Source: an uncultured Alphaproteobacteria bacterium
GTDB lineage: Bacteria > Pseudomonadota > Alphaproteobacteria > Rs-D84
Assembly (NCBI GenBank): GCA_947175875.1
Contig: CAMWON010000005.1
Location: 1-64,000, forward strand
DNA length: 64,000 bases
Direction of reading: 5' to 3'
The position numbers and the translations under genes are program-made. The notes under the pieces are model-generated. The model searched no databases. It was not told the DNA's origin and was given only the letters and a program-made list of their open reading frames with translations. How positions within the stretch are numbered: position 1 is the first letter of the stretch; each line of letters opens with the position of its first letter. This document shows, one piece after another, positions 1 through 64,000 of the stretch.

Positions 1-90
1 GCTTTGAGGATATCAACTGCACCGTCCGCGGCCAGGTTGTCGCCGGATACGGTGACGATTTCCAGGTCGGAATACAGTAAAAACATAAGA

Positions 91-117
91 AAATCCCCCG
101 TTCGGGGGATTTTTTTA
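91..117. terminator. Rho-independent terminator (bidirectional-looking)
   Basis: aaatcccccgttcgggggattttttta hairpin plus T-run. Confidence 0.8.
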
Positions 118-528
118 TCGTTGGCTGCATTGTGCCAAGGCGTTGCGTCGCATTGTGATTTGATATTGCAAATCTTTGCGTGTTGCATGGTTCAAATGCG
201 TGTGAAAATTATTGTCGTATCCGTTGTGGATGTACAGATATGTCGGGAACACGGTCACGACCGGACGATTTGTTTCCTTGTCCAGATATTCGATAATGGT
301 TGTTGCCATTTTTTCGCCAATTTGATTTTTTAACGGTTCAAAGTTCAGGCCCATATCAATGGCGCCGGGGTTTGGAAACTCTGTTGTGACATCCCATACG
401 CCGGTCTGTTTAATTTCTGTTCCATTCTTTTTTGCGACGACCAGTGGTGTGCTGTCGGATAATTCAAACATTCTGTAATTTACCAGATGTTTAAACTTAA
501 TAGAATATGTATTTTTCTTTTTGGCCAT
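115..528 (-). CDS. hypothetical protein, 137 aa
   Basis: ORF track; ends at a terminator; no family recognised. Confidence 0.65.
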   Translation of the reverse strand: MAKKKNTYSIKFKHLVNYRMFELSDSTPLVVAKKNGTEIKQTGVWDVTTEFPNPGAIDMGLNFEPLKNQIGEKMATTIIEYLDKETNRPVVTVFPTYLYIHNGYDNNFHTHLNHATRKDLQYQITMRRNALAQCSQR

Positions 529-630
529 TTACTGAATCCCTCTTGTTTTACGTATATATTATAGTACAAATATTTTATATGTCAATATATTTCGGCCGGA
601 TAATATTAACGCCCCATACCGGGGCGTTTT

Positions 631-2610
631 TTAAACAAACAGGTCTTTTACAAATTGGGCATGTTCGGTTATGAACTTAAATCGGAATTCCGGTTTTTTA
701 CCCATTAACTCTGACACGATTGTGCGTGTTTTTTCCGTGTCCTCCAGTCCGTCGTCTGTACGTGGTGGCAATTCCACGCGAATTAAACGGCGTGTTTTAG
801 GCGACATTGTCGTTTCCTTTAACTGGTTGGGCATCATTTCGCCAAGACCTTTGAATCGAGAGATTTCGACTTTTTTGTTCTTGTATTTGCCGTTTTTTAA
901 TTCCTCCAACTGCTCGTCCGTATCGACATAAATCGATTCGGTTCCGTGTGTCAACTTATACAGTGGCGGGCATGACAGATACAGGTGGCCGCCGTATATC
1001 AGCTGTGGCATATGAGAATAGAAGAACGCCATCAGCAGGGATGCGATATGGCTGCCGTCAACGTCGGCATCGGTCATAACGATGATTTTTTCATAGCGCA
1101 ATTTGTTCTCGTCCCAGTTTTTGGCCGTGCCTGCGCCGATGATGTCGATTAACTCGTTAAGCTCTTTGTTGTTGCCAAAACGTTCGTCTGAATTGGAGAT
1201 AACGTTTAACACCTTGCCGCGCAGGGGCATGATGGCCTGGGTCGCGCGGTCGCGTGCCTGTTTTGCCGTACCGCCCGCCGATTCCCCCTCAACAATAAAC
1301 AGTTCGGTGCCTTCTATGCCGTGTTTGGAGCAGTCGGCCAGTTTCGCCGGCATGCGAATGCGCTTTGTCGGTGTTTTGCGTGCAACGTCTTTGACCTGTT
1401 TGGTTTTTATACGTGCGTTCGCCAAATTGATTACAAAGTCCAGTACCGCGTTTGCCGTTTTCGGATCGGACGCCAAAAATATTTCCCACGGGTCGCGCAG
1501 GGCGGCATCGGTATAGCGGGCAACCTCCGGATTGGATAATTTTTCTTTTGTCTGGCCCAAGAACTGCGGCGTTTTATAAAATACCGACACAATCGCCGCA
1601 ACGGAATCGAACACGTCGTCGCCGATGATGTTTGCGGCGGCCTTGTTGTTGACTTTTTCGCCGTATGCCTTTATCCCGCGGGTAATCGCCCCCTTGAACC
1701 CGGTTTCATGCGTGCCGCCGTCAATGGTTGCGATTGTGTTGCAGTATGATGCAAAGAACCCGTCGTCGGATGCAGCGCCGTTTTCATCTGTTAAAAATGT
1801 CAGCGCCCATTCAACGCGGCCGCTGCCATCTGGGAAATCGACACTGCCGCTGAAAATTTTCGGCAGAATGCGCGGCTTGTTGTCGGTCTTTTCGGCCAGG
1901 AAGTCGGCCAGACCGCCCGGATAGTAAAACGTGGTGTCGGCCGGGATGTTCATGTCCTCGGTCAATAATTCCGGATTGCAGTGCCAGTCGATTTTTACGC
2001 CACGTGACAGGAAAGCCTTGGCGCGGGCCATGCGATAAATTTTTATCGGCTTAAAGACGGCGTTTTCACCGAATATTTCATCGTCGATTGTAAAGCGTAT
2101 TTTTGTCCCGTGATTTTTTGTGGCGTCGCCGCGGGTCATCGGGCTGGTTGGTTTGCCGCGCGAAAAAGTCTGGCGCCATTCATAGCCGTCGCGCGATATT
2201 GTCACAATCATTTCCAACGACAGGGCGTTTACAACCGCGCTGCCCACGCCGTGCAGACCGCCGCTGGTCTTATATACATTATTATTGAATTTTCCGCCCG
2301 AGTGCAGGGTGGTTAAAATAACCTCCAACGCGGATTTGCCGGGATACTTTGGATGCTCGTCCACGGGAATGCCGCGTCCGTCGTCGGTGATTTCAATCGT
2401 TTTGGAATCGATTAGGTTTACAGAAATCTTTTTGGCAAAGCCGGCGACCGCCTCGTCAATCGAGTTGTCCATGATTTCAACCGGCAAATGGTGCCAAGCC
2501 TTTTCATCCGTGCCGCCGATATACATTCCGGGGCGCAGACGAACAGGCTCCAGCCCCTCTAATACCTGAATATCTGATGCGTCATATGTGTGTGTAGATG
2601 TTTCTGTCAT
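631..2610 (-). CDS. parE: DNA topoisomerase IV subunit B
   Basis: GHKL ATPase motifs and ParE-type YIGGTDEKAWHHLPVEIMDNSIDEA; EGESAGG and DADVDGSHI TOPRIM motifs. Confidence 0.93.
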   Translation of the reverse strand: MTETSTHTYDASDIQVLEGLEPVRLRPGMYIGGTDEKAWHHLPVEIMDNSIDEAVAGFAKKISVNLIDSKTIEITDDGRGIPVDEHPKYPGKSALEVILTTLHSGGKFNNNVYKTSGGLHGVGSAVVNALSLEMIVTISRDGYEWRQTFSRGKPTSPMTRGDATKNHGTKIRFTIDDEIFGENAVFKPIKIYRMARAKAFLSRGVKIDWHCNPELLTEDMNIPADTTFYYPGGLADFLAEKTDNKPRILPKIFSGSVDFPDGSGRVEWALTFLTDENGAASDDGFFASYCNTIATIDGGTHETGFKGAITRGIKAYGEKVNNKAAANIIGDDVFDSVAAIVSVFYKTPQFLGQTKEKLSNPEVARYTDAALRDPWEIFLASDPKTANAVLDFVINLANARIKTKQVKDVARKTPTKRIRMPAKLADCSKHGIEGTELFIVEGESAGGTAKQARDRATQAIMPLRGKVLNVISNSDERFGNNKELNELIDIIGAGTAKNWDENKLRYEKIIVMTDADVDGSHIASLLMAFFYSHMPQLIYGGHLYLSCPPLYKLTHGTESIYVDTDEQLEELKNGKYKNKKVEISRFKGLGEMMPNQLKETTMSPKTRRLIRVELPPRTDDGLEDTEKTRTIVSELMGKKPEFRFKFITEHAQFVKDLFV

Positions 2611-2773
2611 AGCATATAATTATTAGAACATTATTCGATTTTGTGCAAGTCCAAAGAATATTTTCCGGTGCTTTTTGTATGCGGGTGGGAATAGAAACTT
2701 TATAAATTCTCTTGACAAAATATATTTTTTGGTATAAATTTTTATTCTTATAATAGAATAGCGAGGTTGTACT

Positions 2774-3370
2774 ATGAACAAGAAGTTGATTATTGATTTG
2801 AACGGGGTTGTGTTCGAACCCGTTGACCGGAACTTTTCTGAGGTTGCCCGTGCGGATTACGGCCGGGTAAAGGGCGTGGCATTGACACTGGCGTACAAAT
2901 ATGGTCTGGGGCGTCGTCTGATGGCGTCCGATATTGCCAGCGTATTGTATAAATGCGCGAAAAATCCCACGGTTCGTCCTGGCGCGATAGAGGCTTTGGA
3001 CGCATTGTCGCGCATGCCGGGTGTAACGATTGAATTTTGCGGCCAGATGGCGTTCCCGGCCCATGCCTATAAGTTGGAGCAGACATATCGCGCGATTGCG
3101 CCGTGCATGAATGCGGCCTCTCATTACGAGTTAATCAGCCCGTTCGCGTCAAAGCGCGGTTATCTGTGTTCATCGACTGCTGCGGATGAAAATGCGATGA
3201 ACTTTATTCTGGGGACGCGTGCACGTGATTTGGATTGGCCGGCGCGCTGGCGCATCTTTCCGGTATTGATAGAAGGCGCCGCGGCCGAAGCGAATATTCA
3301 TCGCCATTGCAGTCCGCGTGTATTCAGAAGTCTGCATGACTTTCAGGACTTTTTGTCGCGTCGTCGGTAA
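2774..3370 (+). CDS. HAD-like hypothetical protein
   Basis: N-terminal IIDLNGVVFEP resembles HAD motif I; promoter TTGACA/TATAAA-like upstream. Confidence 0.55.
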   Translation: MNKKLIIDLNGVVFEPVDRNFSEVARADYGRVKGVALTLAYKYGLGRRLMASDIASVLYKCAKNPTVRPGAIEALDALSRMPGVTIEFCGQMAFPAHAYKLEQTYRAIAPCMNAASHYELISPFASKRGYLCSSTAADENAMNFILGTRARDLDWPARWRIFPVLIEGAAAEANIHRHCSPRVFRSLHDFQDFLSRRR

Positions 3371-3494
3371 ATAATCCCATTTTTTCGGGTATGATTTCCC
3401 AGACCTGCATTTTTATGTCGGTCTGGGTTTTCATTGGGCTTGATTTTTAGTATAATGGACCTATATATTTTTGGAAAATAATACGGACGAAGAA

Positions 3495-4625
3495 ATGAAC
3501 AGCAATCCATATGAAGTTTTGGGTGTCGCGCGTGATGCGTCGGACGCCGATATTAAAAAAGCCTATCACAAGCTGGTTATGAAATACCATCCGGACCGTA
3601 ATCCGGGCGACAAATCGGCCGAGGATAAGTTTAAGGAAGTCAACAACGCCTTTGACATTTTAAAAGACCCGCAGAAGAGGGCGGCATACGACCGTTTTGG
3701 CAACGCCGCGTTCGCGGGTGGAAACGGCGCGTCGGCGGGTGCGGGCGGCAATCCGTTCGGCGGGGGCTTTAATTTCAACATGGGCGGCGGCGCCGGGATG
3801 GAGGATATCCTGCGCGAGGCGATGCGTGGTTTCGGATTCGGCGATTTTGGCGGTGGGGCGGGGGCGGCCCGTGGTGCGGCGGCCGACAGACGCGGGCGTG
3901 ATTTGCTGGACGAGGTGGTGATTGACCTAAAAGACGCATACTTTGGCAAAACGCACACCGTAAAATTTACCAGCAACGCCCAGTGTGAAAAGTGCCACGG
4001 ATACGGCACCGCCGACGGGAAACCGGCGCCGACATGTTCAAAGTGCGGCGGGTCGGGTTATGTCCGCGTGCAGCAGGGCTTTTTTGCGATGGAGGCGCCG
4101 TGTCCCGAATGCCACGGCACCGGGCACAAGATTGACAAGAAATGCGATGCGTGCGACGGCACGGGCGCAACGGCGAAATCCCGCACGCTGGAGGTAAAGA
4201 TTCCCGCGGGTATCGAAGACGGTGCGCGCCTGCGCTTGGCCGGCCAGGGCGAGGCCGGAACAAACGGCGGCCCCGCCGGTGACTTTTATCTGGACGTGCG
4301 TGTCCGCCCGGACAAGCGGTTTGAACGCGCCGGGGCCGATTTAATTATGCACATGGATATTCCGTTTACGACACTGGCCCTGGGGGGCGAGATTGACGTG
4401 GAAACAATCGATGACAAGACTCTGTCGGTAAAGGTGCCCGCCGGCACCCAGATTGGTGAACGTCTGCGCGTGCGCGGCCACGGAATGCCGGGTCGTCGCG
4501 CCGGCAGTTTTGGCGATATGTATATAGAGATTGGAATCAAGATTCCGACGCGGTTAACGGACAAGCAGAAAAAATTATTGGCCGAATTTGCGGAAACCAA
4601 ACCGGGTAAAAAAGGCTGGTTTTAA
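3495..4625 (+). CDS. dnaJ: chaperone protein DnaJ
   Basis: J-domain with HPD, G/F-rich region, four CxxCxGxG zinc repeats, C-terminal domain; ATG at 3495 preferred over upstream TTG. Confidence 0.96.
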   Translation: MNSNPYEVLGVARDASDADIKKAYHKLVMKYHPDRNPGDKSAEDKFKEVNNAFDILKDPQKRAAYDRFGNAAFAGGNGASAGAGGNPFGGGFNFNMGGGAGMEDILREAMRGFGFGDFGGGAGAARGAAADRRGRDLLDEVVIDLKDAYFGKTHTVKFTSNAQCEKCHGYGTADGKPAPTCSKCGGSGYVRVQQGFFAMEAPCPECHGTGHKIDKKCDACDGTGATAKSRTLEVKIPAGIEDGARLRLAGQGEAGTNGGPAGDFYLDVRVRPDKRFERAGADLIMHMDIPFTTLALGGEIDVETIDDKTLSVKVPAGTQIGERLRVRGHGMPGRRAGSFGDMYIEIGIKIPTRLTDKQKKLLAEFAETKPGKKGWF

Positions 4626-4649
4626 TAAGGCATATGGCATTGATTAACA

Positions 4650-4735
4650 ACTGGATTGCTTCACTTCGTTCGCAATGACAATAAGTTTAGAACGACTGTC
4701 ATTGCGAGGGAGTAAAACGACCGTGGCAATCCAGT
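4650..4735. repeat. REP/MITE-like palindromic element
   Basis: ctggattgcttcacttcgttcgcaatgaca ... tgtcattgcgagggagtaaaacgaccgtggcaatccag imperfect inverted repeat. Confidence 0.75.
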
Positions 4736-4741
4736 AAATAT

Positions 4742-4769
4742 TTGCAAATCTTAACTTTTATGCTATAAT
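4742..4769 (+). promoter_or_regulatory. sigma70-like promoter for leader copy 1
   Basis: TTGCAA-N16-TATAAT immediately upstream of the structured leader. Confidence 0.6.
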
Positions 4770-4775
4770 TCACAG

Positions 4776-4950
4776 TGCATCGGGTGATTACCGATGTGAG
4801 GCTTCAAAACCTCTTACGAGCTTTAACTCCACAACCGGTTGGAGGGTTGCGAATATATTGAATAAGCAACGCTATTCTCGTAGTAGTTTTGAACCTCCAA
4901 CCGCCCTTCATCACGGCGGTGTTTTTTATTTGCAAAAAACAACGGAGGAT
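4776..4950 (+). promoter_or_regulatory. structured leader RNA, subclass I, copy 1
   Basis: P0 CATCGG/CCGATG; hairpin GAGG-cTTCAAAA-CCTC; loop pairs TTTTGAA (4887-4893); TACGAG(4815-4820):CTCGTA(4877-4882); GGTTGGAGG(4837-4845):CCTCCAACC(4894-4902); terminator-like ACCGCC/GGCGGT plus T6; SD GGAGG 4944-4948. Confidence 0.85.
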
Positions 4951-4953
4951 AAA

Positions 4954-5232
4954 ATGCAAATATATGTTGATGCAAAATGTTTTGGCAATGCAATGCGGCA
5001 TGGACGCAGCAATGCCGGAATAAAAAAACGCGATGTTGCGAAGATTTTTGGAATGACAGCGCATGATTATAATCGTATCGAAGCGGGACGCAAAATATGG
5101 CCGGGGAACTTGATGCTGCGGCTGATGACATTGGCGTTTTTGCAACTGCGCACGCGGCGTGTTAACGGTTCGTCTGGGATGAAAACATTACAGACCGACC
5201 CGGATGCGGCGATATTTGTTGATGCCGATTAA
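4954..5232 (+). CDS. small HTH (XRE-like) DNA-binding protein, 92 aa
   Basis: ATG preceded by GGAGG; KRDVAKIFGMTAHDYNRIEAGRKIWPG helix-turn-helix pattern; the track ORF starting at 4858 runs through the leader. Confidence 0.75.
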   Translation: MQIYVDAKCFGNAMRHGRSNAGIKKRDVAKIFGMTAHDYNRIEAGRKIWPGNLMLRLMTLAFLQLRTRRVNGSSGMKTLQTDPDAAIFVDAD

Positions 5233-5283
5233 AAAATATCCGCCACTGAAAAGTGGCGGATTTCATGCATATAGCGCGCTTTT

Positions 5284-5886
5284 TTACTTTTTGATTTGCT
5301 TTATCTTTTGCGCAAATGTCATTGTATATTGTGTCGCAGACCAAACGGATGCCAACAGTGACAGCCACAATCCGAATATGCCAATCTGGGATATTATGTT
5401 CATTGCAACCAGCGTGCCGCGTGTAATGCCGGCCGGCGATACGGTTGTCGTCATTGTAAACAGACCCAGGAACGCCGTAATCGTTATCATCTGAAGCGTG
5501 GTTTTAATCTTACCCATGGAAAAGCGCGCCTTTGGCACCGGCATTTCGATTTTCTGGGTGCCCAAAAATTCACGCAGGCCGCTGATGTACAGTTCGCGTG
5601 CAATCAAAATGATTACGGGTACAACGATGAACCAAACCGGCATCATAACGGTTAACATTATCAAAGTGTTTACCACCAGCAGCTTGTCGCCGATGTGGTC
5701 CATAACGCCGCCGATTTTGCTGCATACATTATATTTACGCGCCAGGTATCCGTCGAACCAGTCTGACACCGCGCCCAGAACGAACAGTATGAATGATGTC
5801 CAATACATCTGGAACATCAGGGTCGGGATAATCGCAAACGCCGCCGCAATGCGGAACGCCGATAAAAAGTTCACAAAAAATTTCAT
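5284..5886 (-). CDS. pgsA: CDP-diacylglycerol--glycerol-3-phosphate 3-phosphatidyltransferase
   Basis: CDP-alcohol phosphatidyltransferase motif DWFDGYLARKYN..GGVMDHIGDKLL. Confidence 0.88.
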   Translation of the reverse strand: MKFFVNFLSAFRIAAAFAIIPTLMFQMYWTSFILFVLGAVSDWFDGYLARKYNVCSKIGGVMDHIGDKLLVVNTLIMLTVMMPVWFIVVPVIILIARELYISGLREFLGTQKIEMPVPKARFSMGKIKTTLQMITITAFLGLFTMTTTVSPAGITRGTLVAMNIISQIGIFGLWLSLLASVWSATQYTMTFAQKIKQIKK

Positions 5887-5916
5887 ATGTTTTTCTCCTT
5901 TATATGAATAAGCATA

Positions 5917-7341
5917 TTATACCACGTTGGAATGGAAATAGGCATATATTTTTTCGGCGGCACTTTTTCCCAGGCCGGGAACTTTTAACAGTGCCGGCAT
6001 GTCCGCATCGCCAACCGCGCGGGCCGAACCAAAGTGCAGCAGCAGCGCTTTTTTGCGCGCGGGGCCGATGCCCTCTATCTCGTCCAGAACGGATGCGGTT
6101 ACCGTTTTTGCGCGCACTGTGCGGTGATATGTGATTACGAATCTGTGCGCTTCGTCACGGACGGCGCGCAGCAGTAAAAACAGTTTGGAATCCTTTGGCA
6201 AATCATGGCACTCGGTCCCGTCCGGCATGATAAAGTGTTCGTCGCCGTCGCGAACCTCGCCCTTGGTGACGCCGAGAATCGGAATGTTCGGTGCGCGGCG
6301 GTGTGCAATGTTCCATTGGGCGCGTCCCCCGTCAACAATTATCAAATCCAGTTTCGGGCCGCGGGTGGTTGCGCGTTCCACAAATTCCGACATCATCGCG
6401 ATATCGTTTCCGGCGCGTGACATGTCATTCAGTTTAAAGTGTCTGTATGCTGATTTTATAAATCCGTCATGGCCGAATGCAATCATTGCGCCGACGGGAT
6501 GTTTTCCGAACAGGTGCGAGTTGTCAAACACGCCCGCGCATTCAATTTTTATACCCAGCCATTTTTCCAATTCCGCAACGGTATCTGCCCAGTCTAAATT
6601 CGCGCTATGTGCAGCTGGGCGCCGCATACCGCGATTTGATGTGTGTGTCAGCGCGGCGATTTTGTCGCGGCATGCGGCGGCCGATTCAAAGTCTAAATTC
6701 GCCGAATATTTTTGCATCTGTTCGGCCAGGTCTTTGACAATCGGTTCACTGTCCCCGGTAAGGATGCGGCGCGCCAAAGACACCCGCGCGGCATAGTCGT
6801 TTTGCGGGCGCACGCACGGCGCACTGCACCGGCCGATTTGATGCAGCAGGCAGGGCCGTGCGCGGTTGCGCATGTACGTGTCGTTGCAGGTGCGAATCTG
6901 GCAGACCTTTTGAATTGTCTTAATCGTTTCGTTCAATGCGGATACCGACGGATAGGGGCCGTATATGTCGCGCCGCTGGGATAATTTGCCGCGAAATTTC
7001 AACAGGCGTGGAAACTCGCCCGCCGCCAGGGCCAGCATGGGGTACATTTTCCCGTCGGTCAGCATTATGTTGTATTTCGGCTTTTGCGTTTTTATTAATT
7101 CCTGTTCCCGGACCAGGGCGTCCGATTCCGTCGGAACCGTTTCCCATTCCACGCGCGCGACCAGACTGCGCATGACCTGTTTGTGTGGTTCCAGTTTCGG
7201 TATGTCGATATATTGCTTTAAACGGTTTGACAGATTTTTCGCCTTGCCCACGTACAACAGGGTGCCGTCGGCATCGTACATCTTGTACACGCCGGGGGCG
7301 CCGGGACTGTTTTCTATCAAATCAGAAAATTGAATACTCAT
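5917..7341 (-). CDS. uvrC: UvrABC system protein C, short form
   Basis: GIY-YIG domain (GVYKMYDADGTLLYVGKAKNLSNRLKQY), UVR-like region, IIVDGGRAQWN, C-terminal HhH; about 474 aa. Confidence 0.9.
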   Translation of the reverse strand: MSIQFSDLIENSPGAPGVYKMYDADGTLLYVGKAKNLSNRLKQYIDIPKLEPHKQVMRSLVARVEWETVPTESDALVREQELIKTQKPKYNIMLTDGKMYPMLALAAGEFPRLLKFRGKLSQRRDIYGPYPSVSALNETIKTIQKVCQIRTCNDTYMRNRARPCLLHQIGRCSAPCVRPQNDYAARVSLARRILTGDSEPIVKDLAEQMQKYSANLDFESAAACRDKIAALTHTSNRGMRRPAAHSANLDWADTVAELEKWLGIKIECAGVFDNSHLFGKHPVGAMIAFGHDGFIKSAYRHFKLNDMSRAGNDIAMMSEFVERATTRGPKLDLIIVDGGRAQWNIAHRRAPNIPILGVTKGEVRDGDEHFIMPDGTECHDLPKDSKLFLLLRAVRDEAHRFVITYHRTVRAKTVTASVLDEIEGIGPARKKALLLHFGSARAVGDADMPALLKVPGLGKSAAEKIYAYFHSNVV

Positions 7342-7392
7342 GCCGAATATGATATAATAACCAAAAACAAATAGCAAATAGGGGAATTAGAC

Positions 7393-7857
7393 ATGAGACA
7401 AGAATCCGGACGTTCCATGATAGAAATGTTGGGGGTGCTGGCGATTATGGGTGTGATTACGGTTGGTGCCATCGGCATGATTTCGACCGCAATGCGTACG
7501 CAAAAGCGCAGCTCTGTCAACGATGATGTGATACAGATTGTTACCGGCGTGCGCCAGCTGCTGGGCGAATTTGACGATTATTCGCATATTAACAACGCGA
7601 CAATTTTCGGTGCAATCGGCATGAACGCCAAGAATCCGTACGGCGGCACGTATGAGTTAAATGTGGACCCGTCAAATTCACGTCAGTTTATTGTATCAAT
7701 TAACGGTTTGTCTGAAGGCGATTGCAAGTATTTTGTTACCAAAGCCTGGTCCGATTCGATTGGATATCAGATGTCGGGCGGTACCCAGGGCGGGGCGGCA
7801 GGTAACTGTAATGATGTCAATGGCAGGAACACTGTTTACATAACATATGGCGAATAA
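7393..7857 (+). CDS. type IV pilin/pseudopilin-like protein
   Basis: N-terminal prepilin-like SGRSMIEMLGVLAIMGVITVGAIGMIS with Glu at +5. Confidence 0.75.
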   Translation: MRQESGRSMIEMLGVLAIMGVITVGAIGMISTAMRTQKRSSVNDDVIQIVTGVRQLLGEFDDYSHINNATIFGAIGMNAKNPYGGTYELNVDPSNSRQFIVSINGLSEGDCKYFVTKAWSDSIGYQMSGGTQGGAAGNCNDVNGRNTVYITYGE

Positions 7858-7862
7858 CGTAT

Positions 7863-8831
7863 ATGGCACAAATGGCGACGGTTTCACAGGTTGAGGATGG
7901 TGCGCGGCTGCATCGGTGGTTTTTGCGCCGGTATCCGTCGTTGCCGATGCGACAGTTTTACAAGCTGTGCCGCGGGGGACAAATTCGTGTGAACTCATCA
8001 CGTGTGGCGGGAAACGAAATCCTGCGTGCGGGCGACACGGTTCGCATTCCGCCGACATTGGCGGGGTATGCGGTTGCGCCTAAAAAATCCGAATCGGGCG
8101 AGGCTTTCTCGCTGGCGGATTTGGAAATGCTGCGTCAATGTATTATCCATGATGACAATGACATCGTCGCGTTTGACAAGCCGGCCGGTCTGGCCGTGCA
8201 GGGCGGAACAGGGATTCGAAAGTCTGTTGATAAAATGGCGGCGGCGCTGTTCCCGTATGACAAGATTGCGCTGGTTCATCGTCTGGACCGCGAGACCAGC
8301 GGTGTTCTGGTCGTGGCGAAAAATCAGTCGGCGGCGCAAAAACTGGCGGCGCAGTTTCAGAACAAGACCGCCCAGAAACAATATCTGGCACTGTTGAACG
8401 GCCGTGTGTCGCCGGACCATGGAACAATAGACAATTACATGACAAAGGGACAGGTGTTCGACACCCCCGCGCGTACAAACAACGGCGCCGGCCAGCGGCC
8501 CCAGCGCGCGATAACCGATTACACCGTTTTGACACAGGCGGGCACGTTATGCTGGATGCAGTTCTCGCCCAAAACGGGCCGTACGCACCAGCTGCGTGTA
8601 CATAGCGCGATTTCGCTGGGTGCGCCGATTGTCGGCGACGCGCTGTACGGGACCGGTAATTTTGATCAGGACCCGGCGCTGCAATCCATTCTGGCAACCA
8701 ATAATCTGTTCCTGTTTGCGCACAAGATAACGTTTCAGCACCCGGCCACGGGGCGCATGACGACACTGCGCGGCCAGCTGCCGGAATTTATGCGGCCTGT
8801 TGTGGAATTGCTGGAGCTGAAATTGCCCTAA
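7863..8831 (+). CDS. RluC/RluD family pseudouridine synthase
   Basis: S4-like N-terminus and HRLDRETSGVLVVAK catalytic motif. Confidence 0.92.
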   Translation: MAQMATVSQVEDGARLHRWFLRRYPSLPMRQFYKLCRGGQIRVNSSRVAGNEILRAGDTVRIPPTLAGYAVAPKKSESGEAFSLADLEMLRQCIIHDDNDIVAFDKPAGLAVQGGTGIRKSVDKMAAALFPYDKIALVHRLDRETSGVLVVAKNQSAAQKLAAQFQNKTAQKQYLALLNGRVSPDHGTIDNYMTKGQVFDTPARTNNGAGQRPQRAITDYTVLTQAGTLCWMQFSPKTGRTHQLRVHSAISLGAPIVGDALYGTGNFDQDPALQSILATNNLFLFAHKITFQHPATGRMTTLRGQLPEFMRPVVELLELKLP

Positions 8832-8841
8832 AGAAATAAAG

Positions 8842-10932
8842 ATGCTGTTTCGAAAGAATTTGTTTTTTACAATCGCGCGCATAGTCTCGATATTTTTCAT
8901 GGGACTGATTGTGGCGTTTGTTATCGCGCTTAGCCAGGTTAATTTGGAAACGCTGCGCAGTGATGTTCTGGGAATTTTGCGCGGGGCGACAGGACTGGAT
9001 ATAGAGATAGAAGGGGCGGTGTCGTGGAAGTTTTCGCTGCGGCCGCGCATAGAGCTGCACCAGGTTCGCGTCCGCAATGCCGAATGGGCGCGTCATGAAT
9101 ATGCGTTCAGTGCGGAAACAATTGACGTTACGCTGGATTTGCTGTCGCTGATGCGCGACAGGCCGACGATTAAGAATGTAAAAATCAATGATGCGTCAAT
9201 ATGCATTGAGAAGAACGATGCCGGCGAATATTCCATCATGCCACGCAGCCAGGATGCCGCCCCGGCGTCGGATGCGGCCGCGGCGGACGCAGATGAGGCG
9301 CCTGTTCAGCCAAAGTATCCGTTTGCAGACCCGGGACTGGGCGGGGTGACGGTTAAGAACGTTGTTCTGCATCTGTTGGATGCGACGTATTCGTTGTCAG
9401 GGATGGACATCCGGTATGTGCCGCGCGATGATGCACGCGAGTATGCGGGCTGGATAAAACCGGCGGACAAGGTTTATCCCTTTATCGTTTCTTATTCGGA
9501 ATATAATCCGGAGCGCAAGGTTTATCCCGTTCGTGTCGCGATATCGACCGGCGGCGACGCATTGATTGCGAACATTGCGCTGGAAGGGACCAGTCGTGCG
9601 CCGATAGATTTTGTAATCGCCGGTGATATTCCGGATATTGCGGCGTTTGGGGCGATGCTGAATCTGGATTTGGCGTATATGCCGACGATGCATGTCAATC
9701 TGGCAGGCGGCGTCGGGCGCGGTAAAGTCACGTTGCGCCGCTCCAGTGTTCTGGTGCGCGGGAATGAAATATTTTTCTCGGGCGATTACGACTGGACCAA
9801 GAAAAGAACGACGTTCAATCTGAATTTGGAATCGCGGGAAATCAATTTGATGGAATTGTTTCCGGAACTGTATATGGCCAAGCGCCGGGCACGTGGCAAT
9901 CGCGAGTTAAATGTTTTTAAGGATATCCCGCTGTTCGGCAAAGAATTTTTGACGATGGATATGAATCTGCGCGCCGAGATTGATAAATTGGTCGTGTATC
10001 GGGAGCTGAGTCTGAACGACATTGATTTGCGCCTGCGGCTGGCGGGGGGCTCTGGACGGTTGGATTTACACACCGGCATCGGCGACGGTGTCGCAAAGGC
10101 GTCGGCCGACGTCGTGATAGAGCGCGACGGCACATTGGACGTGATTGCCGCGGGATTTGGTGAAAATATTCAGGTCGGCAAGATACTGGAACAGGTGCGC
10201 GAGCCGGACCTGATATCCGGTCTGCCGATGGGGCTGCGCTTTTATCTGCGCGGGCGGGGCGCGGACCTGGCAGAGTTAATGGGTACGGCGACGGGGCCGG
10301 TTCAGATTTATTCGAACGGGTCGGGATATGCGCATTCGGCACTGGTTGCAAACATGTATGGAACGGATTTTTTAACCAGTCTGCGCCACAGTATTCAGGA
10401 CTTGTTCCGTTCGGAAAAAAAGCACAACCAGATAAAGATATCGTGTGCGGCCATATCCGCCAAGGTGCGTGACGGACGCATTGAAACGGAAAACGGTGTT
10501 GCGGTCGAGACGAACGCGATAAACCTGCGTTTGGCCGGGAATATGGATTTCGGCCAGGAAAGCATGCGTCTGGCGTTGACGACGGTGCCTGTGCGCGGGT
10601 TAAAGCTGTCGCTGACGGGAAATGTTATGAATTCGATAGAAATTTCTGGAAATTTGGCCGAACCTGATATAAAAATAAGTGGCGCGGCGGTAGCGGGCAA
10701 GGTGGCGTCGGCCACCGGCATCGGGCTGCTGCTGGCTCCGTTTACGGGTGGAATAAGCCTGGCGGCGGGGGCCGGAATAGGATTGTTGGCGGGTGACTTG
10801 CTGGAAAACTGGCTGGCGGATGACCAGCCGTGCAAGACCGCATTGCAACGCGGGGCGCCGGATAGACGTGGTGACCCTGAATGGTTGGGGGCGCCGATTG
10901 AGGATTTAATCGGTTCCGTAATGGACAATTAA
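8842..10932 (+). CDS. AsmA family protein
   Basis: N-terminal TM, long AsmA-like body (LSLMRDRPTIKNVKINDASI), glycine-rich C-terminus. Confidence 0.8.
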   Translation: MLFRKNLFFTIARIVSIFFMGLIVAFVIALSQVNLETLRSDVLGILRGATGLDIEIEGAVSWKFSLRPRIELHQVRVRNAEWARHEYAFSAETIDVTLDLLSLMRDRPTIKNVKINDASICIEKNDAGEYSIMPRSQDAAPASDAAAADADEAPVQPKYPFADPGLGGVTVKNVVLHLLDATYSLSGMDIRYVPRDDAREYAGWIKPADKVYPFIVSYSEYNPERKVYPVRVAISTGGDALIANIALEGTSRAPIDFVIAGDIPDIAAFGAMLNLDLAYMPTMHVNLAGGVGRGKVTLRRSSVLVRGNEIFFSGDYDWTKKRTTFNLNLESREINLMELFPELYMAKRRARGNRELNVFKDIPLFGKEFLTMDMNLRAEIDKLVVYRELSLNDIDLRLRLAGGSGRLDLHTGIGDGVAKASADVVIERDGTLDVIAAGFGENIQVGKILEQVREPDLISGLPMGLRFYLRGRGADLAELMGTATGPVQIYSNGSGYAHSALVANMYGTDFLTSLRHSIQDLFRSEKKHNQIKISCAAISAKVRDGRIETENGVAVETNAINLRLAGNMDFGQESMRLALTTVPVRGLKLSLTGNVMNSIEISGNLAEPDIKISGAAVAGKVASATGIGLLLAPFTGGISLAAGAGIGLLAGDLLENWLADDQPCKTALQRGAPDRRGDPEWLGAPIEDLIGSVMDN

Positions 10933-10956
10933 TAAGAAAACAAAAGGAAGGCGTAA

Positions 10957-11715
10957 ATGTTTAACTGGGTAGGCTTTATTCAGATTATAATTATTGCGGC
11001 GATGGTATTGCTGTTTTATCGCAGCTTTATTCAGAACACGCAGTCGGAAAAGCTGGTGCGTGGACTGCTGGGGCTGGCGGTGCTGTGGATTGCAAGCTTT
11101 ATATTGTCTTGGGCGCATTTGGATTTGCTGGGCGGGTTTCTGCACTGGACGGCGCTGTTCCTGTCGCTGGGGTTGATTGTTATTTTTCAGCCGGAACTGC
11201 GAAAATTTATGGCGCTGCTGGGGAATGTTCAGGGGTGGGGCCGTCTGTTGCGCCGCGGTGGCGTCGTTCAAAAGGATACCCGCAATCTGGATGCGATAGT
11301 ATCCGCGGTCGAATACATGTCGGCCAAGCATACCGGTGCACTGATTGTGTTCCCGTCGATGCTGGACGAAAGCGCGATTGATAAAAAGGGCGTTAAAATC
11401 GATGCGGTTATCTCCAGCGAATTGTTGCTGACGATTTTCTTTAACAAGACACCGCTGCATGACGGGGCGGTAATCATTGAAAACGGTCGTATTGCGTCGG
11501 CCGGCGGTATTTTGCCGCTGTCGCAGAACAATCTGAACTGGAAATACGGCACGCGTCATCGCGCGGCACTGGGCCTGTCCGAGGTGTCAAGTGCAACCGT
11601 TTTGGTGGTTTCCGAAGAATCGGGCGATATCTCGATTGCCGAAAAAGGAAAGTTTACCAAATACGACGATATGAAAAAGTTGCGTGCGAAACTGGAAAAG
11701 GTGTTAAACAAGTAG
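10957..11715 (+). CDS. cdaA: diadenylate cyclase (CdaA/DisA_N family)
   Basis: TM N-terminus and DisA_N motifs TPLHDGAVII and RHRAALGLSE. Confidence 0.9.
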   Translation: MFNWVGFIQIIIIAAMVLLFYRSFIQNTQSEKLVRGLLGLAVLWIASFILSWAHLDLLGGFLHWTALFLSLGLIVIFQPELRKFMALLGNVQGWGRLLRRGGVVQKDTRNLDAIVSAVEYMSAKHTGALIVFPSMLDESAIDKKGVKIDAVISSELLLTIFFNKTPLHDGAVIIENGRIASAGGILPLSQNNLNWKYGTRHRAALGLSEVSSATVLVVSEESGDISIAEKGKFTKYDDMKKLRAKLEKVLNK

Positions 11716-11719
11716 TAAA

Positions 11720-11744
11720 GAGCCCCGCAAACGGGGCTTTTTTA
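11720..11744 (+). terminator. Rho-independent terminator
   Basis: agccccgcaaacggggcttttttat. Confidence 0.85.
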
Positions 11745-11849
11745 TCGGGATGGTGGCGCGTGCTTTTGGCCTTGCACCGAATCGGTGTTTTTTGGTAAAC
11801 TAACATTCAAGAATGTAGGCATCTTATTTAATATACAGGAGCACATAAT

Positions 11850-12968
11850 ATGGAATTTTCGGTATTTCGTCAGGTTTTGATACGTGCGCTGGGGCATATG
11901 CAGTCCATTGTGGAAAAGCGTGCGACCCTGCCGATATTGATGAATGTTAAGCTGGAGGTGGCGGATGACCTGATTTTGTCTGCGACCAACGTTGACTTGG
12001 AATTGGTCGAGCATGTGGCCGCCGACATAACGCTGGGCGGAAAAACGACCGTTCCTGTTCAGATGCTGTATGATATTGTTCGCAAGCTGCCGGATGACGC
12101 CGAAATCAATTTTAAGCAGAGCGGGGACCAGCTGGTCGTGTCCAGCGGTCGTGCGGTGTTCCGTTTGCCGACCTTGCCGGCGGAAAATTTCCCGGCCATG
12201 GCGGGCAGCAACTTAACCACGAAATTCCAGATGACGACAGGCGACCTGGCGCATCTGATTAACCAGACAAAGTTTGCGATTCCGACAGATGACGTTCGTT
12301 ATCATCTGGGGGGGATTTATTTCCACATCTCGGACGAGGGCAAGGAAAAAATGCTGACCGCGGTGGCAACCGACGCCCAGCGTATGGCGCTGTGCGCGAT
12401 GCCGGCGCCGGAGGGCAGTGCGGAAATGCCGTCCGTTATTCTGCCGCGTCGTGTTATCGGCGAATTGTCCAAATTGTTGGAAGATGCGACGGTTGACGAC
12501 TGTATGGTTGAATTGTCCGACACCAAGGCGCGCTTTACCGTCGGTGCCGCGACACTGACCAGCAAGCTGGTTGACGCCCAGTATCCGAACTATCGCGTTG
12601 TAATACCAAAGGGCAACGACAAGATTGCGATTCTGGACAGAAAGCAGTTTGTGAATGCGGTTGACCTGGTCTCGGTCGCCAGTGTCGACAAGACGAAATC
12701 CGTTCAGTTGACTTATTCCATGAACAAGCTGGTTGTAAATGCGTCCAGCCCGGATGCCGGAACAGCGACCCAGGAATTGGATATCGAATACAACAGCGAT
12801 GCATCGTTCACGGTTACGTTTAATGTAAAGTTCCTGTTGGATGTCGCCGGCCAGGTAGAGGGCGAAAAATTCCAGATGGAAATGCAGGACCCGTTGTCGC
12901 CGACGATTATCAAATCGACGGACAAGAACACGGATGCGCTGTTCATTTTGATGCCGATGCGCATGTAA
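11850..12968 (+). CDS. dnaN: DNA polymerase III subunit beta
   Basis: Sliding clamp sequence (EKRATLPILMNVKLEV; terminal LMPMRM). Confidence 0.94.
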   Translation: MEFSVFRQVLIRALGHMQSIVEKRATLPILMNVKLEVADDLILSATNVDLELVEHVAADITLGGKTTVPVQMLYDIVRKLPDDAEINFKQSGDQLVVSSGRAVFRLPTLPAENFPAMAGSNLTTKFQMTTGDLAHLINQTKFAIPTDDVRYHLGGIYFHISDEGKEKMLTAVATDAQRMALCAMPAPEGSAEMPSVILPRRVIGELSKLLEDATVDDCMVELSDTKARFTVGAATLTSKLVDAQYPNYRVVIPKGNDKIAILDRKQFVNAVDLVSVASVDKTKSVQLTYSMNKLVVNASSPDAGTATQELDIEYNSDASFTVTFNVKFLLDVAGQVEGEKFQMEMQDPLSPTIIKSTDKNTDALFILMPMRM

Positions 12969-13029
12969 GATATAGTGGTTGATAAATCCCGCCGCGTGCG
13001 GGATTTATTAGTTCAAAGGAATTTAGGCA

Positions 13030-13929
13030 ATGAAGGTTTCCATTATAATCCCCGTATATAATTGCGAGAAATATATCGCACAGACCCTGGATTGCATTTG
13101 GTGCCAGACCATGTCGCACCGCGACATGGAAATAATTCTGTGCCTGGATGCGCCGACCGACGGCACGGCGGCGATTGTCAAAGACTGGGCGCGCGCGCAT
13201 CGTGGTATTCATACGCATATAATCGTTAACAAGTCGAACCGCGGCGTGTCGTACGCCCGCAATGTTGCTATTGGACATGCGCGCGGCGAATACGTCCACT
13301 TTATGGATGCCGACGATTTGATTAACGTTGATTTTTTCCGGGCGCTGTATGATATGGCCGCGGCCACCGGCGCTGATGTCGCGGTTGCGTCGTACCGGCA
13401 CCAGCGGCGCCCGAACTGCAGCGTGATATTTGATGTCGCGACTATTGTGGTCGATCCGCAGGAGAAGATTGACTTTACCCGCGTGGACCAGCATGGAATG
13501 ATGTGGCGTTATTTGGTGCGGCGCGAGTTCTGGCACCAGAACGGTTTTGTCTTTCCGGAAGATATGAAAATTTGCGAGGACTGGGTTCTGGCGAACAAAA
13601 TGGTGTTTGCGGCAAATTACATAGCGCTGGTTCCGGCGGCAACGTATTTGTATCGTTCGCGTGAAAATTCATTGATATCGGCGGGTAACGCGCGGCGCGA
13701 AGACGGTGCAGACGGGCGTCGTGCAAATGCCGAGTTAAAAGAGTTTCTGACAGAAAATTCTTTGCAAAAGTGTGTCAGGACGCGTGGTGTGTTTGATTGC
13801 CGTCTGTTCGGAGGCGTCCGTCTGTTCACGGTGTCGTGCGTGGACAACAAGCGGGAATGGCGTTTGTTCGGAAAAATTCTGATAATGCGAACTGTGCATA
13901 ATTACAGTGCCTTTAGAAAACCCATTTAA
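13030..13929 (+). CDS. family 2 glycosyltransferase
   Basis: VSIIIPVYNCEKYIAQTLD ... MDADDLI. Confidence 0.88.
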   Translation: MKVSIIIPVYNCEKYIAQTLDCIWCQTMSHRDMEIILCLDAPTDGTAAIVKDWARAHRGIHTHIIVNKSNRGVSYARNVAIGHARGEYVHFMDADDLINVDFFRALYDMAAATGADVAVASYRHQRRPNCSVIFDVATIVVDPQEKIDFTRVDQHGMMWRYLVRREFWHQNGFVFPEDMKICEDWVLANKMVFAANYIALVPAATYLYRSRENSLISAGNARREDGADGRRANAELKEFLTENSLQKCVRTRGVFDCRLFGGVRLFTVSCVDNKREWRLFGKILIMRTVHNYSAFRKPI

Positions 13930-13946
13930 ATAAAGACGGTAACAGT

Positions 13947-14897
13947 ATGAGCAACATAGACCTGACGCGTTCATCACATAAAATATCAAAGCTGCGTAAA
14001 CTTGCAGCACAGACTACGTCTGCGCTGGTTCCGAGCCGCACGGCTCGGAACCGTGTACGCAACATTGTAAAATTTGGGCCGCTGCGTTCGGCGCGCGCGA
14101 TATGGCGCGCACGTCACGAACGGTTGCCGCATTATCTGTGCATTGCCGCCGTCGCGCGTGACGAGGGGCGCTATTTCAAAGAATGGATTGACTATCATTT
14201 ATTGGTCGGTGTTGAAAAGTTTTTTATTTATGACAATCAATCCACCGATAACACGTACGAGGTTTTAAAGCCGTATATCGACGCCGGCATTGTTGAATAT
14301 CACTATGTCGAGGGCGAGGGGATTCAAAATCAGGTAAACTATTACGCCGTCTGTCATGCGCGCGACAAGACAAAGTGGCTGGCCGTGATTGATTTGGATG
14401 AATTTATAATGCCTGTCGCGGACAAGACGATTCCCGAATTTTTGCGCCGTTTTTCGCCGCGCACGGCCCAGATTTTCATTCGCTGGTGCCTGTACGGTTC
14501 GTCGGGGCATGTGCAGCGGCCGGCGGGACTGGTTATTGAAAACTATAAATATCGCAAGCGTGACAACAGCAACGAGGCCAACAAAATAATAGTAAATCCG
14601 CGAATGGTTGTCGGATGCGTTTCGGCGCATGCGTTTGAGGTAATCGGGCGCAGTGTCGATGAGTGCAACAATACGGTTGCGCCGTCGCCGGTAATTCCGG
14701 GATTGACGCAGAATATAATTCGCATAAACCATTACCGCTGCAAATCGTGGCAGGATTCCCAGGAAAAGCACAGCAAGGGTGACGTACTGTACGGTCGCGA
14801 TTATGTTCGTTATACACGTGCCGACTTTGACAAGTTTGACACAAACGACGTGTATGACGACGCCATGGACAAGTATGCGGCACAGTTGAAAAAGTAA
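13947..14897 (+). CDS. glycosyltransferase family 92-like protein
   Basis: CIAAVARDEGRYFKEWIDYHLLVGVEKFFIYDNQSTDNT ... IDLDEFI. Confidence 0.8.
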   Translation: MSNIDLTRSSHKISKLRKLAAQTTSALVPSRTARNRVRNIVKFGPLRSARAIWRARHERLPHYLCIAAVARDEGRYFKEWIDYHLLVGVEKFFIYDNQSTDNTYEVLKPYIDAGIVEYHYVEGEGIQNQVNYYAVCHARDKTKWLAVIDLDEFIMPVADKTIPEFLRRFSPRTAQIFIRWCLYGSSGHVQRPAGLVIENYKYRKRDNSNEANKIIVNPRMVVGCVSAHAFEVIGRSVDECNNTVAPSPVIPGLTQNIIRINHYRCKSWQDSQEKHSKGDVLYGRDYVRYTRADFDKFDTNDVYDDAMDKYAAQLKK

Positions 14898-14953
14898 ATT
14901 TGCAAATTAAAAAATATGTGTTAAGATTGCCGCGGTAAAAAGAGGGTAAAAAT

Positions 14954-15496
14954 ATGTCGTTAGAAGAATTGAAACCGGGCAAGCTGCCGCCGAAAAAGAT
15001 GACCGCGATTATCGAGGTTCCGGAAAACGGTTATGTAAAATATGAAATTGACAAAGAAACGGGCCTGTTGCGTGTGGACCGTATTCTGCACACGCCGGTT
15101 GCGTATCCTGCGAACTATGGCTATTTCCCGGGAACGCTGGGCGATGACGGCGACCCGTTGGACTGTGTTGTTGTCTGCAATGCGCCGCTGCGTCCGGGTG
15201 TTATGATTGACGTTCATCCGATTGGCGCGCTGCTGATGGAAGACCAGGCGGGCGGTGACGAAAAAATTATATGCGTTCCGCGCGACCGTATCGACCCTTA
15301 CTATGAAAATGTTTCGTATTTGGAAGAGCTGCCGAAAATCTTGTTGCACAAGATTGAATATTTCTTTCAGCATTACAAAGATTTGGAACCAAACGCATGG
15401 TCGCGTATTTCCGGATGGGCGGACCGTGATGCAACAGATAAAATCATCATGGATTCTATCGAAAGATATAACAACAAAATGCATTCCGCAAAATAA
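14954..15496 (+). CDS. ppa: inorganic pyrophosphatase
   Basis: YGYFPGTLGDDGDPLDCVV signature. Confidence 0.95.
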   Translation: MSLEELKPGKLPPKKMTAIIEVPENGYVKYEIDKETGLLRVDRILHTPVAYPANYGYFPGTLGDDGDPLDCVVVCNAPLRPGVMIDVHPIGALLMEDQAGGDEKIICVPRDRIDPYYENVSYLEELPKILLHKIEYFFQHYKDLEPNAWSRISGWADRDATDKIIMDSIERYNNKMHSAK

Positions 15497-15508
15497 AGAG
15501 GTACAAAC

Positions 15509-16078
15509 ATGGCATCATATGTTGCAAATGACATGCGTGTGGGCTGGGTTATTTCCCATAACGGGCGTCGCTATTCCGTCACATCAATCACAAAGGTAAA
15601 GCCGGGCAAGGGCGGTGCGTTTGTTCAGGCTGATTTGCGTGATATCGATTCCGGCAACAAGGGCGGCGACCGTTGGCGCAGTGAGGACAAGGTCGAAAAG
15701 TTGATGGTTGAAGATTTCGACTGCCAGTATCTGTATGCGGACGGAACTGACGCGTTCTTTATGAACTTGTCGGATTACGAGCAGTTTACGATGCCGGTTG
15801 ATTCCTTGGGGGATATGATGAAGTTCTTGGCGCCGGAAATGACGGTAAAGGCGAACTTTGTCGAAGGGCACCCGGTGTCAATCTCGCTGCCAAAAACGGT
15901 TATCGCAACGGTTGAAGAAACCGAACCGGCGCTGAAAGGTCAGACGGCATCATCCAGTGGTGGCAAGCCGGCCGTTCTTGACAATGGTGTTCGTGTTCAG
16001 GTTCCGCTGTTTGTAAATGCCGGCGAAAAAATCGTCGTAAACACGGAAACGTTGGAATACGTTGAACGCGCGAAATAA
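15509..16078 (+). CDS. efp: translation elongation factor P
   Basis: EF-P fold sequence with KPGKGGAFVQ loop. Confidence 0.93.
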   Translation: MASYVANDMRVGWVISHNGRRYSVTSITKVKPGKGGAFVQADLRDIDSGNKGGDRWRSEDKVEKLMVEDFDCQYLYADGTDAFFMNLSDYEQFTMPVDSLGDMMKFLAPEMTVKANFVEGHPVSISLPKTVIATVEETEPALKGQTASSSGGKPAVLDNGVRVQVPLFVNAGEKIVVNTETLEYVERAK

Positions 16079-16103
16079 TAAAAAATTATTGAATGGGTTA
16101 ATT

Positions 16104-16135
16104 AAAAATCCCCGGCGGGCGCCGGGGATTTTTTT
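16104..16135 (+). terminator. Rho-independent terminator
   Basis: aaaatccccggcgggcgccggggatttttt. Confidence 0.85.
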
Positions 16136-16180
16136 AATAAATAGATATTTGCATTTATATAAAATTTTGATTTAATAATG

Positions 16181-16400
16181 TCTGAGCGGGGGCTTTCCCT
16201 GCTCGGGGTGTCGAAACCCGGAATACTGCGTTCAAACAAGAACGATAAAAAATTACTCCAACGGATTTATCCGGTTGGAGGGCTGTGAATAATGCGCATT
16301 TGTTGCGCACCAATAAGCACACTATACAGTATTATAGTTTCGAACCTCCAACCGCCTGAATTTTTTCAGCGGTTTTTCAATTCGCGAAAAAAAGGAGGAT
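16181..16400 (+). promoter_or_regulatory. structured leader RNA, subclass I, copy 2
   Basis: P0 GAGC../..GCTC; hairpin CGGG-gtgTCGAAA-CCCG; loop pairs TTTCGA (16338-16343); AATACTG(16222-16228):CAGTATT(16327-16333); CTCCAAC(16256-16262), GGTTGGAGG(16273-16281), CCTCCAACC(16345-16353); AACCGC/GCGGTTTTT; SD GGAGG 16394-16398. Confidence 0.87.
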
Positions 16401-16404
16401 TTGA

Positions 16405-16884
16405 ATGAAAACAATCATAATCAGCGGCCTGTCAGTCATCGCCGCGTTCACACAGGCGCATGCCGAATACAATTGTTGTGGAAAATGCCCGTACGGCACC
16501 AGCGCATCCGTATGCACGGAAAACTGTTGTCACGCAAAATACGGCGTAATAGGGGGACAAACAAGATACAGCGACCCGGACAATAACGGCGTAATCACCA
16601 TAACAAAATACACCGACACAGTTACATGCGCCACCAGCGCCAGTGGCTCAAATTTTGTCAGATGCGGCGTGCAAAATTCTTACATCTGCGCCCAGGGCTA
16701 TTACGGCTCACCAACACTGCTTAACAAAACTTGCACAAAATGTCCGTCATCCGGCGGCGTCGCCGGAACAACAACCGGCACCGGCGCAACGAAAATAACG
16801 GAATGTTATATCCCGGCGGGCACTGCATTTTCAGACACCACCGGCGCCGGCACATATTCGGAAAACTGTTATTACAGCGAATAA
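16405..16884 (+). CDS. secreted Cys-rich protein (GYYG / CYxPxGTxFSDTTGxGTY family)
   Basis: Signal peptide MKTIIISGLSVIAAFTQAHA; GYYG..C..CP; C-terminal TECYIPAGTAFSDTTGAGTYSENCYYSE. Confidence 0.8.
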   Translation: MKTIIISGLSVIAAFTQAHAEYNCCGKCPYGTSASVCTENCCHAKYGVIGGQTRYSDPDNNGVITITKYTDTVTCATSASGSNFVRCGVQNSYICAQGYYGSPTLLNKTCTKCPSSGGVAGTTTGTGATKITECYIPAGTAFSDTTGAGTYSENCYYSE

Positions 16885-16911
16885 AAAATCCCCCGTGTGG
16901 GGGATTTTTTA
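16883..16911. terminator. Rho-independent terminator
   Basis: aaaaaatcccccgtgtgggggatttttta between convergent genes. Confidence 0.85.
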
Positions 16912-17859
16912 TTAGTTCAACTTGTTGTCGCTGCCCATTATATTTTTTATTTCGTCGATACAGTTTTCAACAATTAACTTGCGTCCGGCGCCCAGATAGT
17001 CGCGCGGGTTAAAGCCGGCGGGCTTTTCAGCCAGGTTCCGGCGAATGCCGGCGGTAAAGGCAAGTCTGGAATCGCTGTCGACGTTAATTTTACAGATGTT
17101 CATTTCGGTTGCCATGCGCAATTGCGTCGGGTCAATACCGCGTGCGCCGGCAATATCGCCGCCAAATTCGTTGATGGTTTTTACGAAATGCTGGGGGATG
17201 GATGATGCGCCGTGCAGAACCAGCGGGAAGTTCGGCAGCTTATCCGCAATTTCGGCCAATATGTCAAAGCGCAGTTTTTCATCGTCCGATTTGCGTTTGT
17301 ATGCGCCGTGGCTGGTGCCGATTGCAATCGCCAAAGAATCGCATCCTGTCTGTTCAACAAATTTAATCACGTCCGCCGGGTCGGTATAGCTGGATGTTTC
17401 ACTGTGCGTGTTTTCATCTTCGATACCGGCCAGGGTGCCCAGTTCCGCCTCAACCGATACGTCGTGCGCGTGTGCCAATTCGGCAACGCGGCGGGCCAGA
17501 GCTACGTTTTCTTCGAACGGCAGTTTGCTGCCGTCAATCATTACGGATGAAAAGCCCAGCTCTATCGCATGGGCACAGGCCTCAAAGCTGCCGCCGTGGT
17601 CCAGGTGTAGTGCGACGCCGCTTTCTGGTGTAAATTTTTTACCCCAAATCATACCCATTAACAAATCGTCGCCCATGTATTTCATGGCCGATTCCGACAC
17701 GGCCAGGATTACCGGGCTGTGTGTGGTGCGTGCCGCCTCCAATATGGCGGACAGCGTTTCCATATTATAGAAATTAAAAGCCGGGACCGCGTATTTGCGC
17801 GCAATTGCGTCCGCAAACATGGCGCGGGTGTTGACCAGGCCAAAATCTTTGTAATTCAT
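16912..17859 (-). CDS. fba: class II fructose-bisphosphate aldolase
   Basis: LHLDHGGSFE, class II aldolase sequence; ATG at 17859. Confidence 0.9.
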   Translation of the reverse strand: MNYKDFGLVNTRAMFADAIARKYAVPAFNFYNMETLSAILEAARTTHSPVILAVSESAMKYMGDDLLMGMIWGKKFTPESGVALHLDHGGSFEACAHAIELGFSSVMIDGSKLPFEENVALARRVAELAHAHDVSVEAELGTLAGIEDENTHSETSSYTDPADVIKFVEQTGCDSLAIAIGTSHGAYKRKSDDEKLRFDILAEIADKLPNFPLVLHGASSIPQHFVKTINEFGGDIAGARGIDPTQLRMATEMNICKINVDSDSRLAFTAGIRRNLAEKPAGFNPRDYLGAGRKLIVENCIDEIKNIMGSDNKLN

Positions 17860-18011
17860 TACCTTTCCTTTTTTAGTACGTGCTAAAAAGTATAGCACAT
17901 TTTATTTTATGTGTACATTTTTGTTTGGGTGTTGACAATGTTGGGTTTTGTGCAATAATAAAAACAACGAATCGGAGTTCAGAGAGAGCGGCTTTGAAAA
18001 AGGACAAAGGT

Positions 18012-18389
18012 ATGAAGAAAGTTCTGGTTTCTGTTATTGCGCTGGCGGGTCTGGCCGGTTGTGCGTCTTATTATGATTATTATCGCGGCGACGTTCGCTA
18101 TACCCAGGATGGCGAAGACTGCATTTATTACACCGGCGAAGCGGGCAATCATTTCAACGGCGAAATTCGCACGCTGAATACGGGCAAGAAAATCGTTTAT
18201 CGCAACACGCGCTGCGCGGATTTGTACAATCGCGACATGACGGGCCAGGCCCCGCGCGCCGACCGCGTTATCATGGCGCCGGCCGCCCAGGTCGTATCGT
18301 ACAGCGCGCCGGTAACATATGCGGCGCCGCGTTGCAATGCGTGCCAGACAAACGTATCTCGTAAATATGTTTTGGTTTCCGCAATGTAA
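18012..18389 (+). CDS. putative lipoprotein
   Basis: MKKVLVSVIALAGLAGC lipobox. Confidence 0.65.
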   Translation: MKKVLVSVIALAGLAGCASYYDYYRGDVRYTQDGEDCIYYTGEAGNHFNGEIRTLNTGKKIVYRNTRCADLYNRDMTGQAPRADRVIMAPAAQVVSYSAPVTYAAPRCNACQTNVSRKYVLVSAM

Positions 18390-18500
18390 TATTGTGACGG
18401 ATTGGGAACGGGTGCCGTGGGCGCCCGTTTTTTATTTTGAATTGTGCGGGATTTGTGATAAAATTACAACCGTAAGTAGAATAATTGAAAGGGGAACCTG

Positions 18501-18845
18501 ATGAAAAAAATAATGACCAAATTGAATTTTGCGATAATTGCGGCGATGGCTGCGACGCCTGCGATGGCGGCGCCGAGTACGAACGGTCTGTGTCAGTTGA
18601 TTCAGCAGATGCAGGGTGTGTTCAATATTCTGCGTACACTGGCGTTTGTCGGTGCGGCGTTTGTTATTGCCGGTTGGGCTTGGGGTTATATCTCTAAGGG
18701 CGAAGTTAAAATGGACGACTTGCAGAAAAAAGGTACCGGTATGCTGGTTGGGTTTATCCTGCTGTTCGGTATTGGTGTTGTTCTGACGTTCTTTATGTCG
18801 CAGGGCGGCCAGGGCGTACTGGGTTGTGCGATTCAGGGTTGGTAA
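18501..18845 (+). CDS. VirB2/TrbC-like pilin
   Basis: Signal peptide ending AMA, two TM segments with short polar loop, 114 aa. Confidence 0.6.
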   Translation: MKKIMTKLNFAIIAAMAATPAMAAPSTNGLCQLIQQMQGVFNILRTLAFVGAAFVIAGWAWGYISKGEVKMDDLQKKGTGMLVGFILLFGIGVVLTFFMSQGGQGVLGCAIQGW

Positions 18846-18870
18846 TTCTTTTGGATATCCGATTAAAAAA

Positions 18871-18899
18871 AGTGCCCCGCAAATGCGGGGTGTTTTTTA
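18871..18899. terminator. Rho-independent terminator
   Basis: agtgccccgcaaatgcggggtgttttttat. Confidence 0.8.
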
Positions 18900-18906
18900 T
18901 TTGATT

Positions 18907-19137
18907 TTATTTCTTTTCTTCGATGTTTGCCAAAGAAAAAAGCACCGATGAAATCAGAGACTGATAGGGGACGTGCTGGGTCTCGGCCAGTTCTTTTATC
19001 TTGTCCAGTATCGGGCGCGGTATTCGCATGTTTATGACGCAATCGGATTTGTTAAAGGTCTTGTAGGCCGCGTACTCCTTTAACAGAGTTTCCATATTCA
19101 TAACAAATAGCTGTTGCATAACATTTGGCATAGGCAA
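18907..19137 (-). CDS. ribbon-helix-helix (CopG/antitoxin-like) protein
   Basis: VINMRIPRPILDKIKELAETQHVPYQSLISSVL. Confidence 0.65.
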   Translation of the reverse strand: MPMPNVMQQLFVMNMETLLKEYAAYKTFNKSDCVINMRIPRPILDKIKELAETQHVPYQSLISSVLFSLANIEEKK

Positions 19138-19367
19138 TCCTCTATACGGCGGACAATACCGACGTCTTTACAAGTGACTATAACAATGTATTGGCGAATG
19201 TCAATACAAATGTAAATGCGGCTGTAATCACGGGTGTAATGGCGGCGGTATTGCTGTTTGTGTTGATTGGTGTATATGGGGATTTTAAAGGCGGGCGCGC
19301 TTGCTTTTTTTATATGATACGGATAAAATTAGTGCGATATGGTTTTATAAGGAAACAGGGGAATATT

Positions 19368-20684
19368 ATGCTGAAAAAAATTTTATTCGCATGCGCGATT
19401 TTTGTCGGCGCGGTATCCGCATCGCAGGCCGAGTTAAAGGTTGATATTGTTGCCGGGGCCGCGTCGCCGATTCCGATTGCGGTTCAAAAGTTTGAGGTTG
19501 CCGGCAACGCCAGCACAAAAGACGCCGCCATGATACGCGAGGTGGTGGAAAAGGATTTAAAATCAACGGGGCTGTTCCGTATCGTAAATCATGACGCGTT
19601 TCCTGAGCATGTAAAGATGGGCGAAATGCCGAACTTTAAATCGTGGGCGGCGATAAAGGCACAGGTTCTGGTTCAGGCAAAACTGGACATGGAAAACGGC
19701 AAGTATAGGCTGGAATTCTATATGTGGGATATTAACGGCAAGGAACAGATAGAGGCGCAAAGTCTGGTTGCGTCCAAAAAGTCCGCGCGTCGCATGGCGC
19801 ATATAATGGCGGACGCAATATACGAACGTTTAACGGGCGAGGTTGGATATTTCGACACCCAGATAGTGTTTATCGCCGAGACCGGGCCGCTGAAAAAACG
19901 CGTAAAGCGCATGGCCATCATGGACCAGGACGGATATGGAATGCGTTATTTGTCCGACGACAAGACCTTTGTAATGTCGCCGCATTTTTCGCCGAACATG
20001 CAGACGGTTGTGTTTTTGTCATATCGTGACGACGATCCGATGGTCTGGACGCTGGATTTGGATACGGGGGCGGCGCGTCGTCTGGGGCAGTTCGGCGGCA
20101 TGAACTTTGCTCCGCGTTTTTCGCCCGACGGCACCAAGATTGCGCTGTCGCTGGTTAAAAACGGCATTACGCACATATATGAATATGATATAGAGGCCAA
20201 GACGTTGCGTCAGTTGACGTTTGGCAATTCGCTGAATACCAGTCCGTCTTATTCGCCGGACGGGAAAAAATTGGCGTTTAATTCCGACCGTTCGGGGCGC
20301 CAGCAGATTCATGTTCTGGATTTGGAAACGTTAACCGAAGAGCGTATAACATACGGCAACGGCCGATATGCCACGCCGGCATGGTCGCCCGACGGCCAGT
20401 TTATCGCCTTTACAAAAATGGCGGACGACACGTTCTTTATCGGTATTATGAATCCGCGCGGCCGCAATGAAAAGATTCTGGCGGGCGGCTGGTTTATGGA
20501 GGCACCGTCATGGGCGCCGGGCAGTCGTCGTCTGGTCTATTACGAGACGGAAAAGGCAATCGACGGTCTGGAGCGCATCAGCCATATCCGCAGTGTCGAT
20601 ATCACCGGACAAAACATATATGACATAGAGCTGCCGGATGATGTAAATGGTCTGGAGCCGACGTGGTCGCCGAAACTGCCGTAA
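19368..20684 (+). CDS. tolB: Tol-Pal system protein TolB
   Basis: Signal peptide and repeated beta-propeller motifs (FSPDGTKIA, YSPDGKKLAFNSDRSG, WSPDGQFIAF); ATG at 19368. Confidence 0.93.
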   Translation: MLKKILFACAIFVGAVSASQAELKVDIVAGAASPIPIAVQKFEVAGNASTKDAAMIREVVEKDLKSTGLFRIVNHDAFPEHVKMGEMPNFKSWAAIKAQVLVQAKLDMENGKYRLEFYMWDINGKEQIEAQSLVASKKSARRMAHIMADAIYERLTGEVGYFDTQIVFIAETGPLKKRVKRMAIMDQDGYGMRYLSDDKTFVMSPHFSPNMQTVVFLSYRDDDPMVWTLDLDTGAARRLGQFGGMNFAPRFSPDGTKIALSLVKNGITHIYEYDIEAKTLRQLTFGNSLNTSPSYSPDGKKLAFNSDRSGRQQIHVLDLETLTEERITYGNGRYATPAWSPDGQFIAFTKMADDTFFIGIMNPRGRNEKILAGGWFMEAPSWAPGSRRLVYYETEKAIDGLERISHIRSVDITGQNIYDIELPDDVNGLEPTWSPKLP

Positions 20685-20685
20685 G

Positions 20686-21096
20686 ATGAAGAAAATCGTA
20701 TCTGTGTTGTTTGCATTGCTGTTGCCGGTTGCGGCCCGTGCCACGCCGGCAACAGTTGATTATATATTTGACGGCGACACGTTTGCGGCGTATGTAAACC
20801 TTGAAGACGATATCAGTATTTCCGTCCGTGTCAGGCTGATGAATGTTGATACGCCGGAAATTCACGGGGAATGTGATTCTGAAATCAGGGCGGCATTACG
20901 TGCGAAGGAACGCCTGGCGGAGCTGATTCCGGTCGGCAGTGTGGTCGAGCTTAGCAAAATCAAAGACGACAAATATCTGGGCCGAATTGACGCATATGTA
21001 AAGACCGCCGACGGGCGCGACGTCGGAACGGTACTGATTTCCGAAAAGCTGGGGCGGCCGTATTCCGGTGGGCGTCGTGCCGGCTGGTGCGATTAA
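20686..21096 (+). CDS. secreted thermonuclease (SNase)-like protein
   Basis: VDYIFDGDTFAAYV ... VRLMNVDTPEI SNase motifs plus signal peptide. Confidence 0.82.
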   Translation: MKKIVSVLFALLLPVAARATPATVDYIFDGDTFAAYVNLEDDISISVRVRLMNVDTPEIHGECDSEIRAALRAKERLAELIPVGSVVELSKIKDDKYLGRIDAYVKTADGRDVGTVLISEKLGRPYSGGRRAGWCD

Positions 21097-21121
21097 AAAA
21101 CGCCCGTGCGGGCGTTTTTTA
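21095..21121. terminator. Rho-independent terminator (convergent)
   Basis: aaaaaacgcccgtgcgggcgttttttag. Confidence 0.85.
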
Positions 21122-21259
21122 GTTTGAATAATAGCATTTGTCGGAATAGGTTCCGCTGCCGGTGGAATCGCTGAATGTCGGTCCCGACGGCAGATAACAT
21201 GACGTTATGGACGTTGCGCTGGCCACGCCGATAATGGCGGCGGTTAATAATTTTTTCAT
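21119..21259 (-). CDS. 46-aa minimal member of the Cys-rich secreted family (absent from the ORF track)
   Basis: Translated by hand: MKKLLTAAIIGVASATSITSCYLPSGPTFSDSTGSGTYSDKCYYSN; SD GGAGG 21265-21269. Confidence 0.75.
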   Translation of the reverse strand: MKKLLTAAIIGVASATSITSCYLPSGPTFSDSTGSGTYSDKCYYSN

Positions 21260-21261
21260 TC

Positions 21262-21470
21262 AAACCTCCTTTTTTCAAAAGAATGAAAAAACCGCTGAAA
21301 AATTCAGGCGGTTGGAGGCTTGAAACTATCTTATAAATAGCGGGCTTATTCAAAATATTCGCCACCCTCCAACCAGTTTTAGATTGGAGATACACATGCA
21401 TGCTATCGCGATGCATCGCGTTATAAGAGAGGTTTCAAGTCCTCATTCGGGGAATGCCCCCGAACAATAA
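21262..21470 (-). promoter_or_regulatory. structured leader RNA, subclass I, copy 3
   Basis: Minus strand: P0 TTCGGGG/CCCCGAA; hairpin GAGG-acTTGAAA-CCTC; loop pairs TTTCAA(G) (21319-21325); TCTTATAA:TTATAAGA; CTCCAATC, GGTTGGAGG (21366-21374), CCTCCAACC (21310-21318); AACCGC/GCGGTT; SD. Confidence 0.87.
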
Positions 21471-21538
21471 AAGTCTAGTATAAAAAGATTTGTGTGTAAA
21501 ATAAAAAATCCGCCGTGCGGCGGATTTTGTTCGTGCGA

Positions 21539-22246
21539 TTATGCGCTGTGCTCGTTTATTGCATCGCGGATTTCATCCAGCGACGCGTTACAGGGTAACA
21601 GTGGCTCAAAGTACACATTCGCCGTACCGGGGCGCATTTTTCCGCGCTTTGGCCAATATACGCCGGCATCCGTGCCGACCGGCATAATCGGCAGCTTTAA
21701 CTGGTGTGCCAGATACAGCAAGCCGCGCTTTAACGCCGGGCGCGCACCTGGTTTTACGCGTGTCCCCTCGGGGAATATGACCAAAACTTGGCCGTTCATG
21801 ATTTTTTTTGCGACCGCGTTAGCTAATTTGTTCATGTTTGTTTTTCCGCGGGTGCGGTTTACAGGCTGCAGACCCATGCGCCAGAAAGCCCATCCGTAAA
21901 TAGGAATCCACAACAGTTCGCGCTTGATTATAAAAAACGACTTTGGAATGTTTGTCGCCAAAATTGCGATTTCCAATATGGACATGTGTTTGGCCGCGAT
22001 AATGGCTTTGCCGTCCAGGCGCAGGTTTTCATTCGGCTTTACCGGAACGCCGTTTTCCTCGGTCAGCGGATAATGAATTTTATAGCGGATGCCGGCAATC
22101 CAGCGCGCAAGAACCAATACGCCGCGTGCGTCGGTTATAACAAAGAAATCGTTCACGCGCTTGTTCAACAGGCCAACCAGTAGAAACGGCGCCCACAGTA
22201 CAAAGTATATTGCCAAAATTATTTTGAATATAATTGTGCGAAGCAT
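21539..22246 (-). CDS. plsC: 1-acyl-sn-glycerol-3-phosphate acyltransferase
   Basis: AAKHMSILE and FPEGTR motifs. Confidence 0.85.
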   Translation of the reverse strand: MLRTIIFKIILAIYFVLWAPFLLVGLLNKRVNDFFVITDARGVLVLARWIAGIRYKIHYPLTEENGVPVKPNENLRLDGKAIIAAKHMSILEIAILATNIPKSFFIIKRELLWIPIYGWAFWRMGLQPVNRTRGKTNMNKLANAVAKKIMNGQVLVIFPEGTRVKPGARPALKRGLLYLAHQLKLPIMPVGTDAGVYWPKRGKMRPGTANVYFEPLLPCNASLDEIRDAINEHSA

Positions 22247-22252
22247 GTTAAT

Positions 22253-22762
22253 TTATCCTTCCTTTATTCCGAACATTGTGACGATGTATTTTATATATTC
22301 CGTGGCCCAGCGTTCAAGTCTTTTTGTCGCAGGCATGTCAATCAGGCGTACCGGGCATGCGACAACCTCTGTTTCCGGCAGTTCTTTGCGGATAAGATAT
22401 TGCGCGCGGTTCATATGATCTTCGGTTGTGACGACGACAATTCTGTCCAGTCCTGTTTTTTGAACGATGTCGCGTATAGCAAGCGCATTCTGATACGTTG
22501 ATTTCGAATCGGATTCGACCGTCACTTTTTTCGCCATTTCAAAAGAGCCCATGCCGCCGGCGCCGATAATGTACAGGTCGGCGTCGGGGTATTTGCGCAT
22601 CTGGCGCATGGCGAACGGTATGCGGCGGGCGTCGCCGGTTAATACAAATATGCTGTCGTCCGGCAGGATTGTTCCGCATACGCTTGGCGTCATTGATTTG
22701 AACATCATGCCGCCCATGATGAATAAAGCAAATGCCAGAAAAGAGGGCGTGAAAAATTTCAT
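22253..22762 (-). CDS. YdcF/DUF218 family protein
   Basis: IFVLTGDARRIPFAM ... STYQNALAIRDIV ... VVVTTEDHMNRA. Confidence 0.72.
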   Translation of the reverse strand: MKFFTPSFLAFALFIMGGMMFKSMTPSVCGTILPDDSIFVLTGDARRIPFAMRQMRKYPDADLYIIGAGGMGSFEMAKKVTVESDSKSTYQNALAIRDIVQKTGLDRIVVVTTEDHMNRAQYLIRKELPETEVVACPVRLIDMPATKRLERWATEYIKYIVTMFGIKEG

Positions 22763-23601
22763 CAGTTGTTTTTAAGAATTTTCAGTGTGGTCCGGCCGGT
22801 TATCCATATGGCGAATATGCTGATTGTGACGGGCAGTGCCGCTAAGCCCAGCCATGCCGTGCCATTTAACGCCATCATCGCCATTAAGCCCACGCGCGTG
22901 GTGTGCGCCGCCGACAGTATCAGCAACAGTACCGGCGCCGCGGCGACAAATCCGGCGGCGGCGGCCGTGATTGAAATCTTGCCGACGATAATCTGCATCT
23001 GGCGTGCGACAAAGCTGTCTCGTGCGCCGACCTGGTTTAATATCTCCAGCTCGCGCCGGTGCAGCATGGCCGTGTTGCGTGCGATAAACGATATGCATAC
23101 GCCAATCGCCCCCAGTGCCATCGACAGAATCAATGCGGCAATCGCAATCATGCGCCATCCGGCCCCCGTTGCCGGGGCCAGGGCCGCCGAATGGGACAGA
23201 AATCGCGCGTTGCCCGCAAATTTGTCGGCCAGTCCCTGCATGTCGGATTTTTTGTTTAACTTTATTTCATACATTTCCGGCAGATAGTTTTTCATTGCCG
23301 CCGCTCCGCCGGATACCCATGGGCGCATCAGTTCCGACATTTCGTCGGCGGATACTTTTTTTACGGATGCGATTTTGTCCTTGTTCGCGTCCAGTATTTT
23401 TTCCGCCGCCGCGGCGTTCTGGCCCGGCATTATCTGAACGGTCGCCATTAAATCCCACTGTGTGTTCCAGCGCGCGACGCCCGTTCCGATGGCAATCGCC
23501 ACACCCAGCGCGATTACGGATAAAAATGTCAGCAACGCCATGATGACCGTCATAAAGACGGACTGTTCGCGGACAAGAGAAAATACAACCGGTGTTTTCA
23601 T
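22762..23601 (-). CDS. ftsX: cell division protein FtsX
   Basis: Four TM topology, LHRRELEILNQVGARDSFVARQMQ; adjacent to ftsE. Confidence 0.85.
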   Translation of the reverse strand: MKTPVVFSLVREQSVFMTVIMALLTFLSVIALGVAIAIGTGVARWNTQWDLMATVQIMPGQNAAAAEKILDANKDKIASVKKVSADEMSELMRPWVSGGAAAMKNYLPEMYEIKLNKKSDMQGLADKFAGNARFLSHSAALAPATGAGWRMIAIAALILSMALGAIGVCISFIARNTAMLHRRELEILNQVGARDSFVARQMQIIVGKISITAAAAGFVAAAPVLLLILSAAHTTRVGLMAMMALNGTAWLGLAALPVTISIFAIWITGRTTLKILKNN

Positions 23602-24387
23602 TTATGCGTTCCCAATATCGTCAAACTGTTTTGATAATTCTGCAAAATAATTTTGCGGTTTCGGTCCTTTCCATACCTTTTGGGCGGCCGGCGTTGTTGG
23701 CGCGGGCGCCTTGCCCACGAAGCCGACACGATGATTTTCCACGTGCAGAACCGGGAATTTGTAAGTGTCCATAAGTTTTTTATTATGCGTCGCCAGTATG
23801 ATTGTCGTACCGAACAGCTTGTTCATCTGAATAAACAATTCCATCAGGCGCGATGCGTTTTCATCGTCCAGGTTGCCCGTCGGTTCGTCCGCCAGCAGGA
23901 TTGCCGGCTGTACTATAATCGCACGTGCGACGGATACGCGCTGCTGCTGGCCGCCGGAAAGTGCGCGCGGATTTGCGTCGGCATATTTGCCGAGACCAAC
24001 CCAGTCCAAAACCTTGGCCACCAGTTTTTTTATTTTTGCCTCTGGCACGCCGCGCACCCGCAGGGGCAGGGCGATGTTGTCAAACACCGTCAGATGGCTT
24101 AACAGGGAGTATTCCTGAAAAACGATTGCCATTTTCTGGCGCAGGGCGGCGATATCGTCGCGCGATATGTCTGCAGTCGTGCGCCCAAACAATTTTATCT
24201 GGCCTGCGGATGGCGTGTGTAATTGGTATATCAGCCGCAGCAGCGTCGTCTTGCCCGCGCCAGATGCGCCGGAGAGAAAATAGAACGCGCCCGCACTGAT
24301 GTTAAAAGACACGTCGGTTAACACGTCGGAGCCATGTTCATAGCGTGCGGCGACATTTGCAAAAGATATAGCTGTATTGTCTTCCAT
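23602..24387 (-). CDS. ftsE: cell division ATP-binding protein FtsE
   Basis: Walker [40 protein letters not shown]. Confidence 0.92.
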
Positions 24388-24462
24388 GATTCGGATAGTA
24401 GTAAAATTTTATTTTGCGGTCAAGAAAACATAAAAACAGCGCCCCGTTTGGGGCGCCCGTTA

Positions 24463-24867
24463 TTATTTGTCCACGCGCGTGGTTGCGTTGCGATTTTTGG
24501 CCCATACTTTTTCGCCCGTACCGAAATACTGGGGACGTTCCTTGCCATAGGAAATCGTTTTTACGCGCGACGGTTCGATTCCGTCCTTGGTCAAAACATG
24601 CGCCGCGTTTCCGGCACGCAACGCGCCCAGCGCCAGGTTGTATTCCGTGCTGCCGCGTTCGTCGCAGTGGCCTTCCAGTGTGATGTTTACGTCCGGATGC
24701 TTTTTCATGTACAGCGCCTGGCCCTGCAGGTCGTGCGACATTTCGGGTGAAACCTCGGCGGAATCAAATGCAAAAAATACTTTTTCGTCATTTACGTTCG
24801 ACGGCATTTTTACCCCGCCGCATGCCGCCAGTGTCAATGCGCAAAATAAAAAGAAAAGCTTTTTCAT
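24463..24867 (-). CDS. pal: peptidoglycan-associated lipoprotein
   Basis: Lipobox LAAC, OmpA-like GHCDERGSTEYNLALGALRA. Confidence 0.93.
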   Translation of the reverse strand: MKKLFFLFCALTLAACGGVKMPSNVNDEKVFFAFDSAEVSPEMSHDLQGQALYMKKHPDVNITLEGHCDERGSTEYNLALGALRAGNAAHVLTKDGIEPSRVKTISYGKERPQYFGTGEKVWAKNRNATTRVDK

Positions 24868-25004
24868 ATCCTTACCCCTTTGCATGAATTTTTTGTATGT
24901 AGGAAACGTAGCAAAAAAACAGAAATCTTGTCAATATTTGATTTTGTTTTTGGATTGATGGGGCTTTTGTGATATACTTAGGAAAAAATTTGGAGGGTGT
25001 TTTT

Positions 25005-25739
25005 ATGAAAAAATTAGTATCTTTAAGTATATTGATGGGTTTGGTGGCGATGCCGGCTTTTGCCGCAGTGCGTAATGCGACCCCAAGCCATATAACAAAA
25101 GACTCAAAAGGCGGTTATGACGTCACATATAGTTATAAAGACAAGGCCAAGACAGGCTGGTATGTGACGGGCCGTGCTGAGCTGAGCATGCTGAACTTTA
25201 AGAACAAGTACAGCTCGGCTGCAGAATTCTCGGCGGATGAAAGCCACAGTGAAGACAAATATTCTTTTGAACCAGTGTTCGGCGGTTCTGTGGCGGCGGG
25301 TAAAAAGATAAACTATTTCTGGCGCGCCGAATTGGAAGCGGGTTATCTGGGCTTTTTTGAAGATGAAGACGCTGTTGCCAAATTCTCTATTTCCATGCCG
25401 TATTTGATGGCCAGCGGATATTATGATTTTACAAACGGCCTGTATGTCGGCGCTGGTGTCGGCGCGACAATTGCCAATTACAAAATAAGCGGCGATTATT
25501 TCAGCGGTTATGACAAGGAAAAGACCGCCTTTTCGCCGATGGGGGCGCTGATGTTTGGCTGGACGCATGAACTGGACGACAACCTGGTTGTGGATTTGCG
25601 TTATCGTCTGGCTGGAATGACGGGCAGTGAACTGAAGCTGCACTTCCAGGATGTGGACGACAACACGTATTGGTTCAAAAGCAAAACCGGCATGATTCTG
25701 GACAATTCCGTGTCGCTGGGTATTCGTTATGAATTTTAG
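25005..25739 (+). CDS. outer-membrane beta-barrel protein
   Basis: Signal peptide and terminal SVSLGIRYEF. Confidence 0.75.
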   Translation: MKKLVSLSILMGLVAMPAFAAVRNATPSHITKDSKGGYDVTYSYKDKAKTGWYVTGRAELSMLNFKNKYSSAAEFSADESHSEDKYSFEPVFGGSVAAGKKINYFWRAELEAGYLGFFEDEDAVAKFSISMPYLMASGYYDFTNGLYVGAGVGATIANYKISGDYFSGYDKEKTAFSPMGALMFGWTHELDDNLVVDLRYRLAGMTGSELKLHFQDVDDNTYWFKSKTGMILDNSVSLGIRYEF

Positions 25740-25800
25740 TACGAAAAGGTGTTGACCCGATTCGCAAAAGTATGGTATCATTGCAGGTGTAGAGAGAGTT

Positions 25801-27810
25801 ATGAAATACGAAGTTCAAATATCACGATTGGCTGTTGTTTGTGTGCTGTGCACATCGGCTATTTCCGGTGCGCTGGGGGCGGCCTCGGTTCGTTCGTTGG
25901 GGGGCGCCGGAACATATACCGGCACATCTGCGGCGGCAACCGGCGGCTCGTCCGGCGGGGCGACGAACGCGGTTCGTGCGGGTTCTATGCGCGTGACGCC
26001 GTCAAGTGGCACGACATCGGCGTCGTCATCCGCGTCCAAGGGTACGACGACCACGGGGCGTGTTGCGACATCGCCGCGACTGTCCATTGGTAAATATTTG
26101 GGTGGCGGCACATCGGTCAGCGGCGGCAGTTCCATCAAAAATCAAAAGCCCGGCGGCTCTACAAGCAGCGGCAGTTCCGGCGGTTCCATGAATCCTGGTG
26201 TCGCGGCGGAGCTGGAGGGGCGTGTCGGTGAACTGGAGGCGCGTGTTGACGGCATGTACGAAAAGGGCGATGTTGATGCGGCTTTGTCTGACAAGCAGAA
26301 TGTCCTGACGCCGGTCGATGACTATATCGTTATCGACAAAGATGAAATATATTTGGACGTTGATGCCCTGCAGGAAAATTTAGAGGCGACAGCCGGCAAA
26401 GACGGCCGCGAGGTTGAAATCGGTTCCAATACGACACACCTGTTGTGGCGCTATAAGAATGATCCGGTGTGGCAGGAATTGATTGCCTTGTCCGCGATTA
26501 CCGGTGCGCCTGGTGCGGACGGCGCCATGGGACCCCAGGGGCCGGCCGGTGAAAAAGGTGAGAAGGGCGACAAGGGTGACAAAGGTGAGAAGGGTGACCC
26601 GGGCGAGGGTTTGAACTCTGACCTGTATCCGACCAAAGAGTTTATGAATTCCGAAATTGCCAAGGCTATTTCAAATGCCACGACGAATTATGTGACCGTT
26701 ACGGAAATGAACGCGGCACTTGACGGCAAGGCGGACAAGACGGCGTTGGCGGCGTATGCCACCAATACTGGTGTCGCAGCGGCGATTGACAATGCCACGG
26801 CTGATTTGGCGACCAAGGCGGAAATGAATACAGGGCTGGCAGGCAAGGCGGATGTTGGCGCTTCCTATACCAAGGCTGAGGCTGATGCAAAATATTTGAC
26901 CGAGCATCAGTCGTTGGCGGACTATGCCAAGACAGCGGATGTTTCGAGTACTTATGCAACAAAGAAAGAGCTGGCGGATGCAGTTATAGAGGCTGGCAAT
27001 ATTGATTTGACGGGTTATGCGAAAACAGCAGATGTCGAAGAGGCCTTGAATCTGAAAGCAGATAAAACGGCATTGGACGGCAAAGCTGATGTTGCGACGG
27101 TTGCCGGATTGGCGACGCGCGTGACACAGGCGGAGGCGGCCATTGACGATGTGAGCGAGATTGCGTCCGGTGCGGCAACAACCGCATCCGCGGCAAACAC
27201 GACGGCGACGAATGCTGCAGCTGCGGCCACGGCGGCAACAACTGCCGCGAACGAGGCGGCGGCACTGGCGTCTGCGGCGAAAACGGCGGCCGACACGGCA
27301 AAGGTGGCGGCGGATTCCGCCAAGACTGCGGCTGATGCGGCGGCATCCGATGCGGCGTCTGCGACGACGGTTGCGTCTGCGGCCAAGACGTCGGCCGATG
27401 CGGCGACGGCTGGGTTGGCGAACAAGGCTGACAAGGCGACAACGCTGGCGGGTTATGGAATTACAGATGCGTACACCAAGGCAGAGGTTGAGACCAAGAT
27501 TGCAGAAGCTGGTGTTGGTGATATAGATTTGGAAGCGTATGCCAAGACGGATTATGTTAATGCCGAATTGGCCAAAAAGGCAAATACTGCCGATTTGGGT
27601 GCCTTGGCAAAGAAAGACACGATTTCAAATGCGGATGTTGCGGATAACGCGGCAATTGCAAAAGAAAAACTGGCCACTGATGTTCAGGCATCGTTGGCCA
27701 AGGCTGACCAGGCGGTCACGACCGCCGATGCGCCGACCGATGGGGATTATGTCCTTGCGGTCAGCAATGGTCAAAAGGGCTGGTTCGAGGTTGTAACAAC
27801 ACTTGAGTAA
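25801..27810 (+). CDS. secreted collagen-like/coiled-coil fibre protein
   Basis: Signal peptide, GAPGADGAMGPQGPAGEKGEKGDKGDKGEKGDPGEG, then Ala-rich coiled coil with AYATK/YAKTADV repeats. Confidence 0.8.
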   Translation: MKYEVQISRLAVVCVLCTSAISGALGAASVRSLGGAGTYTGTSAAATGGSSGGATNAVRAGSMRVTPSSGTTSASSSASKGTTTTGRVATSPRLSIGKYLGGGTSVSGGSSIKNQKPGGSTSSGSSGGSMNPGVAAELEGRVGELEARVDGMYEKGDVDAALSDKQNVLTPVDDYIVIDKDEIYLDVDALQENLEATAGKDGREVEIGSNTTHLLWRYKNDPVWQELIALSAITGAPGADGAMGPQGPAGEKGEKGDKGDKGEKGDPGEGLNSDLYPTKEFMNSEIAKAISNATTNYVTVTEMNAALDGKADKTALAAYATNTGVAAAIDNATADLATKAEMNTGLAGKADVGASYTKAEADAKYLTEHQSLADYAKTADVSSTYATKKELADAVIEAGNIDLTGYAKTADVEEALNLKADKTALDGKADVATVAGLATRVTQAEAAIDDVSEIASGAATTASAANTTATNAAAAATAATTAANEAAALASAAKTAADTAKVAADSAKTAADAAASDAASATTVASAAKTSADAATAGLANKADKATTLAGYGITDAYTKAEVETKIAEAGVGDIDLEAYAKTDYVNAELAKKANTADLGALAKKDTISNADVADNAAIAKEKLATDVQASLAKADQAVTTADAPTDGDYVLAVSNGQKGWFEVVTTLE

Positions 27811-27877
27811 AGCCTCAAACCCGATTAGGAGAACAGGCCCTTGGGCCATTACAGGGATATAAAAAGGAAGGAAAAAA

Positions 27878-28681
27878 ATGAAAGTAAAAAATATTGCTTT
27901 TTCTGGATTTGCGGCGGCTATCCTGGCCACCAGCGCGGCAAGCGCGGCACCCCAGATTGCCAGCAAACAGTATGTTGACGACAAAGTTAAGACGGATGTC
28001 CAGACTTTGCAGACAACAATTGAAAACAACTATACAAAAACCGAACAGTTGCAGGACGTTATCGTCAACAATATCACCCAGGAATTGGCAAAAGACGACA
28101 GCGAACTGAAAACAGCTATTGACGAAGCGTTGGATACAAAAGCCGATGCGGCGACAGTGACCCAGATTAACACAACCGTTAACAACTTGAATACGACGGT
28201 CGAAGGTCTGGAAGCAGATGTTGCGGGCAAAGCCGACAAGTTGACCGGTGAAGCCATCAAGGCAGGCAATGTTGCGGTAATTGATGCAACAGGTAACTAT
28301 GTTGCAGGTACGGTTGCAGCATCTGATCTGGTTACGAATGCAACTGTGACAGACAAGATTACAGCAGCCTTGGAAGGCAATGAATCTGTAAAAGAAATTA
28401 TTACCACAATCGTCAGCAACGGTGACGTTGTGACAGACGCAATTGACAAGTCTGTTACCGAAGGCACGCTGAAAACCGAACTGGATAAGAAAGCGAACGC
28501 GACGGATGTTTACACAAAGGCCGAAGCAGACGCCAAGATTATCGAATTGGCGATTCCGCAGCCGACCGGTGCATGTGCATCTGAATCCGGACGTTGTGTA
28601 TTGTCGGTTGACACGACTGGTAAAAGCCTGATGTGGTTGGATGTAACCTCGCCGCTGGAAGCCACCGGTACGGGTGAATAA
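27878..28681 (+). CDS. secreted coiled-coil/tail-fibre-like protein
   Basis: Signal peptide, IASKQYVDDKV collar, C-terminal IPQPTGACASESGRCVL. Confidence 0.78.
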   Translation: MKVKNIAFSGFAAAILATSAASAAPQIASKQYVDDKVKTDVQTLQTTIENNYTKTEQLQDVIVNNITQELAKDDSELKTAIDEALDTKADAATVTQINTTVNNLNTTVEGLEADVAGKADKLTGEAIKAGNVAVIDATGNYVAGTVAASDLVTNATVTDKITAALEGNESVKEIITTIVSNGDVVTDAIDKSVTEGTLKTELDKKANATDVYTKAEADAKIIELAIPQPTGACASESGRCVLSVDTTGKSLMWLDVTSPLEATGTGE

Positions 28682-28717
28682 GTTTTGAATAAAGAAAGCT
28701 AAGGAAAGGGATAAATA

Positions 28718-29593
28718 ATGAAAAAGCTGACTACTGGTATTTTCACGGTTGTTTTGGGCTTGGTTGCAGCAGATGCCAGTGCTGCTGTCACGTCTAAGGC
28801 TTATGTAGATGCGCGTGTAGGTGCGGTTGACACAAAAGTTGAAGGCTTGGAGACAACAGTCAACCAATTCACAACCAACATTGGCGACACAATTACAAAT
28901 CAGATTACCCAGGAATTGAAAAGCGACACATCTGAAATCGCAAAAGCGTTGGATGCCAAGGCTGATGCGGCTGATTTGACCGCACTGGGCACTCGTGTAA
29001 CAACGGCCGAAGGCGAAATTGATACTTTGCAGTCTGATGTTAGCGATTTGAAAAAATTGAACGGTGGCGCGGATGCGGAAGGTTCTATTGCAAATACTAT
29101 TGCAAATGAATTGAAAAATTATTCCACAACAACCGAAGTCAACAACTTGATTTCAACGGCCACAGACGACATGGAAACCCAGACGCATGCTGCGGCGACA
29201 TATGCGACAAAGGCACAGTTGACGGCAGAAGAAACAGCGCGTACATCTGCTGATAATGCCATTAACGCAAAAATCGGTACTGTTGCAGAAGGCAAGACGG
29301 TTGTTCAGATGATTAACGAAGCGGCTGCCGGTGCAGAATATGATGATACCGAAGTTCGTGGTCTTATTTCGACAAATGCATCTGGAATTGCTGCGAATAA
29401 AACAGCCGTAGAAAAGGCGCAGGCTGATGCGACAAAGGGTATTGCAGATGCGGCGGCGGCACAGACGACGGCAAATGCTGCGATTCCGAAACCGGCGGGC
29501 GAGTGTGCCAATCCGACAAACAAATGCGTTTTGACATTTGCTGGTGGTAACACATATGCATGGGAAGTTATTGAACGCGAGGGCGGTCAGTAA
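28718..29593 (+). CDS. secreted coiled-coil/tail-fibre-like protein
   Basis: Signal peptide, VTSKAYVDARV, C-terminal IPKPAGECANPTNKCVLTFAGGNTYAWEVI. Confidence 0.78.
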   Translation: MKKLTTGIFTVVLGLVAADASAAVTSKAYVDARVGAVDTKVEGLETTVNQFTTNIGDTITNQITQELKSDTSEIAKALDAKADAADLTALGTRVTTAEGEIDTLQSDVSDLKKLNGGADAEGSIANTIANELKNYSTTTEVNNLISTATDDMETQTHAAATYATKAQLTAEETARTSADNAINAKIGTVAEGKTVVQMINEAAAGAEYDDTEVRGLISTNASGIAANKTAVEKAQADATKGIADAAAAQTTANAAIPKPAGECANPTNKCVLTFAGGNTYAWEVIEREGGQ

Positions 29594-29694
29594 AATAAAA
29601 AAATCCCGGTGGCCGATGAATCCGGCCGCCGGGTAAGGTGATGCGTGGCGGCGCATCAATTTGGCGGATAAAAAATATTTAGGTAAAGTTAGTT

Positions 29695-31206
29695 ATGAAA
29701 AAAGTAGGATTTTTAGCAGTTTCTTTGGCGGCGTTGATGTCTGTTGGTGCGGCGCGTGCGGATATTGCGTCAACAACGTATGTTGATAATGTTGCAAATA
29801 CAAAACAGGACAAGCTGACCATTGATACGGTGGCTTCCTATGATGCAAAGCACACGGATAACGACAGCCGTATTCCCACGGTAAAGGTTGCGGAAGAAAT
29901 TGCGGGTGCGACCGCCGATGCGGCTGTTGCGGCAACGGTTATTCAGATTGGCAATACATATGCGACCAAGGATCAGTTGACGGCTGAAACAAACGCGCGT
30001 ACATCTGCGGATACGGCGCTGGGGACAAGAATTGACAATGAAGTTACCGCACGTACTTCCGGTGATAATGCAATCAATACAAAAATCGGTACCGTGCCGA
30101 CCGGCAAGACTGTCGTTGGAATGATTGAAGAGGCGAAGGAAGCTGCCACATATGATGATACGACTGTAAAGGCGGACATCAAGAAAAACGCAGACGCCAT
30201 TACCACAATTAACAGCAGTGCGGTTATGACATCTGGTGCGACCAAGGCAAAGATTGATGCGATTGCCACAAATACCGATGATATTGCAACAATCAAGACA
30301 CAGCAGACCAACCAGGATTCCAAGATTTCCGCTTTGGAAACAGGCAAGCAGGATAAATTGGGTTACACCGCTGAAAATGCAGCGAACAGAACCATAACGA
30401 TTTCTGCGGCGGCCACGGCCAGCGATACAAAGTATCCGTCTGAAAAAGCGGTTGCGACCGCATTGGCGGGTAAGCAGGCGGCCGGCGACTATGCAACGAA
30501 TGCGACGGTTAATGCTGTAAAGTCGACAGCAGATGCAGCAAACACCCAGGCAAACACCAACAAGACCGCAATTGCAAATCTGCAGACATCCAAACAGGAT
30601 AAACTGACAACATCTAACATCAAGGGTACGGGCAGTGTTACCGTAACGGTTGCGGACGGTGTCGTGACTGTTGATGGTACAGATACGCAATATACATTGC
30701 CTGCGGCGACAGCAAATGCGTTGGGTGGTGTAAAAAGTGGTGGTAATATCACAGTTGGAACAGACGGTGCGGTTACCGTGAACCAGGCGACAAATGCCAC
30801 GAACGCCACGAATGCAACGAATGCCACCAAGGCGACACAGGATGCGTCAGGCAATGTCATAACAACGACTTATGCCACCAAGACGGAAAACAACGCAAAA
30901 ATGGCAACGTCTGCATATAATACGGCAACAACGGTTGCTGCGGATGGTACGTATGTAAAGAAAACCAATACGGTTGCGGCAAACTTGACGGCCCTGGATA
31001 CCGGTGCCAAGGCGGCAAAAGATGCGGCCGACGGGGCGCAGACAACAGCCAATACGGCCAAGACGAATGCTGCGACGGCTCAGGCCAAGGCGGACAGTGC
31101 ATATACTTTGGCGAATGCGGCGATTCCGAAGCCGTCAGGCAGTTGTAAGGATTGCGTGCTGAAGTTTAACGGTACCACGTTCTCTTGGGAAGAGATTGGA
31201 CGTTAA
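29695..31206 (+). CDS. secreted tail-fibre-like repeat protein
   Basis: Signal peptide, IASTTYVDNVA, TKYPSEKAVATALAGKQ, C-terminal IPKPSGSCKDCVLKFNGTTFSWEEIGR. Confidence 0.8.
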   Translation: MKKVGFLAVSLAALMSVGAARADIASTTYVDNVANTKQDKLTIDTVASYDAKHTDNDSRIPTVKVAEEIAGATADAAVAATVIQIGNTYATKDQLTAETNARTSADTALGTRIDNEVTARTSGDNAINTKIGTVPTGKTVVGMIEEAKEAATYDDTTVKADIKKNADAITTINSSAVMTSGATKAKIDAIATNTDDIATIKTQQTNQDSKISALETGKQDKLGYTAENAANRTITISAAATASDTKYPSEKAVATALAGKQAAGDYATNATVNAVKSTADAANTQANTNKTAIANLQTSKQDKLTTSNIKGTGSVTVTVADGVVTVDGTDTQYTLPAATANALGGVKSGGNITVGTDGAVTVNQATNATNATNATNATKATQDASGNVITTTYATKTENNAKMATSAYNTATTVAADGTYVKKTNTVAANLTALDTGAKAAKDAADGAQTTANTAKTNAATAQAKADSAYTLANAAIPKPSGSCKDCVLKFNGTTFSWEEIGR

Positions 31207-31314
31207 CTGTAAAAATTGTGGCGCAATACAAAAAATTGTTTTTGCGCCACATAAATCCTTGTGAGTGAGTAGGGTTTTGTGATAATATATAAGCTGGTAG
31301 AGAGTTTTTAAGTT

Positions 31315-32721
31315 ATGAGAGTTATAGCTGGTATTTTTGCAGTTTCTGTTATCGCGACTATGTCCGTAATTTCGGCCCGTGCAGAGGTTGTGTCAACTGA
31401 ATTGTTGGATAGGCGTCTGGGGACCGAGGGAAATCTGGCGGCCGTGGCATCATCCGGTTCGTATAATGATTTGGCGAACAAGCCGACCATCCCGGCGGCG
31501 CAGGTTCAGCCGGACTGGAATGCAACATCCGGTATGGGGCAGATAAAGAATAAACCGACATTGGGTGCATTGGCGGCGAAGAGTGCCGTGACGTCTGCGG
31601 AAATTACAGACGGAACAATTGTTAATGCCGATATTAGCGGAAGTGCGGCGATTGCGCCTTCCAAGATTGCAATAGATACGGTTGCAACGTACGAGAATAT
31701 TCCGGCGGCGGACAAGGAAAAGCGTATTCCGTCTGTGGCGCTGGCCGAAGAAATTGCCGGGGCGACTGCCGATGCGGCTGTTGCGTCTGCGGTGGCAAAT
31801 GTTGGCAAGACGTATCAGGTAAAATCAACCGCGGCATATCAGATGGGTGGTGCCAACGGCGCATGGACAACAATGTCGGCGGACCAACAGAATGCCTTGA
31901 ATTCAAAGGTGACCGCGGCCAAGGTGACAGCCTATGACGGTTATGCGGCAACAATTGCGAACAAGCAGGACAAGTCAACGGCGGTGACGCACACGGCGAA
32001 CACGGCGGCCGGTGATTCAACGCACCCGGTATATGTGAACGCGTCCGGCGTTGCGACAAAAATAGACAAGGTTGCGGCGGCCGCGGCGGCCGATACGGCG
32101 ACATCCGCGACCAAGGCCACGCAAGATGCGTCCGGCAATACCATAACGACGACATATGCCACAAAGTCAGAGATGAATGCGGTAAAATCGACCGCAGAGG
32201 GCAAGCAGGATGCCTTGACGGCGGGTGCATACATTACCATTACAAAAGATACGTCCACTGGTAAAACCACAATTGCATCCACCGGTCCGACATATACATT
32301 GCCAGCGGCGACAGCAAACGCACTGGGTGGTGTAAAAAGCGGTGGTAATATCACGGTCGGGACAGACGGTGCGGTTACAGTAAACCAGGCGGCCAGTGCG
32401 ACCAACGCAACGAATGCGACGAACGCCACCAAGGCGACCCAGGACGCGTCCGGTAATACCATAACAACGACTTATGCGACAAAAACCGAAATGGGTAACA
32501 AACAGGACAAGTCGACGGCGGTGACGCACACGGCGAACACGGCGGCTGGTGATTCAACGCATCCGGTATATGTGAATGCGTCTGGTGTTGCGACCAAGAT
32601 AGACAAAGTTGCCGCGGCATCCGCCGCAGATACGGCGACAACGGCCACGACCGCTACAAATGCCAAAAAGATATGCAGCGGTTCCACATGTACAAGCTTT
32701 GTGGATATCTGGGTTGAATAA
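31315..32721 (+). CDS. secreted tail-fibre-like repeat protein
   Basis: Signal peptide, SYNDLANKPTIPAAQVQPDWNATSGMGQIKNKPT, modules shared with the preceding gene. Confidence 0.8.
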   Translation: MRVIAGIFAVSVIATMSVISARAEVVSTELLDRRLGTEGNLAAVASSGSYNDLANKPTIPAAQVQPDWNATSGMGQIKNKPTLGALAAKSAVTSAEITDGTIVNADISGSAAIAPSKIAIDTVATYENIPAADKEKRIPSVALAEEIAGATADAAVASAVANVGKTYQVKSTAAYQMGGANGAWTTMSADQQNALNSKVTAAKVTAYDGYAATIANKQDKSTAVTHTANTAAGDSTHPVYVNASGVATKIDKVAAAAAADTATSATKATQDASGNTITTTYATKSEMNAVKSTAEGKQDALTAGAYITITKDTSTGKTTIASTGPTYTLPAATANALGGVKSGGNITVGTDGAVTVNQAASATNATNATNATKATQDASGNTITTTYATKTEMGNKQDKSTAVTHTANTAAGDSTHPVYVNASGVATKIDKVAAASAADTATTATTATNAKKICSGSTCTSFVDIWVE

Positions 32722-32791
32722 GTTTCCCTTTACGGGATAGGAGAGGAGAAAAACAGCGGCATTGCCGCTGTTTTTTTATTTGATAATGGCT

Positions 32792-33364
32792 TTATAACAA
32801 CATCATTAAGCCGATGCCCAGGCCTGCCGCGATAATGGCAAACATTGTAATCGGCCAGAAATATTTTTTTACAATCGCGTTCGCCGCGTCTTGGAACCGC
32901 CACAGCAATGCCGCGACAACGGCAAAGCGCGCCGTGCGGAATATTGCCGACACGCCCAGGAACAATGCGGCCGGGAATCCCATGAATCCGGCGCATATCG
33001 CCATCAACTTGTACGGAATAGGGGTGAACGCCGTTAAAACGATTATGAACAGGCCGTGCTTTATGAACAGCGCCTGGGCCATTTCAAATTTTTCCATTGT
33101 CGCAAAATTTTGAATCAGCCATACGCCAACCGAGTCAAACAGCCAGTATCCAATCAGATACGCAATGGCGCCGCCAACCAGGCTGCCTGCGGCGGCTGCG
33201 ACGGTAATCGGAATGGCGCGACGGCGGTTGGCGATAATGGGCGGGGTCATGAATACTTCGGGTGGAACGAACAAGAAAATTGACTCGCATACGGTTAATA
33301 TAAAGACAATCCATGTGTATGCTGGGTGCTCGGACTTTTTCAGAATAGATTCCACCAGTTTCAT
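32792..33364 (-). CDS. DedA/YqaA-like membrane protein
   Basis: Multi-TM; AFTPIPYKLMAICAGFMGFP. Confidence 0.72.
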   Translation of the reverse strand: MKLVESILKKSEHPAYTWIVFILTVCESIFLFVPPEVFMTPPIIANRRRAIPITVAAAAGSLVGGAIAYLIGYWLFDSVGVWLIQNFATMEKFEMAQALFIKHGLFIIVLTAFTPIPYKLMAICAGFMGFPAALFLGVSAIFRTARFAVVAALLWRFQDAANAIVKKYFWPITMFAIIAAGLGIGLMMLL

Positions 33365-33449
33365 TTTTCCCCCAATTTTTCAAAAATTTTCTTGATTGTA
33401 CATAAATTTCGTCTACTTTACAAACTATAAGTAACAAAAAGAAGCGAAT

Positions 33450-33806
33450 ATGCAGAAAAAAAACACAAATTCTAATAGAGGAATGCGTATTGCGGCCAAG
33501 GTTCAGACAATCGTTGCAGAGATACTGCGCGACAACTATGGCGACGACGCGATTGTCGCCGGTGTGTCTTTGGTTGGCGCAGAGGCGCATGGGGGATTGC
33601 AGTTTGTGCGCCTTTATTATTATTCGCGTAACGCCGATACGGCCGCGGTACAGAAACGTCTGGACGAGATTGTTCGCAGTGTCCGGTTCGAGCTGGGGGC
33701 GCGTATGAACCAGAAATATGTGCCGGACATTCGCTTTGAATATGACGACACGTTGGAGCGGGCGGCGCGTATTGATGAACTGTTGGGGAAGATTTCAAAT
33801 GAATAA
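33450..33806 (+). CDS. rbfA: ribosome-binding factor A
   Basis: KH-like RbfA sequence (LGARMNQKYVPDIRFEYDDTLERAARIDELL). Confidence 0.85.
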   Translation: MQKKNTNSNRGMRIAAKVQTIVAEILRDNYGDDAIVAGVSLVGAEAHGGLQFVRLYYYSRNADTAAVQKRLDEIVRSVRFELGARMNQKYVPDIRFEYDDTLERAARIDELLGKISNE

Positions 33807-34245
33807 TGAAGACGGTGTAATCAGCCGGGTTTCCGAAGTGTCTGATAATTTATTGATGGAATGCTATTGGATTGCGAATTTGTCGCGTCCGAATAATGCA
33901 ATGATGATTCATGGGTTTATGCAGCGCGAGGTAAATGTTAACAAACATATTTTGTTTGCCTATTTTGTGCGCCAGCAGCTGCGCGGCTTTATCAAGGGGC
34001 ATCTTACAAAAGAAGGCGACAAGATAATGGCGCGGATAGACTGGCTGTTTATAGACCCGATATGCCAGCGCAGCGGCATCGGTGCCCGCCTGATTGAGGC
34101 GTACGAGGCGCATTGCCGCAATGCGGGTGTGCGCCGCATGCTGGTGCAGCCGGCGCCCACCCGTCAGGCTAAGAACTTTTATGCCAAGCACGGATACGGT
34201 CCGTGCGGGATGACATTCACGCACGCCAAAGATTTGGTACGCTAA
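33799..34245 (+). CDS. GNAT family acetyltransferase
   Basis: [32 protein letters not shown] overlaps rbfA end. Confidence 0.82.
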
Positions 34246-34310
34246 ATTGCGGCGTATTTTCTTGTAAAAAACAGATTGCAAGTTTCTCTATACTGGTGTA
34301 CCATTGCCGC

Positions 34311-36101
34311 ATGAGTCAAAAAAATATCAGAAATTTCGCAATAGTCGCACATATTGATCACGGAAAGTCAACCTTATCAGACCGGTTGATTGAATTTACA
34401 GGCGGACTGCAGTCGCGCGAGATGAAGGCTCAGGTCCTGGACTCCATGGATATAGAGCGTGAACGCGGCATCACAATCAAGGCGCAGACGGTGCGTCTGG
34501 AATACAAGGCCAAAGACGGCCAAACATATCAGCTGAATTTAATGGATACGCCCGGACACGTCGACTTTTCGTACGAGGTGTCGCGTAGTTTGGCCGCGTG
34601 CGAAGGGGCGCTGGTGCTGGTTGATGCGACCCAGGGGGTTCAGGCGCAGACGTTGGCAAATGCATATCTGGCGCTGGACAATGATTTGGAAATGCTGCCG
34701 GTGCTGAATAAAATCGATTTGCCGTCAAGTGATGTTGAGGCAGCGCGCGAACAGATTGCGGACGTTATCGGTTTGGATGCGTCGGATGCGCTTGGGGTGT
34801 CCGGAAAGACGGGCGCCGGCGTACCGGAATTGTTAGAGGAAATTGTTCAAAAGTTGCCCAGTCCCCGTGGTGACGAGAATGCGCCGACGCGCGCGCTGTT
34901 GGTGGATTCGTGGTACGATTCGTATCTGGGGGTCGTGATATTGGTGCGCGTGGTTGACGGACGTCTGACACGTGGTCAAAAAATAAAATTTATGGCGACC
35001 GGTGCAGAATACGTTATTGATAAAATCGGATATTTTACGCCAAAAATGGTCAATACGGACGAGCTGGCCACCGGTGAAATCGGATTTATTATCACGGGCA
35101 TGAAAACGATTCACGACTGCAAGGTCGGCGACACGATTCTGGATGCGCGCGGTGGTGGCGATGCGTTGCCGGGATTTAAGCCGTCGGTGCCGGTTGTGTT
35201 TTCATCGTTCTTTCCGGTAGAGGCGGACGATTATCCCGCATTGCGTGAAAGCGCGGAAAAGTTGGCGCTGAACGATGCGTCGTTTATGTTCACAACGGAA
35301 AAGTCGTCGGCGCTGGGATTTGGGTTGCGCTGTGGGTTCCTGGGGCTGCTGCATATGGAGATTATCAGCGAAAGATTGTCGCGTGAATTTAATCTGACAC
35401 TGATTAACACCGTGCCCAGCGTGCTGTATAAATTATATTTGCGCAATGGCGAGATTGTTGATTTGGAAAATCCCGCGGATATGCCGGAGCTGACAAAAAT
35501 CGAAAGAATAGAAGAGCCGTGGGTTCGCGCCACAATCATGATGCCAGACAAGTACATGGGCGGTATCATGGCGCTGTGTTCCGAACGTCGCGGAATTCAG
35601 GAAAATATTTCATATGTCGGAAATCGCGCGGTGTTGGTATATCAGTTGCCATTGGCGGAAATCGTGTTCGACTTTTATGATCGCGTAAAATCCATATCAT
35701 CGGGGTATGCGTCGTTTGATTATGTTCTGCAGGGGTACCAGGCGTCCGATTTGGTAAAGGTATCAATTTTGGTAAACGACGACAATGTAGAGCCTTTGTC
35801 GTTTATGTGCCATCGCAGTTTTGCGGAGAAGCGCGGTCGCCAGATTGTGGAAAAATTGAAAGACTTGATTCCGCGGCATCAGTTCAAGATTCCGTTGCAG
35901 GCGGCAATCGGTGGGAAAATTATCGCGAGAGAGACTATTGCGGCATATCGCAAAGACGTGACTGCAAAATGTTATGGCGGGGATATAACACGCAAGCGCA
36001 AACTGCTGGAAAAACAGAAAGAAGGCAAAAAGCGCATGCGCACATTCGGCAGCGTTGAAATTCCGCAAAGCGCCTTTATCAACGCATTAAAAGTAAGCTA
36101 A
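34311..36101 (+). CDS. lepA: elongation factor 4
   Basis: [53 protein letters not shown]. Confidence 0.96.
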
Positions 36102-36117
36102 GCAAAAGGGAAAAAAC

Positions 36118-36543
36118 ATGTTTGCGACAATTGTTCAAAAATGGAATGCGTTCAAGGCAGATTGGAAAGAATATCAAAGACTGCGCCGTGTGGCGGCGCG
36201 TGCCTGGCGCAAGCTGGACCGGGTTCGTGGTAAAATAACCGTGTTTTGTGGCAGGGACGGTGTCGCAAAGGAAAAGCGCTGTATCAAAACAAAATTTGTG
36301 GAAGTGCCGCACTTTAATCCGATGGATGATTTTGGCAACGGGCGGATGCCGGCGATTGTTGCAAGTAATAGCTATTGTCCGTATTTCCGCGGCAAAGAGT
36401 CGGATGCAGAGGTTGTGGAATGCGGCCAGACGGACTGTCCGTGTCATGCGACGAATTGTGAATATGCTAATGCCGCCAAAGAGTATGAGGCGGCGGCTGC
36501 GCGTCGTCGCTCTTTCTGGGGTGATAAATCGAAAACAAAATAA
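36118..36543 (+). CDS. hypothetical protein with Cys cluster
   Basis: ORF track; CGQTDCPCHATNC. Confidence 0.55.
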   Translation: MFATIVQKWNAFKADWKEYQRLRRVAARAWRKLDRVRGKITVFCGRDGVAKEKRCIKTKFVEVPHFNPMDDFGNGRMPAIVASNSYCPYFRGKESDAEVVECGQTDCPCHATNCEYANAAKEYEAAAARRRSFWGDKSKTK

Positions 36544-36561
36544 AACGTACGGGGGTACGCC

Positions 36562-37569
36562 GTGGCGCATCAGTTTTTCTTTAATCCATACATTCTTGAT
36601 AATCTGCCGGCGCCGAACAGTGGCTTTGACGTGGTTCAGGACATCTCTGAACCGCGTCTTCGTATGTATGTGACCAGTCGCGGTGCAAAAACTTTTTTTG
36701 TACGCAAGCGTGTCGGCGGACGTGACCGCCGCATAATCATCGGCAATTATCCTGAGGTAGATATAGAGCAGGCACGCGACGCCGTCGCAACGGTTTTGGA
36801 AAATGCGGCGCAAAAGCCGCGCACGCGCCGTCGCAAAATCACCTTTGGCAAGATGATGGAAATGTATCTGGCGGCGCGCGTCCGCCGGACCGAGGACGGC
36901 ATGGTAAAACTGCAGCGCGCCATAAAACGCCATCTGGCCGATTTGCAGGATAAAAATGTATGCGACATTTCCGCCGCTGATGTGCGCATGGTTATTGGCG
37001 CCATTGACGGGCCTGCAATTGCGCGCCGCATGCAGGAATTACTGCACAGCATTTTCAAATATGCAATCGAGACCGGGTACGCAAAGGAAAATCCGGTGGC
37101 GGGAATGGATAAAATCGCACAAAAGCGTCGTGTGCGCCCATTGACGAAATCGGGGCTGGTTCGACTGATTGCGGCCATAGATTCCGAACCTTCGCCGGTG
37201 TTGCGTGCGGCGTTTTTAATGTTGATATACGGATTTGCACCAAAGAGCCAGGTGTTTTCCATGCGCTGGTCTGATTTGGATTTCAACCATTACATGTGGG
37301 GTACGCGCCCGCTGTCCGATGCGGCGGTTGTATTGTTACAGGATTTGCCCCAGGACGGAAACTGGGTCTTTTCCGTGCGCGGTCGCATGCGTTTGACAGA
37401 TCCGCGCGTCGCGTGGCGTCGTACGGCGACGGCCGCCGGTATTCCGAATCTGACGATGGACGATGTTTATAAATTCATGATGCGGCATTTGGTTTGGACG
37501 TCCGGAACCGAGGATTTGCGCGCAAACATGAATGACCTGATTGATGAAATAAACGGTCTAAACATATAA
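36562..37569 (+). CDS. tyrosine-recombinase (phage integrase) homologue, probably catalytically inactive
   Basis: Integrase-like N-terminal arm and core-binding domain; degraded catalytic boxes (LIYGFAPKSQVFSMRWSDLDF; no HxLRxT or catalytic Tyr box). Confidence 0.7.
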   Translation: MAHQFFFNPYILDNLPAPNSGFDVVQDISEPRLRMYVTSRGAKTFFVRKRVGGRDRRIIIGNYPEVDIEQARDAVATVLENAAQKPRTRRRKITFGKMMEMYLAARVRRTEDGMVKLQRAIKRHLADLQDKNVCDISAADVRMVIGAIDGPAIARRMQELLHSIFKYAIETGYAKENPVAGMDKIAQKRRVRPLTKSGLVRLIAAIDSEPSPVLRAAFLMLIYGFAPKSQVFSMRWSDLDFNHYMWGTRPLSDAAVVLLQDLPQDGNWVFSVRGRMRLTDPRVAWRRTATAAGIPNLTMDDVYKFMMRHLVWTSGTEDLRANMNDLIDEINGLNI

Positions 37570-37696
37570 ATTGCCTTTTGTCAAGTTTTGTTATCGTTTG
37601 TTATAATTTCTTGACACCCATTGCATAAAATGATAGCTTTATGTTATGACACGCCCAAAGCAGGGCCACACATTTAACTGAAACAAAGGAAAAAAA

Positions 37697-37930
37697 ATGA
37701 CAACTTTTGAAAAAGTAAAAAAAATCGTAGCTGATAAGCTGGGCGTTGACGAAGCAAAAGTCACCGAAACAGCTGCGTTCGTGAACGATTTGGGTGCTGA
37801 TTCTTTGGACGTTGTTGAATTCGTTATGGAAGTTGAAAAAGAATTTGATATCACAATTCCTGACGAAGAAGCCGCGAAGTTGGCCACAGTTGGCGATGCG
37901 GTTAAATACATCGAATCCCACAAAAAATAA
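37697..37930 (+). CDS. acpP: acyl carrier protein
   Basis: [14 protein letters not shown] phosphopantetheine site. Confidence 0.96.
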
Positions 37931-38067
37931 TTTTTGTCAGGGTATTTTATCGTGAGATAACAAATCCGTCGCACATGTATTTTTGTCGGCGGATTTTTTT
38001 CTGTATTTTGGGCGGCCAAAGGTTTATTATATGGCCATAGACAGACAAGTATAAAGGAATATAGAAA

Positions 38068-39321
38068 ATGAGAAGAGTCGTCATAACAGGCATGGGTATT
38101 GTATCGCCGGTCGGAACCGGGATTGAACATGCGTGGAAAAATATTTTAGCGGGCAAGTCGGGTGTTCGTAAAATCGACACGTTTGATGCATCCGATTGCG
38201 CGTCCCAGATTGCGGGTCTGCCGGTTGTCGGTACGGAACCGGGGCAGTATAATCCGGACGCGGTTGTCGAACCGCGCGACCAGCGCAAGATGGACAAAGG
38301 CATCGTATACGGTGTTGTTGCCGCAGACGAGGCGATGCGTGACGCCGGACTGATTGATTATGCCGGCGATAAAGAACGCATGGGTGTTTCCATTGGTATG
38401 GGAATTGGCGGTTTGAATACGATTTACGACAACTGTGTTGAATTGTACACCGGTGGTCCACGTCGTATCAGCCCGTTCTTTATCCCGAAATCCATCATCA
38501 ACATGACAGCGGGGCACGTGTCCATTCGTTACGGACTGAAAGGGCCGAATTTGTCCGTTGTTACAGCGTGCGCGTCTGCGGCGCATTCAATTGGAGAGGC
38601 GGCCCGTTTGATTCAGCACGGTGATGCCGACATAATGCTGGCCGGCGGTGCCGAGGCGGCGGTTGGTAAAATCGGCGTGGCGGGATTTTCCGCGATGAAG
38701 GCGTTGTCCACGCGCAACGACGAACCGGAGAAGGCATCGCGTCCGTGGGACAAGGGACGTGACGGATTTGTCATGGCCGAAGGCGCAGGTATCCTGGTTC
38801 TGGAGGAATATGAACATGCCAAGGCGCGCGGTGCAAAGATTTATGCCGAGGTTGCGGGATATGGCATGTCGGGCGACGCGTATCATATTACCGCACCAGC
38901 CGAAGGGGGCGAGGGCGGTTTGCGCGCGATGAAGGCGGCGATGAAAGACGCGGGTCTGACACCGGCGGATGTCGATTATGTAAACGCGCACGGTACATCG
39001 ACGGGCCTGGGCGATATCGGCGAATTGACGGCGGTCAAAGAACTGTTTGGCGACCTGCCGGTATCCATGTCTTCGACAAAGTCCATGACGGGGCATCTGC
39101 TGGGTGCGGCCGGCGCGGTAGAGGCGATATTCTGTGCGTTGGCGATTCGTGACGGCGTGGCGCCGGCGACAATCAATCTGGACGACCCTGTTGACGAGGT
39201 CGGCAATTTCGACCTGGTGCCGAACAAGGCGAAAAAGCGCAAGCTGGACGTTGCAATCAGCAACAGTTTCGGTTTCGGCGGAACAAATGCCAGCTTGGTT
39301 TTGAAAAAAGTTGCAGAATAA
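38068..39321 (+). CDS. fabF: 3-oxoacyl-ACP synthase II
   Basis: VVTACASAAHSIGEA active-site Cys; NAHGTST; SNSFGFGGTNASL. Confidence 0.94.
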   Translation: MRRVVITGMGIVSPVGTGIEHAWKNILAGKSGVRKIDTFDASDCASQIAGLPVVGTEPGQYNPDAVVEPRDQRKMDKGIVYGVVAADEAMRDAGLIDYAGDKERMGVSIGMGIGGLNTIYDNCVELYTGGPRRISPFFIPKSIINMTAGHVSIRYGLKGPNLSVVTACASAAHSIGEAARLIQHGDADIMLAGGAEAAVGKIGVAGFSAMKALSTRNDEPEKASRPWDKGRDGFVMAEGAGILVLEEYEHAKARGAKIYAEVAGYGMSGDAYHITAPAEGGEGGLRAMKAAMKDAGLTPADVDYVNAHGTSTGLGDIGELTAVKELFGDLPVSMSSTKSMTGHLLGAAGAVEAIFCALAIRDGVAPATINLDDPVDEVGNFDLVPNKAKKRKLDVAISNSFGFGGTNASLVLKKVAE

Positions 39322-39347
39322 AAAATCCCCCCGTTAGGGGGATTTTT
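39321..39347 (+). terminator. Rho-independent terminator
   Basis: aaaaatccccccgttagggggattttta. Confidence 0.85.
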
Positions 39348-39490
39348 ATTTAGTATAAACAGCCCTGTATAAATAAAAAACGGTGCCTATTCAAAAGGAC
39401 CGTTTTCCTATATTGTTATTTTTTACAATTTTATCCCAGATTTTCGTTTCAAGTCAACTCAAAAAATCGCCGAAAAAAAACGGTGGTTTT

Positions 39491-39964
39491 ATGTTTAGAA
39501 AATTTGTCGGATTGATGGTTGTGGCGGGCTGTTGTTGGAATGGTGTCGCGCTGGGCGGGGTACAAGTGCAATGCTGTTACAGAATGAATTCGTCAACGGG
39601 TATATATGAAACCGTTACGGCGGAATCCTGTTTAAAATGCCCGAGCGGCTGTAATGATTTGTGCTTGGGCACAATAGATCCGCCGATAACCTTAGGTTGC
39701 GCCGATGAATGCAAAGGTATGACCAGCTGGGGGGATCCGCAAGGGTCGTTGCGCATATCTTCATATCAAACCCGTTGCGCGGGTGATTATTGTGAATACA
39801 GATGCAAGGCTGGATATTATGGAACGGGAAAAAATTGCAGTGTATGCCCATGGCCCGGAACGTCAGCGGTCGCATCAACAAAGGAGACGGACTGTTATAT
39901 AACCAGCGGTTCCGATGCCACGGGCAGTTTCGAATTTTCCGGCGGCAAGTGTTATTATAATTAA
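39491..39964 (+). CDS. secreted Cys-rich family protein without a recognisable structured leader
   Basis: CEYRCKAGYYGTGKNCSVCPWPG ... TDCYITSG ... GGKCYYN. Confidence 0.72.
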   Translation: MFRKFVGLMVVAGCCWNGVALGGVQVQCCYRMNSSTGIYETVTAESCLKCPSGCNDLCLGTIDPPITLGCADECKGMTSWGDPQGSLRISSYQTRCAGDYCEYRCKAGYYGTGKNCSVCPWPGTSAVASTKETDCYITSGSDATGSFEFSGGKCYYN

Positions 39965-39987
39965 CAACGGGGCGTTTGCCCCGTTGT

Positions 39988-41667
39988 TTACTTTTCTTCC
40001 TTGTTAATCCCAAGCGTGTCTTTCACAGGTTCCACGATTGCGGTCTTTGCGCTGTCCAGTGTTCGTATCAGCGCGCGGCGTATTTTGCCGCTGATTGTCA
40101 TGGGCAGACTGTCCACGAACTCTATCACGCGCGGGTGTTTGTACGCCGCGGTGCGACTGCGTACATGGTCCTGTAATTGGCGTACCAATATGTCGCCGGG
40201 CTGAAAATATTTGTTCAAAACAATTGTTGCCTTTACCGCCTGGCCGCGCGACGGGTCGGGAATGCCGGTGACGGCAACCTCGCGCACGGCCGGGTGCTCC
40301 AGCAGAACGCTTTCAACCTCGAACGGGCTGATGCGGTAACCGCTGCTTTTTATCAAATCGTCGTTGCGGCCCACGAACCAGAAATATCCGTCCGAATCGC
40401 GGTACGCCACGTCGCCGGTGTGGTAATACCCGTCACGGTAAACGGCCGCGGTTTGTTTTTCATTTTTATGATATCCCAGGAACAGACCGACCGGGCGATG
40501 CTCTTTTAAGCATACGCATATTTCGCCGACTGTTCCGTCGGGGACGGGGCGGCCGCGTTCGTCAAGCAGCTCCACATTCCAGCCCGCCGCCGGCATGCCC
40601 ATGCTGCCGGGTTTGGGTTCAATCCATTCGTTGTTAAACAGCATTACGCATGTTTCTGTCTGGCCGAATCCTTCGCGCATTTTTATTCCCGTCGCGCGCA
40701 GGAATCTTTCATATACTTCCGGATTCAACGCCTCGCCCGCGATATCGGCCTTGGCCAGTGCCGACAGGTCGTATTTGCTTAAATCTGCATGCAGCAGCAT
40801 TTTATACACCGTCGGCGGCGCGCAGAACGATGTCACGTGATTATCCGCAATCGCGGACAGCAGGTCGTGCGCGGTAAAGCGGCCTGAAAAGTCAAACACA
40901 AACACTGCGGCCCCGGCCAGCCACTGGCCGTACATTTTGCCCCAGCTGCATTTCGCCCATCCCGATTCGGACAATGTGAAATGAATGTCGCCGTCGCGCA
41001 GGCGCTGCCAGAATACGGCGGTGTTTATATGGCCCAAAGGATACGCAAAGTTATGCGCCACCATTTTCGGTAAATCCGTCGTGCCACTGGTGAAATACAG
41101 AACCATCGTGTCGCCGGTTTCATTCGGAACGCGCGTGAATGTCGTGGGACAGGACTCGATTCCCGCGGCAACGTCGGCGCACGGTATTAGCTGTATATCG
41201 TCGTCGCCGATGGCGCTCTTTATCTCGTTTACGATATATCCGTCGTCAAACGCGATGATATTTTTTACGTCCGCGGTCTGGATGCGGTATTTTATATCCT
41301 CGGCCTTTAGCTGATTCGTTGACGGAATTGGAATCGCCCCCAGCTTGTGCATGGCCAGCATTAAGATCCAGTATTCCCAGCGCCGGCGCATAAACAGCAG
41401 TACCGTGTCGCCTTTCTTTATTCCGCGCGCGGCCAGGAAATTTGCCGCGGCGTTTGATGCGCGCGCCAAATCGCGGAACGTGAACGTTTTTTTATGACCG
41501 CTGTCGTCATTCCATATAAGTGCCACTTTGTCCGGGCTTTCAATGGCCAGCGCGTCTATAACATCATATGCGAAATTAAAATTGTCGGGAACGGTTGGGA
41601 TTGCGTTCTCTTTATAGTCTTGATAACTGTCAAATTTTATTTTTGACAGAAATTTTAATGCAAACAT
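39988..41667 (-). CDS. AMP-binding acyl-CoA synthetase
   Basis: YFTSGTTDLPKMVAHN, adenylation-domain motifs YHTGDVAYRDSDGYFWFVGRNDDLIKSSGYRISPFEVE. Confidence 0.87.
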   Translation of the reverse strand: MFALKFLSKIKFDSYQDYKENAIPTVPDNFNFAYDVIDALAIESPDKVALIWNDDSGHKKTFTFRDLARASNAAANFLAARGIKKGDTVLLFMRRRWEYWILMLAMHKLGAIPIPSTNQLKAEDIKYRIQTADVKNIIAFDDGYIVNEIKSAIGDDDIQLIPCADVAAGIESCPTTFTRVPNETGDTMVLYFTSGTTDLPKMVAHNFAYPLGHINTAVFWQRLRDGDIHFTLSESGWAKCSWGKMYGQWLAGAAVFVFDFSGRFTAHDLLSAIADNHVTSFCAPPTVYKMLLHADLSKYDLSALAKADIAGEALNPEVYERFLRATGIKMREGFGQTETCVMLFNNEWIEPKPGSMGMPAAGWNVELLDERGRPVPDGTVGEICVCLKEHRPVGLFLGYHKNEKQTAAVYRDGYYHTGDVAYRDSDGYFWFVGRNDDLIKSSGYRISPFEVESVLLEHPAVREVAVTGIPDPSRGQAVKATIVLNKYFQPGDILVRQLQDHVRSRTAAYKHPRVIEFVDSLPMTISGKIRRALIRTLDSAKTAIVEPVKDTLGINKEEK

Positions 41668-41793
41668 ATTTATTCCTTCTTTTACACTTACACTTACACT
41701 AAAATATGGTTCATAAAAGTTTAAATACAAGTGGAAAATAATAATAAAAATAGTTGCATTTTATAAAAAACAGGTGCATAATCGGCCCGTAAT

Positions 41794-41870
41794 CGGAGTG
41801 TAGCTCAGTCTGGTAGAGCGCTGCGTTCGGGTCGCAGAGGTCGTAGGTTCGAATCCTGTCACTCCGACCA
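41794..41870 (+). tRNA. tRNA-Pro (anticodon CGG)
   Basis: Cloverleaf by eye: CGGAGTG/CACTCCG acceptor, CTGCG-TTCGGGT-CGCAG anticodon arm, GTTCGAATC T-arm, CCA encoded. Confidence 0.93.
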
Positions 41871-42022
41871 GGTTAAATAATAACGCCCCCAAGTCGGGGG
41901 CGTTATTATTTAATATTTTATGATGTTCAGGATTCGAACCTGCGGGGAAGTAGGTTCGAACCGCAGGCGAGAGGCAGACGGGAGTATGCCGGTCGCATAG
42001 CGACGAGCCAAGGTGACGAAGT

Positions 42023-42041
42023 AATCCTGTCACTCCGACCA
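42023..42041 (+). repeat. duplicate of tRNA-Pro 3' end
   Basis: aatcctgtcactccgacca identical to the tRNA 3' 19 nt. Confidence 0.85.
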
Positions 42042-42135
42042 TATATTTAACCGCCCATTGTGGCGGTTGTTTTTTTCTTGATATTGTGTACGAGATTTAT
42101 TCATTGTCTTTATAAATTTATTTTTTTATAATACC

Positions 42136-42395
42136 CAAGAATTCACAGGGATCTGAATTCAGGGACGTAAGAAATCCCATACAACATCGATGCAGTAATG
42201 CATTGAATCCGCACAATAGCGGCGCAAATGCGCCCGTTATTATATACCCCGCACTTAAACTGTCGGGGAGCCGTCGGCTATACCACAGGGCATGCCCAAA
42301 GGCCGACGGGGTCATTATGTTGTATGATTTTCTTAACTCCCCGACTGCCAATTCCCTTGGCGGTCATTTGTTTTTACCAAACAAAAAGGAGTTGG
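42136..42395 (+). promoter_or_regulatory. structured leader RNA, subclass II, copy 1
   Basis: GGGA-cgtAAGAAA-TCCC hairpin; loop pairs TTTCTT (42329-42334); CATACAACAT(42178-42187):ATGTTGTATG(42317-42326); GTCGGGGAG(42262-42270):CTCCCCGAC(42337-42345); GACTGCC/GGCGGTC; SD GGAG; TTGTCT-N17-TATAAT promoter upstream. Confidence 0.88.
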
Positions 42396-42398
42396 AAA

Positions 42399-43223
42399 TT
42401 GAAAAAAATCACCATAACATTAGCGGCGCTAATGGAAATAACCGGCACAGCCTATGGTGCCTGGGACACAAGTACGCGCATTGACGGCGTCCACCTGTCA
42501 AGTTGCACATCAAAATATATTGATGTAAATGCAATAGAAAGCCTTAACTACGAAGATAACGCCTGGAAACTGGTTATGGGGCGCAAAAACGGCTGGGGAG
42601 GAAGTAGCTGTACTCTAACCATGACCGGTGAATGCAGTAAAGCGCTTATCGGTATAATGGGCAAGGAAGACTTTGATAGTGCCTCTATAGATGGGACGCT
42701 AACCTCAAGTATATCCTGTGCATGCAATTCTAATAGTGATTGTGTAACGGGATTTAAATGCAGCCCAGCAGGCTCCGGCCAAAAATACGGCTTTTGCACA
42801 CAAATTTCAAATTTTTGCACCACAGACAGCCAATGCGATAACGACAAAGGCTATGTATGTGTAAACAAAGCATGCACACAAAAGTGCACCATAAACACAA
42901 AACCGGATGATACTGGTTGGGAAATAGCTGCGCGTGATACTTCTGATTATTATAACTTTCCGATGATTGAAAAAAGCTCTACCTATAAATGCTCTTCGGC
43001 CGGCAGATGGACCGGAACAACAGCTTACCGTTGCGCCGCACATTACTATGGCGCGCCGACATCTGCCAGCTCAAAATGCAGTCGCTGTCCGGACTATCCG
43101 GGTCCGGCCGAAGCACCCGCAGGCTCGACAAAAATAACGGATTGCTATTATCCAAGAGGAACGGAATACAACGATTCCACAGGAGCTTTTAAAATTATCG
43201 GCGGCGACTGTCATCATGATTAA
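42399..43223 (+). CDS. secreted Cys-rich family protein (TTG start)
   Basis: GGAG then TTGAAAAAAATCACC; signal peptide KKITITLAALMEITGTAYG; C-terminal CSRCPDYPG...TKITDCYYPRGTEYNDSTGAF. Confidence 0.75.
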   Translation: MKKITITLAALMEITGTAYGAWDTSTRIDGVHLSSCTSKYIDVNAIESLNYEDNAWKLVMGRKNGWGGSSCTLTMTGECSKALIGIMGKEDFDSASIDGTLTSSISCACNSNSDCVTGFKCSPAGSGQKYGFCTQISNFCTTDSQCDNDKGYVCVNKACTQKCTINTKPDDTGWEIAARDTSDYYNFPMIEKSSTYKCSSAGRWTGTTAYRCAAHYYGAPTSASSKCSRCPDYPGPAEAPAGSTKITDCYYPRGTEYNDSTGAFKIIGGDCHHD

Positions 43224-43261
43224 AAAATCCCCCGAATGGGGGGGATTTTTGTTCTGAAACA

Positions 43262-43286
43262 GCTTCGAATCCTGTCGCCTCGACCA
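43262..43286 (+). repeat. second tRNA 3'-end-like remnant
   Basis: gcttcgaatcctgtcgcctcgacca followed by the same tttaaccgcccat..gggcggt hairpin as after 42041. Confidence 0.75.
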
Positions 43287-43363
43287 TTTATTTAACCGCC
43301 CATATGGGCGGTGTTTTTTATAGCGTTTGCAAAATTATTTTTATCTGCAATAATGCCCGGGTT

Positions 43364-44371
43364 ATGAAACGCAGAAATTTTAAACAAAAAAAATTTATAA
43401 TTTGTTTTTTGCTGGGGCTGGCTGCGGCGCTTAGCGTATTTGTATATGTAATCGGCATTCGGTCGCCGTTGCGCGATACTGTTGTGATATCCGTTCCGCG
43501 CGGGGCCAGCGTATCTTATGTCGCGCGGCAATTGTCGGCGCGCGGCGCGATAGATTCCGCACCCGTATTCAAAATGTGCGTTCGTGCATTGGGCGGGCGC
43601 GTGCAAAGCGGTGAATATGAATTTGCGCCGGGGACCAGTGCGTGGCGACTGGCGCATATGCTGGCGACGGGGGATGTTGCGGCGACAACCGTCGTTATTC
43701 CAGAGGGGTTGACCGTACGCCAGATAAAGCAACTGCTGCTGCAGACGCCGGGGCTGACGGGCGCGGTGGAATGTGACAAGCCCAGCGAGATTGCCGTATG
43801 CAATCTGCGTGACGGAGACATTTTCCCGGATACGTACCGTGTGGCGCGCGGGACGTCGCGGTTGGCGCTGTTGGATTTGGCGCACAAAAAGATGGAGGCC
43901 ATACATGATGCGTGGCGCAGGGCAGGGCGTATCGCGCCGTCGCCGCTGGCGTCTTGGAATGATGTTATAACACTGGCCTCAATCGTTCAGAAAGAAACAC
44001 CGCGTGCCGATGAAATGCCGATTGTGGCCAGTGTTTATGTCAACCGTCTGCGCCAGAACATGCGTCTGCAGGCGGACCCGACGGTTGTTTATGCGCTGAC
44101 CGACGGTCTGGGCGACATGCGGGGCGAGCCGCTGTTGCGCGGGCATTTGAAAACTGAAAGTCCTTATAATACATATATGCATAAAGGGTTGCCGCCGGCG
44201 CCGATTGCAAATGTCGGCCAGGCGGCAATCCGGGCGGTTTTGAAACCGGCGGATACTAACTATCTGTTCTTTGTGGCCGACGGGCGTGGCGGACATCATT
44301 TTTCAAAATCCTATGAGCAGCACATGCGGCATCACGCCGACTGGCGCGCAATAAAAAAAAGTAGAAATTAA
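43364..44371 (+). CDS. mltG: endolytic transglycosylase MltG
   Basis: YceG-like; ASIVQKETPRADEMPIVASVYVNRLRQNMRLQADPTVVYAL. Confidence 0.92.
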   Translation: MKRRNFKQKKFIICFLLGLAAALSVFVYVIGIRSPLRDTVVISVPRGASVSYVARQLSARGAIDSAPVFKMCVRALGGRVQSGEYEFAPGTSAWRLAHMLATGDVAATTVVIPEGLTVRQIKQLLLQTPGLTGAVECDKPSEIAVCNLRDGDIFPDTYRVARGTSRLALLDLAHKKMEAIHDAWRRAGRIAPSPLASWNDVITLASIVQKETPRADEMPIVASVYVNRLRQNMRLQADPTVVYALTDGLGDMRGEPLLRGHLKTESPYNTYMHKGLPPAPIANVGQAAIRAVLKPADTNYLFFVADGRGGHHFSKSYEQHMRHHADWRAIKKSRN

Positions 44372-44635
44372 GTGCTTGTGTCTGCAAATTCATTAAAAAT
44401 CATAATGATTTAATGTTGGGGGCCTTTAAAGGCCTGCGTGTCAAAAATCCCCGGTATTCCGGGGATTTTTATATAATCTTGTGGGAAGAATTTCCGATTC
44501 GCAGCCGTGCGAGCATATCATATTTTTGTCTGTTTTGCAAAAATCTTTTCCCTTGCGGGCGGCTTTGGACGGATAGTAAAATATTCATAAGCTAGAAACA
44601 AAATCTAGTTAATAACCTTAAGGAAAGGATAAAGT

Positions 44636-45421
44636 ATGAAAAAGTTCGTATTAACATCTTTGATGGCTGTGTTCGCGGTTTCCGGCGCGCATGCGGCAAA
44701 TGTTATAAATGATAATCCGTTGTATCGTCCGGAGGCTGGTAAGTTTTACAGCATGACGTCTGTTGCCTCTCATACCAAGAACAGCAAAAACGTTGGTCTG
44801 GCAGAAGATTTTGGTTATGGTATCACGGACCGTTTGGCGGTTGGTGTTTCAACAACAGCGGCCCAGTCCGACTGGTTTGATATGTCTTCGTGGAACGATT
44901 TCGCATTTGGCGTAAATTATCGTGCGCTGGATATGGGCAACTGGAAAGGCGATGTCTTTGGTGCGTATACTGTAAATTCCATTTTGCCGTACCGTGGTTC
45001 TTTCCTGGACAAGGATGCAACATGGTATAACTGGACAGTTGGTGCGCGTGCCGGTTATGAAATGGCGGGTTGGTCGGTCGCTGGTCACATCGCATTTGAC
45101 TATGCGAATTCGGAATCCTTTAACTGGAATGATGAAGGAATTCATTCGTTGCGTGCCGGGCTGACAGGGTTGCTGTCGCTGAACTCTAACTGGAGCTTGG
45201 TTGCCGGTGTTGAATATAGCACAATCTTGGATGATGAAATCAATCATATGAAGATTGAGCATCCGGGTCAGTGGGATGGTACTTTTGGCGTGAACTATAA
45301 CATTGACTCTGACAAATTTGTCGGTGCGTATATTTCCAAGACAATGGATCATGACGCCGCCGGTGATTGGGATGTTGAAGACGGCTTTGGCTTTGGTGCC
45401 AAGTTCGGTATTCAGTTCTAA
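44636..45421 (+). CDS. outer-membrane beta-barrel protein
   Basis: Signal peptide; terminal GFGFGAKFGIQF. Confidence 0.72.
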   Translation: MKKFVLTSLMAVFAVSGAHAANVINDNPLYRPEAGKFYSMTSVASHTKNSKNVGLAEDFGYGITDRLAVGVSTTAAQSDWFDMSSWNDFAFGVNYRALDMGNWKGDVFGAYTVNSILPYRGSFLDKDATWYNWTVGARAGYEMAGWSVAGHIAFDYANSESFNWNDEGIHSLRAGLTGLLSLNSNWSLVAGVEYSTILDDEINHMKIEHPGQWDGTFGVNYNIDSDKFVGAYISKTMDHDAAGDWDVEDGFGFGAKFGIQF

Positions 45422-45431
45422 TTTGACTGTC

Positions 45432-45470
45432 AAAAAAAACACCCCCCGACCATCTTGGTTGGGGGTGTTT
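45432..45470 (+). terminator. Rho-independent terminator
   Basis: aaaaaaacaccccccgaccatcttggttgggggtgtttta. Confidence 0.85.
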
Positions 45471-45602
45471 TATACAAACTCAAAAAATGTATAGTTTTTT
45501 GCGTGTACTAAATGATTTTTTGTGTCTTTGGTGTAATTGATAAATCCCCCAAATTTCGGGGCTTTTGTATTTATTCCTTTATTATTTTTTCCTAGATTTT
45601 TC

Positions 45603-45631
45603 TTGACAATATCGGGGGGGGCGGTTATAGT
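45603..45631 (+). promoter_or_regulatory. sigma70-like promoter of the str cluster
   Basis: TTGACA-N17-TATAGT. Confidence 0.7.
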
Positions 45632-45781
45632 ATGTTCGCTTTCCGTGTAAATAAGGAAAGAAAAAACACAGAAATCTGCACGGTTGACGGATTTATAATC
45701 ACGGGGCATGCCCGGTGAAATAAGTCTGGCGGGCAGTTTTTGTGCGGACAAAAAGGTGTAAGGAAAACAAAGAGATTTTGA

Positions 45782-46153
45782 ATGCCAACAGTAAACCAAC
45801 TGATTCGGAAACCGCGTAAGAAGGTCGTCGTAAAATCCACGGCGCCTGATATGGTCGAGTGTCCGCAGAAGCGTGGCGTTTGCACACGCGTTTATACAAC
45901 CACGCCTAAGAAACCTAACTCGGCGCAGCGTAAGGTTGCCCGTGTTAAGCTGGCGAACGGTCGCGAAGTGACCGCATACATCCCGGGCGAAGGCCACAAT
46001 CTGCAGGAACATAGCGTTGTTATGATCCGCGGCGGCCGCGTAAAGGACTTGCCGGGTGTAAAATATCACATCATTCGTGGTGTCTTGGATACCAAGGGTG
46101 TTGATAGCCGCAAGCAGGGTCGTTCTTTGTATGGTGCAAAGGTAAAGAAATAA
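45782..46153 (+). CDS. rpsL: 30S ribosomal protein S12
   Basis: [30 protein letters not shown]. Confidence 0.97.
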
Positions 46154-46223
46154 AAAACAAACATGCGGCAAGGCTGCATGAGTAATCCGGAAAACGGGTG
46201 AAGAACAAAAAGGAAAAGCAAAA

Positions 46224-46697
46224 ATGTCAAGACGTAAAGGCGCAGCGAAACGAGAAATTCTGCCAGATTCCAAATATAATAATCTGGTTGTTGCAAAATT
46301 GATTAACGTTGTTATGTGGGACGGCAAGAAAGAAGTTGCCGAAAATATCGTTTACGGTGCGATGGATGAACTGAAGAAAATCGCGAAAGACGGTGATGAA
46401 CTGACCGCATTGTTGGAAGCGGTGGATGCATTGAAGCCGTCCGTTGAAGTAAAGGGTCGCCGTGTTGGCGGTGCGACTTATCAGGTTCCGGTTGAAGTTC
46501 GCTCGGCGCGTCAGCAGACATTGGCTTTGCGCTGGTGTGTTATGTTTGCACGCAAACGTGGCGAACGCACAATGAAAGACCGTCTGTTCGGTGAACTGCG
46601 TGATGCTTTGAACGGCCAGGGTGGCGCGTTCAAGAAAAAGATTGATACGCATAAGATGGCCGAAGCGAATAAGGCGTTTGCTCACTTCCGCTGGTAA
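46224..46697 (+). CDS. rpsG: 30S ribosomal protein S7
   Basis: [20 protein letters not shown]. Confidence 0.97.
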
Positions 46698-46736
46698 TTT
46701 AAACAAAGAAAGACAATTTAAAATAAGGAAAGACAC

Positions 46737-48818
46737 ATGTCTGTTGGAAAAACCGCTCCTTTGCATATGTACCGCAATATCGGCATTATGGCCCATATTG
46801 ACGCTGGTAAAACCACAACATCTGAACGTATTTTGTTCTATACCGGTAAAAGCTATAAAATCGGTGAAGTACATGACGGGGCAGCTACAATGGACTGGAT
46901 GGCCCAGGAACAGGAACGCGGTATTACGATTACATCCGCCGCGACAACCTGCTTTTGGCGCGACCATCGTATCAATTTGATTGATACCCCGGGGCACGTT
47001 GACTTTACAATGGAAGTGGAACGTTCCCTGCGCGTATTGGACGGTGCGGTTGCGGTTTTTGAATCCGTGTCCGGTGTTCAGCCGCAGACGGAAACCGTAT
47101 GGCGCCAGGCTGATCGTTATAATGTTCCGCGTATCTGCTTTATTAACAAGATGGACCGTATCGGCGGAAACTTCTTCCGTTGCGTTGATATGATTCGTGA
47201 ACGTTTGGGTGCAAATCCGCTGGTTTTGAATTTCCCGATTGGTGCGGAATCCGATTTCAAGGGCGTTGTTGACGTTCTGGAAATGAAGGGCATCGTTTGG
47301 GAAGATGAAAACGGTAGCAATCCGGTTATCGTTGATATTCCCGAAGATTTGAAGGCAAAGGCCGAAGAACTGCACAACCGCCTGATTGAAGAGGTTGTGA
47401 CTTTGGACGACGCCGTGATGGAAGCCTATATGGAAGGTAACACGCCCGACCATGACACAATCAAGAAGTTGTTGCGCAAGGGCACGATTGCTCAGAACTT
47501 TGTTCCTGTAATGTGCGGTTCCGCGTTTAAGAACAAGGGTGTTCAGCCGCTGTTGGACGCGATTGTAGATTATCTGCCGAGCCCGCTGGATATTCCGGCT
47601 ATTAAGGGTACAAAGATGGACGGCGAAACCGTGGCGGAACGTAAGCCTGATGCAAAAGAGCCGTTCAGCGCATTGGCGTTTAAGGTTGCAAATGACCCGT
47701 TCGTTGGAAACCTGATGTTTATTCGTATTTATTCAGGTAAGTTAACATCCGGTTCATATGTATATAATTCCAACCGCGATAAGCGTGAACGTGTTGGCCG
47801 TATGTTGCTGATGCATGCAAATAATCGTGAAGAAATTAAAGAAGCGACAGCCGGTGATATTGTTACTTTGGTTGGTATGAAGGAAACAATTACTGGTGAC
47901 ACACTGTGTGACGAATCGAATCCGATTATCTTGGAAAACATTCATGTTCCGGAGCCGGTTATCAGCATTGCTGTTGAACCGAAAACCAAGGCTGACATTG
48001 AAAAGATGTCTTTGGGCCTGCAGGCGCTGGCGAAGGAAGATCCGTCGTTCCGTGTATCTGTTGACGAAGAATCCGGTCAGACGATTCTGGCGGGTGTTGG
48101 TGAACTGCATCTGGAAATTCTGGTTGACCGTCTGCTGCGTGAATTCAAGGTTGACGTTGCCGTGGGTGAACCGCGTATCGCATACCGCGAAACATTCCGC
48201 AAGGCGATTACCGAAGAATACACCCATAAAAAGCAGTCCGGTGGTTCTGGTCAGTATGCTCAGGTTAAGATTGAATTCGAACCTGTGGAACCGGGTGAAG
48301 GATATTCGTTTGAAAACAAGATTGTTGGTGGTGCTATTCCGAAAGAATATATCCCCGGCGTTGAAAAGGGTTTGAAGATAGCTCAGCAGACAGGTGTTCT
48401 GATTGGCTATCCTACTGTGGATTTCAAGGCTACATTGGTAGATGGTAAGTATCACGAAGTCGACTCCAATGTATTGTGCTTTGAAATTGCGGCGCGTGCC
48501 TGCTTCCGCGAAGCGATGAAAAAGGCCTCGCCAAAATTGTTGGAACCGATTATGAAGCTTTCGGTAAATACTCCGGAAGAGTACGTCGGTGACATCATCG
48601 GGGACCTGAACAGTCGCCGCGGTCAGATTAACGGTATTGAAACCCAGTTCGGCAATCAGCTGATTTCGGCTTTCGTGCCGCTGGCTAATCTGTTCGGATA
48701 CGTCAAGACATTGCGTTCTTTGTCACAGGGCCGTGCAAATCCGTATATGGAATTGTCGCACTATGCCGAAGTTCCGTCTAACGTTGCAGACGAAGTTATA
48801 AAAAAGCTGACAAAATAA
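46737..48818 (+). CDS. fusA: elongation factor G
   Basis: [24 protein letters not shown]. Confidence 0.97.
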
Positions 48819-48862
48819 AAATAGAGTTTTAAACTAAACAAGCAAAGCCTAAGGAGAAAACT

Positions 48863-50050
48863 ATGGCAAAAGAAAAGTACGTAAGAACCAAGCCGCATGT
48901 TAACATCGGTACCATTGGTCACGTTGACCACGGTAAAACGACGACAACTGCAGCTATTGTACAGTGTTATGGTGTTGGTGCTGACAAATCGAAGGGCGTT
49001 AACGAAATTGATAACGCGCCGGAAGAAAAGGCACGTGGTATAACAATTAACACAGCTCACGTTGAATACGAAACAGAAACGCGTCACTATGCTCACGTTG
49101 ACTGCCCGGGACACGCCGACTATGTTAAAAACATGATTACCGGTGCCGCGCAGATGGACGGTGCTATCTTGGTGGTTGCTGCGACAGACGGTCCGATGCC
49201 TCAGACTCGCGAACACATTCTGTTGGCGCGCCAGGTAGGTATTCCGAAAATCGTTGTTTTCCTGAACAAGTGCGATTTGGCGAACGATCCGGAATTGTTG
49301 GAATTGGTTGAAATGGAAATCCGTGAACTGTTGTCCGCGAATGATTTCGACGGTGACAATGCTCCGATTATCCGTGGTTCTGCTATCTCCGCTCTGGAAG
49401 GCAAGAACGACGGTCTGGGCAAAGAAGCCATTGACGCTCTGTTGAAGGCATGTGACGAATACATCCCGATGCCGGAGCGTCCGGTTGACAAGCCGTTCTT
49501 GATGCCGATTGAAGACGTATTCTCTATCACAGGTCGTGGTACCGTGGTAACTGGCCGTATCGAATCCGGTGTTATCAAGGTTGGTGACGAATGCGAAATC
49601 GTTGGTCTGCGTCCGACACAGAAAACAACTGTTACCGGTGTTGAAATGTTCCGCAAATTGCTGGATCAGGGTGAAGCCGGTGATAACGTAGGTCTGTTGT
49701 TGCGTGGTACAAAGAAAGAAGATGTTGAACGTGGTCAGATTATCTGCAAACCGGGTTCCATCACACCGCACACAGAATTCGAAGCTGAAGTTTATATCTT
49801 GACGAAAGACGAAGGTGGACGTCATACAGCGTTCTTCTCCAACTATCGCCCTCAGTTCTACTTCAGCACAACTGACGTAACTGGTACAATCACTTTGCCG
49901 GCTGACAAAGAAATGGTTCTGCCGGGTGACAACGTTCGTATCACGGTGCAGCTGATTGCTCCGATTGCTATGAGCGAAGGTCGTCGCTTTGCTATCCGCG
50001 AAGGCGGTCGCACGGTTGGCGCCGGTGTTGTATCGAAGATTATCAAATAA
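48863..50050 (+). CDS. tuf: elongation factor Tu
   Basis: [19 protein letters not shown]. Confidence 0.97.
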
Positions 50051-50128
50051 TACAACCAACGGGTCGGTGTAATCGGCTGAGATACTGCCGGTGATTACCG
50101 GCCCGGATAAAAATAAGGAAACGAACAA

Positions 50129-50440
50129 ATGGTACCTGCATCTAAAATTCGCATCAAGTTGACGGCTTTTGACCACAGAGTCTTGATGGAATCTGTTGAG
50201 GAAATTGTCAAAACTGCAAAGCGCACCGGTGCGGATGTCGTTGGACCCGTTCGCTTGCCGACTTTGATTCAGAAATTTACGGTGAACCGTTCTCCGCACG
50301 TCGACAAGAAGTCGCGTGAACAGTTCGAAATCCGCAATCATAAGGCGGTAATCGATATTGTGAACCCAACCCCTCAGACTGTTGATGCTTTGATGAAGTT
50401 GGATTTGGCGTCCGGTGTTGACGTAAAGATTAAATTATAA
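50129..50440 (+). CDS. rpsJ: 30S ribosomal protein S10
   Basis: [39 protein letters not shown]. Confidence 0.97.
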
Positions 50441-50508
50441 GGCTGTTAGGTTGGGCGGCGAAAAGGATATGCACAGTCCAACCTCTGACATAAAAAAAGG
50501 CAACAAAA

Positions 50509-51219
50509 ATGAAACGTAGCGGATTAATTACAACAAAAATAGGAATGACGCGTCTGTATGACGACGCGGGGGCGGCCCATGCGGTGACGGTCCTGGCGGT
50601 CGGCGATTGTACAGTTATCGGAAATCGTACGGCGGACAAGAACGGTTATATCGCAAATATCGTGGGTATGCGCGAAGCCAAGGCTAAACATATTGCAAAA
50701 CCCCAGGCGGTCGCAGCAGAAAAGGCGGGTGTTAAACCATTCCGCAAGGTTGTTGAATTCCGCGTATCCGAAGATTGCGTTATCCCGGTGGGAACAGCGC
50801 TGAATGCAGAACATTTTGTTGCCGGCCAATTTGTTGATGTTCAGGCGACAAGCAAGGGTAAGGGATTCCAGGGCGCGATGAAGCGTCATAATTTCGGCGG
50901 TAAAGAAGCGACACACGGTGTTTTGAAGGCGCATCGTTCCATCGGTGGTACGGGTATGCGTGAATGGCCGGGTCGTGTTCTGAAAGGCAAAAAGATGGCC
51001 GGTCAGATGGGTAATGAAACCGTTACGGTTCAGAACCTGAAAGTCTTTGGCACAGATGCGGCGGATAACTTGATTTTCGTCGAAGGTGCAGTTCCGGGTG
51101 CAAACGGCACATTCGTATTGGTAACCGATGCGATTAAGAAGGAACATAAAGACCTGCCGATGCCGACAAAAATGGCTGAAACAGCAAAAGCAACCGAAGC
51201 AGAAGCTGTTGCGGAATAA
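50509..51219 (+). CDS. rplC: 50S ribosomal protein L3
   Basis: SKGKGFQGAMKRHNFGG. Confidence 0.96.
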   Translation: MKRSGLITTKIGMTRLYDDAGAAHAVTVLAVGDCTVIGNRTADKNGYIANIVGMREAKAKHIAKPQAVAAEKAGVKPFRKVVEFRVSEDCVIPVGTALNAEHFVAGQFVDVQATSKGKGFQGAMKRHNFGGKEATHGVLKAHRSIGGTGMREWPGRVLKGKKMAGQMGNETVTVQNLKVFGTDAADNLIFVEGAVPGANGTFVLVTDAIKKEHKDLPMPTKMAETAKATEAEAVAE

Positions 51220-51249
51220 TAACAGCGACAGAAGAGTAAGGTGAATAAA

Positions 51250-51870
51250 ATGCAAATAGATATTGTAAATTTTGATGGAAAATCGGTCGGCAAAGTTGAA
51301 CTGTCGGACCAGATATTCGGTTTGGAACCCCGTGCGGACATCTTGCATCGCGTTGTTACATGGCAGCGCGCCAAGTCTCGCGCCGGTACACATGCGGTAA
51401 AGACCGTATCTGATGTCGAAGGCAGCGGCAAGAAAGCTTTCAAGCAGAAAAAGACGGGTAATGCACGCCAGGGTGAAAAATATAATGTTCACATGCGTGG
51501 CGGTGGTGTTGTTCATGGACCGGTTGTACGCGACCACTCTATTGACCTGCCGAAAAAAGTACGCGCATTGGGCTTGAAAATGGCTCTGTCGTCCAAAATG
51601 AAAGAGGGCAGCTTGGTTGTTATCGACTCTGAAAAGTTGTCGGCGGCAAAAACGGGTGCTTTCGCGAAACAGCTGAAAAAACTGAATCTGACATCGGCGT
51701 TGTTTGTCGGTGCAGACAGCTTGGACGAAAACTTCAAGAAATCTGCGGCAAATATCGCCAATGTTGATGCGTTGCCGACGATTGGTCTGAATGTTTTGGA
51801 TATTCTGAAGCATGAAAAATTGGTTTTGACAGCCGACGCGGTCAAAGCGGTAGAAGCAAGATTGGCATAA
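51250..51870 (+). CDS. rplD: 50S ribosomal protein L4
   Basis: L4 signature region QKKTGNARQG. Confidence 0.94.
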   Translation: MQIDIVNFDGKSVGKVELSDQIFGLEPRADILHRVVTWQRAKSRAGTHAVKTVSDVEGSGKKAFKQKKTGNARQGEKYNVHMRGGGVVHGPVVRDHSIDLPKKVRALGLKMALSSKMKEGSLVVIDSEKLSAAKTGAFAKQLKKLNLTSALFVGADSLDENFKKSAANIANVDALPTIGLNVLDILKHEKLVLTADAVKAVEARLA

Positions 51871-51889
51871 TTAAACAAGGGTCAATGAA

Positions 51890-52222
51890 ATGGCAGAAAA
51901 AAAAGTTAGTACAGAGAAAAAAATCGTTGCGACCGCTGGTACTTATGGTATACTGCGTCGTCCGATAATCTCGGAAAAGGCAGCAAAACTGTCTGAAAAC
52001 AACAGCGTGGCTTTCGAAGTTGCGATTGAAGCGACCAAGGAAGACGTTGCTCGTGCCGTTCAGGCCATCTACAATGTAAAGCCGACCAAGGTTAACATTG
52101 TGGTGACAAAAGGGAAGGTTAAAACTTTCCGTGGACGCAGCACAGGCACACAGCGCACTGTTAAAAAGGCATATGTGTCCTTGCCGGCAGATGCAAAATT
52201 GGATTTGTCCGCAAACATATAA
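51890..52222 (+). CDS. rplW: 50S ribosomal protein L23
   Basis: LRRPIISEKAAKLSENN. Confidence 0.95.
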   Translation: MAEKKVSTEKKIVATAGTYGILRRPIISEKAAKLSENNSVAFEVAIEATKEDVARAVQAIYNVKPTKVNIVVTKGKVKTFRGRSTGTQRTVKKAYVSLPADAKLDLSANI

Positions 52223-52296
52223 TAATTGAACCGTTCTGGCAGAGAATCCGGATTTCTGGACGTTAGTGTCAGAACAGAAACAAAGGTAAGAAAAAA

Positions 52297-53130
52297 ATGG
52301 CATTAAAGCATTATAAGCCGAATACGCCGGGTATGCGCGGGTTAACACAGGTTGACCGCAGTGAATTGCACCGCGGCGCGCCGGAAAAATCGCTGACCGT
52401 TGGTTTGAAGTCCAAGGGTGGTCGCAATAATTTCGGCCATGTGACTGTTATGCATCAGGGCGGCGGTCACAAACGTAAATATCGTTTGATTGATTTTAAT
52501 CGTAAAAAGACCGGTATTCCGGCAACTGTTGTTCGCCTGGAATACGATCCGAACCGTACCGCTTTTATCGCATTGATTGAATATACCGACGGCGTTCGCT
52601 CCTATATCTTGGCGCCGCGCGATTTGAAGGTTGGTGATACGGTTATCTCCGGCGCACGTGAAGACATCAAGCCGGGTAATGCAATGCCTTTGAAGAATAT
52701 GCCGATTGGTACAATCGTGCACAACGTCGAACTGAAACCGGGTGCCGGCGGTCAGTTGGCGCGCAGTGCCGGTTGCTATGCCCAGTTGATGGGTAAAGAC
52801 GGCGTATATGCCCAGATTAAGATGAACAGCGGTGAGTTGCGCAAGGTTCATTCGGACTGTCTGGCGACAGTGGGCAGCGTTTCGAACCCGGACCAGCGTA
52901 ATGTTAACCTGGGTAAGGCGGGTCGTGCACGCTGGTTGGGTATCCGTCCGTCCGTCCGCGGTATGGCGATGAACCCGAACGATCACCCGATGGGTGGTGG
53001 TAACGGTCACTCGAAGGGTCACGAACCTGTATCTCGTACAGGTATTCCGGCCAAGGGTTACCGCACTCGTAGCAACAAGCGCACTGCTAAGATGATTATC
53101 CGCAGCAGACATTTGGCAAAGAAGAAATAA
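52297..53130 (+). CDS. rplB: 50S ribosomal protein L2
   Basis: [26 protein letters not shown]. Confidence 0.97.
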
Positions 53131-53188
53131 TAAAATAGGCCGGTAGCCTATATGGATGCCGGCCAAAGACAAAAAAACGGAGTTATTA

Positions 53189-53473
53189 ATGTCTCGTTCA
53201 GTTTGGAAAGGTCCTTATGTTCATCCCTCCGTCTTAAAGAAGACGGCTGCGGCGAATGAAAAGAATGACCACAAGCCGATAAAAACCTGGTCTCGTGGCA
53301 GCACGATTGTTCCCCCGATGGTTGGGTTGACCTTTGAAGTTCACAATGGCAATAAATTTATCCCGGTTGCAATCAGTGAAGACATGATTGGCCACAAATT
53401 GGGTGAATTTGCGCCGACACGTACGTTCAAAGGCCACGCCGCAAACAAGAAAGCCGCGGCAGGCAAGAAATAA
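53189..53473 (+). CDS. rpsS: 30S ribosomal protein S19
   Basis: [17 protein letters not shown]. Confidence 0.96.
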
Positions 53474-53485
53474 AGGTAAGCAGTT

Positions 53486-53890
53486 ATGACAACGACAAGA
53501 TATGGAATTAAAGAGAATCAGGTTCGTGCCTTTAACAAAATGATCCGCATCAGCCACCAGAAGTTGAACCTGGTGTGCGACATGGTTCGCGGACTGCCGG
53601 TAGAGCGCGCGGTTGATGTCTTGAAATTTTCGAAGAAACGCGTTTCCGGTGAAGTTCTGAAAACTTTGCTGTCCGCGGTCGCCAATGCAGAACACAACAA
53701 GAATCTGCCGGTCGACAGCCTGTTCATCAAAGAAATTTGGTGCGGCAAAGCGCTGACTATGAAACGTATTATGGCCGGTCCGCGCGGTAGTGCGCGTCCG
53801 ATTTTGAAGCCGTTCTCGAATCTGACTATTGTGTTGGAATCGGGTGTGGCGCCGACCAAGAAAGCGAAAAAAGAAGCAAAAGCAAAATAA
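53486..53890 (+). CDS. rplV: 50S ribosomal protein L22
   Basis: L22 sequence between rpsS and rpsC. Confidence 0.94.
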   Translation: MTTTRYGIKENQVRAFNKMIRISHQKLNLVCDMVRGLPVERAVDVLKFSKKRVSGEVLKTLLSAVANAEHNKNLPVDSLFIKEIWCGKALTMKRIMAGPRGSARPILKPFSNLTIVLESGVAPTKKAKKEAKAK

Positions 53891-53978
53891 TAAAGCCAGG
53901 GAACGTGGTATGGAGCAATCCTGAATAAAACCTATATGGTTTCAAGAACACGGACCCTTAAAATAAGGAAAAAAGAAA

Positions 53979-54680
53979 ATGGGACAGAAAGTATCGCCAA
54001 TTTCACAGCGTCTGGGTATTAACAAGATTACAGACTCGCGCTGGATTGCCGGCAAAAAAGATTATGCCGCATTGGTTGCCGAGGATATTAAAATCCGTAA
54101 ATTTATTGAAAAGAAACTGAAGAAAGCCGGTCTGGCAAAAGTTGTTGTCGAACGCTTTGCCAAGAAAGTCGTTGTGACAATTCACACATCTCGTCCGGGT
54201 ATGATTATCGGTAAGAACGGTGCGGATATCGAGGCTTTGCGCAATGATATCAAGAAATTGGTTAAGAATGACCAGGTTGTTGTGAACATTTATGAAGTTC
54301 GCCGTCCTGATTTGAATGCCCAGTTGGTCGCGCAGAACATGGCTCAGCAGATTGAAGGTCGTGTATCGCCGAAGCGCGCCATGAAGAAAGCTGTTCAGAA
54401 TGCCCAGAAAGCGGGCGCACAGGGTATCAAGGTTATGTGCTCTGGTCGACTGAACGGTGCGGAAATCGCGCGCAGCGAACAAATCCGCGAAGGACGTATT
54501 CCGTTGCACACATTGCGTGCGGACATCGACTATGCGTCCATTCAGGCGAAAACGACATATGGTGTTATCGGTGTAAAAGTTTGGATTTATACCGGCGATG
54601 TCGTGAACAAGGAAAAGCTGGCGTCTGAAATGGCGAGACCCGCCGAATATGCCGGCAGCAGCGAAAGAAAGAGCAAGTAA
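53979..54680 (+). CDS. rpsC: 30S ribosomal protein S3
   Basis: MGQKVSPISQRLGINK; KH domain. Confidence 0.96.
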   Translation: MGQKVSPISQRLGINKITDSRWIAGKKDYAALVAEDIKIRKFIEKKLKKAGLAKVVVERFAKKVVVTIHTSRPGMIIGKNGADIEALRNDIKKLVKNDQVVVNIYEVRRPDLNAQLVAQNMAQQIEGRVSPKRAMKKAVQNAQKAGAQGIKVMCSGRLNGAEIARSEQIREGRIPLHTLRADIDYASIQAKTTYGVIGVKVWIYTGDVVNKEKLASEMARPAEYAGSSERKSK

Positions 54681-54746
54681 TTTTTGTCGGCGCCTATATG
54701 GGGCCGGGGAAACAAAAATTGAAAAAGTAATAAAAGGTAGTTAATT

Positions 54747-55160
54747 ATGTTGATGCCAACAAAAACAAAATTTCGCAAACAGCACAAAGGCCGCATTCAT
54801 GGTACGGCCAAAGGTGGTAGCGAATTGGCGTTCGGTTCTTTCGGACTGAAAGCTATGACTCCGGAACGCGTGACAGCCCGTCAGATCGAAGCGGCGCGTC
54901 GTGCAATCACACGTCACATGAAACGTATGGGTAAGCTGTGGATTCGCGTATTCCCAGATGTTCCGGTAACAAAGAAACCTGCCGAAGTTCGTATGGGTAA
55001 AGGTAAGGGTGCGGTTGAATACTGGATTTGCCGTGTAAAGCCGGGCCGCATCATGTTCGAACTGGACGGTGTAAAGCCTGAAATCGCATACGAAGCGTTC
55101 GCATTGGCGGCGGCAAAATTGCCGGTAAAGACAAAGATTGTTGAACGTAAGGTTAACTAA
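54747..55160 (+). CDS. rplP: 50S ribosomal protein L16
   Basis: [19 protein letters not shown]. Confidence 0.96.
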
Positions 55161-55207
55161 TAGAGGATTGCATTTTCTGGTAAGAGGGTGCAAAAAAGGT
55201 AGCTAAG

Positions 55208-55402
55208 ATGGCAGACAAGAAAGTTGAAAAAGAATCTTTGACGGTGGAAGCTTTGCAAAGCAAACTGGTTGATTTGAAGAAAGAACAGATGAACCAGCGC
55301 TTCCAGCATGCCGCGGGCCAGATGCCGAAAACACATGTTATTCGTCAGACCCGTCGTGAAATTGCGCGCGTCAAAACAAAGCTGAATGCAGCAAAAAAAT
55401 AA
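55208..55402 (+). CDS. rpmC: 50S ribosomal protein L29
   Basis: Position and RQTRREIARVKTKLN. Confidence 0.92.
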   Translation: MADKKVEKESLTVEALQSKLVDLKKEQMNQRFQHAAGQMPKTHVIRQTRREIARVKTKLNAAKK

Positions 55403-55555
55403 AAATTGCTGATTTTGGTTGATATTTTTAATTTTTTAGATATCATATGCCGAAATCGGTTAAAAAAACAAGTAAATTGACCGTCGGGTCTGGTTGCATG
55501 GCTTGCGCTGTGACGGCCGGAAACTGGGGGTTAAAACAGGTAAGGGACATAAGTT

Positions 55556-55825
55556 ATGCCAAGACGTATACTGCAGGGAACAGTTAAAAGTACAGCAAAC
55601 GACAAAACGGTTGTCGTTGAAGTGGAACGTCGTTTCCGCCACCCGCTGTATGGTAAGTTCGTGAAGCAGAATAAAAAGTACAAGGCGCACGATGAAAACA
55701 ACGAATTCAAAGTTGGCGACATTGTTGCGATTGAAGAACATCGTCCGATTTCCAAGACAAAATCTTGGGTCGTAAAGGGGCGCGTCGGCGTTTCCAAGAA
55801 CGATGATGTTGAAGTAGTGGACTAA
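55556..55825 (+). CDS. rpsQ: 30S ribosomal protein S17
   Basis: [27 protein letters not shown]. Confidence 0.95.
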
Positions 55826-55939
55826 AAGACTCACGGGTTCTTTGAGGTTGCGGTGTCCGGGAATGGGGACGCGGCAACAGTCGGGACCCATAACAAAGCG
55901 GCGGGGGATTGCCCTGCTTGCAGGATATAGGGTAAAAAA

Positions 55940-56314
55940 ATGATTCAGAATGAAACAGTTATGACGGTTGCGGATAACTCTGGTGCGCGCAAAGCGATGT
56001 GCATCAAAGTTTTGGGCGGTTCTCATCGCCGTTATGCAACAGTTGGCGACAAAATCGTCGTTGCCATCAAGGAAGCGATTCCGCGCGGCAAGGTTCAGAA
56101 AGGTACGGTTCAGCGTGCGATTATCGTTCGTACAAAGTTCCCGGTAAAGCGTCCGGACGGTTCTATTATCCGTTTCGACGACAATGCGGTTGTTTTGATT
56201 AACAAAAACAACTTTGAACCGATTGGAACACGTATTTTTGGGCCGATTGCCCGTGAAGTACGTCGTAAATACGATGTTCAGAAGATTGTCTCCTTGGCCC
56301 CAGAGGTAATATAA
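55940..56314 (+). CDS. rplN: 50S ribosomal protein L14
   Basis: [27 protein letters not shown]. Confidence 0.96.
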
Positions 56315-56355
56315 TATTGGCCGACAGGTAAATATAAAGATAAAAGGCGAGTAAA

Positions 56356-56658
56356 ATGAAAATAAAGAAAGGCGACGAAGTCGTAGTTATCTCCGGGAAA
56401 TACAAGGGCGTCAAAGGCAAAGTGCTGGAGGCGCGTCCGACAGAATCCCGCGTTGTTGTAGAGGGTGTGAACCGCCGCAAATGGCACATCAAACCCACGC
56501 AAGAACAGCCCGGCCACATCATTGACCGCGAAGCACCGGTTCACGTATCCAATGTTGCACTGATTGACCCGAAAACAAAAAAGGCCACACGTGCGGGATA
56601 CAAGATTGAACAGGGTAAAAAAGTTCGCGTTGCAAAGAAATCCGGGGCTGAAATATAA
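56356..56658 (+). CDS. rplX: 50S ribosomal protein L24
   Basis: [23 protein letters not shown]. Confidence 0.95.
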
Positions 56659-56704
56659 GAATGGTTTCCCGCTGTTACGGGAAAGAAACTGTAAGGAATA
56701 AAAA

Positions 56705-57250
56705 ATGCAAAGCAGATTGCGTGAAATTTATGAAAAAAACATTGTGCCGGAACTGGTAAAAGAATTCGGTTATAAAAATCCGATGGAAGTTCCGAAGCTG
56801 ACAAAAATCGTATTGAACATGGGTGTCGGCGAAGCGGTTTCCGATAAAAAGAAACTGGATTCCGCGGCGGCGGATCTGACGGCCATTGCGGCGCAGAAGT
56901 CCGTTATCACCCGTGCAAAGAAATCCATCGCGACATACCGTCTGCGTGAAGGTCAGCCTATCGGTACCAAGGTTACACTGCGTGGTAAAAGAATGTATGA
57001 CTTCCTGGACAAGCTGATTACGGTTGCATTGCCGCGCGTAAAGGACTTTCGCGGTTTGTCGAAATCCAAGTTCGACGGTCGTGGAAACTATGCCTTTGGT
57101 ATCAAGGAACATCTGATTTTCCCGGAAATCTCGGTTGACAAGATTGATGCTATCCGTGGTATGGATATTGTTATCGCCACAAGCGCGAAGACAGACGATG
57201 AAGCACGCGCGTTGCTGACAAAAATCGGTCTGCCGTTGGTATTGAAATAA
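56705..57250 (+). CDS. rplE: 50S ribosomal protein L5
   Basis: [40 protein letters not shown]. Confidence 0.96.
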
Positions 57251-57268
57251 TAAGAGTAAGGAAAAAAA

Positions 57269-57571
57269 ATGGCTAAGTTAGCGTTGATAAACAAACAGAA
57301 AAGACGTGAAAAACTGGTCGCGCAGTATGCCAAAAAGCATGATGCGATTAAGGCCAAAATGTCCGTCAATGCCACGCCTGATGAACGCATGGAAGCGATG
57401 AAAAAGCTGGCAAAACTGCCGCGCAATGCGAATGCTACGCGTTTGCGCAATCGTTGTTCGGTTACGGGACGTTCCCGCGGTTTTTCGCGTATGTTCGGTC
57501 TGTGCCGTCAGCAGGTTCGTACAATGGCGTCCGAAGGCAAACTGCCGGGCGTACGCAAGTCGAGCTGGTAA
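57269..57571 (+). CDS. rpsN: 30S ribosomal protein S14
   Basis: NRCSVTGRSRGFSRMFGLCRQQVR. Confidence 0.95.
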   Translation: MAKLALINKQKRREKLVAQYAKKHDAIKAKMSVNATPDERMEAMKKLAKLPRNANATRLRNRCSVTGRSRGFSRMFGLCRQQVRTMASEGKLPGVRKSSW

Positions 57572-57642
57572 AAACAAAACAAGCGCAGCTGTGGACAATG
57601 CAGCTGTATGAGCCGGCTTGTCCGGCACAATAGGAGTAAAAG

Positions 57643-58041
57643 ATGTCATTATCACACCCAATTGGAGATATGGTGACCCGCATTCGCAACGGGCAGAATG
57701 CTGGTAAAGAAACCATCACCGTTCCGGCCAGCAATCTGCGCGCCGCGGTTTTGTCCGTACTGAAAGACGAAGGTTTTATTACTGATTTTCGCAAAGAAAA
57801 CATTGACGAACATCGTTCCAATTTAGTCGTTGAGCTGAAATATGTCGGCGGCAACGGCGCAATTCAGGAAATTTCCGTAGTATCCAAACCCGGTCGCCGT
57901 GTTTATTCCGGCAGTGCAAAGATGCCGAAGGTTTTGAATGGACTGGGTATTGCTATCGTATCCACGCCCAACGGCGTAATGACTGACCACAAAGCGCGCC
58001 TGATGAATGTCGGCGGTGAAGTATTGTGCAAGGTTATCTAA
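57643..58041 (+). CDS. rpsH: 30S ribosomal protein S8
   Basis: HPIGDMVTRIRNGQNAGKE. Confidence 0.95.
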   Translation: MSLSHPIGDMVTRIRNGQNAGKETITVPASNLRAAVLSVLKDEGFITDFRKENIDEHRSNLVVELKYVGGNGAIQEISVVSKPGRRVYSGSAKMPKVLNGLGIAIVSTPNGVMTDHKARLMNVGGEVLCKVI

Positions 58042-58060
58042 TTGAAGTGAGGAACAAGTT

Positions 58061-58612
58061 ATGTCTCGTGCAGGAAAATATCCAGTAAAAATCCAGGACG
58101 GCGTTTCGGTTGAAATTGCGAGCGACGTGCTGGTTGTAAAAGGCCCGAAGGGCGAAATTAAGCTGCCGTTGAATACCAAACATTCCGGTTTGGTTGACGT
58201 CAAGATTGAAGACGGCCATGTTGTAATCAATCCGAAGGATGCCGAAGACAAGACGTCGCGCGCAATGTGGGGAACAATGGCCCGCAATGTTCGCGCCGCG
58301 ATTGAAGGTGTGTCGAACGGTTTCCAGAAAGCCATGTACATGAAGGGCGTCGGTTATAAGGCATCTGTAAAGGGCAACGATTTGGTTTTGGTTGCGGGTT
58401 ATTCTCATGATGTAATTATGCCGATTCCGGCCGGTCTGACGGTTCAGATGGGCGATGCGCCGACTGAATTTACAATCAGCGGTGTTGACAAGTGCCTGGT
58501 TGGCCAGTTTGCCGACAAGGTTCACAAGGTTCGTAAAGCGGATCCGTACAAGGGCAAAGGCATCTTCTATAAGGGCGAAAAAATCCGCCGCAAGGAAGGT
58601 AAAAAGAAATAA
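58061..58612 (+). CDS. rplF: 50S ribosomal protein L6
   Basis: L6 sequence; terminal ADPYKGKGIFYKGEKIRRKEGKKK. Confidence 0.95.
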   Translation: MSRAGKYPVKIQDGVSVEIASDVLVVKGPKGEIKLPLNTKHSGLVDVKIEDGHVVINPKDAEDKTSRAMWGTMARNVRAAIEGVSNGFQKAMYMKGVGYKASVKGNDLVLVAGYSHDVIMPIPAGLTVQMGDAPTEFTISGVDKCLVGQFADKVHKVRKADPYKGKGIFYKGEKIRRKEGKKK

Positions 58613-58659
58613 TAAGTAGTGATTCCCGCTGTTACGGGGATTTGAAAAGAGGAAACAAA

Positions 58660-59016
58660 ATGTTGAAACATTTGACTACAGAAGAAAGACGCACGCTGGC
58701 AAACCGCGGTGCGCTGAAAAGAAAGAACCCCGGCAAGATTCGTTTGTCGGTTAACCGCTCCGGACGTCATATCGAAATTCAGGCCATTGACGATGTTCGT
58801 GGTCACACAATTTGTGCGGCATCAAGCAAGGAAAAAGATTTCAAGGGCCAGGGCTGGAATGTTGCCGGCGCCGAAATGGTTGGCAAGGTATTTGCTGAAC
58901 GCGTTGTAAAGGCGAACATTGCAGACAACTGCTATTTTGATCGTGGCGGATATCGCTATCATGGTCGTGTAAAGGCCCTGTGCGAAGCTATTCGCGCCGG
59001 CGGCGTTAGAATTTAA
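58660..59016 (+). CDS. rplR: 50S ribosomal protein L18
   Basis: [26 protein letters not shown]. Confidence 0.95.
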
Positions 59017-59039
59017 TGTGAAATATACGGAGTATATAA

Positions 59040-59594
59040 ATGGCACGTTTTGATGATAAAAAATTGCAGACGGATAACTTGGTAGATAAACTGGTTTCTA
59101 TCAATCGCGTCTCGAAAACAGTTAAGGGCGGCCGCAACATGTCTTTCTCGGCATTGGTTGTGGTTGGCGACAAGGCCGGTCGTGTAGGTTTTGGCAAGGG
59201 TAAGGCGCTGGAAGTACAGAGTGCTGTTCAGAAAGCAACAAAGGCCGCCAAAGCGAAAATGATTCGCGTTCCGCTGAAAGAAGGTCGTACATTGCACCAT
59301 GACAGTGCGGCGAAGTACGGCGCCAGCAAGTTGGTTGTTCGCAGTGCCGTTCCCGGTACCGGTATTATTGCGGGTGGTGCGTTGCGTGCGGTATTTGAAT
59401 GCCTGGGGGTTCAGGACGTTGTAGTTAAGTCCCAGGGCTCGAATAATCCGAACAACATGATTCGTGCGGCTTTCCTGGCTTTCTCTAAAATGAATTCCCC
59501 GAAGACGGTTGCGGCGCGCCGTGGCAAGTCTGTGGCTGAAATCATTGCCGGTCGTGACGGCAAGAAGCTGGAAGATGCGGCGGAAGAAAAATAA
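59040..59594 (+). CDS. rpsE: 30S ribosomal protein S5
   Basis: [36 protein letters not shown]. Confidence 0.96.
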
Positions 59595-59618
59595 CGCTAA
59601 GAAACGGAGTACTTTGTT

Positions 59619-59798
59619 ATGTCTAAAATAGTTGTAAAGCAAGTAAAAAGCCTGATTGGGCGCCCGGAATCTCAGCGCAAAATTATTGCCGCATTGGGTT
59701 TGGGCCGTATTGGTAAAACAAAAGAACTGGAAAATTCTCAGGTTGTACGTGGCATGATTGCCAAGGTTTCCCACCTGATTGAAGTTGTTGAACAGTAA
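59619..59798 (+). CDS. rpmD: 50S ribosomal protein L30 (absent from the ORF track, 59 aa)
   Basis: Translated by hand: MSKIVVKQVKSLIGRPESQRKIIAALGLGRIGKTKELENSQVVRGMIAKVSHLIEVVEQ. Confidence 0.93.
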   Translation: MSKIVVKQVKSLIGRPESQRKIIAALGLGRIGKTKELENSQVVRGMIAKVSHLIEVVEQ

Positions 59799-59880
59799 AT
59801 AATTATATAACCGAGTGGCGCGACACTTGTCGCGCTGCGCAAAAAGACTATATATAGTCGTAGGATAAAAGGATACAAAA

Positions 59881-60339
59881 ATGAAACTGAATGCACTGAT
59901 GGATAATTACGGCGCGCGTGAAAATGCAAAGCGCGTCGGCCGTGGTATCGGTAGCGGCATGGGCAAAACATCCGGTCGTGGTCACAAAGGTCAGAAAGCG
60001 CGCAGCGGTGCACGCAAGCAGGCGACATTCCAGGGTGGACAGATGCCGATTTTGCGTCGTTTCCCGAAATTCGGATTTAACAACCCGTTTGCAAAGGAAT
60101 ACGTCACAATCAACCTGGGCGATATTGAAAAGTTCATTGCAAGCGGCAAAATTGATGCAAAGTCCGAAATCAACATTGATTCTCTGTTGGCGGCGAAGGT
60201 AATCAACCGCAAAATGTCCGGCTTGAAAGTTTTGGCCAAGGGCGAAATCAAATCTGCGGTTAACATTATTGCCGACAAATGGTCCAAGGCGGCCGAAGCG
60301 GCGATTGTCAAAGCCGGCGGTTCTATCAAGGCGAAATAA
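59881..60339 (+). CDS. rplO: 50S ribosomal protein L15
   Basis: GRGIGSGMGKTSGRGHKGQKARSG. Confidence 0.95.
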   Translation: MKLNALMDNYGARENAKRVGRGIGSGMGKTSGRGHKGQKARSGARKQATFQGGQMPILRRFPKFGFNNPFAKEYVTINLGDIEKFIASGKIDAKSEINIDSLLAAKVINRKMSGLKVLAKGEIKSAVNIIADKWSKAAEAAIVKAGGSIKAK

Positions 60340-60605
60340 TGGTTATTACACCATCTCAATATTTAAAGTCGGCCAGGCGGGATTTTAAACTCCTGCCTGC
60401 CGATGTTTGTGATGAAATATTGGATGGTGTTATGAAGTCGGATTCAGGGGTTCAGCGTTTGGATGTGCCAGGTTATATTCCGGCGAAATACCATGCTCGT
60501 ATGCAGGCCGCATGGACGACGATGATTTATAAAATACTGTTTGCAAATGCGTCGCGTAAATACAGTCTGGTTCAGCGCCATAAAATATTGCAGAAAAGTT
60601 TATAA
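60339..60605 (+). CDS. hypothetical 88-aa protein inserted between rplO and secY
   Basis: ATG overlaps the rplO stop (taATG); no family recognised. Confidence 0.65.
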   Translation: MVITPSQYLKSARRDFKLLPADVCDEILDGVMKSDSGVQRLDVPGYIPAKYHARMQAAWTTMIYKILFANASRKYSLVQRHKILQKSL

Positions 60606-60625
60606 GGTAGCGGAGAGATAAACGA

Positions 60626-61945
60626 ATGAATTTCATAAAGAACTTTTTTGGAAATCTGAGCGATTTGCAAAAGCGTATTTTGTTCACGTTGGGTGCATTG
60701 GTCGTGTACCGTGTCGGTTCCTTTATTCCGTTGCCGGGTGTAAACGCATCTGCCGTTCTGCATTTGTTCAGCGGCGAGGGCAGCGGCATGATGGGCATGT
60801 TCGATATGTTTTCTGGTGGTTCGCTGTCGCGTATGTCGGTGCTGGCACTGAATATTTTCCCATACATTTCCGCATCCATCGTTCTGCAGCTGTTGACGGC
60901 GACCAGCAAGTCGTTGAGCGAGCTGCGTAAAGAGGGCGAGTCGGGCCGCATCAAAATTAACCAGTACACTCGTTATCTGGCGGTGTTCCTGGCGGTGGTT
61001 CAGGGCTGGGCCGTGGTTCGCGGTTTAGAAATGATGGCGCCGGTAAACGGTGTTGCGGCGGTTGTAAATCCTGGATTTGCATTTGAATTGTCCGCGATAA
61101 TCGCACTGGTCGGTGGTACGGTGTTCGTAATGTGGCTGGCCGAACAGATTACGGCGCGCGGCATAGGGCAGGGTGCGTCTCTGTTAATCTTTGCGGGGAT
61201 TATCGCAGAGGTTCCGGGCGGAATCGCCAAGATATTTTCTTTGGGCTCGGTCGGACAGATGTCGCCCGCGATGATTGCGTTGGTTGTCGGTTTTGTTGTC
61301 GGCATCATTGCGCTGATTGCGTTCTTTGAACAGGCCCAGCGTCGTATTCAGATTCTGTATCCGCGCCAGGTTATGGCGAACGGTGTGACGAATACGAATG
61401 CGTCATATCTGCCGATAAAGGTTAACATGTCCGGTGTTATGGGACCGGTATTTGCGGCCAGTATAATGATGCTGCCGGCGTTTGTTCAGCGCTTTGTTCA
61501 GAGCGAGAATCTGGTCGTTCAGAATATCATGGGATTCTTTACGTACGGTGCATGGTCTTATATCATCATGTACACGATACTGATTGCATTCTTTGCATTT
61601 TTCCAGACGGCGGTTATATTCAATTCCGAAGAGACCAGCAATAATCTGAAAAATGCGGGCGGTTATATCCCCGGCGTTCGTCCCGGCGAACAGACTGTTC
61701 ACTATTTGGATGCGGTTGTGTCGCGTACGACTTCAATCGGTGTTCTGTATCTGATTGTGGTATGCGTTGTTCCGATTATTCTCAATACGCATCTGGGCAT
61801 GCCGCTGGCGATTGGCGGAACCAGTGTTCTGATTGTGGCGGGCGTTGTTCTGGATACAATGAACCAGGTTCAGTCGTATCTGGTGGCAAAGCAGTATGGC
61901 GGCGTTATCAAAAAGACGCAAAAGAAGGGGCGTTTCCGCGGATAA
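60626..61945 (+). CDS. secY: protein translocase subunit SecY
   Basis: 10-TM SecY sequence; GVNASAVLHLF, YPRQVMANGVTNTNASYLPIKVNMSGVM. Confidence 0.95.
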   Translation: MNFIKNFFGNLSDLQKRILFTLGALVVYRVGSFIPLPGVNASAVLHLFSGEGSGMMGMFDMFSGGSLSRMSVLALNIFPYISASIVLQLLTATSKSLSELRKEGESGRIKINQYTRYLAVFLAVVQGWAVVRGLEMMAPVNGVAAVVNPGFAFELSAIIALVGGTVFVMWLAEQITARGIGQGASLLIFAGIIAEVPGGIAKIFSLGSVGQMSPAMIALVVGFVVGIIALIAFFEQAQRRIQILYPRQVMANGVTNTNASYLPIKVNMSGVMGPVFAASIMMLPAFVQRFVQSENLVVQNIMGFFTYGAWSYIIMYTILIAFFAFFQTAVIFNSEETSNNLKNAGGYIPGVRPGEQTVHYLDAVVSRTTSIGVLYLIVVCVVPIILNTHLGMPLAIGGTSVLIVAGVVLDTMNQVQSYLVAKQYGGVIKKTQKKGRFRG

Positions 61946-62109
61946 TAAAATTTGCGAGAAACGGAAACAAGATTTGACTTTTGCCGGAATTTGTATAAAA
62001 TTACTCGGCAAAATAAAATACGGCGGGAAATCAGTTTATGATTTTTCGGTGTTAAGACTCCGGGCGCGGAAACGCGTTTCGGGCAGTAAAATAAAAAGGA
62101 AAGTAAAAG

Positions 62110-62487
62110 ATGGCACGTATAGCAGGTGTTAACATTCCGACAGAAAAGCGCATTGAAATCGCGTTGCAGTACATTCATGGTATTGGACCGGCCAAGGCGG
62201 CGCAAATCTGCGAGGCTTTGAAATTGAAAGATGGGCTGCGCGCGAAAGATTTGACTGACGCGGATGTTGTAAAAATTTCGAACTATATTGAACAGAACTT
62301 TAAAGTAGAAGGTGATGTTCGTCGTGAAGTTGCGATGAATATCAAACGTCTGCAGGATTTAAAGGCATATCGTGGTATTCGTCACCGTAACCGCTTGCCG
62401 GTTCGCGGTCAGCGTACCCAGACCAATGCCCGCACCCGCAAGGGCAAGCGCGTCGTGGTCGCCGGTTCTGCAACAAAGGGTAAGTAA
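62110..62487 (+). CDS. rpsM: 30S ribosomal protein S13
   Basis: [26 protein letters not shown]. Confidence 0.96.
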
Positions 62488-62645
62488 AATTTAATTTAAT
62501 GCCTCGTCTGCTTGGTGTTGGCGCGCTTGTGTATCTTTTGTACGCTTCGCTTACCAACATTGGCGCATTCAAAGCATTATCTTAAATTTAAGGTAGAGAT
62601 TAACACGACAGTTAATTGAAGACATCGATAAAAGGTAAAAAAATA

Positions 62646-63029
62646 ATGGCAGTAACAAAAGCAAAAAAGAAAGTTGTAAAGAAAGTGTCGCATGGTATTG
62701 CGCACGTTGTTGCAACGAACAATAACACTCGTATCACAATTACAGACCAGTCGGGCGCCGTTTTGACATGGGCGACGGCCGGTGCGAATAATTTTAAGGG
62801 TGCGAAAAAATCCACTCCGTACGCGGCGACGGTTGTGGCAGATGCGGTCGGCAAGAAAGTTGCCGAAATGGGTATGAAGACGGTTGACGTTCTGATGCGT
62901 GGTATCGGCCAGGGACGTGAATCTGCGGTTCGTGGTTTGGCAAACGCCGGCCTGATTGTGCAGAGCATTACCGATACGACCCGTATACCGCACAATGGCT
63001 GCCGTCCGAAAAAGGTTCGCCGCGTGTAA
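62646..63029 (+). CDS. rpsK: 30S ribosomal protein S11
   Basis: S11 sequence; HNGCRPKKVRRV C-terminus. Confidence 0.96.
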   Translation: MAVTKAKKKVVKKVSHGIAHVVATNNNTRITITDQSGAVLTWATAGANNFKGAKKSTPYAATVVADAVGKKVAEMGMKTVDVLMRGIGQGRESAVRGLANAGLIVQSITDTTRIPHNGCRPKKVRRV

Positions 63030-63048
63030 ACACGTGCATCTTAATAAA

Positions 63049-63072
63049 AGCGCCCCAAACGGGGCGTTTTTA
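63049..63072. terminator. Rho-independent terminator between convergent genes
   Basis: agcgccccaaacggggcgttttta. Confidence 0.82.
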
Positions 63073-63570
63073 ATTTTGGTAATAACAGGCGTCCGTATAT
63101 GTGCCGCTGCCGGTGGTGTCGCTGAAAGTGGTGCCGGACGGCAGATAGCATGCGGTAATTGCGGTTGCGCCCGCCAGGGCGGTTGTGCCGTAAACGCCGC
63201 CCGATGACGGACAGCGCGTGCATGATTGCCCGCTGCCGTAATATCCCTTCTTGCACTGGTATTCGCATGAGGCTTTTATTGCGGTTGTTTTGCATCTTAC
63301 CTGATAATTTTGACCGCTGACGCTTGTCCATAAGGTGCCCGGGCACTCGGTCGGACAAGTCGCTGGCTCAATTGGATCTATCGGGTCGATTATTAGAGAG
63401 GAGCAGCCTGCCTGTGCGCATGTTTCACTGCTGCTGCGGCAGCAGTTTGTTTCGCCTTCCATAATCGGGCACATAACCGTGTATGCGCCGCCGCATGTGC
63501 GGGCGCCGGCATCGTTTGCCAGTATGATGCCGACAACGGCCCCGCATAATAAGGTAATTGTTTTTTTCAT
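63070..63570 (-). CDS. secreted Cys-rich family protein
   Basis: Signal peptide; CEYQCKKGYYGSGQSCTRCPSSGGVYGTT..ITACYLPSGTTFSDTTGSGTYTDACYYQN. Confidence 0.8.
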   Translation of the reverse strand: MKKTITLLCGAVVGIILANDAGARTCGGAYTVMCPIMEGETNCCRSSSETCAQAGCSSLIIDPIDPIEPATCPTECPGTLWTSVSGQNYQVRCKTTAIKASCEYQCKKGYYGSGQSCTRCPSSGGVYGTTALAGATAITACYLPSGTTFSDTTGSGTYTDACYYQN

Positions 63571-63572
63571 GA

Positions 63573-63840
63573 TTTCAAATCCCTGTTTTTGTGTTAAACA
63601 AAACGCCGCCTTGGAATTGGCGGCCGGGGATTTCAGAAAATCATAACATAAAATGACCCCGTGACTTTTGGGTAATCCCTGTTATATGGTCACGGATCCC
63701 CGACCGGTTAGAATCGGGTGATATAAAACACACGGCGCATCATTGCGCCGACGTATTTTGTCGGATTCAGTGCGTACCACCGCACCGTTATGTTATGGGA
63801 TTTCTGAGGTCCCTGAGCCAACATCCCTGTTGATTCAGTG
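63573..63840 (-). promoter_or_regulatory. structured leader RNA, subclass II, copy 2
   Basis: Minus strand: CAAC-agggat-GTTG; GGGA-cctCAGAAA-TCCC; loop pairs TTTCTG; CATAACATAA:TTATGTTATG; GGTCGGGGAT:ATCCCCGGCC; GCCGCC/GGCGGC; GGGATTT SD region; TTTACT-N17-TATACT upstream. Confidence 0.88.
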
Positions 63841-63910
63841 GTTAGTATATAAATTGTGTGCCGTTAAGTAAAGGATAAAAAATCCCCGCTGTTTGGCGGG
63901 CGTTTTTTAT

Positions 63911-63939
63911 TTGTATCTGAATTTTTATTTTGTTATAGT
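63911..63939 (+). promoter_or_regulatory. sigma70-like promoter for the truncated leader
   Basis: TTGTAT-N17-TATAGT. Confidence 0.55.
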
Positions 63940-63944
63940 CTAGC

Positions 63945-64000
63945 TTGGTAATGGGAAACCATTACTGGGCTTAGTAACCCATAACATTTGGTGTCAGTGA
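63945..64000 (+). promoter_or_regulatory. partial structured leader RNA, cut by window end
   Basis: GGTAATGG-gaaa-CCATTAC (P0) then GGG-cttagtaa-CCC and CATAACATttggtg, matching the 5' order of subclass II. Confidence 0.6.

Follow-up and report, generated by a model that had tools for sequence, protein, structure and literature searches.

The segment around 4.8 kb of the window (the whole 64,000-nucleotide stretch of DNA that was analysed) raises the question of how a short leader that recurs in front of several genes could control them. The initial annotation proposed four strands at 4815-4948 of the forward strand: strand 1 would pair with the SD look-alike strand 2 while strand 3 masks the SD (OFF), or strand 2 would pair with strand 3 and leave the SD free (ON). 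All four strands are present, at 4827-4948, and co-vary, far above chance. We assign a probability of about 0.7 to the reading that every copy is a self-contained 5' leader whose type is that of the phage-immunity RNAs C4 and sRNA-Xcc1, domesticated and amplified as a chromosomal switch that is OFF by default. We favour it because of the strands themselves, their covariation, the overlap of one of them with a terminator, a shift in the predicted folding ensemble, and homology to sRNA-Xcc1.

The segment under study is the mid-part of a 5' leader that extends, on the forward strand, from about position 4777 to the start codon at 4954. A -10 box TATAAT is located at 4764-4769, and transcription would start just 3' of it, at about 4776. 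The leader opens with a hairpin shared by most copies (H0, 4777-4796), followed by hairpin P0 (GAGG[8]CCTC, 4797-4813; weak covariation only, in 26 copies), which holds strand a1 (CTTCAAAAC, 4802-4810) in its loop, and by strand b1 (TACGAG, 4815-4820). Both a1 and b1 are complementary to downstream strands, a' and b', as judged from covariation and from the comparison of copies described below. Strand 1 (CTCCACAACC, 4827-4836) is the partner of strand 2 (GGTTGGAGG, 4837-4845), with a predicted pairing probability of 0.98 in this leader. Strand 2, which resembles the SD and is a putative antiterminator, also forms the 5' arm of a C4-like closing stem with two inner hairpins, both indicated by covariation: the first (P2 of C4, 4846-4870) has the loop GAATATATTGAATAA, and the second (P3 of C4, 4871-4886) carries b' (4877-4882) in its loop. 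Strand a' (GTTTTGAA, 4886-4893), identified by its pairing with a1, lies directly 5' of strand 3 (CCTCCAACC, 4894-4902), which would be at once the 3' arm of the closing stem, an anti-SD and the beginning of the intrinsic terminator T2 (ACCGCC..GGCGGT and a T-run, 4900-4927). The SD (CGGAGG, 4943-4948) precedes the controlled gene, which encodes a 92-aa helix-turn-helix (HTH, XRE-like) protein (4954-5232; Pfam HTH_31, E 1.2e-4, under the curated cut-off). Over the copies, the order of elements is H0, P0 with a1, b1, a further terminator T1 in some copies, strand 1, strand 2, P2, P3 with b', a', strand 3, T2, SD, and gene. A palindromic repeat (CTGGATTGC..GCAATGAC) was found at 4665-4735, just 5' of the leader, and likewise at loci L002, L003, L020, and L023.

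With the 180-nt leader as query, 30 matches were found in the same genome. From these 30 a covariance model of the core, strand 1 to the terminator, was made (R1), which identified 60 places at E <= 0.001 in this 953-kb (0.95-Mb) genome and also detected two diverged copies of the window that were outside the training set. These are the 42.1k copy (42233-42379, forward strand, type CGGGGAG, E 8e-4), located 5' of a gene for a 274-aa cysteine-rich protein, and the 63.6k copy (63589-63729, reverse strand, type CGGGGAT, E 1e-5), 5' of a gene for a 166-aa cysteine-rich secreted-like protein. A further copy (21276-21398, reverse strand, E 6.9e-24) precedes a 46-aa secreted-like protein, and a fifth window copy, absent from the initial annotation, precedes a 159-aa cysteine-rich secreted-like protein (16243-16387, forward strand, E 1.2e-16). 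The letter details given earlier for the copies at 21.3k (reverse strand), 42.1k (forward strand), and 63.6k (reverse strand) are correct, e.g., GGGATTT with AAATCCC at 63.6k and GGAGTT with AACTCC at 42.1k. By a crude rule, 28 of the 50 genes behind the leader encode proteins with a cysteine content of 5% or more and an N terminus that resembles a signal, and about two thirds of the Enterousia targets look secreted, mostly cysteine-rich; the remaining genes encode small HTH or other short proteins. The end of the tRNA gene at 41794-41867 recurs about 150 bases downstream, at about 42024-42042 (AATCCTGTCACTCCGACCA), just 5' of the 42.1k copy, an arrangement as at an attachment site.

Candidatus Enterousia is an uncultured genus of the order Rs-D84 with a reduced genome (PMC12306168). 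The leader unit occurs throughout this group of uncultured gut Alphaproteobacteria: within the genus, 33 of 34 genomes contain R1 copies; beyond it, so do 16 of 18 others in the order and, as a weak match, just one of six others in the class. The P2-core pattern has at least 111 occurrences in named genomes, almost all of them in Alphaproteobacteria from animal guts, Candidatus Enterousia included. In IMG/VR the same pattern yielded two contigs; as both carry the same copy before a secreted-like gene, no phage origin is shown for the Enterousia variant. Three tandem pairs with nearly equal a' and b' were identified (G000 C5:75447/75641, C3:19304/19566, and C3:14740/14996), the first member apparently lacking a gene of its own, as if it were a stand-alone sRNA partner. 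Two gene-less copies (L008 and L029) have a shared hairpin element 3' of both (GGGGC..CTTCTCATCTCCAATCAAAGAAAC..GCCCC-like), perhaps another structured RNA.

Compensatory changes strongly indicate that strand 2 pairs with strand 3, as had been proposed: among 30 copies, 96.7% of the cells of this helix are paired, and 6 of its 10 pairs have changes on both sides. Such changes were also found in 5/5 pairs of P2 and 2/5 pairs of P3, so that the three helices jointly have 94.4% of cells paired and both-side changes in 13 of 20 pairs. The covariation score of this three-helix model was 0.423, compared with 0.181 for shuffled alignments and at most 0.136 for slid partners. The helices that join the 5' part of the leader to the C4-like domain were analysed in a single subtype, represented by 26 copies that come from several genomes: a1:a' is paired in 100% of cells with both-side changes in 4 of 7 pairs, b1:b' in 90% with both-side changes in 5 of 6, giving 9 of 13 pairs together. 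The 1:2 helix is nearly invariant in this subtype, and its support is therefore the comparison between subtypes.

The duplex energy of two segments of the same copy (cis) was compared with that of segments from different copies (trans), separately for 50 copies of this genome and 98 copies of other genomes. The z values quoted below overstate independence, because the copies are related, and the agreement of the two separate sets is a stronger point than the values themselves. The cis duplexes were favoured for 2:3 (z -13.7 in the own and -13.0 in the other genomes), for 1:2 (-9.6 and -9.7), thus bearing out the earlier pairing of strand 1 with strand 2, and for 3:SD (-4.4 and -5.0), in agreement with the claim that SD complementarity is kept across copies. 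The ab segment with the upstream region gave -17.3 and -18.2; for the single helices the values were -8.9 and -12.7 (a1:a') and -11.3 and -8.3 (b1:b'). With the RBS of its own gene, a' has a partial match (-4.2 and -2.0), and b' has no specific match (-0.5 and 0.0). Coding-sequence controls were flat for both strand 3 (0.6 and -0.5) and ab (1.3 and 1.7). The SD also tracks the type of strand 3: CTCCTG occurs with CAGGAG in 13 of 17 own copies, CCCC with GGGG or GGGA in 5 of 7, and CCTCC copies carry GGAGG or GGGGG, in a statistic that treats related copies as independent although SD and strand-3 types are inherited together.

Strand 3 shares part of its length with an intrinsic terminator, so that control of transcription is expected besides that of translation. 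T2 was called in 50 of 65 own and 93 of 115 other copies, compared with 10 of 178 control windows, and its overlap with strand 3 amounts to 3-5 nt in 139 of 143 copies. T1, located between b1 and strand 1, was called in 18/65 own and 37/115 other copies versus 15/177 control windows, i.e., it is present in about 30% of copies. The T-run of T2 complements the A-tract 5' of the SD (4915-4940 of the window, and other copies), with changes of the GTTTTTC:GAAAAAC and TTTTTG:CAAAAA type; within the 3:SD loop the two may give rise to a third hairpin.

In the predicted folding ensemble, calculated at equilibrium and ignoring pseudoknots and co-transcriptional order, full leaders form 1:2 in 49 of 50 cases and 2:3 in none of the 50. 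When the leader is begun at strand 2, the 2:3 helix forms (P 0.83 in the own and 0.88 in other genomes), T2 becomes less probable (0.90 to 0.36 in own copies, 0.85 to 0.40 in the others), and the SD becomes more accessible (0.27 to 0.47 and 0.26 to 0.48, respectively; Wilcoxon p 5e-4 and 5e-10). The probability of T2 was 0.86 for the full leader, 0.72 for leaders begun at strand 1, 0.51 for those begun at strand 2, and 0.93 with strand 2 removed. The effect on T2 thus requires strand 2, and therefore strand 2 is predicted to behave like an antiterminator that strand 1 caps; the predicted antiterminator helix and the terminator hairpin overlap, as in a transcription attenuator. Masking of the SD by strand 3 in the OFF state is supported over the copies as a set, but 3:SD is predicted to be weak in several of them, including that at 4.8 kb: this leader has a 3:SD value of just 0.03 and gains no SD accessibility, while the terminator probability drops from 0.97 to 0.23. 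For this copy the model predicts control almost wholly by termination, with weak SD masking.

Taken together, the two-state logic of the initial annotation fits both the covariation and the ensemble; it is incomplete in that it lacks the a1:a' and b1:b' helices, the terminator, and the kinship with C4. The OFF state would be held mainly by the a1:a' and b1:b' helices. In this default state, a1 and b1 would pair with a' and b', strand 1 would cap strand 2, and the free strand 3 would seed the terminator; after read-through, strand 3 would mask the SD and the start region in many copies. With a1, b1, and strand 1 occupied, absent or still to pair, the C4-like domain could fold via 2:3, taking the base of the terminator together with strand 3, so that transcription would go on with a free SD. 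We infer that the leader RNA acts in the cell as such a switch. The likeliest trigger would be a trans RNA with the same a1/b1 or a'/b', which could come from a gene-less tandem copy or from a short isoform ended at an upstream terminator, as for IsrK; copies bearing T1 could yield such an isoform. RNase P cleavage at strand 2, as in P1 C4, where the cut is expected at the GG that opens this strand, would also release 2:3, and a protein or a small ligand would be less likely triggers.

An Rfam search of the window revealed no family at cut-off apart from a tRNA. A match to sRNA-Xcc1 (RF02221) covers 4837-4910, exactly from strand 2 to strand 3, and is sub-threshold (35.1 bits, E 1.1e-4); two further copies in this genome match at E 8e-5 and 4e-4, the best match in the genome being 46.7 bits, below the curated cut-off of 53 bits. 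In the opposite direction, R1, although built from Enterousia copies alone, finds five sRNA-Xcc1 loci (E 9e-9 to 3e-6), and the core is therefore homologous, with reciprocal covariance-model matches. The sRNA-Xcc1 family passes the Rfam cut-off in 39 of 398 proteobacterial genomes, and its loci have the same a1/b1 layout upstream, in a part that lies outside the Rfam model. Many of them have a second a1/b1 copy around the SD; there, a'b' fits the RBS (z -7.5) as well as the region upstream (z -8.8), whereas strand 3 has no RBS match (z -0.7), the reverse of the Enterousia pattern. The genes 3' of these loci include those for Bro-N, KilA-N, P22 antirepressor, Rha, and SymE proteins. Their layout is that of the phage P1 c4 immunity RNA, whose record marks a1, b1, c4, a2, and b2, in that order. 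Thus, sRNA-Xcc1 (loci L231-L260) resembles the core of a C4-type leader, and Rfam keeps it outside the C4 clan.

With the C4 RNAs of P1 and P7 (RF01695, c4-2 RF02944, and c4-a1b1 RF03163; clan CL00128), the Enterousia leaders share the succession of elements: the promoter is followed by a1 and b1, then by a hairpin and its T-run and by the closing stem that encloses the two inner hairpins, and lastly by RBS and gene. The position of b' in the second loop and of a' before the 3' strand is the same, upstream a1 and b1 are complementary to a' and b', and in P1 c4, too, strand 2 has a potential pairing partner upstream (TTACGCCC). The Rfam models of C4, c4-2, and c4-a1b1 gave no match at 4700-5000 at E up to 5. 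Unlike C4, where a2 and b2 surround the RBS, the Enterousia leader has strand 3 itself as the anti-SD, with b' not matching the RBS and a' only partly, and a second terminator follows strand 3; there are about 60 copies per genome, and the genes behind them code for secreted-like and small HTH proteins instead of antirepressors. From these comparisons, the anti-RBS role appears to have moved in Enterousia from a'/b' to strand 3 and part of a'. The unit is a relative of the phage C4 and sRNA-Xcc1 immunity RNAs and no isolated riboswitch-like oddity.

Two other systems are comparable. IsrK of Salmonella Gifsy-1 (PMC4825925), like the P4 CI RNA described in the same paper, combines a short RNA that stops at an early terminator with a read-through mRNA, the leader of which can fold into an inactive or an active form, and the short RNA turns the read-through mRNA on in trans. 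It differs in being a single prophage locus, T1 being present in only some 30% of Enterousia copies, and its closing stem is not known to have an anti-SD role. Group 1 C4-like sRNAs of A. baumannii, which are processed at a GGW site, have likewise been amplified on a bacterial chromosome (PMC5320573); however, they are reported as sRNAs with only proposed targets, whereas most Enterousia copies are gene leaders with a matching SD.

The C4 topology would also suit a classical antisense RNA, in which RNase P, cutting at strand 2 as reported for P1 C4 (PMC5320573), would excise the 2:3 domain to act in trans on other mRNAs via a' and b', the leader position being secondary. The existence of gene-less terminated copies, the a' and b' common to tandem copies, and the ACC or ACCA after many strand-3 ends, which RNase P substrates probably favour, are in line with it. 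We nevertheless consider it improbable, as b' has no specific match to its own RBS, in contrast to the strong a'b':RBS signal of sRNA-Xcc1 loci, and as a' and b' vary from copy to copy and fit their own a1 and b1, not a common target. Less probable is a ligand-binding riboswitch family with the P2 loop (GAATATATTGAATAAGC) as aptamer: this loop is strongly conserved in most copies, and many leaders have a platform of terminator and SD, but a plain hairpin or GAAA replaces the loop in some copies (C5:16243 and C6:21568), the homologs are phage antisense RNAs, and the targets form no metabolic pathway. Slightly less likely still is a mobile repeat without regulatory role, its helices reflecting DNA or RNA folding needs of transposition (integron attC-like or REP-like), for although there are many copies, some tandem and some gene-less, and integron cassettes carry sRNA-Xcc1 (PMC12444791), most copies sit exactly between promoter and RBS, the SD type tracks strand 3, and a1, b1, a', and b' change together as the DNA diverges. 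An integron attC site, an idea suggested by sRNA-Xcc1 in cassettes, was set aside because the copies are scattered over both strands and form no array. A short leader peptide as regulator, read by eye from strand 2 into P2, was rejected, its frame not being conserved.

For the C4/sRNA-Xcc1-type switch, a compensatory test exists for each strand, and the mechanism is therefore directly checkable. To our knowledge, this would be the largest set of leaders belonging to a single class of regulatory RNA in a genome of such small size. The sRNA-Xcc1 RNA has been described as a trans-acting sRNA; the sequence comparison suggests that it represents the core of C4-type leaders that precede antirepressor and SymE genes. 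If the proposed reading is true, a phage immunity RNA was rebuilt as a bacterial regulon, with the anti-RBS part shifted from a'/b' to the closing stem. More speculatively, and as a possibility that we hold to be rather unlikely, a gut symbiont with a reduced genome may have turned this RNA into some 60 individually addressable switches, each with its own a1/b1-a'/b' code, in which short isoforms or gene-less sister copies would turn on or off individual members of a large and varied family of secreted cysteine-rich proteins, resulting in a kind of RNA-coded expression variation.

Follow-up and report, generated by a model that had tools for sequence, protein, structure and literature searches.

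The window, i.e., the whole stretch of 64,000 nt that was analysed, belongs to the 953-kb genome of a Candidatus Enterousia bacterium. At 4.9k it holds a leader followed by a gene for a small helix-turn-helix protein. The elements of this leader are listed here, where SD is the Shine-Dalgarno sequence and RF02221 is the Rfam model of sRNA-Xcc1.

4764..4769, +: -10 box TATAAT, from direct reading and a consensus scan
4777..4797, +: H1, the 5′-terminal hairpin, from the fold
4798..4813, +: H2, hairpin GAGG-CTTCAAAA-CCTC, the loop of which is a1, the 5′ strand of P1 (covariation)
4815..4820, +: b1, the 5′ strand of P2, with its partner at 4877–4882 (covariation)
4827..4836, +: strand 1 (CTCCACAACC), partner of strand 2 (covariation of helix 1:2)
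4837..4845, +: strand 2 (GGTTGGAGG), first bases GGT (covariation of helix 2:3)
4846..4870, +: P4, hairpin with a conserved GAATA..AATAAG internal loop, common to RF02221 loci
4872..4886, +: P5, hairpin whose loop, 4877–4882, is b′, the 3′ strand of P2
4886..4893, +: a′ (GTTTTGAA), the 3′ strand of P1 (covariation)
4894..4902, +: strand 3 (CCTCCAACC), which can pair alternatively with strand 2, with the SD or with the GAGG of H2
4900..4920, +: terminator-like hairpin ACCGCC-CTTCATCAC-GGCGGT, its ACC common to strand 3
4921..4940, +: P6, T-run 4922–4927 paired with A-run 4934–4939
4944..4948, +: SD GGAGG, complement of strand 3
4954..5232, +: gene for a 92-aa helix-turn-helix protein (Pfam HTH_31, E=1e-4, under its curated cut-off)

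The 4.9k transcript probably starts 6–8 nt downstream of the -10 box, at H1; promoter and start site assignments are consensus-based. A TATAAT-like box is found in 119 of 151 copies of the leader, most often 26–28 nt upstream of the core. Four more leaders and a sixth copy lie elsewhere in the window.

16205..16381, +: leader copy at 16k, with strand 3 and hairpin at 16346–16372
16405–16884, +: gene of the 16k leader, product signal-peptide-like and Cys-rich
21283..21444, -: leader copy at 21k, with strand 3 and hairpin at 21292–21317
21119–21259, -: gene of the 21k leader, 46 aa, signal-peptide-like
42135..42398, +: group-B leader copy, strand 2 GTCGGGGAG, strand 3 CTCCCCGAC, SD GGAGTT; gene 42399–43223
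63571..63850, -: group-B leader copy, strand 3 ATCCCCGGCC, SD GGGAT; gene 63070–63570
about 63,948 to 64000, +: sixth leader copy, running past the window end, strand 3 AACTCCAGCC, SD GGGAGTT

The initial annotation held that the 3′ end of strand 3 doubles as the 5′ arm of a GC hairpin leading into T-rich sequence, and direct reading bears this out in all five leaders. The 4.9k leader reads CCTCCAACCGCC-CTTCATCAC-GGCGGT-G-TTTTTT at 4894–4927, with A6 at 4934–4939, the SD at 4944–4948 and the ATG at 4954. The corresponding hairpins are ACCGCC-TGAATTTTTTCA-GCGGTTTTT at 16.35k, ACCGCC-TGAATTTTTCA-GCGGTTTTTT at 21.3k (minus strand), GACTGCCAA-TTCCC-TTGGCGGTC, then ATTTGTTTTT, at 42.35k, and GCCGCC-AATTCCAA-GGCGGC, then GTTTTGTTT, at 63.6k (minus strand). 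The T-tract is interrupted or displaced in the 42.35k and 63.6k leaders. The T-rich sequence was also said to be able to pair with an A-rich sequence ahead of the SD, and this complementarity too can be read directly in five of the five.

These leaders are members of a large family. R1, a covariance model built from eight hand-trimmed copies, matches the window's own genome at 55 places (E<0.01), one of which, C2:111371, is a partial 63-nt match and doubtful. Together with six places that at this R1 threshold are found only by RF02221, and the window's two group-B copies, the total comes to about 60 copies, or about one leader per 15–17 kb. All 34 congeners examined with R1 carry the leader, as do most, though not all, of the order's other genomes, where copy number is mostly low. 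Farther out, R1 matches 21 genomes in a sample of 385 from the class, and 17 of these are not in the genus and have 1–6 listed matches each. In a sample of 398 from the phylum it matches 3, of which one is weak and lies outside the class; both counts are lower bounds, because strict filters were used. Loci bearing the core motif come from, among others, Candidatus Enterousia and many alphaproteobacterial MAGs of the animal gut. Two IMG/VR viral contigs, L206 (12040–12197) and L207 (788–945), each carry an Enterousia-type copy, with equal scores.

Among 124 Enterousia copies with called starts, 71 precede products that a crude rule classes as signal-peptide-like (median 184 aa, with 6.6% Cys), 49 precede products of at most 130 aa, and 4 precede others; these counts are approximate, since the start finder mis-called at least two starts, taking an upstream TTG at 16k and 21k. 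A Pfam search of ten leader-linked proteins at E<=0.01 found helix-turn-helix domains in three (one above the curated cut-off), a C-5 cytosine methylase and an outer-membrane barrel; of the same ten, four are matchless and one has only a sub-threshold Sushi match. The leader copy ahead of the C-5 cytosine DNA methylase gene lies at G000 C2:59003 (-) (locus L071).

Some copies lack a called ORF. In three instances, G000 C5:75416/75610, C3:14710/14968 and C3:19265/19530, an ORF-less copy stands directly upstream of a gene-linked copy with near-identical a/b sequences; either local duplication or matched action in trans could account for such pairs. Four other ORF-less copies, G000 C1:106121, C1:224837, C4:16132 and C5:112004, adjoin a gene-linked copy with unrelated a/b sequences and differ in the P5 region; they are perhaps a separate subtype.

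Covariation was examined in alignment A4, which consists of the 55 own-genome copies, against shuffles that preserve column make-up but not relatedness, so that shared ancestry is removed only in part from the following comparisons. The GC hairpin is 96.6% paired, with 44 double changes versus 11.8 in shuffles; helix 2:3 is 94.6% paired, with 25 versus 6.4; and helix 1:2 is 93.4% paired, with 20 versus 5.1. Each of the three lies above all shuffles in cells paired and in double changes, and helix 2:3 was absent from the model that produced the alignment. In 97 copies from other genomes, helix 2:3 again exceeds the shuffles in cells paired and double changes, but not in pair types. P1 shows 129 double changes versus 38.7 shuffled in the 55 copies, and H2 shows 28 versus 9.1; P1, P2 and P4 covary on the eight-sequence alignment. 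The leader motif is not a product of chance.

Helix 2:3 is mostly 9–12 bp long: at least 9 bp in 52 of 55 copies and at least 8 in 53, with a median of 10, which drops to 7 when strand 2 is matched with the strand 3 of another copy. In 46 of 51 copies it shares at least two bases with the hairpin arm. The logic of competition put forward earlier, in which pairing of strands 2 and 3 opposes the hairpin as in an antiterminator, is supported by the covariation of all three helices together with this physical overlap. A nested fold that includes 2:3 is less stable than the hairpin fold by a median of 10 kcal/mol; the 2:3 state would therefore need a helper, a pseudoknot or kinetics to form.

The pairings at the 3′ end of the leader are tuned copy by copy. 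Strand 3 pairs better with its own SD (-8.78) than with the SDs of other copies (-8.12), and 0 of 2000 permutations do as well. The correspondence is seen in single bases: CA precedes GGRG in 31 of 55 copies of the CTCCTG class versus 2 of 62 of the CTCCA class (p=4e-11). The T-run likewise pairs with its own A-run at -3.8 kcal/mol versus -2.1 with others (0/2000), and own strand combinations give better folds than chimeras. The minimum-energy fold is, in 88 of 110 copies, a three-way junction around the hairpin, made of the strand 3:SD and T-run:A-run helixes. Translational locking of the leader is, by these pairings, well supported. Because the T-run:A-run pairing is copy-specific, the T-run is constrained in part by structure rather than by terminator function.

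The transcriptional side is less plain. By a d'Aubenton-Carafa-type score, computed with simplified hairpin limits, the 4.9k, 16.35k, 21.3k, 42.35k and 63.6k hairpins score -15, -7, +4, -21 and -16, while 23 hairpin sites elsewhere in the window score above +20. Four of the five window hairpins would be weak intrinsic terminators. The 4.9k hairpin is also passed over by a simple consensus scanner, because its loop of 9 exceeds the scanner's limit. Across the genome, 65% of the ORF-bearing copies score above 0 as terminators and none of the shuffles do, and a T-run of at least 5 is kept in 15 of 27 ORF-less copies, which have no called gene. Attenuation of transcription at the hairpin and T-run may thus occur. 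The initial annotation had allowed that control could be translational, transcriptional or both: the translational arm gains from the copy-specific strand 3:SD and T-run:A-run pairings, and the transcriptional arm is the weaker, with four of five hairpins scoring below zero.

At the Rfam gathering threshold, the window yields only a tRNA and no riboswitch match. Sub-threshold matches at 16k and 42k, to CRISPR repeats, microRNA and leader models, were set aside as chance-level. A different case is RF02221, which matches the strand 2-to-3 segment at 4.9k with 35.1 bits and is matched in 5 of 20 loci scanned. Sixteen places in the own genome match it at E<0.005, and ten of these are R1 copies (E<0.01) found independently. 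The remaining six show the leader anatomy on reading; two of them, C3:45020 and C6:4949, are weaker R1 matches. Since these matches reach at most 46.7 bits, below the gathering cut-off of 53 bits, homology rests on the repeated coincidence and on the shared anatomy.

In a sample of 398 genomes from across the phylum, 55 have RF02221 matches. The 25 best loci have the same anatomy (H2/a1, b1, P4, P5, a′ and 2:3), and at least one of them is in the window's own class. Most of the RF02221 loci read sit upstream of a gene. Nine downstream proteins were scanned: three have Bro-N domains, two SymE, and one each KilA-N, P22_AR_N and Phage_pRha, and one is matchless. The complementarity of a1/b1 to a′/b′ is 13.5 versus 9.6 shuffled in the own ORF-bearing leaders and 15.4 versus 10.3 in the 25 RF02221 loci elsewhere. 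Near the start codon, the RF02221 loci elsewhere have a second set of repeats, a2/b2 (12.1 versus 8.6 shuffled); such repeats are absent near the ribosome-binding site of the own ORF-bearing leaders (7.7 versus 8.0). Conversely, strand 1, the strand 3:SD pairing and the T-run stand above shuffles in Enterousia, with little or no such excess in RF02221 loci elsewhere. Four RF02221 loci, L221, L223, L232 and L234, have a second hairpin and T-run between a1/b1 and strand 2, possibly another terminator.

We propose that the leader is probably a cis-acting three-strand RNA switch, built from an antisense-RNA module like those of C4 RNA and sRNA-Xcc1. In the OFF state, a1 and b1 would pair with a′ and b′, forming P1 and P2, and strand 1 would hold strand 2. 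Strand 3, left free, would capture the SD and complete the three-way junction that contains the hairpin and the T-run:A-run helix, blocking translation; the hairpin and T-run might also stop some transcripts. In the ON state, strand 2 would pair with strand 3, as in the closing stem that 2:3 forms in the antisense RNAs, so that the SD would be freed, the lower half of the hairpin opened and the gene expressed. The trigger is perhaps an RNA with matching a/b sequences acting in trans. The direction of the switch, with strand 3:SD as the off state and 2:3 as the on state, is inferred, as is descent of the host leader from a phage-type module.

A purely translational switch, in which the hairpin and T-run are only structural parts of the SD-sequestering junction and terminate nothing, is a possibility to be taken seriously, if at less than even probability. 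The copy-specific T-run:A-run pairing and the weakness of the five window hairpins beside others in the window both agree with it; the above-zero scores of most ORF-bearing copies, which no shuffle attains, and the T-runs of at least 5 in 15 of the 27 ORF-less copies argue against it. Quite unlikely, in our estimate, is a ligand-binding riboswitch, where the P4 loop and the junction would sense a small molecule or protein. Strong conservation of the GAATA..AATAAG loop amid variable stems, and the use of a single leader type before many genes, would suit such a sensor. But the same loop is present in RF02221 loci before phage antirepressor and SymE genes, where the a1b1/a2b2 repeats suggest an antisense logic, and the window holds no riboswitch match at the gathering threshold.

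It is similarly improbable that the copies serve chiefly to supply trans-acting RNAs by processing at strand 2, in the manner of C4, with effects on the downstream genes being secondary. GGW, at the 5′ end of the closing stem, is reported as an RNase P site for C4 RNAs (PMC5320573), and GGT is usual at the start of strand 2, although the same bases are also needed for pairing. ORF-less copies exist as well, three with a/b sequences matching the next gene-linked copy. Against this stands the copy-specific fit between SD and strand 3 and between A-run and T-run. A broader proposal builds on the cis-acting switch: the host lineage would have taken over a phage immunity-type antisense module and made about 60 gene-specific leader switches of it, and ORF-less copies would act in trans wherever a leader has the same a/b sequences, so that secreted and DNA-binding proteins come under one RNA network spanning the genome. 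We regard this extension as rather doubtful, and offer it tentatively.

If the proposal is true, the Rfam "sRNA" family RF02221 is the middle of a larger leader architecture, a derived form of which serves a genome-reduced gut bacterial lineage as a common regulatory element, and a single RNA fold links the control of phage antirepressors with that of host genes. Testable predictions would follow for Rfam annotation and for a single leader that locks translation and perhaps transcription.

Three known systems bear comparison with the leader. The first is sRNA-Xcc1, which lies upstream of symE in Xanthomonas integron cassettes (PMC12444791). The likeness extends to the strand 2-to-3 segment, the P4 loop, P5, a′, the 2:3 stem and the upstream a1/b1. 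RF02221 loci outside Enterousia differ in carrying C4-like a1b1/a2b2 repeats, where Enterousia has a1/b1 only, and in lacking a clear excess of strand 1, strand 3:SD pairing or T-run. The literature describes sRNA-Xcc1 as a trans-acting sRNA. The Enterousia copies score below the gathering cut-off.

The C4 antisense RNA of phages P1 and P7 acts through its a′/b′ loops at ribosome-binding sites (PMC5320573). A multi-copy, C4-derived group is known in Acinetobacter baumannii. C4 RNA proper was set aside as the identity of the leader, its covariance model, RF01695, having no match at E<=5 in the own genome. Unlike C4, the Enterousia leaders are without an a2/b2 target at the SD and have the anatomy of a cis switch in its place.

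The third system is the CI RNA of satellite phage P4, which pairs with two flanking copies, seqA and seqC, leading to transcription termination (PMC4825925). The likeness, taken by description, is one of principle only: a central sequence is complementary to two flanking copies. The same arrangement is found in the Enterousia leader, where strand 2 can pair with either strand 1 or strand 3 and both pairings covary.

Follow-up and report, generated by a model that had tools for sequence, protein, structure and literature searches.

The five leaders that precede genes in the 64-kb window (the whole stretch of DNA analyzed, 64,000 nucleotides) are probably antisense switches of the C4 type, as judged from sequence. 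Our evidence, all of it comparative, identifies them as folded-RNA leaders with a built-in antisense piece that could mask the start site of the gene that follows. The first-pass annotation had proposed a structured cis-regulatory RNA family with covarying helices, represented by five complete leaders and one partial copy. We read each complete leader in the sequence, at 4776(+), 16181(+), 21262(−), 42136(+), and 63573(−), and found the same order of elements and every one of the quoted c:c′, b:b′, and 2:3 helices in all five. The partial copy could not be identified: the sole additional motif match, 45444-45451(−), was considered as an extra leader and rejected because it lies in an ordinary terminator hairpin. 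The motif-like GGTCGGGG in window 45420-45460, minus strand, is part of this plain hairpin.

The leaders fall into two sequence types (Table 1). Type I (42136 and 63573) has GGTCGGGGAG as strand 2 and a P2 hairpin with TATAxAACA / AAAG, and type II (4776, 16181, and 21262) has GGTTGGAGG and a GAATA..AATAAG loop. In many copies, the GC hairpin between strand c and the module is followed by a T run and thus resembles an early terminator by sequence; the terminator-like hairpin near the 3′ end is missing from some relatives (for example, L017). At Rfam gathering thresholds, the whole window yields only one tRNA; a tRNA gene (RF00005) lies at 41794-41867, just 5′ of the 42136 leader. Lowering the threshold for the 42136 leader gave nothing convincing. 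No Rfam riboswitch family matched the window leaders (at gathering, and for 42136 also at low threshold), in agreement with the first-pass annotation, which had recognized no known riboswitch.

Table 1. Positions of the leaders, their parts, and the adjoining genes in the window
Feature	Positions	Strand	Basis or remark
Candidate promoter −10 of 42136 leader, TATAAT	42127-42132	+	Sequence
P0 hairpin	42139-42160	+	93.7% paired, compensatory changes, 41 leaders
hp1: GGGA/TCCC stem, loop b1 at 42168-42174	42162-42178	+	5′ strand and loop resemble start-codon region
Strand c (a1), partner c′	42179-42187	+	Both sides changed in 8/9 pairs; own versus swapped, 0/2000
GC hairpin between c and module	42221-42234	+	A4 consensus
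Strand 1 (CCCCG), potential partner of strand 2	42247-42251	+	86% paired, covariation absent
3′ module, sRNA-Xcc1-like	42261-42346	+	Model R1, covariation
P1: strand 2 and strand 3	42262-42270 and 42337-42345	+	
P2 core hairpin	42271-42309	+	
P3 hairpin, carrying c′ at 42317-42325	42312-42327	+	
b′	42329-42335	+	
Terminator-like hairpin, overlaps end of strand 3	42343-42365	+	Sequence
Shine-Dalgarno region AAGGAGTTGGAAA (b2), complementary to strand 3 and b′	42386-42398	+	
Gene after 42136 leader, 274 aa	42399-43223	+	N terminus signal-peptide-like; no Pfam family
Type II leader, module 4837-4902	4777-4956	+	Gene 4954-5232, small HTH protein
Type II leader, module 16273-16353	16184-16407	+	Gene 16405-16884, secreted-like
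Type II leader, module 21310-21374	21257-21464	−	Short lipoprotein-like ORF from 21259
Type I leader, module 63622-63705	63568-63837	−	Gene 63070-63570, Cys-rich secreted-like

Covariation was evaluated in A4, a set of 41 nonredundant related leaders that were picked by consensus scoring and aligned by sequence alone, with the 42136 structure then imposed. Standard pairs make up 90.9% of the imposed structure, as opposed to 38-58% when partners are slid by 1-3 columns. Double-change cells number 202, versus 65 ± 7 in shuffles (0/500), and 27 pairs show double changes; the covariation score is 0.359, versus 0.173 shuffled and at most 0.134 slid. Double changes affect four of seven b:b′ pairs and eight of nine c:c′ pairs; the P3 hairpin is conserved, with no covariation seen in A4. 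A chance origin of the helices is excluded, and the proposed covariation, pseudoknots included, is strong with more homologues aligned; the structured cis-regulatory family as such is thereby fully supported.

Because relatedness inflates covariation counts, we also compared the pairing of each module with its own upstream region and with those of other loci. For 23 loci of the source genome, a′b′ pairs with its own upstream region at −21.4 kcal/mol and with that of another locus at −16.0 kcal/mol (0/5000 permutations). Pairing with the upstream decoy (own versus swapped) is also locus specific in Enterousia type I (−22.9 versus −17.9), Enterousia type II (−20.0 versus −15.4), plasmids and other alphaproteobacteria (−30.1 versus −22.7), and curated RF02221 loci (−35.9 versus −27.0), each at 0/2000. 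Strand 2:3 pairing is locus specific too (z = −9.5, type I). Strand 1 is able to pair with strand 2, a feature that the first-pass annotation missed; we rejected 1:2 as a proven switch helix since, while conserved, it lacks covariation and pairs no better with its own partner than with a swapped one.

The start site of the following gene is a further partner. Of 81 type I modules, 74 are followed by a Shine-Dalgarno sequence and start codon, the median distance being 49 nt, compared to 18 of 76 on the other side; start codons were assigned by a simple rule, which for at least one leader (21262) took a TTG lying further upstream. Strand 3 and b′ are also complementary to the Shine-Dalgarno region, which had escaped the first reading: for type I, their pairing with the start-site region, own versus swapped, gives z = −5.2 (0/5000), a modest effect of 1 kcal/mol, and for type II it is weak (z = −1.9, n = 12). 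We found no pairing signal between c′ and the start-site region in Enterousia type I (z = −0.6); half of the C4 target contact is thus missing there, because the a′ loop has no start-site partner. Likewise overlooked was the likeness of hp1 to the Shine-Dalgarno region: at 21262, the hp1 5′ strand and loop (GAGGACTTGAA) are similar to the start-site region (GGAGGTTTGAA), and hp1 therefore reads as a decoy start site. The lowest-energy nested fold predicted for the 42136 leader has c′, b′, and strand 3 docked on hp1/decoy, with hp1 GGGA paired to strand 3 and the Shine-Dalgarno region free. Of 28 anchored leaders, 22 have a TATAAT-like −10 hexamer that starts 11-12 nt 5′ of P0.

We propose that the promoter just 5′ of P0 would produce one transcript carrying the decoy (hp1 with loop b1, then strand c/a1), the antisense module, and the gene start site. 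Within the module, P2 and P3 would be enclosed by the 2:3 helix (P1); the P3 loop would carry c′ (a′), and b′ would lie between P3 and strand 3. In the off state, b′ and strand 3 would lie on the Shine-Dalgarno region and block translation; in the on state, the decoy would capture b′, c′, and part of strand 3, or alternatively strand 2 would hold strand 3, and either would leave the Shine-Dalgarno region free. Helices, covariation, locus specificity, the match of b′ and strand 3 to the start site, and the positions of promoter and gene are evident from sequence, whereas the dominant state, the direction of switching, and the triggering signal are our inference. By analogy, the module might be cut out by RNase P as in C4, and a short decoy RNA might act in trans as IsrK does.

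The first-pass annotation considered the family a candidate new one. This holds insofar as no Rfam family matches at gathering, but the 3′ module matches RF02221 (sRNA-Xcc1) below that score, and reciprocally. The RF02221 gathering score (53 bits) is not reached in the source genome, where the best match has 46.7 bits. Nonetheless, RF02221 aligns over its full length (positions 1-87) at 16 source-genome loci with E < 0.01, all below gathering; the aligned part is the 3′ half of the leader, from strand 2 to strand 3, about 66-90 nt. Low-threshold, full-length matches fall on the modules of L123, L165, and the 21262 copy of the window (35.2 bits); three plasmid copies also match. In the reverse direction, R1, a covariance model from 26 type I cores of these leaders only, recovers both sites of L237, a curated RF02221 locus (E = 4e-5 and 1e-4; R1 E-values are rough), and one locus (G557:C1:5110277) is matched by both models, exceeding gathering for RF02221. 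Annotation pipelines that use gathering cutoffs overlook all source-genome copies because the scores fall below the cutoff.

RF02221 exceeds gathering in 39 of 399 Pseudomonadota genomes. Read by eye, its curated loci have the same 5′ hairpin/hp1, b1, and c1 preceding the module and, at the start codon of the next gene, another copy, b2/c2; this gene starts about 35 nt downstream, just as a gene follows the module in our leaders. Pairing of c′ and b′ with the start-site region is pronounced in these loci (z = −9.9, 0/5000), unlike in Enterousia, where c′ lacks a start-site partner. Genes after RF02221 modules include BRO-N and Rha antirepressors and, by eye, SymE-like proteins. sRNA-Xcc1 was mapped as an 88-nt RNA (PMC2996969), which is the length of the module, and precedes symE in the Xanthomonas integron cassette of widest distribution (PMC12444791); the passages of PMC12189769 available to us treat it as a trans-acting sRNA, and the paper also names C4. 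The Rfam entry is typed as sRNA and covers the 87-nt module only; it does not extend to the conserved hairpin upstream, to b1/c1, or to the copies at the start codon (L217-L246).

Economy favors a C4-type reading; C4 (PMC5320573) and IsrK (PMC4825925) provide the experimental precedents. C4 contacts the mRNA through loops a′ and b′, of which b′ masks the start site, and is cleaved at P1 by RNase P (PMC5320573). We fetched C4 loci and read them by eye for the order of their parts: P0, hp1 with b1, a1, a U-run hairpin, P1/P2/P3, b′, and then b2 and a2 at the start codon. This order, that of phage P1/P7 C4 (RF01695) and c4-a1b1 (RF03163), is the same in our leaders and the RF02221 loci, and our modules begin with GG, as C4 does. 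The leaders have a1b1 upstream and a′b′ in the module, supported by covariation and by own-versus-swapped pairing in all sets, and type I has a b2 at the start site that pairs with b′, strand 3 taking part; pairing of a2 with a′ is seen in RF02221 loci but not in type I (z-scores above). The consensus and cargo of C4 differ from those of the leaders, and sequence models match in neither direction: RF01695 had no match in the source genome even at E = 10, R1 matched none of eight C4 loci, and no cross-match between RF02221 and C4 appeared. The C4 link therefore rests on layout rather than sequence, that is, on our reading of aligned loci by eye together with the RF02221 and Enterousia pairing tests. 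Rfam clan CL00128 holds C4 and c4-a1b1; RF02221 is linked to neither and belongs to no clan, although its layout equals that of C4. IsrK of Gifsy-1 (RF01394, no match in the window) is the upstream segment of a C4-type locus and ends in an early terminator; the read-through transcript of the locus is translationally inactive until this short RNA switches it on (PMC4825925). The short decoy RNA is a feature of IsrK; for our leaders, it would be a possibility only.

How far the module acts apart from its transcript separates the C4-type reading from a sub-case that overlaps it: a purely cis-acting leader whose module is never released, with a folding race, ribosomes, temperature, or a protein deciding between decoy and Shine-Dalgarno region. 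This is possible, though we lean against it; all parts lie on one transcript, Enterousia a′ pairs with the upstream strand alone, and the docked state is the predicted lowest-energy fold, but the related sRNA-Xcc1 module is a separate 88-nt RNA (PMC2996969) and RNase P cuts out C4 (PMC5320573).

A small-molecule riboswitch appears improbable. The first-pass annotation had called the hairpin between strands 2 and 3 aptamer-like, and the conserved P2 internal loop (TATAxAACA / AAAG) indeed exists; with the pseudoknots it would form an aptamer whose ligand sets 2:3 against 3:Shine-Dalgarno pairing. Such an elaborate pseudoknotted fold would fit a riboswitch, and many copies per genome would suit a second messenger. 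However, the cargo has no common pathway (surface proteins, glycosyltransferases, DNA methylase, HTH proteins, antirepressors, and SymE), the docking strands vary by locus with complementarity kept, as in antisense codes, and the layout equals that of C4. An antisense switch is likelier than a riboswitch because variability is highest in complementary segments that match each other at each locus, and because these segments count the region of the start codon among their partners; the leaders are probably not metabolite riboswitches.

It is still harder to see the module as a trans-acting sRNA for distant genes, as the literature has sRNA-Xcc1: there is a published 88-nt species (PMC2996969), and targets are predicted in the passages of PMC12189769 available to us, but its best partners lie in the flanks of its own locus (upstream in every set, at the start site for RF02221), and a gene starts at a fixed distance downstream. 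Least credible is a DNA-level element (integron attC, insertion element, or intron remnant) with no RNA regulator, given the constant order of promoter, strand, Shine-Dalgarno sequence, and ORF, the common G-U pairs in covarying helices, and the diverged copies with differing flanks, despite carriage of sRNA-Xcc1 in integron cassettes (PMC12444791) and copies on plasmids and viral contigs.

The source genome (953 kb, 9 contigs), that of a gut bacterium in the order of "Candidatus Enterousia," has ∼34 distinct copies by our own count of nonoverlapping places: DNA searches found 8 type I and about 16 type II copies, and searches with R1 and RF02221, the latter used for type II, found about 10 more. 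A model search of related genomes, as the first-pass annotation had suggested, yielded R1 matches in 172 of 201 genomes of the order, with at least 21 in the richest, and in 31 of 385 genomes of the class. By pattern scan, the carriers belong to "Candidatus Enterousia" and related lineages of animal guts and of termites; Enterousia is placed in order Rs-D84, with genomes near 1 Mb (PMC12306168).

In Enterousia, secreted and surface proteins are overrepresented among the leader cargo: a crude rule, applied to same-contig ORFs of 100 aa or more, predicts signal peptides for 27 of 53 leader genes versus 84 of 359 others (p = 9e-5). Most leader genes have no Pfam family; the remainder include glycosyltransferases, PMP repeats, outer-membrane barrels, small HTH proteins, and a C5 DNA methylase. 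Leaders L161 and L043 lie directly 5′ of C5 cytosine DNA methyltransferase genes. Five others (L088, L110, L131, L149, and L157) have an extra spacer and a start codon about 115-140 nt downstream, and their genes encode large autotransporter-like proteins (MSTYKHLADLLKICSVLPALAIMPAMA...).

C4-type switches may form a larger group than Rfam shows, with at least two sequence families (C4 and sRNA-Xcc1-like) of one architecture, which the Enterousia order converted from mobile-element control into ∼34 mutually distinct, genome-wide switches gating secreted and surface proteins, with strand 3 as a direct anti-Shine-Dalgarno; we find the case for this scenario evenly balanced. Independently of this scenario, the C4-type reading gives the orphan RF02221, so far treated as a virulence-related trans-acting sRNA, a testable cis mechanism, and the shared architecture ties sRNA-Xcc1 to the classical C4 system of phage P1. 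In a reduced-genome gut lineage, one kind of probable RNA switch precedes many genes, frequently those for secreted or surface proteins, and its matching codes keep the loci apart.

In viruses, R1 confirmed a copy in 3 of 24 pattern-matched contigs; the 42136 leader had no match in the phage collection, and a relative had one match. Our literature search found no paper on the qseM leader. In alphaproteobacteria, plasmid-borne copies neighbor genes for replication, conjugation, and quorum sensing. Among them, L209-L216 are full-length, unannotated relatives on conjugative plasmids, with rep, vir/trb, DUF2285, and AHL-synthase genes as neighbors; their strand 1 is also complementary to a segment just 3′ of strand 3, which may add a switch state.

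Follow-up and report, generated by a model that had tools for sequence, protein, structure and literature searches.

A probable C4/sRNA-Xcc1-type regulatory leader with a predicted attenuator at the end of an alphaproteobacterial DNA window

The C4 RNA of phages P1 and P7 is processed by RNase P, and its b′ segment blocks a ribosome-binding site (PMC5320573). In phage P4, CI brings about premature termination, and IsrK of Gifsy-1 shifts its own long transcript between two structures (PMC4825925). A further RNA, sRNA-Xcc1, is treated as a trans-acting sRNA in the literature consulted and is located upstream of symE in Xanthomonas integrons (PMC2996969, PMC12444791). No link between sRNA-Xcc1 and C4 was found in the open-access literature consulted, and no clan is shown in the Rfam entry for sRNA-Xcc1.

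The DNA analysed here (the window) is a stretch of 64,000 nucleotides from an uncultured member of Rs-D84, the order of Enterousia (PMC12306168); the source genus appears to be Candidatus Enterousia. The window comprises positions 1–64000 of contig C5, which extends to 131,735, in a genome of 953 kb and nine contigs; positions past 64000 continue the same numbering. A sequence-only reading had taken the end of the window as the start of a truncated leader, and all of the elements that it named lie exactly where it placed them: a σ70-like promoter, TTGTAT-N17-TATAGT (63911–63939, + strand), a first hairpin formed by GGTAATGG-GAAA-CCATTAC and its flanks (63944–63969, +) and a second hairpin, GGG-CTTAGTAA-CCC (63967–63980, +), after which comes CATAACATTTGG. 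The loop of the second hairpin (within 63967–63980, +) holds segment b, the equivalent of a1 in P1, and its partner d, GTTACTAA, lies past the window at 64092–64099. Segment e, CATTTGG (63985–63991, +), is the equivalent of b1 in P1 and pairs with e′, CCAAATG (64081–64087), also past the window. The variable region begins at 63992–64000 (+), with a small hairpin that runs to 64005, and is followed by hairpins P5 (64016–64044), P6 with the conserved loop GAATATATTGAATA (64053–64066) and P7 (64073–64092). The 3′ arm of P5, GGCTGGGGT (64039–64047), has an alternative partner in the anti-SD strand ACTCCAGCC (64100–64108).

Much of what had been foretold for the adjoining contig sequence (stretch L009) is present there: TTACTAA (64093–64099), the anti-SD strand, a GC hairpin with a T-run, i.e. 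a terminator (64108–64130), and the SD CTGGGAG (64146–64152). The complementary strands had been expected 100–250 nt past the edge and stand slightly closer, at 81–99 nt. The predicted (AA)ATGTTATG is missing, and CATTTGG/CCAAATG stands there instead; because these two strands pair and ATGTTATG is absent, the pairing register of the edge leader is shifted. A small secreted Cys-rich protein encoded on the + strand had been anticipated; the strand and a signal-peptide-like start hold, but the gene (ATG at 64161, +) encodes a PAP2-superfamily phosphatase of 178 residues with no cysteine. An ORF with a ParB CE domain (Pfam Parb-CE) lies near the PAP2 gene (L009:2207–2980, −). The edge leader (L009:940–1175) folds at −77.6 kcal/mol, compared with −50.7 ± 4.2 kcal/mol for shuffled sequences (z = −6.4; none of 200 as low). 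We consider it likely that the edge feature is the start of a regulatory leader of about 200 nt of the C4/sRNA-Xcc1 type, a chromosomal attenuator derived from such RNA and predicted to be off by default. This goes beyond the sequence-only reading in treating the pairing segments as a code particular to each copy and the GC hairpin as an intrinsic terminator, and in proposing kinship with antisense RNA of the C4/sRNA-Xcc1 type.

Copies were anchored for alignment on the conserved GAATATATTGAATA loop, and a covariance model, R1, was built from 76 seed copies; as the sole search key, the 14-nt P6 loop missed subtypes B and C. The edge copy scores 96 bits (E = 6e-19) in R1, a score that is not independent evidence alone since this copy is itself among the seed sequences. 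At E < 1e-3, R1 matches exactly five more copies in the window, and the edge copy groups with them, as expected of a sixth leader of one class; the copy at 21276 belongs to the seed and those at 4821, 16257, 42246 and 63590 lie outside it. The first leader (4764–4953, +; R1 core 4821–4935, 102 bits; −10 box TATAAT) carries b/d TTCAAAAC/GTTTTGAA and e/e′ TTACGAG/CTCGTAG and precedes the gene for an HTH-like protein of 92 residues (4954–5229, +). The core at 16257–16388 (+, 62 bits) belongs to a subtype whose P6 loop contains an inserted stem (GAATA...CAATAAG), with b/d TCGAAAC/GTTTCGA and e/e′ AATACTG/CAGTATT, and the gene behind it encodes a Cys-rich protein of 159 residues with a signal-peptide-like start (16405–16884, +). 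A secreted-like protein of 46 residues (21122–21259, −) follows the core at 21276–21390 (−, 92 bits), where the codes are CTTGAAAC/GTTTCAAG for b/d and TCTTATAA/TTATAAGA for e/e′. The remaining two cores have a subtype B P6. One (42246–42380, +, 28.7 bits; b/d TAAGAAA/TTTCTTA, e/e′ CATACAAC/GTTGTATG) stands before a gene for a Cys-rich secreted-like protein with a TTG start (42399–43223, +); the other (63590–63721, −, 34.7 bits; b/d TCAGAAA/TTTCTGA, e/e′ CATAACAT/ATGTTATG) stands before one for a Cys-rich secreted-like protein of 166 residues (63070–63570, −). The e′ strand of this neighbouring leader is the likely source of the ATGTTATG that had been predicted past the edge. DNA similar to the 63070–63570 gene and its leader region occurs at several further places in the genome at 69–77% identity, as a dispersed paralogous family.

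In the 953 kb genome as a whole, R1 finds 57 copies at E ≤ 1e-4 and 70 at E ≤ 0.1. With the leader as query, Blast picked out 30 places in this genome at E ≤ 10 and had hits in 85 of the 96 species of the genus. Within the family (Candidatus Enterousia and its relatives), R1 detected the leader in 112 of 113 genomes and all 13 genera; outside the genus, a search of the class was positive in 15 of 286 genomes, every one from another family. Most of 20 stretches from those other families have the same layout but other P6 loops. Homologues of the leader are seen in about ten alphaproteobacterial families besides that of Enterousia, their P6 loops being of the form AAAATAAGG-stem-GAATATGC or GTTATGTCCA-stem-TAAAA, and the motif is also seen on four IMG/VR viral contigs, in one of which the next gene encodes the phage regulator Rha.

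Behind the 65 copies parsed in the own genome stand 32 secreted ORFs, mostly Cys-rich, as assigned by a crude hydrophobicity rule that was wrong in at least two calls. Other ORFs follow 16 copies, several being HTH-like and some secreted-like ones missed by the rule; nine copies precede another leader and eight have no clear ORF behind them. Among 104 downstream proteins from many species, HTH domains are the top Pfam matches (HTH_31, 16), one protein is the phage regulator Rha, and 59 look secreted, 41 of which contain at least 4% Cys. An RNA of the probable C4/sRNA-Xcc1 type has spread to some 60 loci of a reduced gut bacterium, before genes for secreted and small DNA-binding proteins. One leader (C2:58996–59124) stands before the apparent start of a DNA cytosine methyltransferase (FIDLFAGIGGFHLAF), and another of 92.6 bits (C3:141569–141682, −) has no clear ORF behind it and is possibly a free RNA gene.

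The leaders open with a promoter of their own and two hairpins, the second of which has b in its loop. Segment e, an optional variable stem and the P5 hairpin come next, and then a domain of about 72 nt that comprises the closing stem P5alt, P6, P7 (whose loop holds e′) and strand d; an intrinsic terminator, an SD and the gene follow. P5alt, P6, P7 and the terminator covary, with 20 of 23 pairs changed on both sides, a value reached in none of 500 shuffles and far above that of slid controls. When hairpin 2 was located independently of d, with d taken from the strand before CTCC, all seven b/d pairs were present in 78 of 85 copies, compared with 3.4% between copies, and up to four Watson–Crick pair types were seen per position. 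Fifty-five own-genome copies could be parsed for both pairings, b/d and e/e′, whose presence was the basis of their selection; at least seven contiguous b/d pairs occur in 53 of them, compared with 4.3% in cross-comparisons, and e/e′ cross-matches amount to 6.5%. A perfect TATAAT stands at the equivalent site, about 40 nt before b, in 31 of the 55 (6% when shuffled), and 50 have a U-rich tail past the terminator. A copy number of about 60 and the presence of tandem arrays might also be expected if a mobile or recombinogenic DNA repeat had spread upstream of surface-protein genes without any function as RNA. This explanation is rendered highly improbable by the compensatory changes in all helices, b/d and e/e′ included, by the fixed positions of promoter and terminator and by the fact that most copies are followed, at an almost constant distance, by a gene on the same strand.

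The (d, e′) combinations of the 55 parsed copies are all distinct. None of 93 copy pairs with a body identity of 85% or more has both code segments in common, and identity in these pairs is 0.66 for d and 0.54 for e′, compared with about 0.60 and 0.50 in unrelated copies. In each helix, the two strands must have changed in concert, which suggests selection for difference, although gene conversion homogenizing the bodies would look similar. These copy-specific codes make it possible to test whether short RNA codes can switch dozens of bacterial genes independently. Active avoidance of cross-talk is not borne out: among 2970 ordered pairs there are 12 with cross-compatible codes, six of them from tandem neighbours, where multiplication of the separate rates of cross-matching predicts about eight. 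The codes therefore behave as random rather than as actively separated.

The codes also bear on the proposal of a metabolite or ion riboswitch, in which the P6 loop GAAUAUAUUGAAUAA and the junction would form the ligand pocket, the b/d and e/e′ helices would be structural and the terminator would serve as the expression platform. The overlap of terminator and antiterminator and the genome-wide use upstream of many genes fit such a device, as does the conservation of the P6 loop, columns 32–45 of which are nearly invariant among copies that were collected in part by that loop. Structural pairings should, however, drift with the body, yet the codes are near background identity where bodies are 90% identical. 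Moreover, subtype B and other families carry different modules in place of the P6 loop, the genes behind the leaders have no common pathway and the layout is that of phage C4. A riboswitch is thus unlikely.

Predicted folds are consistent with the preferred reading, that of an attenuator. Points against it are the eight of 65 parsed copies with no obvious gene behind them and the conserved P6 loop, which could be a binding site for a ligand or protein instead. In unconstrained minimum-energy folds, the b/d helix is present in all 55 own-genome copies and P5alt in none. Forcing b/d and e/e′ retains P5 in 54 and the terminator in 53, whereas forcing P5alt retains the terminator in none and yields a state weaker by a median of 12 kcal/mol, as calculated for nested structures, with pseudoknots and folding kinetics outside the model. 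The AACC columns (88–91) are common to P5alt and the terminator, which, together with the forced folds, makes the two mutually exclusive, as in an attenuator. In the predicted default state, b–d and e–e′ would pair in a manner compatible with P5, leaving AACCACC free for the terminator and the gene off. In the predicted alternative state, the 3′ domain would adopt a C4-like fold in which P5alt takes up AACC, so that no terminator would form and the gene would be on.

Comparison with C4 of P1 and P7 (RF01695, RF03163; c4-icd-ant in P1) reveals the same order of parts: a promoter and a first hairpin, a second hairpin whose loop carries a1, then b1 and a variable hairpin with a T-run. The three-way junction of P1 C4, which places one antisense segment in the third hairpin loop and one in the junction itself, is likewise found in the Enterousia domain, and the leaders carry the equivalents of the upstream a1/b1 complementary targets in the same transcript. 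In both, the closing stem starts with GG and ends with ACC. The distance from the −10 box to a1 is 37 nt in P1 and 40 nt in Enterousia, that from a1 to b1 is 14 and 12 nt, and the domain is 77 and 72 nt long; the annotated P1 record bears out the order and similar spacing of −10, a1, b1, hairpin and C4. A search of Rfam with the leaders at gathering and relaxed thresholds gave no match over the cut-off, C4, T-box and other riboswitches included. The C4 model (RF01695), in which P1 scores 68.8, misses the Enterousia leaders, and R1 misses P1 C4.

Unlike in C4, an intrinsic terminator in Enterousia overlaps the closing stem, which is short and weaker than the self-pairing. In P1, energy is lowest in the C4 fold, and a1/b1 are not paired with their own C4; in Enterousia this balance is reversed and the P1 mechanism is therefore not simply transferable. 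Counterparts of a2/b2 were not found near the ribosome-binding site of the Enterousia leaders, where own-copy downstream complementarity equals the cross-copy background. Because of the lack of a2/b2, the terminator in their stead and the preference for self-pairing over the C4 fold, the leaders are not filed as C4, and we regard them as working in the manner of a C4/CI system that has become an attenuator in cis. IsrK/STnc1160 of Gifsy-1 and SeqA/CI of P4 resemble them in having complementary segments in an upstream RNA and a downstream processed RNA and in forming two alternative structures, with P4 CI working through transcription termination, but these are single-locus phage regulators without a family of per-locus codes. 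The P1 a1/b1 stretch matches isrK below the cut-off.

The sRNA-Xcc1 model (RF02221) weakly matches Enterousia copies, always over the P5alt–P6–P7 core, with a best own-genome score of 46.7 bits against a cut-off of 53. Its 87-nt consensus structure is found in the leaders: a closing stem, P6 with an AAUA...GAAU internal loop, P7, a single strand and NCC. The Rfam model spans the 3′ domain alone. In 30 canonical RF02221 loci, drawn from across the phylum, upstream segments b and e are complementary to d and e′, and in many of these loci the targets recur downstream, close to the SD. A complement of e′ of at least 7 nt occurs within 110 nt downstream in 13 of the 30 (3.7% in cross-comparisons), and both parts are matched downstream (at least 6 nt) in 14 (7.6%). 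Together, upstream and downstream targets give the a1/b1, a′/b′, a2/b2 plan of phage P1 C4. The poorly understood sRNA-Xcc1 gains likely cis partners and targets, and is joined with an orphan leader family in one architecture known from phage immunity. Several canonical RF02221 loci sit before phage-like genes.

These targets at the next gene would also suit a classical antisense RNA acting in trans, for which repression of other mRNAs by a C4-like sRNA would be the main role and downstream attenuation secondary. Unlike the Enterousia leaders, sRNA-Xcc1 is described as a trans-acting sRNA of 88 nt, a mapped size that fits the domain from P5alt to NCC. The C4-like 'Group 1' sRNAs of Acinetobacter baumannii resemble the leaders in their many chromosomal copies and varying a′ segment, but are reported as free sRNAs, with no attached terminator-controlled genes reported in the text consulted. 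Against a mainly trans-acting role in Enterousia stand the nearly constant position of the gene start, about 57–62 nt from the CCTCC strand, the missing a2/b2 and the 12 kcal/mol by which the C4 fold is weaker than the self-pairing, and we consider such a role unlikely.

The attenuator that we favour may nevertheless have a component in trans. By analogy with C4, the ON-fold domain, which starts with GG and ends with NCC as in the RNase P substrate, might be released as a small RNA. In this RNA, d and e′ could base-pair with the b and e segments of transcripts newly made at the same locus. Such action would be locus-specific, because every locus has its own b/e code. Occupation of b and e would leave d and e′ of the nascent transcript free and should thereby favour readthrough, a positive feedback for which P4 CI offers a precedent of opposite sign. 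One could go further and imagine a C4 phage-immunity RNA domesticated for genome-wide addressing, with about 60 private two-part codes, default-off genes, heritable on/off states maintained by positive feedback and a switchable repertoire of surface proteins; we hold this extension to be possible but doubtful. Three tandem pairs in the own genome have both code parts in common in reciprocal tests; tandem code sharing was dropped as proof of trans action, as code parts are mixed among the copies of arrays in other species. Such arrays comprise two to five leaders and are seen in several stretches, several members having their own −10 box, and some members carry the same code despite different bodies.
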